Below are positions 1 to 35,827 of a DNA stretch of 35,827 nucleotides, piece by piece (position 1 is the first letter of the stretch; every line of letters begins with the position of its first letter). Below the pieces are notes generated by a model. That model did no database searches. It was not told the origin of the DNA and worked only from the letters and a program-made list of their open reading frames with translations. Origin of the DNA: an uncultured Veillonellaceae bacterium. Lineage in GTDB: Bacteria > Bacillota > Negativicutes > Veillonellales > Negativicoccaceae. The stretch is taken from assembly GCA_945876385.1 (NCBI GenBank), contig CAMCNU010000012.1, forward strand, positions 1 through 35,827, read 5' to 3'. Position numbers and translations under genes: made by a program.

Positions 1-234
1 TTGGCGAAGATGAATGCGGAAGTAGGGAAGAAGGCTGACAAAACATTCGTAGACGGCGAATTGGCGAAGAAGGCGGATAAAACATTTGTGAACGGCGAAT
101 TGGCGAAGACAAACGCGGAAGTAGGGAAGAAAGCCGATAAAACATTTGTGGACGCTGAATTTGCGAAGACGAATGCAGAAGTAGCGAAGAAGGCGGATAA
201 AACATACGTTGACAACAATTTCGTGAAACAAGAC
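1..234 (+). repeat. In-frame repeats encoding the adhesin stalk
   Basis: Four copies of a unit coding for KADKT(F/Y)V start at 31, 70, 130 and 190. The spacings are 39, 60 and 60 bases, so the full unit is 20 codons and the second copy is 13 codons. The array probably continues upstream of the window. Such arrays can change length by recombination. Confidence 0.85.
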
Positions 235-615
235 AAACTGATTAAGGATGTACAGGCGGGATTGAGTGCGACAGAAGATCGCTTGGATAAGGTGGGAGCG
301 ATGTCGGCGGCTATGGCCGGTATGATGCCGCTGGATTATCTGCGCGGACAGGAAACGGGCATTACTGCGTCAGCCGGTCATTACGGCGGGCAAACGGCAG
401 TCGCGCTGGGCGGATATCATTACTTTAATCGTGATGTACTGATGAACGGCGGTGTGGCGTTTGTCGGTTCGGAAATGATGGGGCAGCTGGGTGTGACGGT
501 GCGCCTCGGCCACAGTGATGCATCCGAAGCAGTCAGTGATATGTCCTTGGAAGAATTGCGGTATGAAGTGGCACGTCTGCTGCGTGAAATAGAAGCCATG
601 AAGGCACAGGCGTAA
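1..615 (+). CDS. Trimeric autotransporter adhesin, C-terminal part (5' end outside window)
   Basis: C-terminal 204 residues of a YadA-like trimeric autotransporter; the frame is open at base 1, so the true start lies upstream. Residues 1-78 are a repetitive stalk of KADKT(F/Y)V units separated by NAEV/ELAK segments. A coiled-coil neck follows (about 79-100) and then a YadA-anchor-like region (about 100-172) with alternating Gly/aromatic strands such as GGYHYF and GQLGVTVRLG. In the family, three chains form one 12-strand outer-membrane barrel that displays the stalk outside the cell. Oddly, the protein does not end at the last strand: about 30 more residues (SLEELRYEVARLLREIEAM) form a predicted coiled coil that would lie in the periplasm. 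A strong terminator follows. The family call is firm; the ligand is unknown. Confidence 0.9.
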   Translation: MAKMNAEVGKKADKTFVDGELAKKADKTFVNGELAKTNAEVGKKADKTFVDAEFAKTNAEVAKKADKTYVDNNFVKQDKLIKDVQAGLSATEDRLDKVGAMSAAMAGMMPLDYLRGQETGITASAGHYGGQTAVALGGYHYFNRDVLMNGGVAFVGSEMMGQLGVTVRLGHSDASEAVSDMSLEELRYEVARLLREIEAMKAQA

Positions 616-643
616 CGCAGTCGAACAGACAAGAAAGCAAAAT

Positions 644-680
644 AAAAAAGCCCCGCGACGGTGCGGGGCTTTTTTATTTT
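644..680 (+). terminator. Rho-independent terminator after the adhesin gene
   Basis: Perfect stem AAAAAAGCCCCGC (644-656) pairing with GCGGGGCTTTTTT (663-675), six-base loop, then a T-rich tail. The A-rich left arm means it could also work on the opposite strand. Confidence 0.9.
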
Positions 681-700
681 GCGGGCGGCTGTGGTACACT
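672..700 (+). promoter_or_regulatory. Extended -10 promoter for rnmV, probably leaderless
   Basis: TGgTACACT lies at 692-700, with only a weak -35 (TTTTAT, 672-677). A start six bases after the -10 would be base 707, which is the A of the rnmV ATG. There is no Shine-Dalgarno sequence in 701-706. Confidence 0.5.
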
Positions 701-706
701 ACCAGT

Positions 707-1249
707 ATGATACGAGAAGTGATTGTAGTCGAAGGAAAATCGGATATTGCGCGGGTGCGGTTGGCGGTGGATGCCGACCTCATCGCGACGGAAGGATTTG
801 TGCTGCGGGCGGAGACGCTGGCGGCGATTCGCTATGCGTACGAGCGGCGGGGCATTATCATTTTGACCGATCCCGACGGGGCGGGGGAACGGATTCGCCG
901 CTACTTGGCGGCGCGGTTCCCCGAGGCGTTGCATGCGTTTGTGCCGAAGGAGGAAGCGACCGCGCATCACGACGTCGGGATTGAACAGGCATCGCCGGAG
1001 GCGATTCGGCGGGCGTTGGCCAAGGTGCGTCCTCATCAAAGCGAGGCGTGCACGGAGTTTACGGGTACGGATATGCGTATGGCGCGGCTGGTCGGCACGC
1101 CGGAGGCGGCAGCGCGTCGGGCGCGTATCGGGGCGCGGCTGGGCATCGGTTACGGCAATGCCAAATGGATGTTGATGCGGCTGAATCGTTACGGGGTGAC
1201 GCGGGACGAGTGGGAGCAGGCGTTGACGGAGGAACGAGATGGAGATTGA
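707..1249 (+). CDS. rnmV: Ribonuclease M5
   Basis: 180-residue protein matching RNase M5, which in Firmicutes matures the ends of 5S rRNA precursors. The N-terminal TOPRIM domain (about 3-90) has the conserved glutamate in VVEGKSD (residues 6-12) and the acidic DPDGAGE segment (about 54-60) that holds catalytic metal ions; a basic C-terminal region follows. The start agrees with the family N-terminus, but no ribosome binding site precedes it and the promoter lies so close that the mRNA is probably leaderless. The 3' end overlaps rsmA by 11 bases, the usual Firmicute pairing of rnmV and rsmA. Well supported by domain, length and context. Confidence 0.9.
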   Translation: MIREVIVVEGKSDIARVRLAVDADLIATEGFVLRAETLAAIRYAYERRGIIILTDPDGAGERIRRYLAARFPEALHAFVPKEEATAHHDVGIEQASPEAIRRALAKVRPHQSEACTEFTGTDMRMARLVGTPEAAARRARIGARLGIGYGNAKWMLMRLNRYGVTRDEWEQALTEERDGD

Positions 1250-2090
1250 GCTGGCGAATCGCCAAACGGTGCGGCGCATTTTGGCGCATTTTGCGTTGCG
1301 CGCGCAAAAAAAATGGGGACAGAATTTTCTCATTCGTCCCGCTGTGGTGGCGGATATTGCGGCGGCGGCAGGAGTCGGACCGGGGGATCGGGTATTGGAA
1401 ATCGGTCCGGGCATCGGGACACTGACGCAGGGACTGGCACGGACGGGGGCGGCGGTGACGGCCATCGAGCTGGATCGCCGGCTGGTGGAGGTGCTGGCGG
1501 AGACGTTGGCGGCGTATCCCGAGGTTCGTATTGTCAGCGGCGATGTCTTGCAAACGGATGTGGGGGCGCTGATGGAGGGACAGCCCTTTGCCGTGGCGGC
1601 GAATCTGCCGTACTATATTACGACGCCGATTTTGATGTACCTGTTGGAGAGCCGTTTGCCGCTCACGCGGTTGGTGCTGATGATGCAGCGCGAGGTGGCG
1701 CAGCGGATTACAGCGGTGCCGGGGAGCAAGAATGCGGGCGCGATTACGATGGCGGTGCAGTATCGAACGCAGGCGCGGATGCTCTTTGATGTGCCGCCGT
1801 CGTCGTTTATGCCGGCACCGGAGGTCATGAGTACGGTGGTCGAGCTCGTACCGCGGCCTGCGCCGCCGATCGCGGTGGCCGATGAGCGGTTGCTGTTTCG
1901 GTTGGTCAAGGCGGCGTTTGCGAATCGGCGCAAGGTGTACCGCAACAATTTGAAAGCGCTCTATGACGGTGCGGCGGCGGATGCGATGTTGGCGGCAGCA
2001 GGGCTGGACGGCAATCGGCGGGGAGAAACCTTTACCTGGGAGGAATGGCGGCGCTTGACGGAGGCGGCTCACGCATACGCGTCGAAATAG
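1239..2090 (+). CDS. rsmA: 16S rRNA (adenine1518/1519-N6)-dimethyltransferase RsmA (KsgA)
   Basis: 283-residue SAM-dependent methyltransferase that dimethylates two adenines in the 3' hairpin of 16S rRNA during 30S maturation. Visible motifs: KKWGQNFL near residue 26, the SAM-binding loop LEIGPGIGTLT (about 54-64), the acidic IELDRRL, and the catalytic NLPYYITTP (about 121-129). GGAGG at 1228-1232 inside rnmV is well placed for the ATG at 1239, so the pair is translationally coupled. The last 22 bases overlap the end of the convergent GDSL gene and no terminator separates them. Length is normal for the family. Confidence 0.96.
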   Translation: MEIELANRQTVRRILAHFALRAQKKWGQNFLIRPAVVADIAAAAGVGPGDRVLEIGPGIGTLTQGLARTGAAVTAIELDRRLVEVLAETLAAYPEVRIVSGDVLQTDVGALMEGQPFAVAANLPYYITTPILMYLLESRLPLTRLVLMMQREVAQRITAVPGSKNAGAITMAVQYRTQARMLFDVPPSSFMPAPEVMSTVVELVPRPAPPIAVADERLLFRLVKAAFANRRKVYRNNLKALYDGAAADAMLAAAGLDGNRRGETFTWEEWRRLTEAAHAYASK

Positions 2091-2647
2091 GGCAGCGCTG
2101 CTTGTGCCATGCGTGCGTAGCCGTAAATGTCGGGATGGACGCCGTCGTCATACAGGCGGTCGTCCGCCAGTACGACGGTAAAATCGACCACACGCCCCGC
2201 AAAGGCGGCATGCAGGTCGGCGGCGTAGCGACGCAAGGCGTCGCGCGAGATTTCCCAGGCGGGGAGTGTCTGCCAGCCGGTATAGACGCTGCCTTTGGTA
2301 ATCAGGGGCGGCGCGCCGAGCAGGACGGCGATGCCGTCCGTCTCGAGCCGGTCGACGATGCGCCGTAGCGGCGTGAGGTAGGCGTCCGGGTCCGTGTAGG
2401 CGCGGCCGTAGCTGTCGGCCTCGGTCAAGATGTCGTTGGTGCCGGCCATCATCCAAATCAAATCGGGTGTTTGCGTGCGCAGTGCGACGGGAATGCGGGC
2501 GATGACGCCGGCGAGCGAGTCGCCGCAAATGCCGAAGTTTTGTATCGTCCAGGCGGGACGCTCCCGCTGTATCCGCGCGAGCCAGCCGGAGGCCGGCGGT
2601 ACGTCGTACCCGGCGGTGAGGCTGTCGCCGAAAGCCATGATGTGCAT
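2069..2647 (-). CDS. SGNH/GDSL-family hydrolase (esterase/lipase-like)
   Basis: 192-residue protein with all SGNH blocks: GDSLTAGY near the N-terminus (nucleophile Ser9), the glycine of block II in GICGDS, GTND (block III) and DGVHP (Asp168/His171) close to the C-terminus. Such enzymes cleave esters or acyl groups; the substrate cannot be read from sequence. The start at 2647 follows AGGAGGT six bases upstream, which excludes longer versions reading into the transaldolase region. There is no signal peptide, so it is probably cytoplasmic. Its 3' end overlaps rsmA on the other strand by 22 bases. Some relatives act as thioesterases or acetyl-esterases. Confidence 0.9.
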   Translation of the reverse strand: MHIMAFGDSLTAGYDVPPASGWLARIQRERPAWTIQNFGICGDSLAGVIARIPVALRTQTPDLIWMMAGTNDILTEADSYGRAYTDPDAYLTPLRRIVDRLETDGIAVLLGAPPLITKGSVYTGWQTLPAWEISRDALRRYAADLHAAFAGRVVDFTVVLADDRLYDDGVHPDIYGYARMAQAALPYFDAYA

Positions 2648-2668
2648 CGTGCACCTCCTTTCGGTTTG

Positions 2669-2677
2669 ATTGTACCA
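2669..2677 (-). promoter_or_regulatory. Extended -10 promoter of the GDSL gene
   Basis: On the reverse strand the sequence reads TGGTACAAT, 22 bases before the ATG. There is no good -35. It is divergent from the transaldolase promoter about 30 bases away. Confidence 0.5.
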
Positions 2678-2701
2678 TGCACGCAGGGACGGGAAAAACT
2701 G

Positions 2702-2710
2702 TGATACAAT
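2702..2710 (+). promoter_or_regulatory. Extended -10 promoter of the transaldolase-glpX operon
   Basis: TGATACAAT, 34 bases before the start codon, with a poor -35. It has the same extended -10 form as many promoters in this window. Confidence 0.55.
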
Positions 2711-2744
2711 AAAAGCGAATAGAGTAGTTGACGGAGGCGAAAGT

Positions 2745-3389
2745 ATGAAGTTTTTTGTCGATACGGCGCATGTGGAAGATATCCGCGCCGCGGTACGGTT
2801 GGGCGTGGTCAGCGGGGTGACGACGAATCCCTCGTTGATGGCGAAGGAAGGTCGTAATCCGGTCGAGGTGATTCGCGAGATTGCCGCTATCGTGGACGGC
2901 CCGATCAGTGCGGAGGTCATCGCGCTTGATACGGACGGGATGGTCAAGGAAGGACGCGAATGGGCGGCGGTCGCGCCGCAAGTCGTTGTCAAGTTGCCCG
3001 TGACGGCGGACGGTCTGGCGGCGACGAAGATATTGGCGGACGAAGGTATCCGCGTCAATATGACATTGGTGTTTTCGACGAATCAGGCGCTCCTGGCGGC
3101 ACGGGCGGGCGCGGCGTTTGTCAGTCCGTTTATCGGACGGCTGGACGATATCGGCGAAGACGGACCGGCCTTGGTGGCGGATATCGCGAGTGTATTCGCC
3201 TTGCATGGGATTGCGACGCAAATCATTGCCGCCAGCATTCGCCGACCGCTCGATTTGACGGCGGCGGCGCGCGCGGGAGCGGATATCGCGACGGTACCGT
3301 ATCGGGTCCTGCTCGATGCCCTCAAGCATCCGCTGACGGACGCGGGGATTGCCCGCTTTATGGCCGACTGGCAAGCGGCCAAGCAGTAA
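2745..3389 (+). CDS. Transaldolase / fructose-6-phosphate aldolase-like protein
   Basis: 214-residue short-form transaldolase (MipB/TalC/FSA group), a TIM-barrel class I aldolase. The Schiff-base lysine is Lys83 in VVKLPVT; TTNPS (26-30) and NMTLVFS are family signatures. It would interconvert sugar phosphates of the non-oxidative pentose phosphate pathway; the subgroup also includes fructose-6-phosphate aldolases, which sequence alone does not separate cleanly. GGAGG lies just before the ATG. glpX follows 42 bases later, as in many Firmicutes, although the rho gene that often comes next is absent here. Confidence 0.92.
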
Positions 3390-3431
3390 GATATCACGCG
3401 GCGGAGTTCGCAGAAAACGGAGGAGAACGAT

Positions 3432-4394
3432 ATGGACAGAACATTGACGATGGAATTTGTACGGGTGACGGAAGCGGCGGCTCTCAAGTGTGGACGATTG
3501 GTCGGGCGCGGTGACAAAAACGGCGCCGATCAGCTGGCGGTCGACGGGATGCGCCAGGCTTTTGAAAAGGTGCATATCGACGGCACGGTCGTCATCGGCG
3601 AAGGCGAGATGGACGAAGCGCCGATGCTGTATATCGGCGAGCAGGTCGGTATGGGCGGCGAGGCGGTGGATATCGCGGTCGATCCGGTCGAAGGGACGAA
3701 CTTGGTGGCCAAAGGTCAAAACGGGGCGATTGCGGTCTTGGCGATTGCGCCGCGCGGCTGTTTGCTTCATGCACCGGATATGTACATGGAAAAAATCGCA
3801 GTCGGCCCGCGGGCGGCGGGACGCATCGATATCGATGCGCCGGTCAAGGAAAACCTGCGCCGTGTGGCGGAAGCGATGGAACGCTCGGTCGATGACTTAA
3901 CGGTCGTCGTGCTCGACCGCGAACGGCATGCGGATATCATTCGCGATTGTCGGGAGGCGGGCGCACGTATTCGCCTGATTACGGACGGCGATGTGACGCC
4001 GGCGATTGAAGTGGGCATCGAAGGCTCGGGCGTGCATATGATGATCGGTACGGGCGGTGCGCCGGAAGGCGTGCTCGCGGCGGCGGCGCTCAAATGTCTG
4101 GGCGGCGATATGCAGGGACGCCTGGCGCCGCAGTCGGATGAAGAAGTGCGGCGGGCCAAAGAAATGGGCGTGGACGATATTCATCGCGTATTCACGATTA
4201 ACGACTTGGTCTCGGGGGATGACTGCATCTTCTCGGCGACTGCCATTACGCAGGGCAATATTCTGCGGCCGGTGCAATATTTCGGCGGCGGTGCCCGTAC
4301 GGAAACCATCATCATGCGGTACAAAACGGGCACGGTGCGTTTTGTCGATACGATTCATAAATTCGGTAACCGCGCACTCAGCATCAAATTATAA
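3432..4394 (+). CDS. glpX: Class II fructose-1,6-bisphosphatase
   Basis: 320-residue metal-dependent phosphatase that turns fructose-1,6-bisphosphate into fructose-6-phosphate for gluconeogenesis. Metal and substrate motifs are intact: GEGEMDE (56-62) and DPVEGTN (84-90), both typical of the GlpX family. GGAGG precedes the start. With the upstream transaldolase it forms a two-gene sugar phosphate operon that supplies hexose and pentose phosphates. A GC-rich hairpin follows the stop. Confidence 0.95.
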   Translation: MDRTLTMEFVRVTEAAALKCGRLVGRGDKNGADQLAVDGMRQAFEKVHIDGTVVIGEGEMDEAPMLYIGEQVGMGGEAVDIAVDPVEGTNLVAKGQNGAIAVLAIAPRGCLLHAPDMYMEKIAVGPRAAGRIDIDAPVKENLRRVAEAMERSVDDLTVVVLDRERHADIIRDCREAGARIRLITDGDVTPAIEVGIEGSGVHMMIGTGGAPEGVLAAAALKCLGGDMQGRLAPQSDEEVRRAKEMGVDDIHRVFTINDLVSGDDCIFSATAITQGNILRPVQYFGGGARTETIIMRYKTGTVRFVDTIHKFGNRALSIKL

Positions 4395-4405
4395 GTCAGA
4401 CGAAC

Positions 4406-4427
4406 CGCCGCCCCTTCGGGCGGCGTT
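4406..4427 (+). terminator. GC-rich hairpin after glpX, possible terminator
   Basis: Stem CGCCGCCC (4406-4413) with GGGCGGCG (4418-4425) and a CTTC loop, followed by only two T residues. Termination may be partial, allowing read-through into the HD-domain gene. Confidence 0.5.
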
Positions 4428-4446
4428 GTGAGTAAAAAGGGGGGAT

Positions 4447-5019
4447 ATGATGAGACCGACACGTGACGAGGCATGGGAGTTGTTGTGCCGGTATACCGAA
4501 ACCGATGCCTTGCGTCGGCATGCGCTGCAAGTCGAGGCGGCGATGCGGCATTTTGCGACACTGTTTGCAGAAGACCCGGAGGCTTGGGGGCTGGTCGGAT
4601 TGTGCCATGATTTGGATTATGAACGCTTTCCCGAGCAGCATTGCGTCATGACGAAACGGATTTTGACGGAAGAAGGCTGGGAGAAGGCGGATATCCGCGC
4701 CATTATGGCGCACGGCTGGGGGATGGTGACCGATGTCGAGCCGCAGACAAATCGCGAAAAAGCGCTCTACACGGTCGACGAACTGACAGGTATCATCAAT
4801 GCGGCGTGCCTGCTGAGGCCGAGCCGTTCCGTACATGACCTCACGCTGAAATCCCTGCGCAAAAAATTCAAGGATACACGCTTTGCGGCCGGTTGCAATC
4901 GCGACGTGATTACCCGCGGCGCGCAGATGCTCGGGATGGAGCTGGATACCGTGATGGCGGAGACGATTGCCGGCCTGCAGGCACGGGCGGAAATCTGCGG
5001 CCTGCAGGGCAATCTCTAG
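4447..5019 (+). CDS. HD-domain protein (predicted metal-dependent phosphohydrolase)
   Basis: 190-residue protein with an HD fold: His25, the His54-Asp55 pair in CHDLDYE, His89 in MAHGWG and Asp111 in TVDELTG are in the order expected for the metal ligands. Related small HD hydrolases act on nucleotides or phosphate esters; the substrate is not predictable here. The gene opens with ATGATG after a G-rich ribosome binding site, so translation may start at 4447 or 4450; the second has better spacing. It lies between glpX and the serine T-box operon and has no clear promoter, so it is probably expressed by read-through. Confidence 0.8.
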   Translation: MMRPTRDEAWELLCRYTETDALRRHALQVEAAMRHFATLFAEDPEAWGLVGLCHDLDYERFPEQHCVMTKRILTEEGWEKADIRAIMAHGWGMVTDVEPQTNREKALYTVDELTGIINAACLLRPSRSVHDLTLKSLRKKFKDTRFAAGCNRDVITRGAQMLGMELDTVMAETIAGLQARAEICGLQGNL

Positions 5020-5036
5020 CCGGCAGGCGATAAGCG

Positions 5037-5078
5037 CGGGTGATGCCGAACACAGGTACATGCCGTGTCGCTCACCCG
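5037..5078 (+). other. Inverted repeat after the HD-domain gene
   Basis: CGGGTGA (5037-5043) pairs with TCACCCG (5072-5078) and encloses a smaller ACAC/GTGT hairpin. There is no T tract, so this is not a typical intrinsic terminator. It lies just upstream of the T-box promoter and may protect the 3' end of the preceding mRNA. Confidence 0.4.
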
Positions 5079-5112
5079 TGTCGCGCTCGGTATGACAAAT
5101 GTATTTTGACAG

Positions 5113-5141
5113 TTGACAGGTGCGATAAAGTTTGGTATACT
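5113..5141 (+). promoter_or_regulatory. Strong sigma-70 promoter of the serine operon
   Basis: Perfect -35 TTGACA (5113-5118), 17-base spacer, extended -10 TGg-TATACT (5136-5141). A second TTGACA begins at 5106. Transcription should start near 5148, at the head of the T-box leader. Confidence 0.85.
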
Positions 5142-5326
5142 GCCGATAATAAGTCAACGCAAAGAAGGAGAATATCCGCAGTGGATGGTGCAGAGAGCAG
5201 GCGGTCGGTGTGAGCCTGTACAGACACGGCGAGGTTCCGCTCCGGAGCGGCAAATGATGAGTTTGACGGGTGCGCCCGATACCGCGCGACAAAGATGGCC
5301 GTACGGTCAATTTGGGTGGCACCGCG

Positions 5327-5360
5327 AATTCTCGTCCCAATGGGGAACGAGAATTTTTTT
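5327..5360 (+). terminator. T-box terminator 1
   Basis: AATTCTCGT (5327-5335) pairs with ACGAGAATT (5347-5355), extended by CCC/GGG, followed by seven T. It shares CTCGTCCC with antiterminator 1, so the two structures exclude each other. Confidence 0.9.
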
Positions 5361-5408
5361 GCGGCGGCATCGAGATATACCGACGGCAATCGGGGTGGTA
5401 CCGCGAGA

Positions 5409-5444
5409 AAGAGAAGCTCGTCCCTGGGGGAGGCTTCTCTTTTT
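5409..5444 (+). terminator. T-box terminator 2
   Basis: AAGAGAAGC (5409-5417) pairs with GCTTCTCTT (5433-5441), with Ts continuing to 5444. It shares CTCGTCCC with antiterminator 2. The serC ribosome binding site AGGAGG follows at 5451. Confidence 0.9.
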
Positions 5445-5463
5445 GTATACAGGAGGTCAGATG

Positions 5464-6537
5464 ATGAAACGGGCGTACAATTTTAATGCGGGGCCGGCGG
5501 CTTTGCCGGAGGAAGTGCTGGTGCAGGCGGCAGCGGAGATGACGGATTATCGCGGCACGGGGATGGGAGTCATGGAGCTCAGCCATCGCAGTGCGGAATA
5601 CGATGCCTTGCATGAGCAGGCGCGGGCGGACTTGCGCGAGCTGTTGGCGATACCGGACGACTTTGCGGTGATGTTCGTGCAGGGCGGTGCCAGTCATCAA
5701 TTTATGATGATACCGGCGAACTTGGCCATGGGGCGTCCGACGGGATATGCCGATACGGGTGTCTGGGCGCAAAAAGCGATGCAGGAAACGGGACTGTACG
5801 GACAGCCGTACAAGATTTGCGATGCCGCGCCGGGCGGGTATCGCGATATACCGGCATGGGGAGCGGTCGAAGCCGATACCGCTTATGTCCACATCACGAC
5901 GAACAATACGATTTACGGCACGCAGTATCGGGAGATTCCCGCAGTCTCCGTGCCGGTGGTAGCGGACATGTCGAGCGATATCGCCTCCCGCCCGATTGAT
6001 TGGACGAGAGTCGCCGCCGTCTATGCGGGCACGCAGAAAAATCTCGGTCCGGCCGGGATGGCGGTCGTCGTGATGCACCGCGACCTCATTCGCACGGGCA
6101 ACGCCCGCCTGCCGAAAATCCTGCAGTATCGGACGTATGCGGACAACCGCTCGCTTTACAACACGCCGCCGTCGTATGCGATTTATATCTTGGGGCTGGT
6201 GCTGGACTGGATGAAGCGCCAAGGCGGCGTTGCGGAAATGGAGCGGCGCGCCCGGGTGAAGTCGCAATTGTTGTATACGGTCATCGACCGCTATCCGGAG
6301 GTCTTTGTCGGTCATGCCCGGCCGGAGGCGCGCTCGTTGATGAATGTGACCTTTACCCTGCGCGATCGCGCGCAAGAAGCGGTGTTTGTTGCGGCGGCCA
6401 AGGCGCAGGGATTCGTCGGGGTCAAGGGGCATCGCCTGGTCGGCGGGCTACGGGTGTCGCTGTACAACGCGGTACCGCAGGCGGCGGTCGAAGCGCTGGC
6501 GCAATGGATGACGGCATATGCCGAGGCACAGGCCTAA
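5464..6537 (+). CDS. serC: Phosphoserine aminotransferase
   Basis: 357-residue class V PLP aminotransferase that converts 3-phosphohydroxypyruvate and glutamate to phosphoserine. It has the family N-terminus YNFNAGPA, the PLP lysine Lys192 in GTQKNLGPAG, and the C-terminal GHRLVGGLRVSLYN phosphate-binding segment. The gene opens with ATGATG; 5464 is preferred over 5461 because AGGAGG at 5451-5456 is then seven bases away. It is the first gene after the double T-box, so it is expected to be induced when tRNA-Ser is uncharged. serA begins ten bases after its stop. Confidence 0.96.
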   Translation: MKRAYNFNAGPAALPEEVLVQAAAEMTDYRGTGMGVMELSHRSAEYDALHEQARADLRELLAIPDDFAVMFVQGGASHQFMMIPANLAMGRPTGYADTGVWAQKAMQETGLYGQPYKICDAAPGGYRDIPAWGAVEADTAYVHITTNNTIYGTQYREIPAVSVPVVADMSSDIASRPIDWTRVAAVYAGTQKNLGPAGMAVVVMHRDLIRTGNARLPKILQYRTYADNRSLYNTPPSYAIYILGLVLDWMKRQGGVAEMERRARVKSQLLYTVIDRYPEVFVGHARPEARSLMNVTFTLRDRAQEAVFVAAAKAQGFVGVKGHRLVGGLRVSLYNAVPQAAVEALAQWMTAYAEAQA

Positions 6538-6547
6538 GGAGGATATG

Positions 6548-8140
6548 ATGACGGAAAAAATATTGGTAGCGGACGGCGTTTCGGCGTGGGGCGTCGAAAT
6601 CTTACAGCAGGAATATGAAGTCGTTGAACGGCCGCAACTGACGGCGGAAGAGCTTGCGGCCACCATCGGCGACTATGTCGCCATCGTGGTACGCAGTGCG
6701 ACCCGTCTGACGGCCGATGTACTCGCCAAGGCGACGCGCCTGCGGGTCATCGGTCGCGCGGGAGTCGGCGTGGACAATATCGACATCCCGGCGGCGACGA
6801 AACGGGGGATTGTCGTGTTGAATGCGCCGAACGGCAACACCAACGCGGCGACGGAGCATGCACTGGCGCTGATGCTGGCTTTGGCGCGGCGGATTCCCGA
6901 GGCGGATGCCTCGTTGCGTGCGGGACGCTGGGAACGCGCGCACTTGGTCGGCTTGGAATTGAAAGGCCGTACCCTCGGCGTCCTCGGTCTGGGACGAATC
7001 GGGACGGGGGTCGCCTTGCGGGCGCAGGCATTCGGCATGGACGTCATCGCCTACGATCCGTTTTTGACGGCAGAACGCGCCGCCCAACTCGGCGTGCGCA
7101 AGGGGACGCTGGCCGAGGTGCTGGCGGCGGCCGATTTCCTGACGTTGCACCTGCCGTTGACGGACGACACGCGCGGCTTGATTAATCGGCAGACCATCGC
7201 CGCGATGAAAGACGGCGTGCGCATCATCAACGCGGCACGCGGGGCCTGCATCGTCGTCGACGATTTGGTCGAGGCGCTCCGGTCGGGCAAGGTCGCCGGC
7301 GCGGCGCTCGACGTATTTCCGACGGAACCGCTCGCCGCGGACAGCCCGCTGACGACGCTTCCGCAAGTGGTACTCACGCCGCACTTGGGGGCGTCGACCG
7401 TGGAAGCACAGGAAGGGGTGGCGGTCGATGTGGCGCGCGGGATTTTGCAGGCCTTGCGCGGTGAAGTCGTGCCCGCGGCGCTCAATGTCGCACCGATCGC
7501 ACCGGAATTGATGCCGATATTGACACCGTACTTTCCGCTGGCCCGCGCACTCGGCAACTTGGCCGTCGGGCTGGCACAGGAACCGATTCGGATGTTGACG
7601 GTCGAGTATACGGGTGAGCTTGTCGCGCCCGATACGCGTGCGGTGACGACGACGGCGGTACAGGGACTGCTCAATCCGATTTTGCAAGAGCAGGTCAATC
7701 AGGTCAATGCCGCGGCGCTGGCGGCGGAGCGCGGCATCGAAGTGCGCGAGGTCAAATCCGCCCGCTTGGGTGCGTATCATCAGGCGCTGGCGGTGGAAAT
7801 CACCACGGCCGAGCAGACGCATCGCCTGGTCGGTGTCTTGACCGACGGAGAACCGTATGTCGTGGAAATTGATGCGTATGACATCCGCTTTGCCCCGCGC
7901 GGTCAGTTGCTCTTGGTGCCGCATGACGATTGCCCCGGGATGATCGGTAAAATCGGGACGGCACTCGGTGAAGCCGGGGTCAATATCCGCAGTATGCAGG
8001 TCGGCCAGACCGCGAAGGCGGGGAAAAATATCATGGCTATCGGAGTGGATCGGACGGTCACGCCGGCCTTGCGCCGGACACTGGAAGCGATTGCGGGGGT
8101 AGATGCGGTGTCCGTCATCAGCGGAGAGGGGCGAATCTGA
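6548..8140 (+). CDS. serA: D-3-phosphoglycerate dehydrogenase
   Basis: 530-residue enzyme for the first step of serine synthesis, oxidising 3-phosphoglycerate with NAD. Order: substrate-binding segments, NAD-binding GLGRIG (147-152), catalytic Arg231 (NAARGA), Glu260 (DVFPTEP) and His279 (TPHLGAST), an intervening regulatory domain (about 315-450) and a C-terminal ACT domain (about 453-530, starting near GQLLLVPHDDCPG). This is the long form; the ACT domain usually binds serine for feedback control. AAGGAGG lies before an ATGATG; the second ATG has the better spacing. The stop overlaps the next start (TGATG). Confidence 0.96.
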   Translation: MTEKILVADGVSAWGVEILQQEYEVVERPQLTAEELAATIGDYVAIVVRSATRLTADVLAKATRLRVIGRAGVGVDNIDIPAATKRGIVVLNAPNGNTNAATEHALALMLALARRIPEADASLRAGRWERAHLVGLELKGRTLGVLGLGRIGTGVALRAQAFGMDVIAYDPFLTAERAAQLGVRKGTLAEVLAAADFLTLHLPLTDDTRGLINRQTIAAMKDGVRIINAARGACIVVDDLVEALRSGKVAGAALDVFPTEPLAADSPLTTLPQVVLTPHLGASTVEAQEGVAVDVARGILQALRGEVVPAALNVAPIAPELMPILTPYFPLARALGNLAVGLAQEPIRMLTVEYTGELVAPDTRAVTTTAVQGLLNPILQEQVNQVNAAALAAERGIEVREVKSARLGAYHQALAVEITTAEQTHRLVGVLTDGEPYVVEIDAYDIRFAPRGQLLLVPHDDCPGMIGKIGTALGEAGVNIRSMQVGQTAKAGKNIMAIGVDRTVTPALRRTLEAIAGVDAVSVISGEGRI

Positions 8141-8778
8141 TGGTACGGTTGTGGTTGGGTCGGCACGGCGAGACGGAGTGGAATCTCCAAGGCCGTTACC
8201 AGGGACAGGTCGATACGGCGCTTTCGCCGCGCGGTATCGAGCAAGGGAACGCATTGGCGCGGGCACTCGAGGACGTGCATTTGGATGCGGTCGTATCGAG
8301 TCCGCTCTCGCGGGCGCTGCAGACGGCGGCGGGCGCGGCGCGCGATCACGGTCTGACGCCCGTGACGGATGCGCGCTGGACGGAGATTCACCATGGCGAG
8401 TGGGAAGGCCGTTACAGCGCGGATATCGCCCGCACGGACGGCGCGCGGCTGGAGGCGTGGCGGACGGCACCCGAGACCGTCACCATGCCGGGCGGCGAAT
8501 CGCTGGCGGATGTGCGGGCGCGCGTACGAAGTGCGCTGGCGGAGTATATCGACCGCTACGACGGGCAAACACTGCTGGTCGTAGCGCATGACGCGGTGAA
8601 CAAAGTCCTGCTGGCGGATATATTGGGACTGACGCCGGCGCATTTTTGGCAGTTCAAGCAAGATAACGGCTGTCTCAACCTGCTGGAATACGAGGCCGGC
8701 ATCTGGCGCATCGTGACGCTCAACGCGACCGCGCATCTGGGGTATCTGTGCAGCGGTATCGAACAGCGGGGACTGTGA
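8140..8778 (+). CDS. Histidine phosphatase family protein, candidate phosphoserine phosphatase
   Basis: 212-residue member of the phosphoglycerate-mutase-like superfamily. The phosphate-accepting His9 lies in GRHGETEWN, with Arg8, Arg58 (SSPLSRA), Glu82 (TEIHHGEWEG) and the second histidine His150 (VVAHDAVN) all present. It overlaps serA by one base and sits between serA and serS under a serine T-box. No SerB-type (HAD) phosphatase is seen in this window. A metal-independent phosphoserine phosphatase of this superfamily is known in Hydrogenobacter, so by context this is the likely last step of serine synthesis. Alternatives are a cobalamin-pathway (CobC-like) phosphatase or a general phosphatase. 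Confidence 0.85.
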   Translation: MVRLWLGRHGETEWNLQGRYQGQVDTALSPRGIEQGNALARALEDVHLDAVVSSPLSRALQTAAGAARDHGLTPVTDARWTEIHHGEWEGRYSADIARTDGARLEAWRTAPETVTMPGGESLADVRARVRSALAEYIDRYDGQTLLVVAHDAVNKVLLADILGLTPAHFWQFKQDNGCLNLLEYEAGIWRIVTLNATAHLGYLCSGIEQRGL

Positions 8779-8793
8779 GAAATCGGGGCGCTG

Positions 8794-8802
8794 TGTTACA
8801 AT
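8794..8802 (+). promoter_or_regulatory. Extended -10 promoter upstream of serS
   Basis: TGTTACAAT, 39 bases before the serS ATG, with no good -35. It would give serS a T-box-independent supply in addition to read-through from serC-serA. Confidence 0.5.
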
Positions 8803-8840
8803 AGAACCGATAATACGATGACGGAAAGAGGGACATACCC

Positions 8841-10124
8841 ATGTTGGACATGAAATTGATTCGGGAAGAGCCGCAACGGGTGCGGGAAAACTTGGCGCAT
8901 CGCCATCACGAGGCGGATGTGGACATGCTGCTGGAGCTGGATGCGCGGCGGCGGGACATGCTCGTCGAAGTGGAAGCGTGGAAGCAGGAACGCAATCGCG
9001 CGAGCAAGGATATTGCCGCGAAAAAACGGGCGGGCGAAGACGCTACGGCCGAGATTACCGCGATGAAACAACTGGGTGAGGATATCGCCGCCCATGACGC
9101 CGAGCTGCGGGAGATTGAGAGCGAGCTCCATGCGGCGATGCTGCGGCTGCCGAATATGTGTGCGCCGGATGTACCGGTCGGCGCGGATGAAAACGATAAT
9201 GTGGAAATCCGCCGTGTCGGCACACCGCCGACCTTTGCACAAGAGCCGCTCGCACATTGGGATATCGGGGCAAAGCTCGGGATTTTGGATCCGGAGCGGG
9301 CGGCCAAAGTCACTGGCGCGCGGTTTCATTTCTACGTCGGTCTCGGTGCCAAACTCGAACGCGCGGTCTACAATTTCATGCTGGATATGCACACGGAAGA
9401 ATTCGGCTTTCAAGAGATGATACCGCCGTACCTCATCAATGCCGACAGCATGACGGGGACGGGGCAGCTGCCGAAGTTTGCCGAAGACATGTTCAAGGTG
9501 GAAGGCCTGCCCTATTACTTGACGCCGACGGCGGAAGTGCCGCTGACGAATTATCACCGCGACGAAGTGCTGGACGCCGACCGGTTGCCGGAGCGGTTGT
9601 GCGCCTTTACGCCCTGCTTTAGGGCGGAAGCGGGCTCGGCGGGACGTGATACGCGCGGTCTGATTCGCCAGCACCAATTCCACAAAGTGGAAATGGTCAA
9701 ATTTGCCAAGCCGGAAGAGTCCTACGCCGAGCTCGAACAGATGACGGCGGAAGCGGAAGAAATCCTCAAGCGCTTGGGACTGGCGTACCGGGTCATTGTC
9801 CTGTGTACCGGTGATATCGGCTTTTCCGCCGCCAAGACCTACGACGTGGAAGTGTGGATGCCGTCGCAGCACAAATATCGCGAGATTTCCTCGTGCTCCA
9901 ATTGCGAGGACTTCCAAGCGCGTCGCGCCAATATCAAGTACCGGCCGGCGCCGCAAGCCAAAGCGGAATACCTGCACACGCTGAACGGATCGGGACTGGC
10001 CGTCGGGCGGACGGTGGCCGCGATTTTGGAAAACTACCAGCAACCGGACGGCTCGGTCCGGATTCCGGAGGTATTGCAACCGTATATGCACGGGCGGACG
10101 GTCATCCCCGCACCGACAGTATAA
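8841..10124 (+). CDS. serS: Seryl-tRNA synthetase
   Basis: 427-residue class II aminoacyl-tRNA synthetase. The N-terminal helical arm (about 1-105, charged coiled coil) contacts the long variable arm of tRNA-Ser. The catalytic core has motif 1 near residues 185-200 (ends in MIPPYLIN), motif 2 in [18 protein letters not shown], and motif 3 in [17 protein letters not shown]. The ribosome binding site is weak (GAGGG about ten bases upstream). It ends the serine cluster, which puts tRNA charging next to the genes that sense uncharged tRNA. No terminator separates it from the upstream phosphatase gene. A hairpin follows. Confidence 0.97.
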
Positions 10125-10131
10125 GGAACAT

Positions 10132-10163
10132 AACAGGCGCAATTTGTCATTTGCGCCTGTTTA
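10132..10163 (+). terminator. Hairpin terminator after serS
   Basis: AACAGGCGCAA (10132-10142) pairs perfectly with TTGCGCCTGTT (10151-10161) around an eight-base loop. The T tract is short, so termination may be incomplete. Confidence 0.65.
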
Positions 10164-10189
10164 TGATAATATTTATTTTATGAATATAC

Positions 10190-10211
10190 GCCATCGATGA
10201 ATGCCATCGAT
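10190..10211 (+). repeat. Short direct repeat upstream of tig
   Basis: GCCATCGAT occurs at 10190-10198 and 10203-10211; each copy contains the palindrome ATCGAT. It lies in the 130-base gap before the trigger factor gene and could be a regulator site or chance. Confidence 0.3.
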
Positions 10212-10253
10212 AGACCCGTCGGATGACGGACAACAAAGGAGGATATACTGTTT

Positions 10254-11672
10254 ATGAAAGTAGAAACCACGCCTGTGGATCAACACCAAGTGACCTTGAC
10301 GATTGAAGTGCCGGCGGACGATGTCGCGAAGGGAATCAAAGAAGCGGTCGCGCGTTTGGCACAGCAAGTGAATATTCCGGGGTTCCGGAAAGGGAAAGCA
10401 CCGCGTAAGATTTTGGAAGCGCATTTCGGTAAAGAAGTCGTACTCGGCGAAGCGGAAGAATTGCTCGTAAACCGGTTTTACGACCGCGCGTTGCGCGACC
10501 AAGACCTCGTGCCGGTGACGCAGGCGGATATCGATATGGTGACCTTTGCAGAAGGGCAGGATATGACGTTTAAAGCGACGTTCGTCAAAAAACCGGACGT
10601 CAAATTGGGCGACTACAAAGGCCTGACGGTCGCGCACAAGCATACCGAAGTGAGCGACGATATGGTCGAAGAACAATTGCAGGCGATGGCCAAGCAACAT
10701 GCCAAGCTGGTGGCGGTCGAAGATGCCGAACTGGCCAACGGCGATGTCGCGATGATCGACTTTGCGGGCAAAGTTGACGGCAAGGCGTTTGACGGCGGCG
10801 AAGGCAAGTCCTATCCGCTCGAAATCGGCAGCGGCAGCTTTATTCCGGGCTTTGAAGAACAGCTCGTCGGTCACAAAGCGGGCGACGAAGTCATCGTCAA
10901 GGTCACCTTCCCGGATGCATATTTCGTGCAGGAACTGGCCGGCAAAGAAGCGGAGTTCACCGTCACTGTGATTGATGTCAAACGACGTGAACTGCCGGCA
11001 TTGGATGACGATTTTGCCAAGGCGGCGAGCAGCTTTGCGACGATGGACGAATTGCGCAAGGCGGCGAAACAGAGCCTGCAAAACCGGGTCACCAATCAGG
11101 AAATGGAACAATACCACAACGCCTTGATTCAGCAAGCGGTGGAAAATGCAGAGGTCGACATTCCGGATACGATGGTGGAAAGCCGCATCGATCAGATGCT
11201 CGAAGAGCTGAAGCTGAATTTGGAAAGCCGCAATATGAAGCTGGACGATTATCTCACGCATGCCAAGAGCAGCATCGAAAAACTGCGGGAAACATATCGT
11301 GACACCGCACTCAAAAACGTGCGCACGGATACGGTTCTCGAAGCCGTCTGCAAAGAAGAAGGCATCGAAGTGACGTCCAACGACATGAATATGGAAATTT
11401 ATCAAATGGCGCAGAATTTTGACGCCGATCCGCGGGAAGTATTGAAGATTATTCAAAAAGAAGGTCGCTTGCCGATGTTGGCCCAGACGGTCGCCCGGCG
11501 GAAAGCCGCCGCGCTGATTATCCAGTCGGCTGCGCATACGCATCATGACGGCGAAGCGGCGGATGACGCAAACGCGGAAGAACCGGCCAAGAAACCGGCG
11601 AAAAAGATCGCGAAAAAAGCGACCGCAAAAAAGGCGGCAGATGACGCCGCGACGGAAACAAAATCCGAATAA
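10254..11672 (+). CDS. tig: Trigger factor (ribosome-associated chaperone and prolyl isomerase)
   Basis: 472-residue trigger factor that binds nascent chains at the ribosome exit tunnel. The N-terminal ribosome-binding domain has the signature [13 protein letters not shown] (about 40-52). An FKBP-type prolyl isomerase domain follows (about 150-245, with [14 protein letters not shown]), then the helical C-terminal domain. Usual length is about 430; here about 45 extra residues form a low-complexity Ala/Lys/Glu tail ([19 protein letters not shown]) after the normal end. AAAGGAGG lies 11 bases before the ATG, a rather long spacing. It heads the tig-clpP-clpX-lon quality-control block. Confidence 0.95.
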
Positions 11673-11692
11673 GCAGCAGGGAGGCTGGGAAT

Positions 11693-12295
11693 TTGAACTA
11701 CGTACCGATTGTCGTGGAACAAACGGCTCGCGGTGAGCGTTCTTACGACATTTACTCACGTTTGTTGAAGGACCGGATTGTCTTTTTGGGCGGTCCGATT
11801 GACGATACGGTGGCCAATATCATTATTGCGCAACTCCTGTTCCTGGAAGCCGAAGATCCCGACAAGGACATTCATTTGTACATCAACAGTCCCGGCGGGG
11901 TAGTCACGGCGGGAATGGCGATTTACGACACGATGCAATATATCAAGCCGCAGGTATCGACGATTTGTGTCGGTTCGGCGGCCAGTATGGGCGCGGTTCT
12001 GCTCACGTCGGGTGCGGCGGGCAAACGCTATGCGTTGCCCCACTCGCGGGTGATGATTCACCAACCCCTCGGCGGTGTACAGGGACAAGCGACGGAAATC
12101 GAAATCCACGCACGCGAGATTTTGCGGATGCGGGAAGAACTGAACGGCATCTTGGCGCGCCACAGCGGCCGTTCCATCGAAGAAATCAAAGCGGATACGG
12201 AACGGGATCATTTCCTGTCGGCCGCGGAAGCGAAAGCCTACGGCTTGATTGACGAGGTACTGGAGCGCTTGCCGCAAACCGACGGGACACGCTGA
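11693..12295 (+). CDS. clpP: ATP-dependent Clp protease proteolytic subunit
   Basis: 200-residue serine peptidase that forms the double-heptamer chamber of Clp proteases. The catalytic triad is complete: Ser98 (GSAASMG), His123 (MIHQPLGG) and Asp172 (ERDHFLS). The start is a TTG at 11693, preceded by GGGAGG eight bases upstream; the product then begins [19 protein letters not shown], the family's usual N-terminus. It lies 20 bases after tig and 11 bases before clpX, the classical order, so its ATPase partner is co-transcribed. Confidence 0.97.
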
Positions 12296-12306
12296 GGAGG
12301 GATCGG

Positions 12307-13539
12307 GTGAAACAGGATTCTTCTGTCACCCCGACCTGCAGTTTTTGCGGGCGCGGGCAGGATAGTGTCAAAAAACTGGTAGCGGGTCCGGGAGTCTACA
12401 TTTGCAATGAATGTATCGGTGTCTGCCGGCATATTCTCGACGAGGAAGTCAAGCAGGACAGTGCGGCCGAGATGTCGGCGCTGCGCGTGCCGTTGCCGAC
12501 AGAAATCAAGGCTCACCTCGATCAGTATGTCATCGGTCAGGAGGAAGCCAAAAAGAGTTTGGCGGTGGCCGTGTACAATCACTACAAACGGTTGCGCTCG
12601 GAAATCGATACCGATGATGTCGAATTACAAAAATCGAATATCGTCATGATCGGCCCGACGGGAAGCGGCAAGACCCTGCTCGCCCAGGCGCTGGCGCGGT
12701 TTTTGGAAGTGCCGTTTGCCATTGCCGATGCGACCAGTCTGACGCAAGCGGGCTATGTCGGTGACGATGTCGAAAATATTTTGTTGCGGTTGATTCAGGC
12801 CGCGGACTATGATCTCGAACGGGCCCAGCGCGGGATTATCTATATCGATGAAATCGATAAAATCGCCAAGCGCAACGACAACACGTCGATTACCCGTGAT
12901 GTCTCCGGTGAGGGCGTCCAGCAGGCGCTACTCAAAATCCTCGAAGGCACGGTCGCCAATGTCCCGCCGCAGGGCGGACGCAAGCATCCGAATCAAGAGA
13001 TGATTCAAATCGATACGAGCAACATCCTGTTTATTTGCGGCGGTGCATTTGACGGGATTGACGCGTATATTTCTCAGCGGATGGCGAAAAAGACCATCGG
13101 TTTCGGAGCGGATATTCAGCAGCAGCATGAACGCAATGTGGCGGAAATCCTGCAGCATGTCCAACCGGAAGATTTGCTCCGGTTCGGTTTGATTCCCGAA
13201 TTTATCGGTCGTCTGCCCGTGCTGGTGACGCTCGACCCGCTTGATGAGGATGCGTTGGTGCGGATTTTGACCGAGCCGAAAAACGCGTTGGTCAAGCAGT
13301 ACCGCAAATTGCTGGAAATGGACGGCGTGGAGCTCGAATTTACGCCGGAGGCGCTGCGTGAAATCGCGGCCGAGGCACTGGCGCGTAAGACCGGTGCGCG
13401 CGGCTTGCGGGCGATTATTGAAAAAGTCATGAAGAATGTGATGTTTACAGTCCCCACGCTCAACAACGTGGCACGGGCGACCGTGACGGCAGATACAATC
13501 CGCAACCGGGAGGAGCCGGAACTGGAATATCGCAAGTAA
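12307..13539 (+). CDS. clpX: ATP-dependent Clp protease ATP-binding subunit ClpX
   Basis: 410-residue AAA+ unfoldase that feeds substrates to ClpP. The N-terminal zinc-binding domain has Cys11, Cys14, Cys33 and Cys36; Walker A is GPTGSGKT (115-122), Walker B is in IIYIDEIDK, and the sensor and C-terminal small domain follow (TGARGLRAI). The start is GTG at 12307, six bases after AGGAGG that overlaps the clpP stop. A bidirectional-looking terminator follows, so lon is likely transcribed partly from its own promoter. Confidence 0.97.
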
Positions 13540-13546
13540 GGATAAG

Positions 13547-13570
13547 AAAGGCTCCCCCGGGAGCCTTTTT
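13547..13570 (+). terminator. Rho-independent terminator between clpX and lon
   Basis: AAAGGCTCC pairs with GGAGCCTTT around a CCCG loop, followed by five T. The stem is perfect. Confidence 0.85.
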
Positions 13571-13598
13571 GCATAGAGCGACCGATAAAGGAGGAAGT

Positions 13599-15920
13599 AT
13601 GGCAAAGCAGCAAGAGGCATCCATGCGCATGCCGGTCTTGGCGTTACGTGATTTGGTCGTGTTTCCGTACATGGTGACGGGCGTGGATATCGGTCGGGAT
13701 ATCTCGCTCAAGGCGGTTCGACAGACGATGGAAAACGACGGCTATTTGCTGGCGGTCGCCCAACGGGTGACTGATGCCGAAGTGCCCGCTGCCGAAGATT
13801 TGTACGATGTCGGCACGGTGGTCAAAATCAAGCAGGTACTGCAGTTGCCGGAAGGCATCCTGCGGGTCTTGGTGGAAGGGATTACCCGTGTCCGCGTGCA
13901 GGATGTCCGGCATGAGCAGGGCATGATTACCGCAGGGGCGGGTGATTTTCAGGAAATCAACGAAGGGACGGCGATGATTGAGACGTATCGCCGAGATTTG
14001 ATGCGGCGCTTCGAAGAGCTCGCACGGGTCGTAGATGTAGGGGTGGATGACGATACCCTGGCGGATTTTATGCGGCTCGGCAATCCGGGGCAGGTCGCGG
14101 ACTTTGTGGCGACCCATCTGGCGTTGACGCATGAGGCGCGGCAGGAACTGTTGGCGGAGGCGAGCGTGTACCGTCGCCTGCACGAAACGCGGCGATTGCT
14201 CTTGACCGAGCAGGAAGTGACCGCGTTGGAGCAGCAGCTCAATACCGAAGTCCGGCAAGGCATGGACAAAAACCAGCGCGAATACTACTTACGGGAAAAG
14301 CTGCGTGTCATTCGCAATGAACTCGGCGATCGGGCGGATACCGACGAAGAGGTGGACGACTATCGCCGGCGCTTGGCGGCGCTGACTCTCGATGAAGAAA
14401 AAAAGGAGAAAGTCGAGAAAGAAATCCGTCGCTTGGAGCGGACGCCGCCGCTGACACCGGATGCCGCCGTCATTCGCAACTATTTGGATTGGGTCTTTGA
14501 TTTGCCCTGGAATACCGAAACGGAACTGGATGTCGATTTGGCGCGGGCGCAAGACGTGCTCGACGCGGATCATTACGGGTTGGAAAAAATCAAAGAGCGT
14601 ATCTTGGAGCATTTGGCGGTGCGGCAGTTGACACAGGCGCAAAAAGGGCCGATTTTGTGTCTGGTCGGTCCGCCCGGTACGGGTAAGACGAGTCTGGCCC
14701 GTTCGATTGCACGGGCGCTCGGGGCGGCGTTTGCGCGGGTATCGCTGGGCGGTGTCCACGACGAATCGGAAATCCGCGGGCATCGGCGTACCTATGTCGG
14801 CGCGATGCCGGGACGATTGATTCAGGGCATCGTCCGCGCGAAAACGAAGAACCCCGTCTTTTTACTGGACGAAATCGATAAGTTGGGGACGGATTTTCGC
14901 GGCGACCCGGCGGCGGCGTTGCTCGAGGTCCTCGATCCGGCGCAAAACGACCAGTTCAGCGATCACTTTATCGAATTGCCGTTCGACTTTTCGGATGTAT
15001 TTTTCCTGATGACGGCCAATACGACGGCGACGATTCCCGAACCCTTGCTCGACCGGATGGAGATTATCGAGCTGTCCAGCTATACGGAGTGGGAAAAACT
15101 GGAGATTGCCAAGCGGTACTTGTTGCCGCGGCAAACGCAGGAGACGGGACTGCGGAAAAAAGATACGCGGATGAGCGATGCGGTGTTGCTCAAGCTCATT
15201 CGGGAATATACCCGCGAAGCGGGCGTACGCCAGCTCGAACGGGTTATCGGCAAAATTTGTCGTAAAATCGCCAAAGCAAAGATTTTGGGCGAAGAGGCGC
15301 ATTCGATTACCGTCAAGCGGATTCCGGACTTGCTCGGGGCGGCGCGGTTTTTGCCGACAGCCGCCGAACGGCATGATGAAGTCGGTCGGGTGACGGGACT
15401 GGCGTGGACTCAGGTCGGCGGCGAAGTGCTCAACACGGAAGTGACAGCGCTCGGCGGTTCAGGTAAAATGATATTGACGGGGCAGCTCGGTGACGTCATG
15501 AAGGAATCGGCGCAAGCGGCGTATACGTATGTCCGCAGCCGCTCACAGGCGCTGTCGATTGCGGATGCGTATTGGAGCAAAACGGACGTACATATTCACT
15601 TGCCGGAAGGAGCCATTCCCAAAGACGGACCGTCGGCGGGGATTACGATGGCGACGGCGATTGCATCGGCGGCGACCGGACGCGCCGTGCGGGCGGATAC
15701 CGCCATGACCGGAGAGATTACTCTGCGGGGCAATGTCTTGCCGGTCGGCGGGATTAAAGAAAAGGTCCTGGCGGCGCATCGTATCGGGATTCGTCGGATT
15801 TTGTTGCCGCGGGAAAACCAACGCGACTTGGACGATATTCCGACCTCGGTACGAGATGAGTTGGAGTTTATTTTCGTCCGCCACATGGACGAAGTATTAC
15901 AAAAAGCGATGGTGGTCTGA
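13599..15920 (+). CDS. lon: ATP-dependent protease Lon (LonA)
   Basis: 773-residue soluble AAA+ protease of the LonA type. An N-terminal substrate-binding domain starts at [15 protein letters not shown]; Walker A GPPGTGKT lies near 355-362; Walker B is in FLLDEIDK; the C-terminal protease domain has catalytic Ser679 (KDGPSAG) and Lys722 (KEKVL). The ATG at 13599 is preceded by AAAGGAGGA; an ATG 30 bases upstream lacks a ribosome binding site and overlaps the terminator region. It overlaps engB by one base, the usual lon-engB arrangement. Confidence 0.97.
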
Positions 15921-16570
15921 TGGAACAGGAACGCTTTCGGATTGTCGAGTCGAAGTACTTGCTTTCGGCGGTCAATCCGTCACAAATGAAGAAAGACAAG
16001 AAAAAAGAAATCGCCTTTATCGGGCGCTCCAATGTGGGCAAGTCGTCGCTGATTAATTCGCTGTGCAATCATCGCGGCTTGGCGATGGTCAGTCGGGAGC
16101 CGGGCAAGACGCGCACGATTAACTATTTTGCCATCCGTTCGCGGCGCGATCTCGTCGGCGGCGGCGATGCACGCACGACGGAGCAGCATTGGTACCTGGT
16201 GGATTTGCCGGGTTACGGCTTTGCCAAGACGGGCGGCCAAAATCGCGAGGCGTGGTCGCGATTTATTGCCGACTATGTCGAAAATTCGAAGGATTTGGCG
16301 TTGATGTGTCTGCTGATTGATTTGCGGCATCCGTCGCTACCGATTGATGTCAAGGCGTACCGATGGTTGCGGGGGCTGGGCATGCCGCTGCAGGTCATCG
16401 GGACGAAGGCGGACAAATTGAATCAGCACGACAAGCAAAAACATATCTGCGAGCTCGCGCAGAATTATCCGGCGGATTATCCGCCGCTGATGTATTCTTC
16501 GCTCAAGCATACGAATCGGGAGCGTCTGCTCAGCGTGATTGAGACTTTTATCGACGAGGAACAACCCTGA
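15920..16570 (+). CDS. engB: Ribosome biogenesis GTPase EngB (YihA/YsxC)
   Basis: 216-residue GTPase needed for large-subunit assembly. G1 is GRSNVGKSS (about 35-43), G3 is DLPGYGFAK, and G4 is GTKADKL. Between the switch I strand (NYFAI) and G3 there is an insertion of about 14 residues ([15 protein letters not shown]) compared with typical members, where the strand passes directly to the DLPG motif. The start overlaps the lon stop and the stop overlaps the next start, indicating coupled translation. Confidence 0.95.
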
Positions 16571-17019
16571 TGCGTCGGGCGGCGGTATGGGCGTTGGCGG
16601 TCATGTTGCCGCTGTCGGCGGCGGCGTACAATCCGTATGCGCCGAATGTATTTGACGAAGTCGAGCGCGATATGCCGGGATATCGGGTCGCGGCGGAGCT
16701 CATTGCGGGCGGCTATGCGCCGGGCTATGACGAATCGTTGCTCGGGCAGGCGCATCTGACGCGCTTTGAATTGGCACGGGCACTGGCAGCGGCGCTGACA
16801 AACCCGGCGGTGTCGGAGAGTGCGGATACGGAAGCGGCACGGCGGGAATATGCCCGCGAGTTGGCGGCGGTCGGCTATCGCGATGCGCAGGCAAAGCGGG
16901 ATCGACTGCGCATCGGCGGAGATGTCCGCGTCCGCACGCAAGATGGCGGTGAAGACCGGGAGACGGACATGCGGGCACGGATTCATCTCATGTACGAAAC
17001 ATCGCCGACGGGCGAGTGA
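16570..17019 (+). CDS. Short exported SLH-domain protein, OmpM-like fragment
   Basis: 149 residues with a signal peptide (RRAAVWALAVMLPLSAAA, cleavage near residue 19). One S-layer-homology-like domain follows (about 35-78: GYRVAAELIAGGYAPGYDES, then LTRFELARALA). A linker and a segment IGGDVRVR...MRARIHLMYE come next, resembling the first two strands of SLH-anchored porins (OmpM family) in Negativicutes. The usual 300-residue barrel is missing; the protein stops after two strands. It may be a decayed porin or a genuine small envelope protein that ties the outer membrane to peptidoglycan. The start overlaps the engB stop and a strong terminator lies just after the stop. Confidence 0.65.
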   Translation: MRRAAVWALAVMLPLSAAAYNPYAPNVFDEVERDMPGYRVAAELIAGGYAPGYDESLLGQAHLTRFELARALAAALTNPAVSESADTEAARREYARELAAVGYRDAQAKRDRLRIGGDVRVRTQDGGEDRETDMRARIHLMYETSPTGE

Positions 17020-17035
17020 ATCGATAGGCAACGAA

Positions 17036-17064
17036 AAAAAGAGACCACACAGTGGTCTCTTTTT
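17036..17064. terminator. Bidirectional terminator between convergent genes
   Basis: AAAAAGAGACCAC pairs with GTGGTCTCTTTTT around an ACA loop. A-rich and T-rich flanks allow use by both the engB-side operon and the reverse-strand membrane gene. Confidence 0.9.
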
Positions 17065-17079
17065 GTTGTGCAAGATGAA

Positions 17080-18024
17080 TTATTCGCTCCACGGGAAGGA
17101 GAACGGTACGTCCATGTAGAGCAAGTCGGTCACGCCGACGGGAGTCGGTTGTACGAGGAACAGCGATATGACCGTCAGCACCGCCATGGCGATGGCGACG
17201 AGATTGAATCCGCCGCGTCCGGACACTTCATACATACCGAAGAAGCGGACGCCGATGGTCGCCGCTACCGCGAGCACCAGCCCGGACAGTGTCAATGTGC
17301 CGTAGAGAATATGACCCGCGACAAAGACGAGAAAGACGACCGGTACGGTCACCAGCGGCAGGTAGCGCATGAGGGCGGTGTTTTTCGTACGGCTGAGATC
17401 GGTCAGCCAGTCGGACAGTTCCAAGCCGAAGGCGCCGAGCAGTACCCAGCTGCCGTAGATGACGGCATCCCAGTATGTCCGAAAGCGCGCGCGCTGCTTG
17501 CCGGCGACATAGGCGAAGGCACAGACTGCCAAGATGACCGCACCGGCGATGAGGTAGTACCAAGTCGTCGGGATGAGCGACAGCAGCAGCAAGCCGATGA
17601 CGCCTGCGGCGGTACCGGCGGCCGTCCATGTGATCCATTGGCGTTTGCCGATTTTCTCGTCGGCCGGCAATTCCGCGTACAGATAGGCCATGACCTCCAT
17701 CAGGAAGAAGCCGATAAATGCCGCAATCGCGTAAAACGGATTGATACTGATGGTCAGCACGACGAAGAGGACCGGAATCAAAATCCGCCAGCTGTGAAAA
17801 ATCCGCAGATTTTTCCACGTCAGGCGGGTATTTTGTGTATGCCGGGTCAACAACATAAAGGCCAAAAATGTCAGCATCATGCCGACGGCCTGCACGGGTG
17901 TCGCTCCGAGATACAAAATCGAGCAGAGCACGAGGATGGAGAGATTGACTCCCGTAAATCGTGCGACAATCGCTCCGAAAAAGCCGATATTCAAGTACGG
18001 CAGCATGGCGGCTAAAAAATCCAT
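17080..18024 (-). CDS. Multi-pass inner-membrane protein of unknown function
   Basis: 314 residues with about eight or nine hydrophobic segments and short charged loops. The N-terminal part (NIGFFGAIVARFTGVNLS, then GATPVQAVGMMLTFLAFML) is faintly like TauE/SafE-type permeases, but I cannot assign it firmly. The start at 18024 has AAAGGAGA correctly placed and a promoter lies upstream. A long open frame on the opposite strand is rejected because it lacks a ribosome binding site and has a shadow-type composition. The gene is alone on its strand between two terminator/promoter regions. Confidence 0.75.
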   Translation of the reverse strand: MDFLAAMLPYLNIGFFGAIVARFTGVNLSILVLCSILYLGATPVQAVGMMLTFLAFMLLTRHTQNTRLTWKNLRIFHSWRILIPVLFVVLTISINPFYAIAAFIGFFLMEVMAYLYAELPADEKIGKRQWITWTAAGTAAGVIGLLLLSLIPTTWYYLIAGAVILAVCAFAYVAGKQRARFRTYWDAVIYGSWVLLGAFGLELSDWLTDLSRTKNTALMRYLPLVTVPVVFLVFVAGHILYGTLTLSGLVLAVAATIGVRFFGMYEVSGRGGFNLVAIAMAVLTVISLFLVQPTPVGVTDLLYMDVPFSFPWSE

Positions 18025-18056
18025 AATCCTATCTCCTTTGTGTTCATTATTCTTTT

Positions 18057-18085
18057 AGTATACCGATAATCCGCACTGCCTGCAA
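18057..18085 (-). promoter_or_regulatory. Promoter of the reverse-strand membrane gene
   Basis: Reverse strand: TTGCAG, 17-base spacer, TATACT (18057-18062), about 33 bases before the ATG. Confidence 0.55.
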
Positions 18086-18148
18086 GTCATCTGCGTGCAC
18101 GGACGACGGCGAACGCGAGGAGAAAATGATATTTTTTGCGCCAAACTC

Positions 18149-18177
18149 TTATCAACAGGGGTTTTTATTGGTATAAT
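18149..18177 (+). promoter_or_regulatory. Promoter of the heme-degradation operon
   Basis: -35 TTATCA (18149-18154), 17-base spacer, extended -10 TGgTATAAT (-10 at 18172-18177). The sequence after it (AACAATGATAAAG) is A/T-rich and faintly Fur-box-like, but not convincing. Confidence 0.7.
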
Positions 18178-18183
18178 AACAAT

Positions 18184-18309
18184 GATAAAGCCCCGTACTT
18201 ACTGACGGGAGGCTATTGTCATCAGGGTGGAATGGACAACACTATGACGATAGCCGTTTTTTATTGCCGAATATCGAAAAAGCTCGATAAAATAAAAAGG
18301 AGGGGTATT
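18184..18309 (+). promoter_or_regulatory. Structured 5' leader of the heme operon (candidate attenuator or riboswitch)
   Basis: The leader of about 125 bases contains a CCCGT/ACGGG hairpin (18192-18196 with 18205-18209). Its key arm GCTATTGTCAT (18212-18222) can pair with ATGACGATAGC (18244-18254) to make an intrinsic terminator. The same arm can pair with ATGGCAATAGC (18310-18320), the flavodoxin start codon region, over 11 positions with one G-U pair. A third option is TTGTC (18216-18220) with GACAA (18235-18239). These pairings exclude each other. It matches no riboswitch class I recognise. ATGs at 18232 and 18244 are in frame with the flavodoxin but lack a good ribosome binding site. Confidence 0.6.
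18211..18262 (+). terminator. Intrinsic terminator inside the heme operon leader
   Basis: GGCTATTGTCAT (18211-18222) pairs with ATGACGATAGCC (18244-18255), twelve pairs including one G-U, followed by G and six T. The loop is 21 bases. It lies after the promoter and before the first gene, so it would act as an attenuator. Confidence 0.7.
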
Positions 18310-18801
18310 ATGGCAATAGCAGTGGTATATGCCACCATGACAGGCAACACGAAACAAGTCGCGGACGCACTGGCGGCGGCGGTCGGCGTGACCGCGCAAA
18401 ATCTGGCGGACGCACCCGAGGTGACGGCCGATACGGTCGCGGTCGGATATTGGGTAGACAAGGGCTTGCCGAATGAAGACGCGGCAAAATTTTTGCGCAC
18501 CTTGCACGGTAAGCGCGTCTTCCTGTTCGGGACGCTCGGGGCGTCGCCCGCCACGCCGCATGCCGCAGATTGCCGGAAGGCGGCGCGTGAACTCGTCGCT
18601 GCGGACAATACGGTCATCGGTGAGTTTCTGTGCCAGGGGGCGATTGCGCCGGCACTCTTGGCGATGTTTGAAAAATTCCCGGCGGATCATCCGCATGCAC
18701 CGACACCGGAAAGTCGGGCGCGTTGGGCAGCGGCCGCCTCGCATCCCGATGCGGACGATTTGGCGGCGGCAGTGGCGGCATGGCAAGCCGCGCTGCAGTG
18801 A
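18310..18801 (+). CDS. Flavodoxin, likely electron donor to the heme-degrading radical SAM enzyme
   Basis: 163-residue flavodoxin-like protein. The FMN phosphate-binding loop TMTGNT (residues 9-14) follows the first strand IAVVYA; GTLGASP near residue 80 fits the second flavin loop. The start at 18310 has AAAGGAGGGG in place. The partner gene 14 bases downstream encodes a ChuW/HutW/HmuW-type enzyme, and in Fusobacterium the equivalent flavodoxin (HmuF) reduces that enzyme; the same role is inferred here. Relation to the BilS flavodoxins of bilirubin reduction is also conceivable, but no BilR gene is present in the window. Expression is probably controlled by the leader terminator. Confidence 0.88.
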   Translation: MAIAVVYATMTGNTKQVADALAAAVGVTAQNLADAPEVTADTVAVGYWVDKGLPNEDAAKFLRTLHGKRVFLFGTLGASPATPHAADCRKAARELVAADNTVIGEFLCQGAIAPALLAMFEKFPADHPHAPTPESRARWAAAASHPDADDLAAAVAAWQAALQ

Positions 18802-18815
18802 AAGAAGGGACATTC

Positions 18816-20492
18816 ATGACAACGACGCACGATACATTGATGGCATTGTTGGCACAAATGCCGCCGGAAGAGCGTGAGTGGATCGTCGGCCGTGATACTG
18901 CTGATGGCTTGCATCAAGCCTTCGGCAAAAAAAGGGTAGTGCATGCGGGACGCGGCGGCGTGCCGATTATGAATCCTGCCGAGCAGCAACGGCTATGGAC
19001 GGAGCTGATGGCGCAGGAGTATCGCGGAGACGGGCGGTCGGTCTATATCCACATCCCGTTTTGCGATCGCAAATGCCTGTATTGCGGATTTTTTCAAAAT
19101 TTCAGTTCCGACGAGTTGATGGACAACTACGTCGATGCGCTGGTGGAAGAGCTGGCGCAGGCGGACGGCGCGCGCCGTTTGCAAGGGCGTCCGGTGGAGG
19201 CGGTGTATTTCGGCGGCGGGACGCCGTCGGCATTGTCGGCCGCCAATCTGGGACGCATCATGCAAGCGTTGCGGCAGTACTTGCCTTTGGCAAATGATTG
19301 TGAAATCACGTTGGAAGGTCGAATCAACGACTTTACACCGGAATATGTCGACGCGGTACTCGCTTTGGGAATCAATCGGATTTCCATCGGGGTGCAGTCC
19401 TTTGATACGCGGGTGCGCAAGTCGGTCGCCCGCATTGATGACAAACAAACCGTCATCGACCGCTTGGATTACATGGTCAAGACGGGCAATGTCGCGGTCA
19501 TTATCGATTTGATGTTCGGCTTGCCGTACCAGACGATGGAAAACTGGCAGGAGGATTTGGATATCCAGTACGATTTGGGGATTCACGGCGGCGACTTGTA
19601 CCAGCTCAATATTTTCCCCGACAGCGATTTGCATCGGGCCATTGCGTCGGGCAAGCTGCCGGCGGGCGCGACGACGGCAGAGCAGGCAGACATGTTTGTC
19701 CATGCGCTCGAAGACATGCGCATGCGCGGGGCGATTAACCGTGTCGATGTGAGCCACTGGGCCAACGGCCGTCGGGAACGCTCTGTCTACAATACACTGA
19801 CGAAGGGGAATCGCGATATTATCCAGTTCGGCTGCGGCGCGGGGGGCAAGCTCTCAGGCTACGGCATGATGAATTATCGCAGTTTACCGGAGTATATCGA
19901 CGCGGTGATGGCGGGTCGCAAGCCGATTCAGTTTATGGCGGGCCCGCAAGATCATTATGCGTTTATCGGGGAAATCATGCGCCACATGGAGGGCATGTAC
20001 CTCGACGGTCGGGAACTCATGCGCAAGTGGCAGGTCAATCCGGTCGAAGAGTTGCGTCCGGTGCTGGAGATTTGGGCGCAAAAAGGCTTGGTGACGGTGG
20101 AACGGGATTTGATGCGGATGACGCCGGCCGGTCAGTTCTGGCACGACAATCTCATTCAGTCGGTCACGGAGATGATGAGCATGCTGGAACGCGAAGACGT
20201 CATTGCACCGCGGGTGGATGATGTCGCGCGGCAAGACGAGCTGCTCGACCGGCCGGAAACGGAGGTCATGCCGAAGGCGGACGATATGTTTGTCAGCATG
20301 ATGATGACGCAGATGGCCAAGTATATGGATGATGAACGATATGCGGATCATCCGCATGTCCTGATGATGAAAGAGGCGCTGGCGAAAATGGGAATGACCG
20401 ATGCGGATTTGCATTCGCCCGAACAGTTTCGCCGGTTGTCGAACACGTTGATGAATCAAATGTCTGCCTCGCCGAAACAAGGAGAGCAATGA
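18816..20492 (+). CDS. hutW: Anaerobic heme-degradation radical SAM methyltransferase (ChuW/HutW/HmuW type)
   Basis: 558-residue radical SAM protein related to HemN/HemW. The cluster motif is Cys83-x3-Cys87-x2-Cys90 (PFCDRKCLYCGF), preceded by YIHIPF; GGGTPS and GVQSFD are further family signatures. ChuW-type enzymes open heme without oxygen using SAM, give anaerobilin and release iron. Context is decisive: flavodoxin before, heme ABC transporter and TonB receptor after. Compared with known members of about 450 residues it carries an extra C-terminal segment (about 449-558) rich in methionine (for example MFVSMMMTQMAKYM). The start at 18816 is chosen for AGGGA upstream. It overlaps the next gene by four bases. 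A coproporphyrinogen dehydrogenase or HemW role is less likely. Confidence 0.88.
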   Translation: MTTTHDTLMALLAQMPPEEREWIVGRDTADGLHQAFGKKRVVHAGRGGVPIMNPAEQQRLWTELMAQEYRGDGRSVYIHIPFCDRKCLYCGFFQNFSSDELMDNYVDALVEELAQADGARRLQGRPVEAVYFGGGTPSALSAANLGRIMQALRQYLPLANDCEITLEGRINDFTPEYVDAVLALGINRISIGVQSFDTRVRKSVARIDDKQTVIDRLDYMVKTGNVAVIIDLMFGLPYQTMENWQEDLDIQYDLGIHGGDLYQLNIFPDSDLHRAIASGKLPAGATTAEQADMFVHALEDMRMRGAINRVDVSHWANGRRERSVYNTLTKGNRDIIQFGCGAGGKLSGYGMMNYRSLPEYIDAVMAGRKPIQFMAGPQDHYAFIGEIMRHMEGMYLDGRELMRKWQVNPVEELRPVLEIWAQKGLVTVERDLMRMTPAGQFWHDNLIQSVTEMMSMLEREDVIAPRVDDVARQDELLDRPETEVMPKADDMFVSMMMTQMAKYMDDERYADHPHVLMMKEALAKMGMTDADLHSPEQFRRLSNTLMNQMSASPKQGEQ

Positions 20493-21448
20493 AACGAAAG
20501 AGTGGATGGGCGGCCGCGGCGGTATTGCTAGCGGCGGCCTGTTTGTGGCTGGCCGTCGCATCGCCGGCGGAGCCGAAATCAACAGCGGCACAACTGACGG
20601 TGACGGACGCGCTGCAGCGTGAGGTCGCAATCCCCGTGCCGACGGAGCGGATTGTGTCGCTGACCAATGCCGATACGGAGACCCTGCTGGCGCTCGGCGT
20701 CAAACCGCTCGCCGTCGTGGATAATCGCAACTTGCCCGATACGCTTTCCGCCCGCTTGACGGAAGTGCCGCGGGTGGGACTGGCCACGGCGCCGAATGTC
20801 GAACAAATGGCGGCCTTGCGGCCGGACTTGGTCATCGGTACGACGATGGGGTTTCAGACGTCGCTCGCGCCGACACTGGAACAGTTGGGGATTCCCGCGG
20901 TGTTTATGAGCGTGAGCAGTTATCGGGAAATTTTGGATCGGATTACTCTTTTGGGTAAGGTCACGGGGCGGACGGATCAAGCCGCGGCGCTGACGGAGGA
21001 TATTACCCGACGGGTGGAGGCGTTGCGGACGCATTATGCGGCATTGCCGCGGCGCAAGGTGTTGATTTTGTGGGGCACGCCGGCGAGTTTTCAGCTGGCA
21101 TCGTCCCAAACCTTTATCGGCGACTTGGTGGCGCAGCTGCCGGTCGACAATGTGACGGACCGCTGGCTGGCGAATGTCCCGGCGGGCAACAAGCCCGGCT
21201 TTGTGACGTTGGATATGGAAGAAATCAGCCGTACGGATGCCGACGAGATTTTGATCGTCACGCACGGGCTGAGCCGCAATATGTCGCAACAATTTTTGGA
21301 AGAATTGCAGGCAAAACCCGCCTGGCAGCAAGTCAAAGCGGTACGGGAAGGGCATGTACACGAACTGCCCGGTGAGCTGTTTGCGTCCAATCCGAATGTC
21401 CGGGTAGCCGACGCGTTGGCCTACTTGGCGGAGGTGCTCTATGACTGA
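20489..21448 (+). CDS. Periplasmic heme-binding protein of an ABC transporter
   Basis: 319-residue substrate-binding protein of the BtuF/HmuT cluster. A hydrophobic signal (about 7-25) contains Cys18 in LAAAC, which might be lipidated although the residue at -3 is not ideal. The mature part opens with the typical DALQREVAIPVPTERIVSL, and the two-lobe fold is linked by a long helix (about 150-185). The start ATG overlaps the radical SAM stop and the end overlaps the permease by eight bases. Heme is inferred as ligand from the operon; B12 or siderophore binding is the alternative. Confidence 0.88.
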   Translation: MKRKSGWAAAAVLLAAACLWLAVASPAEPKSTAAQLTVTDALQREVAIPVPTERIVSLTNADTETLLALGVKPLAVVDNRNLPDTLSARLTEVPRVGLATAPNVEQMAALRPDLVIGTTMGFQTSLAPTLEQLGIPAVFMSVSSYREILDRITLLGKVTGRTDQAAALTEDITRRVEALRTHYAALPRRKVLILWGTPASFQLASSQTFIGDLVAQLPVDNVTDRWLANVPAGNKPGFVTLDMEEISRTDADEILIVTHGLSRNMSQQFLEELQAKPAWQQVKAVREGHVHELPGELFASNPNVRVADALAYLAEVLYD

Positions 21449-22439
21449 CAAGCGGGCGCAGATGGCGACCAAGGCGGCGTGGGCGATGCCGGTTGCGGCG
21501 GTGCTGCTGGTCGTCGGACTTTTGGTCGGGATGGGGAGCGGCACGGTACAAGTCGCCCCGGGGACGATTGTCGAGGCGCTCACGACAGGCCGTGCGCATG
21601 AGATGTATACGATTTTGTATGATATTCGCTTGCCGCGGGTGGTGGTCGGTGCGCTCGCGGGGATTAATCTGGCCTTGGCGGGGGCGATTTTGCAAGGCGT
21701 CCTGCGCAACCCGCTGGCCGACCCCGGATTGCTCGGGGTGACGGCGGGAGCCGGTCTGGCCGGGATGGTCATCATGATTCTCTTTCCCGCGCAGATGATG
21801 TGGGTGCCGCCGGCGGCCTTTATCGGGGCGATGGCGGCGACCTTCATGGTCTACGGTATCGCCTGGCGGCACGGCGTCAGTCCGCTGCGGCTGGTGCTGG
21901 CCGGTGTGGCGCTGGCGGCATTTTTCGGCGGCTTTATGACGTTGCTGACCTTCTTCTATTCCGAACGGGTGCAGGGCACGGTCAGCTGGATGGCCGGCGG
22001 TTTTTCCGGACGCAGTTGGGACTATGTCTTGCTCATCTTGCCGTATACGGCGCTGGGGCTGACCGCGACGATGTTTGCGACGAAGTCGCTGACTTTACTC
22101 AGTTTCGGTGACGATGTCGCCCGCTCGCTCGGCGTGCGGGTCGAGCGGACGCGGATATTGCTGTTGACGCTGGCCGCCTTGCTCGCGGCTTCGGCGGTCA
22201 GTGTGGCGGGGATGCTCGGTTTTGTCGGCTTAATTGTGCCGCATATCGCGCGCTTGATTGTCGGTGGCGATTTTGCCCGCTCGGTGCCGCTCGCGGCGCT
22301 GTTGGGAGCGGTCTTGATTTTGTTTGCGGATACCTTTGCGCGGACGGCGTTCAGTCCGATTGAAGTGCCGGTCGGGGTACTGATGAGCTTTATCGGCGCG
22401 CCGTTCTTCCTCTATCTCCTGCGCAAGGAGGTGGGCTGA
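21441..22439 (+). CDS. FecCD-family permease, heme ABC transporter
   Basis: 332-residue inner-membrane permease with about ten transmembrane helices. FecCD signatures include LPRVVVGALAGINLALAGAI, LRNPLADPGLLGV, GFVGLIVPHIARL and the C-terminal EVPVGVLMSFIGAPFFLYLL. It is translationally coupled to the binding protein before it (eight-base overlap) and the ATPase after it (one-base overlap). Two copies plus two ATPases should make the transporter that brings heme into the cytoplasm for the radical SAM enzyme. Confidence 0.93.
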   Translation: MTDKRAQMATKAAWAMPVAAVLLVVGLLVGMGSGTVQVAPGTIVEALTTGRAHEMYTILYDIRLPRVVVGALAGINLALAGAILQGVLRNPLADPGLLGVTAGAGLAGMVIMILFPAQMMWVPPAAFIGAMAATFMVYGIAWRHGVSPLRLVLAGVALAAFFGGFMTLLTFFYSERVQGTVSWMAGGFSGRSWDYVLLILPYTALGLTATMFATKSLTLLSFGDDVARSLGVRVERTRILLLTLAALLAASAVSVAGMLGFVGLIVPHIARLIVGGDFARSVPLAALLGAVLILFADTFARTAFSPIEVPVGVLMSFIGAPFFLYLLRKEVG

Positions 22440-23236
22440 TGGCGACACTGGAAGCACGTCATATCGCGGTCGGTTACGGAAAACATATCGTCGTGCCGGA
22501 CGCCTCGATTCGGTTTGAAACGGCGGAAATCGTGTCGATTATCGGCCCGAACGGTTCGGGTAAATCGACATTGCTCAAGGCCTTGTCCCGCTTGTTGCCG
22601 ATTGGCCGCGGGGAGGTGTGTCTGGACGAGCGTCAGATCGCTTCTTACAAAGCGCGCGAGGTCGCCCGCAAAATTGCGGTCTTGCCGCAAGGCGCGACGG
22701 CACCGCCGGACATGAATGTCTATCGTCTCGTGTCCTGCGGCCGCAGTCCGCATCACGGGTATTTTGAAGAGTATGACGAGCATGACGACGAAATTATCGA
22801 GCGGGTCATGCGCGAGACGGATGTTTGGAAGTATCGCGAACGGGCGATGTATGCGCTGTCCGGCGGCGAACGCCAGCGTGTATGGCTGGCGATGGCATTG
22901 GCACAAGAGCCGGAGATTTTACTGCTGGATGAGCCGACGACGTACCTGGATATTCACCATCAGTTGCACTTGATGGACTTGGTGGCGGAGACCCATCGGC
23001 GGCGACGGATTAGCGTCATCATGGTTTTGCACGACCTCAATCAGGCGGCGCGGTACAGTCGGCGCATCATCGCGATGAAAGACGGCGCGATTGTCGGTGA
23101 CGGTACACCGGCGGAGGTCATGACCGTCGAACACATGCGGGCGTGGTTCGGGATTCATATGAAACCGCTCGACGTGGTTGACGGGGACGACCGCTATCGG
23201 TTTTACTTACCGCTTTCCGTGGCGGGCGGCGATTAA
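22439..23236 (+). CDS. hmuV: ATPase of the heme ABC transporter
   Basis: 265-residue ABC ATPase of the FecE/HmuV type. Walker A GPNGSGKST (about 36-44), Q-loop in AVLPQGA, signature LSGGERQRV, Walker B ILLLDEPTT and the switch histidine in LHDLNQ are all present, so it should be active. AGGAGG precedes the start within the permease gene. It completes a binding protein-permease-ATPase set. Confidence 0.94.
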   Translation: MATLEARHIAVGYGKHIVVPDASIRFETAEIVSIIGPNGSGKSTLLKALSRLLPIGRGEVCLDERQIASYKAREVARKIAVLPQGATAPPDMNVYRLVSCGRSPHHGYFEEYDEHDDEIIERVMRETDVWKYRERAMYALSGGERQRVWLAMALAQEPEILLLDEPTTYLDIHHQLHLMDLVAETHRRRRISVIMVLHDLNQAARYSRRIIAMKDGAIVGDGTPAEVMTVEHMRAWFGIHMKPLDVVDGDDRYRFYLPLSVAGGD

Positions 23237-23281
23237 TCGTCGCTTGCCGCGCGGGCGGATTCCAATAAAAGGAGGGTTGAG

Positions 23282-23323
23282 ATGTCGCCGCGGGGCGAAC
23301 CTTTTTTGACAGAGAAAGGGTAA
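23282..23323 (+). CDS. Possible 13-residue leader peptide before the TonB receptor gene
   Basis: Encodes MSPRGEPFLTEKG and stops. AAAGGAGGG is placed ideally before its ATG, which is hard to explain otherwise in a 130-base gap. A weak hairpin followed by six T lies inside it (23285-23307), so translation could affect read-through into the receptor gene. It could also be chance; no conservation can be checked here. Confidence 0.3.
   Translation: MSPRGEPFLTEKG
23285..23307 (+). terminator. Weak hairpin and T tract after hmuV
   Basis: TCGCC (23285-23289) pairs with GGCGA (23294-23298), followed three bases later by six T. The short stem suggests partial termination between the transporter and receptor genes. 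Confidence 0.35.
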
Positions 23324-23366
23324 ACAAGTCTGTTACCAAGTAGAAGATTTTTCGGAGGCGAAGAAG

Positions 23367-25460
23367 ATGAACAACAAAATAATGGCCGCGGCCTGTGCTC
23401 TGGCTTGCGTGACGGCAGGGTCGTCCTGGGCGGCGCCCGTGCAGATGTTTGATCCGGTGGTGGTGACGGCGGCGCGCGTGTCGCAGTCGCTCAAGGAGAC
23501 ACCGACACCGGTCACGGTCGTGACGCAGGAGATGCTGACCGCGCGCGGGGCGACGAATTTGGCGGAAGCCTTGGAAGCGGTGCCGGGGGTGACATTCCAC
23601 ACGGACGGCATGCGGCGTTCGCATGTCACGGTACGCGGGACGGACAGTCGGCATACCTTGATTTTGGTGGACGGCAAGCGAATCGGGACGGATGTCGGCA
23701 AAACCTTGTACAACCCGAATATTTTGCAGGACATCGGGATGGAAAATGTCGAACGCGTCGAAATCGTCAAGGGCGGTGCGTCGGCGTTGTACGGTTCGGA
23801 AGCCATCGGCGGGGTCATCAATGTCATCACCAAAATCCCGACCGAGCCGGTATTGACGGTACACGGACAGACGGGGAATTATCAGGGCGGCGAGCACAAT
23901 GAATACCGCTACCATGTCGGCTATGACAGCGGCTTGCAGGAGCAGTGGCGGGTCAAACTGTCCTACGGCGCACGCAAGCAGGTGCCGCAATACAATGCGG
24001 ACGGCGGCACGGATTATTACTACGGATTGGCGCGGCCGTTGAGTGTCAGCCTCGGCTATCATTTCGACAAGAATCACAGCCTGACGCTGGATTACGATTA
24101 CCAGCATTCGCAGCAATACGGCGATAAGTACATCATGGGCATGATCAATGTCAATAACCGTGTCGTGACGCGCAATGCGGGACTGACTTACAAGGGGAAC
24201 GATGCCGGTTGGGACTATATCCTGCGAGCCTACCGCAACCAATTCGTGAAAGACTATTTCACGACGATGCGCGGTGCGGTCAGCGGCATGGACTATACCA
24301 AGCATACGGAAACGGTCATTGACGGGCAAGCGACGAAACAAGTGAATGATGCGCATCGGCTGACCGTCGGCGGCGAATACCGCAAGGAAGACGGCATCTC
24401 GACGCGGATGAAGACAGGCCGTGACGAAGGACTTTACGGCACGTATCAGAAAACGGTACGCAAGCCGGTCATGGGACCGGATCATAAACCGGTATTCTTG
24501 CCGAACGGTATGCCCAAAATGGAAACCGTCATGGTACCGGTCATCGGCAAAAACGGCCGTCCTGTCATGGGCAAGGACGGAAAGCCGCTGAAAAAACCGT
24601 TGATGAAAACGATTGAGGTGAAGAAGTACGGCTCGGATTTGACCTATCGCAGCATCTATCTGCAAGATGAGTGGCGGGCGAACGACAACTGGTTGATTGT
24701 GCCGGCGTTGCGTTATGACCACAGCAGTCAATTCGGCGGGCGCGTGCTGCCGAAGCTCGGCGCGACGTACTTTATCGACGACAACAATCGCGTCAAATTC
24801 AATTTCGGTACGGGCTATGTCACGCCGGGCTTGATGGAGCTGTACTATGATTTCGACATGGCGGGACAGGTGCATTGGGTCGGCAATCCCGATCTCAAAC
24901 CGGAAAAATCGAAGAACTATGAAATCGGCTGGGAGCACGAAGACGACCGGCATCAGATGAAGATTTCGTATTTCTACAACGATATCAAAGATTTTTGGAA
25001 TTCGGTCAAAATCAATCCGAAATTACCGGAACAGCACCCGCAATATAAAGATACGCATTATATCAATGAATACAATGTCGTATCGCAGGGCATCGAGTGG
25101 ACGGGACAGTACGCACTGACCGACAACGTGGATCTCACGTACGGCTATACGTACCTGCATGTGGAAAACAAGGACACCGATCGTGCCGTCGCCCAACAAC
25201 CGAAGCACAAAGCGGACTTCGGGCTGCATTATCATCGCGGTGCGTGGTCGGGGAGTCTCTGGGGCAATTACTACGGCAGCTACCGGACCAGTGACGAAGC
25301 GGACGCGGAAAACGTACTCTTGGTCAATGTGATGGCGGCGCATCGCTGGGATAACGGGCTACGCGTATTTGTCGGCGTGGATAATCTGCTCAATCGCGAT
25401 ACGGTCGTGAGAACGTACAACGGTCGCTTCTTCAAAGTCGGATTTGACATGAAATGGTAA
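23367..25460 (+). CDS. TonB-dependent outer-membrane receptor, probably for heme
   Basis: 697-residue receptor with a signal peptide (about 1-22, ending SWAA), a TonB-box-like stretch DPVVVTAA (about 29-36), a plug domain (about 40-155; VPGVTFHTDGMRRSHVTVRG, GSEAIGGVINVIT) and a 22-strand barrel ending in the expected aromatic residue (VGFDMKW). Residues about 364-420 form an unusual loop of quasi-repeats (KPVMGPDHKPV, RPVMGKDGKPL). GGAGG precedes the start. Position after a heme transporter points to heme or hemoprotein as ligand; cobalamin or siderophore receptors look similar. No TonB-ExbBD genes lie in the window. Confidence 0.92.
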   Translation: MNNKIMAAACALACVTAGSSWAAPVQMFDPVVVTAARVSQSLKETPTPVTVVTQEMLTARGATNLAEALEAVPGVTFHTDGMRRSHVTVRGTDSRHTLILVDGKRIGTDVGKTLYNPNILQDIGMENVERVEIVKGGASALYGSEAIGGVINVITKIPTEPVLTVHGQTGNYQGGEHNEYRYHVGYDSGLQEQWRVKLSYGARKQVPQYNADGGTDYYYGLARPLSVSLGYHFDKNHSLTLDYDYQHSQQYGDKYIMGMINVNNRVVTRNAGLTYKGNDAGWDYILRAYRNQFVKDYFTTMRGAVSGMDYTKHTETVIDGQATKQVNDAHRLTVGGEYRKEDGISTRMKTGRDEGLYGTYQKTVRKPVMGPDHKPVFLPNGMPKMETVMVPVIGKNGRPVMGKDGKPLKKPLMKTIEVKKYGSDLTYRSIYLQDEWRANDNWLIVPALRYDHSSQFGGRVLPKLGATYFIDDNNRVKFNFGTGYVTPGLMELYYDFDMAGQVHWVGNPDLKPEKSKNYEIGWEHEDDRHQMKISYFYNDIKDFWNSVKINPKLPEQHPQYKDTHYINEYNVVSQGIEWTGQYALTDNVDLTYGYTYLHVENKDTDRAVAQQPKHKADFGLHYHRGAWSGSLWGNYYGSYRTSDEADAENVLLVNVMAAHRWDNGLRVFVGVDNLLNRDTVVRTYNGRFFKVGFDMKW

Positions 25461-25468
25461 CGAGAAAG

Positions 25469-25497
25469 AGGCGACGGCATGAGCGGTCGCCTTTTTT
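25469..25497 (+). terminator. Rho-independent terminator after the TonB receptor
   Basis: AGGCGAC (25469-25475) pairs with GTCGCCT (25486-25492) around a ten-base loop, followed by Ts. Confidence 0.85.
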
Positions 25498-25515
25498 CTG
25501 CGGAAAGGAACGCGT

Positions 25516-26481
25516 ATGAAACAACGAATATGGTGGTCAGTATTGGTCCTGCTCGTCGTGGCGTGCGGCGCGTGGTATTTCGGCAGCAATCAGGCGTCGC
25601 CGGCGACGCGCGGCGATCGGGTGTATCGGGATACGCTGGGGCGTGAGGTGCATGTGACCGTGCCGGCAAAGCGCATCGTGACGCTCACGGGGGCGGACAG
25701 TGAAATCTTGCTGGCCATCGGTGCGACACCGGCCGGGACGGCGGAGCATTTCGGTGTCAAGCAGGACAAAAGCGGCAAGTATGCGGCGATACCCAAGGTC
25801 GGCAGCGCCACCTCGCCGAACCTCGAACAGGTGATTGCACTCAAGCCCGATATCGTCATCGGCAGCGCGGCACCGTTTCAGGCGGCACTCGCGCCGAGCC
25901 TGGACAGTGCCGGCGTGCCGGCGCTGTTCTGGCAGTCGGAGCGCTACGATGTGATTTTGGAGCATATCCGTATCCTCGGCGAGATGAGCGGCCACACGCG
26001 CGAAGCAAAGGCACTGACGGAGTCCATCGAGCAAAAAGTGGCGGCCTTGCAGGCACAGTACCGCAATCAACCGCGGCGCAAAGTGCTTATGATATCCGGC
26101 GTCATCGGCAACTATTATGCGGCGACGTCACAGACATTGGTCGGCGACATCGTCGGGCATTTGCCGATTGACAATGTGGCCGACCGCTGGCAGGCGAGCG
26201 CCAATCGTGCGGGCATGGCATTCGGCTATGTGCCGCTGGATTTGGAGTATATCTCGCAGGCGGATGTGGATGTCATCGTCCTCATCTCCATGGGCAGCGA
26301 CGGGCAAGAGGACAGCGAAACCTTCCTTCGTTCTTTCGGCGAGCAGCCGGCGTGGCGCAACTTGCGCGCGGTCAAAGAAGGACGCATTCGTCATTTGCCG
26401 GGCGAGCTCTTTTTGCCCAATCCCGGTGTGCGGGTAGCCGACTCGCTGGAGGCGGCGGCCAAGGTGATTTATGACGATTGA
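25516..26481 (+). CDS. Second periplasmic heme-binding lipoprotein
   Basis: 321-residue BtuF/HmuT-type binding protein, clearly a paralogue of the one in the transporter operon: both share GREV/REV near the N-terminus, LPIDNV/LPVDNV, LPGELF, NP(G/N)VRVAD and similar length. It has a clean lipobox VVAC with Cys17, so it should be membrane-anchored. It is separated from the receptor by a terminator but lies only 55 bases downstream with GGAAAGGA as ribosome binding site. It may serve the same permease, perhaps with another affinity or ligand. No second permease follows. Confidence 0.9.
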   Translation: MKQRIWWSVLVLLVVACGAWYFGSNQASPATRGDRVYRDTLGREVHVTVPAKRIVTLTGADSEILLAIGATPAGTAEHFGVKQDKSGKYAAIPKVGSATSPNLEQVIALKPDIVIGSAAPFQAALAPSLDSAGVPALFWQSERYDVILEHIRILGEMSGHTREAKALTESIEQKVAALQAQYRNQPRRKVLMISGVIGNYYAATSQTLVGDIVGHLPIDNVADRWQASANRAGMAFGYVPLDLEYISQADVDVIVLISMGSDGQEDSETFLRSFGEQPAWRNLRAVKEGRIRHLPGELFLPNPGVRVADSLEAAAKVIYDD

Positions 26482-26548
26482 TGCGGCAAGAGGCGCTTGA
26501 GGAAACGCGGACGGCAAATGAACAGACACGCGGCGGACGCGGGATAAG

Positions 26549-26573
26549 ACGGCGACAGAAATGTCGCCGTTTT
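26549..26573 (+). terminator. Terminator ending the heme locus
   Basis: ACGGCGACA (26549-26557) pairs with TGTCGCCGT (26562-26570) around GAAA, followed by three more T. Confidence 0.8.
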
Positions 26574-26579
26574 GTGTAT

Positions 26580-26609
26580 TTGTGAACGAATTCGATATCA
26601 TGGTATACT
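26580..26609 (+). promoter_or_regulatory. Promoter of the DUF1538/P-II operon
   Basis: TTGTGA (26580-26585), 18-base spacer, extended -10 TGg-TATACT (26604-26609). The start codon lies 21 bases downstream. Confidence 0.65.
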
Positions 26610-26630
26610 AAGACGATACGGGGGTGACAT

Positions 26631-28115
26631 ATGGGGGTCCTATGGGATAAGTTGAAAGAAGTGGCCGGCTCGGTATTGCCGATTGCCGGGTTGATTCTAC
26701 TGTGGCACTGGACGTGGGCGCCGTTGTCCGATGATATGCTGGTGCGTTGCGGCATCGGGACATTGCTGGTGATTGTGGGGCTGGCGATTTTCCATGTCGG
26801 TGTGGAAATCGGGATTGTGCCGATCGGTACGCATTTGGGGCGCGCGATGACCCGCTACGGCAAAATCGCCTTGGTGGCGGTGAGCGGGCTGGTCGTGGGA
26901 CTGGCGATTGCGACGGCGGAGCCGAACTTGCGGATTTACGGCGCGCAGGTGGAAGCCATGACGGGCGGCCTGGTGACGGAGATGACACTGGTGTACGCCG
27001 TGGCGACGGGGGTGGCCTTGTTGCTGGCCGTCGGGCTGTACCGCATCGTCCGTTCGGTCGCGCTCAAGTATATTTTGGTGGCGACCTATGCGCTGGTGGC
27101 GCTGTGCTCGGTACTGGTACCGACGGAGTTTATCGCCATCAGTTTCGATGCGTCGGGGGCGGTGACGGGCGCGATGAGCGTGCCGTTTTTACTGGCGTTG
27201 GCCGCCGGGGTCGCACAATTTAAGTCGGCGGACAGTGTGGCGTCGGAAGAGGATAGTTTCGGTTTGGTCGGGCTGGTGTCGGCCGGTGCGTTTTTGGGCG
27301 TGCTGTTGATGGTGCTGGTGACCGGTCAGGGTTCGTTTTTGGATCAGGTGCAGATGACGGAGGCGGCCGCGGGCAGCGGCATGTGGGAGACCATTCGCGG
27401 CTTGGTGCCGCAAACGATGTGGGAAGTCCTGCTCAGTATTTTGCCGATTGCGGTGTTGTTTTACTTGGCACACCGCAAGGCGCTGGCGGTCCATCCGAGT
27501 GAGTTGCGGCGCATTCAGGCGGGATTGATTTATACCTATATCGGGCTGGTTATTTTTATGGTCGGCGTCAATTTCGGCTTCAACCGAGCCGGCTACGAGG
27601 TCGGTTCGCAACTGGGCAGTCTCGGCTCGCCGTGGATACTCGTCGGATCGGGATTGGTACTGGGATTGGTCGTCATCTTGGCGGAGCCGGCGGTGACACC
27701 GCTCATCCATCAGATTGAGGATATGACGGGCGGCTACGTGCCGGGGCGTCTGGTCTTGATTTCGCTGTCGTTGGCGGTCGGCGGTGCGGTCGGTCTGTCG
27801 ATGCTCAGGATGGTCGTGCCGGGGCTGGCGTTGTGGCATATTTTGCTGGTCGGATACGGCATCGCATTGACCTTGGCATTTGTCGTGCCGCCGCTGTTTG
27901 TCGGGATGGCGTTCGACTCGGGCAGCGTGGCGTCGGGGCCGATGGCGGCGACGTTTGTACTCAGTTTTGCGGGCGGCGCGGCGCGGCACTATCCGGGCGC
28001 GGACGTCTTTTTGGACGGACTGGGCGTGATTGCGGTCATTACGGTCGTGCCGATTGTGGTACTGCAGTTGTTGGGATTGTTGTTTAAACTCAAAGCGAGG
28101 AGGAAATCGTCATGA
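26631..28115 (+). CDS. DUF1538 family membrane protein with internal duplication
   Basis: 494-residue polytopic membrane protein built from two homologous halves (about 1-235 and 255-490). Each half carries the same landmarks: GLAIFHVGVEIG versus GLVIFMVGVNFG, the buried AEP triad (ATAEPN versus LAEPAV) and MTGG. Such inverted or tandem repeat halves are typical of secondary transporters. Function is unknown. It overlaps the next gene, a P-II-like regulator, by four bases; P-II proteins often gate transporters, so a regulated transport role is inferred. A GGGGGTGA ribosome binding site precedes the ATG. Confidence 0.88.
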   Translation: MGVLWDKLKEVAGSVLPIAGLILLWHWTWAPLSDDMLVRCGIGTLLVIVGLAIFHVGVEIGIVPIGTHLGRAMTRYGKIALVAVSGLVVGLAIATAEPNLRIYGAQVEAMTGGLVTEMTLVYAVATGVALLLAVGLYRIVRSVALKYILVATYALVALCSVLVPTEFIAISFDASGAVTGAMSVPFLLALAAGVAQFKSADSVASEEDSFGLVGLVSAGAFLGVLLMVLVTGQGSFLDQVQMTEAAAGSGMWETIRGLVPQTMWEVLLSILPIAVLFYLAHRKALAVHPSELRRIQAGLIYTYIGLVIFMVGVNFGFNRAGYEVGSQLGSLGSPWILVGSGLVLGLVVILAEPAVTPLIHQIEDMTGGYVPGRLVLISLSLAVGGAVGLSMLRMVVPGLALWHILLVGYGIALTLAFVVPPLFVGMAFDSGSVASGPMAATFVLSFAGGAARHYPGADVFLDGLGVIAVITVVPIVVLQLLGLLFKLKARRKSS

Positions 28116-28771
28116 CGATGCCGGCATATTCGATTGTGTATTTTGTCGTCAATTATGATACGGGTGCCGATTTGATTGCCGAGTTGCATCATGTCGATGT
28201 CCCGGGCGCGACGGCGATGGCGGCGCGCGGTTCGGTCAACAGCCGCTTGCTTTCGTTGTTATGTTTGGATGAAGTGCGCAAGGAGATCGTCTTTTTTATC
28301 GATGAAACGGAGCGCGCGGGGCGCATCATGCGCGAGATGGTCGAGCGGTTCAAGCTGGCCAAAAAGCATCGCGGGATTGCGTTTTCCGTGCCGCTGGCGG
28401 GCGTGTTCGGCGCGCGCAAGATGAAGGATGTCAGTCAGGAGGAAGAGGTGAGCGAGGGCATGTGGCAAGTGATTTATACGGTCGTCAACAAGGGTGACGC
28501 CAAGAGTGTGGTCGATGCGGCGAATGCCGCCGGTGCGCGCGGCGGGACGATTTTGCACGGGCGCGGATCGAGCGTGCATAACGAAACGACGATTTTCGAC
28601 TTTCCGATTGAGCCGGAAAAAGAGATGGTGTTTGTGTTGGCACCGAAAGAAAAGACCGATGATATCGTGGCCTCGATTCATCAGGCGTTGCGCATTGACG
28701 AGCCGGGACGGGGGATTATTTTCGTCATGAACGTGACGGAGGCACACGGTCTGGCGGAACAAAACGCTTGA
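28112..28771 (+). CDS. P-II-like regulatory protein, double-domain form
   Basis: 219 residues, twice the usual P-II length of about 112. The N-terminal half (about 1-110) is divergent; the C-terminal half (about 118-215) has the P-II core: strand [21 protein letters not shown], a T-loop region [12 protein letters not shown], and [10 protein letters not shown]. The T-loop lacks the usual uridylylation tyrosine in its normal context. GAGGAGG precedes the start, which overlaps the DUF1538 stop. The expected partner is that membrane protein. Ligand (ATP/ADP, cyclic nucleotide or other) is unknown. Confidence 0.85.
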
Positions 28772-28796
28772 CACACCGCGCGAATTTCTTTATACT
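28768..28796 (+). promoter_or_regulatory. Strong promoter of the rplU operon
   Basis: TTGACA (28768-28773), 17-base spacer, TATACT (28791-28796). The -35 overlaps the P-II stop codon. Start expected near 28803. Confidence 0.85.
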
Positions 28797-28802
28797 GAAT
28801 AA

Positions 28803-28896
28803 GTCATGGTGCAGTGCAATGACACAACCGCACGAAGAGGTTTGTAAATGCTACGGCTACCGTATTCGGCGAGTCCGAGAACAAGGAGGTGCAACT
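28803..28896 (+). promoter_or_regulatory. Probable ribosomal protein L21 leader
   Basis: The 94-base 5' untranslated region has hairpins GTCAT/ATGAC and TACGG/CCGTA plus TCGG/CCGA just before the rplU ribosome binding site. Firmicute rplU genes often carry an autoregulatory L21 leader in this place; I did not confirm the consensus. Confidence 0.45.
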
Positions 28897-29211
28897 ATGT
28901 ACGCGATTATTAAAACCGGCGGCAAGCAGTATCGGGTAGAAGAAGGACAAGTCATCTACATCGAAAAATTGGATGCCGCTGCGGACGAAACGGTCACATT
29001 TGATGAAGTGCTGTCCGTCGTGGACGGTGACAACGTCAATTTCGGCGCGCCGTTGGTCAAAGGTGCCAGCGTCAGCGCAACGGTATTGGAACACGGCAAA
29101 GGCAAGAAGATTCGTGTCTTCAAGTTCAAAGCAAAATCCAACTACCGTCGTCGTCAGGGTCATCGCCAACCGTACACGAAAGTACGGATTGACGCGATTG
29201 CCGCAAAATGA
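28897..29211 (+). CDS. rplU: 50S ribosomal protein L21
   Basis: 104 residues, standard length. Opens [17 protein letters not shown] and ends with the basic [19 protein letters not shown] segment that binds 23S rRNA. The ATG at 28897 follows AAGGAGGTG; an upstream in-frame ATG at 28768 has no ribosome binding site and overlaps the promoter. The stop overlaps the prp start. Confidence 0.97.
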
Positions 29212-29519
29212 TAGAGGTCGCATGGTCGCGTGACCGACAGGGCAAGGTGGTCGGATTTACGGTGACGGGTCATGCCGGGTATGCCGAAGCGGGGGCGGAT
29301 ATTGTCTGCGCCGGTGTGTCGGCCATCACGTTGACAGCCGTACTGGGGCTGCGTGATGTGCTCGGTTGTGACGGGACGTATGCGACGGAAGACGGACGCT
29401 TGACGGTTCGTCTCAAGACCGCGCCGGATGGACGGGCGACGGTCGTTATACAGACTATGCAGGCGGGATTGCGTGAATTGGCACGCCAATATCCGCACTA
29501 TGTATTCATTTCGAAATGA
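29208..29519 (+). CDS. prp: Ribosomal-processing cysteine protease Prp
   Basis: 103-residue protease that removes the N-terminal extension of L27 in Firmicutes and relatives. Catalytic His22 (TGHAGYA) and Cys34 (DIVCAGVSA) are at the same positions as in the Staphylococcus enzyme. It lies between rplU and rpmA, the classical order, overlapping rplU by four bases. Its substrate is encoded by the next gene. Confidence 0.95.
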
Positions 29520-29533
29520 TGGAGGTGAATTTC

Positions 29534-29818
29534 ATGTTCACTTTTGATTTACAATTGTTTGCTCACAAAAAAGGGCAGAGTAGTACCCGTAACGGACGTG
29601 ACTCGCGCAGCAAACGCTTGGGTGTCAAAGTCCACGACGGACAAGTCGCCAAAGCCGGCTCGATTATTGTCCGCCAGCGCGGTACGCACTTCCATCCGGG
29701 GGAAAACGTCGGCTTGGGCAAGGATGATACGCTGTTTGCGCTCAAAGAAGGCAAGGTCGCATTTGAGCGGTTGGGCAAGTATCGTCGGCAGGTTTCGGTA
29801 CGTCCGGCGGAAGCATAA
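29534..29818 (+). CDS. rpmA: 50S ribosomal protein L27, with cleavable N-terminal leader
   Basis: 94 residues. The N-terminus [10 protein letters not shown] is the leader removed by Prp; cleavage after Ala10 would leave [14 protein letters not shown], the functional N-terminus that reaches the peptidyl transferase centre. Start at 29534, seven bases after GGAGGTG; the longer frame from 29516 would place the ribosome binding site inside the gene. Unlike in many Firmicutes, obgE does not follow; a terminator and a symporter gene do. Confidence 0.96.
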
Positions 29819-29827
29819 GCGAATGAT

Positions 29828-29852
29828 AAAAAACGCCTTCGGGCGTTTTTTT
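29828..29852 (+). terminator. Rho-independent terminator after rpmA
   Basis: AAAAAACGCC pairs with GGCGTTTTTT around TTCG; ideal form. Confidence 0.95.
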
Positions 29853-29904
29853 GTTGCCTGCGTGTCGATTGTCGGCGGCGGCAGGTGCATCGGCGTGGCG
29901 GATG

Positions 29905-29913
29905 TGGTACAAT
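29905..29913 (+). promoter_or_regulatory. Extended -10 promoter of the symporter gene
   Basis: TGGTACAAT, 25 bases before the proposed start; weak -35. Confidence 0.5.
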
Positions 29914-29937
29914 AAACCAATATTAAAGGATAGGAGT

Positions 29938-31431
29938 GTGGCCATTTTGTGGGCGGATATCGGAATCATTACGGCATTTGTATTGTACTTGGGAGCGATG
30001 ATTTTCATCGGAGTCTATTACTATCGGCAATCCAATGCGTTGAGTGACTATATTTTGGGCGGGAGAAGTCTGGGGCCGTGGGTCACGAGCCTCAGTGCGG
30101 AAGCGTCGGACATGAGCGGATGGATGCTGATGGGGTTGCCGGGATTGGCGTATCTGTCGGGACTTCCCGCCGTCTGGACGGCGGTCGGACTGGCACTCGG
30201 GACATGGGCGAACTGGGTACTCATCTCCAAACGCTTGCGTAACTATACGGAGATTGCCAATGACAGCTTGACGATTCCCGATTTTTTGAATAACCGCTTC
30301 CATGACCGCAGTCATGCGCTGAATTTCATTTCCGCGGTATTTATCTTAATTTTCTTTTTGATTTACACATCGTCGGGATTTGTCGCCGGCGGGAAACTGT
30401 TTGAGACGGTATTCGGTTTGTCGTACATTGTCTCTCTCCTGATTACGGCCGGCGTCGTGGTGATGTACACGTTTCTCGGAGGGTTTTTGGCGGTCAGTCT
30501 GACGGATTTCATCCAAGGGGCGATGATGTTTCTGGCGATTTTGGCGGTGCCGCTGGCGGGCATGATGGCGCTGGGGGGCATCGGGCCGACGGTGGCGGCG
30601 ATGCAGAGCCGGATTCCGGAGCATTTTTACCTGTTCGATCCGGCAGTGGGTACGACGGCGACGGCGATTATGGTCATCTCCGCATTGGGATGGGGGCTCG
30701 GCTACTTCGGACAGCCGCATATTTTGGTGCGGTTCATGGCGATACATGATGCGGCCGAACTCAAAAAAGCGACCCGTATTGCGATGACGTGGGTCGTGAT
30801 TTCGCTTTCGGCGGCGGTCTGTGTGGGTTTGGTCGGGCGCGTGTACTTGCCGGAGATGCTGGTCGGTGCGGATGCGGAAAAAGTCTTTTTGGTGATGACG
30901 CAGCAGCTCTTCAGTCCGTTCGTCGGGGGACTGATTTTGTCGGCGGTACTGGCGGCGATTATGAGTACGTCGTCGGCGCAGCTGTTGGTGACGGCGGCGA
31001 CGATTTCCAAGGATTTTTATAAAAATTTCGTACATCGGAGCGCCGGCGAACGGGAACTGGTCGCGGTGAGCCGACTGACGGTACTGGCGGTGGCGGCTTG
31101 TGCGCTGCTGTTGGCGTTGAACCCGAAAAGCTATATCTTGACAATGGTGGCGTATGCCTGGGCGGGTTTCGGTGCGGTCTTCGGACCGGTCGTGGTGCTG
31201 TCGCTGTTTTGGCGACGGATGACACGCAACGGCGCGCTCGCGGGCATGCTGGTCGGCGGGATTACCGTGCTGGTATGGAAACAATTTGCATGGTGGGGGC
31301 TGTACGAAATCGTGCCCGGGTTTGCGCTGGCGCTGGCGGCAATCGTGGCAGTCAGCTTGCTGGATGCCCCGCCGAGCAAGGAAATCACCGATCATTTCGA
31401 TCGGGCGCAAGAGCGGCATATTTTGGGTTAA
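29938..31431 (+). CDS. Sodium/solute symporter, PutP-like (sodium/proline type)
   Basis: 497-residue member of the SSS family with about 13 transmembrane helices. Signatures: YYYRQSNALSDYILGGRSLG, the SAEASDMSGWMLMGLPG stretch in the sodium and substrate site, and GWGLGYFGQPHILVRFMA. These match sodium/proline symporters best, although other amino or organic acids are possible. There is no ATG; GTG at 29938 with AAAGGA seven bases upstream is preferred, and TTG at 29947 is the alternative. It stands alone between two strong terminators. Confidence 0.92.
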   Translation: MAILWADIGIITAFVLYLGAMIFIGVYYYRQSNALSDYILGGRSLGPWVTSLSAEASDMSGWMLMGLPGLAYLSGLPAVWTAVGLALGTWANWVLISKRLRNYTEIANDSLTIPDFLNNRFHDRSHALNFISAVFILIFFLIYTSSGFVAGGKLFETVFGLSYIVSLLITAGVVVMYTFLGGFLAVSLTDFIQGAMMFLAILAVPLAGMMALGGIGPTVAAMQSRIPEHFYLFDPAVGTTATAIMVISALGWGLGYFGQPHILVRFMAIHDAAELKKATRIAMTWVVISLSAAVCVGLVGRVYLPEMLVGADAEKVFLVMTQQLFSPFVGGLILSAVLAAIMSTSSAQLLVTAATISKDFYKNFVHRSAGERELVAVSRLTVLAVAACALLLALNPKSYILTMVAYAWAGFGAVFGPVVVLSLFWRRMTRNGALAGMLVGGITVLVWKQFAWWGLYEIVPGFALALAAIVAVSLLDAPPSKEITDHFDRAQERHILG

Positions 31432-31441
31432 GAGAGACTAC

Positions 31442-31479
31442 AAAAAAAGCACTGCAGTGATGACTGCAGTGCTTTTTTT
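31442..31479. terminator. Perfect 17-pair bidirectional terminator
   Basis: Arms 31442-31458 and 31463-31479 (core GCACTGCAGT / ACTGCAGTGC) with seven A on the left and seven T on the right around a GATG loop. Serves the symporter and the convergent thiW gene. Confidence 0.95.
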
Positions 31480-31485
31480 GATGTG

Positions 31486-31980
31486 TCAGCGTGTATGGGG
31501 GATGCGGCGCAACACGGGCAAGAGCGCCAGCGCGATCAGCGCGCCCGAAGCGGAGCTGACGGCAAAGGGAACGACGAACGCGATGGCCGCGGCACCGGAA
31601 CCCATGACAAAATGGGCAATCGGGTAGGCAAGCAAGCCGCCGATGACGCCCGTGCCGACGACTTCACCGGCCGCCGCCCAGATGACGGAACGGGTCCGCC
31701 GGTATATCACGCCCGCGAGAAACGCCCCGACCATGCTGCCGGGATAGGCGAGCGGCGTCGCGGTCGCCATCAACAGGCGCAACGTCGAAATCAGAAAGGC
31801 GCCGGTAACCGCATAGCGCGTACCGAGCAAGACCGCGAGCAGGACATTGATGGCATGCTGGACGGGGAATGCTTTCATCACGCCGAGCGGAATGGCCAGC
31901 GCCGGCGCGAGTAAAACGCCCAGCGCGACGAATACCGCGGTCAGGGTACCGCGGTGTAAAGAAAACGATGTCGTATGCAT
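31486..31980 (-). CDS. thiW: Thiazole-precursor transporter S component ThiW (energy-coupling factor type)
   Basis: 164-residue membrane protein with about five or six helices. The segment FPVQHAINVLLAVLLGTRYA followed by STLRLL and YPGSMVGAFLAG matches ThiW, the substrate-binding component that imports a thiamine thiazole precursor with the shared ECF module. The start at 31980 follows AAGGAGGA. The gene stands alone; no thi genes lie nearby. Its promoter leaves only about 45 bases of leader, so there is no room for the TPP riboswitch often seen before thiW. Confidence 0.85.
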   Translation of the reverse strand: MHTTSFSLHRGTLTAVFVALGVLLAPALAIPLGVMKAFPVQHAINVLLAVLLGTRYAVTGAFLISTLRLLMATATPLAYPGSMVGAFLAGVIYRRTRSVIWAAAGEVVGTGVIGGLLAYPIAHFVMGSGAAAIAFVVPFAVSSASGALIALALLPVLRRIPHTR

Positions 31981-32033
31981 AGATCCTCCTTGCGGGAATA
32001 TACTGCCGGCAAACAGCAACAGTGAATGCATTC

Positions 32034-32061
32034 ATTATAGCACGGATGCGCGGATTGTGAA
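32034..32061 (-). promoter_or_regulatory. Promoter of thiW
   Basis: Reverse strand: TTCACA (32056-32061), 16-base spacer, extended -10 TGcTATAAT (-10 at 32034-32039). Confidence 0.75.
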
Positions 32062-32091
32062 GACGCGCGTCGGCTTGCGGTGCGGCGGGCG

Positions 32092-32126
32092 GCATTACCG
32101 GTGTAAGCGAATGCGGCTGCGCCGGT
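32092..32126 (+). other. Interleaved inverted repeats, possible H-type pseudoknot
   Basis: GCATT (32092-32096), ACCGG (32097-32101), AATGC (32110-32114) and CCGGT (32122-32126) alternate in the order needed for a pseudoknot. GGGAGGT follows at 32134 with no gene after it. No promoter is visible for this strand. Confidence 0.35.
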
Positions 32127-32161
32127 GAAGTAAGGGAGGTACAGAATAAAGAACCGCTAAA

Positions 32162-32185
32162 TATTTTATTTATATATATAAAATA
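32162..32185. repeat. A/T-rich inverted repeat
   Basis: TATTTTAT (32162-32169) and ATAAAATA (32178-32185) around eight A/T bases, in an otherwise GC-rich genome. Could be a promoter UP element, a protein-binding site or a weak terminator. Confidence 0.5.
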
Positions 32186-32223
32186 ATGTGGCATCCGCGC
32201 TGTGAAAAGAGTATAATATAAAA

Positions 32224-32346
32224 GTAGTCCGGCACGCCTTGACACCGCCGAGAGCGGGGGCGTGCGTAAAAAATACGGATGATACACACGGATAAGTGTG
32301 CATGACAAGCGCTTGTGATACACGGTTCGGGCGTCAACAAAAAAAG
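32224..32346 (+). ncRNA. Candidate structured RNA or long leader upstream of the L7Ae gene
   Basis: TATAAT at 32212-32217 could start an RNA near 32224. The following 120 bases hold a two-part stem (GCACGCC 32232-32238 with GGCGTGC 32259-32265, enclosing CCGC/GCGG), hairpin CACAC/GTGTG (32285-32300) and the perfect palindrome ACAAGCGCTTGT (32305-32316). No known RNA family is recognised and there is no clear terminator, so it may be an alternative leader of the ribosomal operon. Confidence 0.35.
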
Positions 32347-32347
32347 A

Positions 32348-32376
32348 TTGACAAGTGATACGGTAAGTGGTACACT
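32348..32376 (+). promoter_or_regulatory. Main promoter of the L7Ae-rpsL-rpsG-fusA-tuf operon
   Basis: TTGACA (32348-32353), 17-base spacer, extended -10 TGg-TACACT (32371-32376). A hairpin TGGGCG/CGCCCA (32392-32408) lies in the leader just before the ribosome binding site. Confidence 0.85.
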
Positions 32377-32433
32377 GTTAGAGTGTTTGTGTGGGCGTAG
32401 TGCGCCCAAAACAAAGCGCAACGAGGTGAGCAC

Positions 32434-32685
32434 ATGACGGAAAACGATTGGCAAGGACCGCTGGCGGTCGGCACGAAAGAAGCCTTGCGGGCGGTGCGCG
32501 CAGGCCTGGCGACACAGGTGCATATCGCGACCGATTGTGAGCCGCGCGTGGTGCGCGATTTGGTAGCCGCTTGCGAGGCGGCACAAATCCCGATTCGGCG
32601 GGAATACACGCGGGCCCAGCTGGGCGGCGCGTGCCGATTGAAAGTGAAGGCGGCGGCGGTAGCCGTGCTGCAGTCCACTCGGTAA
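32434..32685 (+). CDS. rplGB: L7Ae/L30e-family RNA-binding ribosomal protein (YbxF-like)
   Basis: 83-residue protein of the L7Ae/L30e/S12e family, the usual gene before rpsL in Firmicutes. The fold is recognisable from VGTKEALRAVRAGLATQVHIATDC and the later RREYTRAQLGGACRLKVKAAAVAV, equivalent to the kink-turn-binding loop region. In Bacillus the homologue binds kink-turn RNA and the ribosome; it is not essential. GAGGTGA precedes the ATG. rpoB-rpoC, which usually stand directly upstream, are replaced here by its own promoter. Confidence 0.9.
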   Translation: MTENDWQGPLAVGTKEALRAVRAGLATQVHIATDCEPRVVRDLVAACEAAQIPIRREYTRAQLGGACRLKVKAAAVAVLQSTR

Positions 32686-32686
32686 T

Positions 32687-32704
32687 ATCTTGCGCAGGCA
32701 AGAT
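32687..32704 (+). other. Hairpin between the L7Ae gene and rpsL
   Basis: ATCTTGC pairs with GCAAGAT around GCAG, followed by A/T-rich sequence without a T run. Possible processing or regulatory site in the 60-base gap. Confidence 0.4.
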
Positions 32705-32745
32705 CAATTATAAATCTACAACATGTGAGAGAGGAGGGTGTCAGA

Positions 32746-33641
<896 letters not shown>

Positions 33642-33664
33642 TTTTTGAGGAGTGAAACGATATC

Positions 33665-35749
33665 GTGGCAAGAGAATTTTCATTAGAAAATACAAGAAAC
33701 ATCGGCATCATGGCGCATATTGATGCCGGTAAGACCACGACGACGGAACGTATCCTGTTTTACACCGGTCGTGTCCATAAAATCGGTGAAACGCACGAAG
33801 GTGCGGCGACGATGGACTGGATGGACCAGGAACAGGAACGCGGCATCACGATTACTTCCGCAGCCACGACCTGTCAGTGGAAGGGACATCGAATCAATAT
33901 CATCGATACGCCCGGTCACGTGGACTTCACGGTAGAAGTCGAACGGTCCTTGCGCGTGCTGGATGGATCCGTCGCCGTGTTTAGCGCCAAAGACGGGGTA
34001 GAACCGCAGTCGGAAACGGTATGGCGTCAGGCCGACCGTTACCATGTACCGCGAATTGCCTTCGTCAACAAGATGGATACGACGGGTGCGGATTTTTACA
34101 ACGTACTCGACATGATTCGCGAACGCCTGGGTGCCAATCCGGTGGCCATTACGTTGCCGATCGGTGCGGAAACCGAGTTTGAAGGCGTCATCGACCTGTT
34201 GGAAATGAAGTCGGTGCATTTCAGCGGCGACCATGGTGAAACCATGGAAGTCGGCGACATTCCGGCGGATATGCAGGATAAGGCCGATGAATACCGTGCG
34301 AAGCTGGTGGAAGTGGCGGCCGAGCTTGATGACGAGCTGATGATGAAGTATCTCGAAGGAGAAGATGTCGGCACGGACGAAATCAAGGCGGCACTGCGCA
34401 AAGGCACGATTGCCTGCACGGTAAACCCGGTGCTCTGCGGCTCGGCGTACAAGAACAAGGGCGTACAGCTGCTCTTGGATGCGGTGCTCGACTACATGCC
34501 GGCGCCGACGGATGTACCGCCGATTAAAGGTATCCATCCGGAAACGGGTGAAGAAGACCACCGCGTATCCAGTGACGACGCGCCGTTCTCGGCGTTGGCG
34601 TTTAAGATTATGACCGACCCGTATGTCGGCAAGCTCTCGTTCTTCCGTGTGTATTCCGGTTCGCTGGAAGCGGGGTCCTACACGTACAACTCGACGAAGG
34701 GCAAACGGGAACGTGTCGGCCGTATTTTGCAGATGCACGCCAATCATCGTAACGAAATCGAAGAAGTCCATGCGGGCGATATCGCCGCGGCAATCGGTTT
34801 CAAAGATGTTACGACAGGCGACACGCTCTGCGATGAAAAAGCACCGATTATCTTGGAAAAGATGGAATTCCCGGATCCGGTTATCTCGGTCGCGGTAGAA
34901 CCGAAGACCAAGGCCGACCAGGAAAAAATGGGGATTGCGCTCCAGAAACTGGCGGAAGAAGACCCGACTTTCAAAGTCCGTACGGACGAAGAAACCGGTC
35001 AAACCATCATCGCCGGTATGGGCGAGCTCCACTTGGACGTACTCGTCACGCGTATGCTGCGCGAATTCAAAGTCGGCTGCAATGTCGGCAAACCGCAGGT
35101 TGCGTATCGCGAAACCATCCGCAAGGATGTGGAGGCGGAAGGCAAGTTTGTCCGTCAGTCCGGCGGTCGCGGGCAGTACGGTCACTGCTGGTTGCGCTTG
35201 GAACCGCAGGAACCGGGTACCGGTTTCAGCTTTGAAAACAAGATTGTCGGCGGGGTCATCCCGAAAGAATACATCGGACCTGTACAGGCCGGTGTAGAAG
35301 AAGCCATGCAGACCGGTGTCATCGCCGGCTACCCGATGGTAGATATCAAAGTTACCGTATTTGACGGTTCGTACCATGATGTCGACTCCTCGGAAATGGC
35401 ATTTAAGATTGCCGGCTCGATGGGATTCAAGGCGGGCGCGCAAAAAGCGAATCCGGTCTTGCTCGAACCGTACATGAAAGTCGACATCGTCGTACCGGAT
35501 GAGTACATGGGCGATGTTATCGGCGACGTCAACTCTCGTCGCGGTCGTGTCATGGGGACGGAACCGCGTCGCGGCGCCACGAATATTGAGGCGTATGTGC
35601 CGCTGTCCGAAATGTTCGGCTATGCGACGGACTTGCGCTCCAAGACCCAAGGTCGCGGCAACTACTCGATGACGTTCGACCACTATGAAGAAGTCCCGAA
35701 AGCGATTGCGGAAGAAATCACCGCACAACGCTCCGGAAATAAAGACTAA
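33665..35749 (+). CDS. fusA: Elongation factor G
   Basis: 694-residue translational GTPase that moves tRNA and mRNA through the ribosome. G1 is [12 protein letters not shown] (about 17-28), G2 is in the [13 protein letters not shown] switch, G3 is DTPGHVDF, G4 is NKMD. The start is GTG at 33665 with GAGGAG about 12 bases upstream, a long spacing. Length and domain order (G, II, III, IV, V) are complete. A single EF-G of the usual operon type, not a resistance homologue. Confidence 0.98.
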
Positions 35750-35772
35750 TTAGCTAAACGGAGGAAAGAACA

Positions 35773-35827
35773 ATGGCAAAAGCACATTTTGAACGAAACA
35801 AGCCGCATGTCAACATCGGCACCATCG
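35773..35827 (+). CDS. tuf: Elongation factor Tu, 5' end only
   Basis: The first 18 codons (MAKAHFERNKPHVNIGTI) match the EF-Tu N-terminus; the gene runs out of the window. GGAGGAAAG precedes the ATG. Position after fusA is the usual one. Confidence 0.95.
   Translation, partial: MAKAHFERNKPHVNIGTI

Follow-up and report, generated by a model that had tools for sequence, protein, structure and literature searches.

In 2008, Vitreschak et al. reportedly announced, as a structural class, T-boxes in which the terminator-antiterminator elements are duplicated. Partially tandem T-boxes are mentioned in a review, where their mode of action is listed as unknown (PMC7583486). Double T-boxes, it has been suggested, 'might function cooperatively leading to a sharper response' (PMC9413887), and work on pseudo-cooperative tandem riboswitches indicates that a serial arrangement can steepen response curves (PMC9481103). 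Among leaders specific for tRNA-Ser, those preceding serC in C. thermocellum and D. hafniense are canonical Ser T-boxes with a UCC specifier (cited in PMC8002221). The leader described here has an architecture that has already been described, and belongs to the partially tandem T-boxes. However, three features reported below, namely the apparently old duplication, the asymmetry of the variable bases and a leader with three modules, may be undescribed so far.

The window, that is the whole stretch of DNA analysed, comprises 35,827 nucleotides from an uncultured Veillonellaceae bacterium, and all of the features listed here lie on its + strand. The serC operon leader (about 5148–5444) is a tRNA-Ser T-box with one Stem I and two antiterminator/terminator modules. 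Upstream of it, a consensus scan located a sigma-70-type promoter (5113–5141; 11 of 12 matches) made up of TTGACA at 5113–5118, a 17-nt spacer and TATACT at 5136–5141. Homologous leaders have a TTGACA/TATAAT-like pair at the equivalent place, and transcription is expected to start near 5148. Stem I (5153–5249, corresponding to RF00230 positions 1–104) includes an AGAGA loop (5192–5196) and a UGxRA loop (UGUGA, 5209–5213) as its distal loops, and the specifier UCC (Ser, 5236–5238), which is aligned in homologues of the leader. The Stem II/IIA-B region and Stem III (5250–5311, with the Stem III hairpin at 5296–5309) follow, as placed by the Rfam alignment and a fold of 5296–5314.

Two T-box cores are present, GGGTGGCACCGCG at 5314–5326 and GGGTGGTACCGCG at 5393–5405, and a search of the window that allowed one mismatch to GGTGGYACCGCG located no other site. 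Both are exact matches, and they lie 79 nt apart and not 78 as originally stated. Because a shuffled sequence contains a mean of 0.71 matches to GGTGGYACCGCG when one mismatch is allowed, the motif alone is weak evidence, and the case for two modules stands on structure and on homologues. The helices named for the two antiterminators, TTGGG/CCCAA in the first and GGGG/CCCT in the second, are present, and the latter extends to CGGGG/CCCTG. Antiterminator 1 (5312–5340, also identified by Rfam) has the bulge UGGCACC at 5317–5323 and a constrained fold of −7.0 kcal/mol, and antiterminator 2 (5391–5426) has the bulge UGGUACC at 5396–5402, a partial Rfam match and a constrained fold of −10.8 kcal/mol. 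Each module also has a terminator and T tract of its own, as had been claimed. Terminator 1 (5327–5360) consists of a hairpin at 5327–5355, with a predicted energy of −15.0 kcal/mol, and a tract of seven Ts (5354–5360); terminator 2 (5406–5444) ends in five Ts (5440–5444) and is predicted at −17.1 to −20.2 kcal/mol, depending on the length of T tract included. In both modules the two structures are predicted to be mutually exclusive, with the antiterminator the weaker (−7.0 versus −15.0 kcal/mol, and −10.8 versus −17.1 kcal/mol). Neither terminator was picked up by a generic terminator scan because both stems contain bulges. Pairing across the modules, between the 3′ arm of terminator 1 and the 5′ arm of module 2, is possible but was not adopted, as it yields −11.5 kcal/mol in this leader versus −22.6 kcal/mol for the proper partner.

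A search of Rfam at gathering thresholds did not recover the leader because it scores below the cut-off. Its first match to RF00230 (5153–5342, 84.2 bits, E 6.1e-19) covers the whole length of the model, and the gathering score is 93. The second match (5388–5425, 24.7 bits, E 0.0013) covers model positions 183–216 only, namely the antiterminator. Full tandem T-boxes occur widely in Bacillota (PMC12452182), and one with a hidden or degenerate second Stem I was considered as a rival reading. However, near T-box 2 the antiterminator part alone was matched, and only 32 nt (5361–5392, ending in ACGGCAATCG) separate T tract 1 from T-box 2, in agreement with the predicted 30 or so bases that would be too short for a Stem I. 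Hence, a second Stem I is excluded and more than one antiterminator/terminator module lies behind a single Stem I. The spacing between the T-boxes, which is 69–95 nt in 33 of 34 two-module UCC leaders, also argues against the full tandem reading, which is refuted by the anatomy of this leader and to which we assign next to no probability.

The genes downstream make up an operon for serine synthesis and seryl-tRNA synthetase. A Shine-Dalgarno-like AGGAGG (5451–5456) precedes serC (phosphoserine transaminase, 5461–6537; NCBIfam NF003764, E 1.3e-138, over the cut-off), which is followed by serA (phosphoglycerate dehydrogenase, 6518–8140; TIGR01327, E 1.8e-182, over the cut-off; the true start is probably 6545 or 6548), a gene for a histidine-phosphatase-family protein (8140–8778) and serS (seryl-tRNA synthetase, 8841–10124; TIGR00414, E 2.2e-167, over the cut-off). 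The best match of the third product is to the phosphoserine phosphatase PspA (NF045917, E 2.5e-46, below the cut-off) and, if it is a phosphoserine phosphatase, the serine pathway would be complete in one operon together with serS. A TTG-start open frame of 474 codons (5113–6537) spans the entire leader and continues into serC, and automatic annotation could thus place the serC start wrongly, inside the riboswitch.

The genome (1.52 Mb) includes a tRNA-Ser(GGA) gene with the 3′ end CUCUCC-G-CCA, and hence G73, and the TGA and CGA tRNA-Ser isoacceptors have G73 as well. Together with the UCC specifier and a serine operon that includes serS, this supports tRNA-Ser as the ligand. Both bulges match the tRNA-Ser discriminator. 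The variable base is C in module 1, where UGGC pairs fully with GCCA, and T in module 2, where UGGU forms three pairs and a G-U wobble with G73. The original prediction had allowed the T to face either an A discriminator or a G-U wobble. A comparison of leaders, in which kinship is ignored and weight was put on the direction of the contrasts and not on p-values, found C at this position of module 1 in 26 of 32 UCC leaders versus one of 41 other leaders, and at this position of module 2 in 17 of 32 versus 0 of 41. The 41 other leaders are mostly for tRNAs with A73. As C in module 2 is found in UCC leaders only, the T in this leader is better read as a wobble with G73 of tRNA-Ser than as a site for a tRNA with A73. 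The C that was proposed to fit G73 and the wobble are both supported, and the A73 option is disfavoured. The tRNA-Trp usually has G73, yet three of the four Trp leaders within the 41-leader set use T, and T at the variable base hence appears to be permissive, while C appears to point to G73. Trp and Asn leaders from outside the class have C in both modules.

In order to establish how widespread the arrangement is, genomes were searched for a pattern consisting of a T-box, 20–50 nt, TTTT, 15–45 nt and a second T-box. The pattern is present in 29 of 60 relatives (10 of 13 genera) and, in a slightly wider form, in 86 of 380 genomes of the class (35 of 102 genera), and a reversed control pattern found no match in the same 380 genomes. 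Related Negativicutes, where it was suggested that the layout be sought, do therefore have it. An unselected search for serC recovered 30 leaders with upstream sequence, of which 18 have two T-box motifs and 12 have one; when six leaders obtained with the two-module pattern are added, 24 of 36 are two-module. The claim that this layout is much less usual than full tandem T-boxes thus calls for correction, since such leaders form a described class and are common in the class to which this bacterium belongs. No match to the double-module pattern was found in the 189 genomes of one family (f24, G158–G346), though it is common in neighbouring families, and within the family of the window the nearest relative (G001) has two modules, while G002 and G003 have one. 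The leader types among the matches, assigned by specifier (by eye) and downstream gene, include Ser (serC), Phe (an SSS-type symporter, a TrpX-type ABC protein and DAHP synthase), Tyr, Trp (trpD) and Ile/Leu/Val (liv-type ABC). A version of the pattern with a C-type first box returned 14 loci among 84,980 species genomes, and these include four Phascolarctobacterium bins, two Nosocomiicoccus, Bacillota and Chloroflexi bins, and a Veillonellaceae MAG with a leader identical to that of G001; some precede genes that, judged by eye, are trp, asparaginyl/aspartyl-tRNA synthetase-like or acetolactate synthase-like.

Two further arrangements were seen among these leaders. One leader (L018; G033:C13:9547-9741, locus 1501–1700) has three T-box/terminator modules in series behind one Stem I with a CTC (Leu-type) specifier, and lies upstream of a gene for a branched-chain amino-acid-type substrate-binding protein. 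Among the Phe-type leaders L019–L040 (e.g. L023 and L032), the short-spaced partial tandems (57–69 nt) have a terminator 1 that seems to use the T-box itself as its pairing partner, GGGTGGTACC with a GGTACCACCC-like 3′ arm in place of the usual antiterminator 3′ arm.

The possibility that one module alone senses tRNA, the other acting as an ordinary attenuating terminator or being a duplicate in decay, was weighed against the conservation of both. Module 2 is absent or lost in 12 of the 30 serC leaders, and the bulge of module 1 is commonly UGGCAAC or UGGUAUC instead of the consensus UGGNACC (UCC leaders L046–L070), and both observations speak for this possibility. However, the non-consensus bulges are also found in single-module leaders, in many of which UGGCAAC is the sole bulge and so presumably functional. 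In addition, the T-box, the antiterminator pairs and co-varying terminators are kept in both modules across several families. Both terminator hairpins are retained in all 34 two-module UCC leaders, the weakest having −11.2 kcal/mol in module 1 and −13.4 kcal/mol in module 2. When anchored terminator arms were paired with their own partner or with partners from other leaders, the own partner was the better in module 1 (−18.1 versus −16.2) and in module 2 (−22.2 versus −17.5), with 0 of 2000 permutations reaching the observed mean in either case, though kinship is ignored and again the direction is what carries weight. The two A2 pairs adjoining the T-box are kept in 31–32 of 32 UCC leaders in both modules, and the outer pairs of antiterminator 2 co-change within the family of the window (TT/AA in most, TC/GA in G001 and CG/TG here). 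Counts of antiterminator pairs alone were not above shuffles in the UCC leaders because these pairs hardly vary, and were above shuffles in other leaders, and RNAalifold found no consensus in MAFFT alignments of the short modules. Hence, on comparative grounds, both modules appear to be under selection. The finding that only UCC leaders have C at the variable base of module 2 also counts against a single sensing module, and if one of the terminators were beyond antitermination, the operon would be shut off. We regard this explanation as unlikely.

The origin of the second module was examined using a tree of the modules, in which first and second modules separate into two groups across families, apart from a few misplaced short sequences that include module 1 of the window, and in which every single module groups with module 1. 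The similarity between the two modules of one leader (0.669) hardly differs from that between modules 1 and 2 of different leaders (0.668). These two results together indicate, as far as such short sequences allow, that the duplication is probably old and that module 2 has been lost repeatedly. The linker ends in ACGGCAATCG, which is similar to the 3′ half of Stem III, and the closest relative has GACGGCAATTT ahead of T-box 1, while many leaders have GGCAAATT or GGCAATTT ahead of both T-boxes. This similarity would be accounted for if part of the leader was duplicated in tandem and the 5′ breakpoint lay in Stem III.

The leader is therefore likely to be a transcriptional tRNA-Ser T-box with a duplicated decision domain, in which charging is examined at two serial checkpoints that mainly tighten the OFF state. 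Stem I would capture tRNA-Ser(GGA) via the UCC specifier, and RNA polymerase would then meet two serial terminators, each opposed by an antiterminator that, in this model, is stabilised only by the uncharged tRNA 3′ end (GCCA). Uncharged tRNA would be read twice before serC-serA-phosphatase-serS is transcribed, and leak would be multiplied down, giving a tighter OFF state. We infer that the two modules are both active in the cell and that one tRNA, held by Stem I, is used twice, its 3′ end probably being set free once terminator 1 has refolded behind the polymerase; the benefit would then lie chiefly in tightness and not in steepness. If one and the same tRNA is read at both checkpoints, readthrough would be x·p1·p2 + (1 − x)·l1·l2, where x is the occupancy by uncharged tRNA, p success and l leak, so that fold induction would be multiplied and the dependence on x would remain linear. 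If the tRNA is exchanged between the checkpoints, the response would be the product of two curves, and steeper. The 'two-step lock' envisaged originally fits this model. The steeper response offered with it is not an automatic consequence of the layout because the single tRNA held by the one Stem I may serve both modules, multiplying the suppression of leak with no added cooperativity.

In glyQS, binding via the anticodon only lasts about 4 s, and full binding lasts >24 s, enough for the transcription of >1000 nt (PMC6197855). With about 80 nt between the two decisions, the tRNA should therefore remain bound, which favours the case of a single tRNA, and a hand-off problem arises since its 3′ end must leave T-box 1. 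By analogy with glyQS, the tRNA would, in the absence of active release, still be on T-box 1 as the polymerase reaches terminator 2, and this counts against the two-checkpoint explanation. So do the U in module 2, which forms only a wobble with G73, and the leaders of some close relatives (G002 and G003) and of many others, which manage with one module and show the second to be dispensable. The same long residence would hold a first tRNA on T-box 1 and leave T-box 2 to the 3′ end of a second, giving a steeper response like that of full tandem T-boxes, and steeper curves are possible with serial riboswitches (PMC9481103). However, a second Stem I was not found using Rfam and, in glyQS, anticodon recognition by Stem I comes first and docking of the 3′ end after (PMC6197855), so that unassisted docking is expected to be weak. 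We consider the use of two tRNAs improbable, slightly more so than a single sensing module.

Reuse of one tRNA at two checkpoints would be helped by terminator 1, which at −15.0 kcal/mol is predicted to be far more stable than antiterminator 1 (−7.0 kcal/mol) and could evict the tRNA 3′ end once the polymerase has passed. A more specific form of this idea, which we hold only tentatively and think rather less likely than not to be correct, is that Stem I holds a single tRNA-Ser throughout, which is first probed at T-box 1, then let go as terminator 1 folds behind the polymerase, and probed once more at T-box 2. If so, the leader would proofread the charging state of one tRNA twice per transcription event, and module 1 would be tuned for release in UCC leaders, where antiterminator 1 has the less stable predicted fold of the two in 26 leaders and the more stable one in six, and UGGCAAC or UGGUAUC is frequent. 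In non-Ser leaders the order of energies is reversed, module 2 being more stable in 12 and less stable in 27, and the weaker module 1 of UCC leaders is therefore a hint only.

These leaders form a natural series, with one or two modules ahead of serC, three in a leucine-type transporter leader, and variable bases switched between modules. The series allows one to ask what a second module brings, be it tightness, steepness or proofreading, and whether two decision sites can share one tRNA. Its value is as a conserved test case for a mechanistic question and not as a new type of switch. Like the partially tandem T-boxes, this leader has several T-box/antiterminator/terminator modules downstream of a single Stem I, two in this case, and it shares with canonical Ser T-box leaders a tRNA-Ser ligand, genes for serine synthesis and transcription attenuation. 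The serA leader of P. polymyxa, in contrast, is described as having a single decision module and an AGC specifier (PMC8002221), where two modules and UCC are found here. Full tandem T-boxes likewise make two serial T-box decisions before one operon (PMC9413887, PMC12452182), but each decision has its own Stem I, whereas here one Stem I serves both. Similarly, pseudo-cooperative tandem riboswitches, TPP riboswitches among them (PMC9481103), make two serial transcription decisions on the same ligand, but with a sensor for each expression platform, whereas in the serC leader two platforms share one sensor.

What the first reader, a model, noticed from the sequence alone, without database searches (positions are those of the whole stretch)
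18211..18320. Heme operon leader arm can pair either with a terminator arm or with the start codon of the first gene
GCTATTGTCAT (18212-18222) is complementary to ATGACGATAGC (18244-18254), forming a terminator with six T, and equally to ATGGCAATAGC (18310-18320), covering the flavodoxin start codon; both pairings span 11 positions with one G-U. A third local pairing (TTGTC/GACAA) competes. An RNA that reads through could still have its start codon masked. This looks like a control RNA for heme degradation not covered by riboswitch classes I know.
Basis: partly seen in the sequence, partly recalled or inferred. Interest (0 to 1): 0.72.

Follow-up and report, generated by a model that had tools for sequence, protein, structure and literature searches.

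The report
Possible transcription attenuator, heme-degradation operon
In one anaerobic bacterium, the RNA start of a heme-import and heme-degradation operon can fold either into a stop signal or into an alternative hairpin at its very 5' end, so it looks like an on/off attenuator; the proposed masking of the start codon is not supported, and the leader is missing in the nearest relatives available.

Summary
The sequence facts are right: GGCTATTGTCAT (18211-18222) pairs with ATGACGATAGCC (18244-18255) in front of a T-run, and 11 of its bases also match the flavodoxin start. The terminator-like hairpin is not chance (0 of 3000 shuffles). The start-codon pairing is energetically irrelevant: it costs about 8.8 kcal/mol, has probability 0.004 even with the terminator arm masked, and the leader does not change start-site accessibility. 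The transcript's own 5' end, (AT)GATAAAGCC (18182-18192), pairs with the same arm and forms a hairpin of -13.4 kcal/mol that exists until the terminator arm emerges. Promoter, 5' antiterminator, terminator, then the operon flavodoxin-HutW-heme ABC transporter: this looks like a transcription attenuator with unknown signal. The promoter is orthologous in the nearest sister genus, but the leader there is only about 21 nt with no hairpin. No homologous leader was recognised in 61 genomes of the order or 300 of the class, and Rfam has no match. No same-genus genome was available, so covariation cannot be tested. The long 21-nt loop makes termination efficiency uncertain. Probably a lineage-specific member of a known kind; a new heme-sensing RNA class is not excluded but unlikely.

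The parts
18149..18177 (+). Promoter TTATCA-17-TATAAT with TG before the -10; predicted start of transcription about 18184
   Evidence: Consensus 10/12; orthologous to the promoter of the sister genus, 36-nt alignment, p about 0.001
18182..18192 (+). 5'-end arm (AT)GATAAAGCC, partner of the switching arm in the antiterminator fold
   Evidence: Folding of growing transcripts; z -3.2 for 18184-18222; p 0.006 with upstream part shuffled
18192..18209 (+). Small 5' hairpin CCCGT-ACTTACTG-ACGGG present in the terminator fold
18211..18222 (+). Switching arm GGCTATTGTCAT: pairs with the 5' end (antiterminator) or with 18244-18255 (terminator)
18244..18262 (+). Terminator 3' arm ATGACGATAGCC followed by GTTTTTT
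   Evidence: 0/3000 shuffles; hairpin 18211-18255 is -19.9 kcal/mol with a 21-nt loop
18272..18289 (+). Inverted repeat TATCGA-AAAAGC-TCGATA between terminator and gene; weak hairpin (-5.0 kcal/mol) or possible operator; the only copy in the genome
18297..18801 (+). Ribosome-binding site and first gene, flavodoxin (start 18310), Flavodoxin_3, BilS/HmuF-like
   Evidence: Pfam PF12641 E 1e-48; NF045594 BilS 112 bits, below its cut-off of 155; only PDB match 8g64
18816..20492 (+). HutW/ChuW anaerobic heme-degrading radical SAM enzyme
   Evidence: TIGR04107, 489 bits, above cut-off 400
20489..23236 (+). Substrate-binding protein (IsdE-like, below cut-off), FecCD-type permease and ATPase: heme/iron ABC transporter

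Best explanation
The leader 18184-18309 is a transcription attenuator. RNA polymerase starts near 18184. The first 37 nt form a hairpin that holds the arm GGCUAUUGUC (antiterminator). When 18244-18255 is made, that segment can invade through the free CAU end of the arm and build the terminator hairpin in front of a U-run, so the default outcome is premature stop. If something keeps the 5' hairpin closed or delays invasion, the polymerase reads on into flavodoxin-HutW-heme transporter. Shown here: promoter match, the two mutually exclusive folds and their energies, their non-randomness, the lineage restriction. Inferred: that termination really occurs, that it is regulated, and by what; iron, heme or flavin status is only a guess from the genes.
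For: Promoter and its orthology. Terminator hairpin not chance. Antiterminator hairpin -13.4 kcal/mol, z -3.2, p 0.006, present in growing transcripts up to 18250 and replaced by the terminator at 18253. Strong RBS and flavodoxin start at 18310 downstream of the hairpin. Operon content.
Against: The 21-nt loop is unlike the other clear terminators of the window (loops of 3-4 nt), and the d'Aubenton score is negative (-22). The antiterminator depends on the start site: it weakens if transcription starts at 18185 or later. No ligand pocket or protein-binding motif is recognisable. Absent in sister genera and unmatched elsewhere in order or class, so there is no covariation.
Confidence: 0.5

Rival explanations
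1. A constitutive, unregulated partial terminator or evolutionary debris: a leader extended in this lineage carries a hairpin that lowers expression but does not switch.
For: Leader absent in the three other genomes of the family; no covariation possible; unusual loop and low terminator score.
Against: A 12-bp stem plus a T-run and a competing 5' hairpin are each non-random.
Confidence: 0.27
2. One reading: the arm terminates transcription and, in readthrough RNA, masks the flavodoxin start codon.
For: 11-bp complementarity to 18310-18320, 6 of 3000 shuffles do as well.
Against: +8.8 kcal/mol against the optimum; probability 0.004 with the terminator arm masked and 0.012 with the 5' arm masked too; opening energy of the ribosome site 3.95 kcal/mol with or without the leader. 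The start sequence is explained by its coding role (MAIAVVY, first strand of flavodoxins).
Confidence: 0.05
3. The terminator 3' arm is a relic or copy of a flavodoxin gene start, and its likeness to the real start (hence the arm's double complementarity) is a by-product of that.
For: 18244 reads MTIAVFY, in frame with MAIAVVY at 18310; profile score in the top 0.03% of positions, about 0.04 after allowing for leader length; DNA likeness p 0.06.
Against: Likeness does not extend beyond about 25 nt; significance is marginal; it explains origin only, not function.
Confidence: 0.1
4. The 78-nt promoter-terminator unit is a separate small RNA, and the operon has its own promoter (TTGCCG-18-TAAAAT, 18264-18293).
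For: Strong promoter and terminator-like hairpin; a weak second promoter-like site and an inverted repeat in its spacer.
Against: The sister genus drives the flavodoxin gene from the orthologous upstream promoter with a short leader; the second site matches only 9 of 12 positions.
Confidence: 0.08

Closest known systems
Transcription attenuators with mutually exclusive antiterminator and terminator hairpins (general kind; riboswitch-, T-box- and protein-controlled leaders; from general knowledge)
   Same: Promoter-proximal leader, competing hairpins that share one arm, terminator before the first gene
   Different: No recognisable sensor: no aptamer, specifier loop, leader peptide or known protein site; very short (about 78 nt)
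T-box leaders (RF00230), one of which is in this window before serC
   Same: AGGGTGG heptamer in the loop at 18224-18230; terminator/antiterminator logic
   Different: No stem I or specifier, no ACCGCG; no Rfam match even at E 10
hmu operon of Fusobacterium nucleatum (HmuW, HmuF; PMC10404700)
   Same: HutW/ChuW-type enzyme with a flavodoxin-family partner next to heme transport genes
   Different: Gene order; nothing about leader RNA control was found in the passages of that paper that were read

Membership tests
Transcription attenuator | Promoter upstream, intrinsic terminator before the first gene | tested here: inconclusive
   Promoter and non-random hairpin plus T-run are there, but termination is predicted only: long loop, d'Aubenton score -22
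Transcription attenuator | Antiterminator fold that excludes the terminator | tested here: met
   By prediction; depends on start at or before 18184
Transcription attenuator | Regulated readthrough | not testable with these tools
   Needs RNA or reporter data
Known riboswitch class (Rfam 15) | Match to the family's covariance model | tested here: not met
   No match at gathering score; only chance hits at E up to 10
T-box leader | Stem I, specifier loop, T-box AGGGTGGNACCGCG | tested here: not met
   Only AGGGTGG present, inside the hairpin loop; no Rfam hit
Conserved structured RNA class | Conservation and covariation in relatives | tested here: not met
   Absent in the family; no homologous leader recognised in order or class; not testable within the genus
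ANTAR-controlled leader | Two hairpins with hexanucleotide loops | tested here: not met
   Loop of the first hairpin is 8 nt, by inspection of the predicted folds

The most novel reading that the evidence does not exclude
A very small attenuator RNA that directly senses heme, iron or flavin status and controls anaerobic heme degradation, restricted to this genus.
Probability: 0.05. Interest if true: 0.7.

Novelty: new member of a known kind. Interest (0 to 1): 0.3.

Why it matters
If termination is real and regulated, it would be a simple RNA switch on an anaerobic heme-degradation operon. A search of the held paper library found no paper with the phrase 'heme riboswitch'. As it stands it is a single-genome candidate.

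Tried and rejected
Start-codon masking. Known RNA families. T-box and ANTAR resemblance. Leader peptide: the TTG at 18216 has GGGAGG only 3 nt upstream, and the ATGs at 18232 and 18244 lack a properly spaced ribosome site (by reading). Repeated element: no second copy of the leader in the genome; the three other exact ATGACRATAGCC sites were looked at and none sits in a similar hairpin-plus-T-run setting. Mobile origin: no match in phage or plasmid collections. Covariance search: best hit in the order (G047, 29 bits) is an ordinary terminator between convergent genes; 25 of 300 genomes in the class have a hit at E up to 0.1 (one of them the window's own), about what chance gives. Hairpins before other flavodoxin-hutW genes: none at the same place in the close relatives; scattered hairpins in more distant loci were not analysed further. 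Shared TTACTGAC with G002/G003 leaders: not significant.

Full report
Observation. The terminator stem is 12 bp with one G-U, loop 21 nt (with a small inner GGUG/CACU pairing), then GTTTTTTATT. Shuffles of the leader never reproduce such a stem with a T-run (0/3000), and 18184-18265 folds 5 standard deviations better than shuffles. Complementarity of 11 bp to the start region is rarer than chance for one leader (6/3000), but many leaders could have been reported.

Setting. A promoter TTATCA-17-TATAAT with TG before the -10 lies at 18149-18177. The operon is flavodoxin (PF12641, BilS/HmuF-like), HutW (TIGR04107, above cut-off), a heme-type substrate-binding protein, a FecCD permease and an ATPase. 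In Fusobacterium nucleatum a comparable flavodoxin, HmuF, carries heme to HmuW and reduces anaerobilin (PMC10404700).

Folding. Growing transcripts from 18184 first form a hairpin of the 5' end, GAUAA-AGCC-CCGU with ACGG-GA-GGCU-A-UUGUC, -13.4 kcal/mol, which holds the arm 18211-18220. At 18253 the optimum flips to the terminator, -29.0 by 18256. The 5' hairpin is better than shuffles (z -3.2), and with the arm kept and the upstream part shuffled only 0.6% do as well. It needs a start at or before 18184. Masking the terminator arm gives the switching arm back to the 5' end (probability 0.87), not to the start codon (0.004); the cost of opening the ribosome site is the same with and without the leader (3.95 kcal/mol).

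Relatives. Three other genomes of the family hold the same divergent upstream gene and the flavodoxin. In G001 (HutW 62% identical; the same contig as L044, a MAG named SUG113) the promoter is clearly orthologous (36-nt alignment, p about 0.001), but only 26 nt separate the -10 box from the ATG; in G002 and G003 42 nt do. In the window 132 nt do. None has a terminator there. Covariance models of either fold, built from this one sequence, recognise nothing comparable in 61 genomes of the order or 300 of the class beyond chance-level hits. Such single-sequence models detect only near copies. No same-genus genome was available, so the arms' conservation where it matters most is untested.

Origin. 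The terminator 3' arm and T-run, ATGACGATAGCCGTTTTTTAT, read MTIAVFY in frame with the gene start MAIAVVY.

Doubts. The clear terminators elsewhere in the window have 3-4-nt loops, and the classical terminator score is negative because of the long loop. Regulation and signal are inferred only from architecture and gene content.

Verdict. A plausible, lineage-specific transcription attenuator of unknown signal; start-codon masking not supported; no evidence for a heme riboswitch.

Noticed in passing
5153-5425: T-box leader before serC (SerC-like protein from 5464), 84.2 bits, below Rfam's gathering score of 93, so missed by the default scan; followed at 5388-5425 by a second T-box antiterminator/terminator half (24.7 bits): a semi-tandem T-box with two terminators (5327-5355 and 5409-5441).
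   Followed up: partly
18272-18289: Inverted repeat TATCGA-N6-TCGATA, single copy in the genome, between terminator and ribosome site; possible operator or weak hairpin.
   Followed up: partly
17080-18024 (minus strand): Divergent predicted protein of 314 aa with no Pfam or NCBIfam match at E 0.001; its start region is conserved next to the flavodoxin gene in the other three genomes of the family.
   Followed up: no
18136-18309: The flavodoxin reading frame stays open upstream through leader and promoter (TTG at 18136), so annotation software could call a falsely long gene.
   Followed up: no
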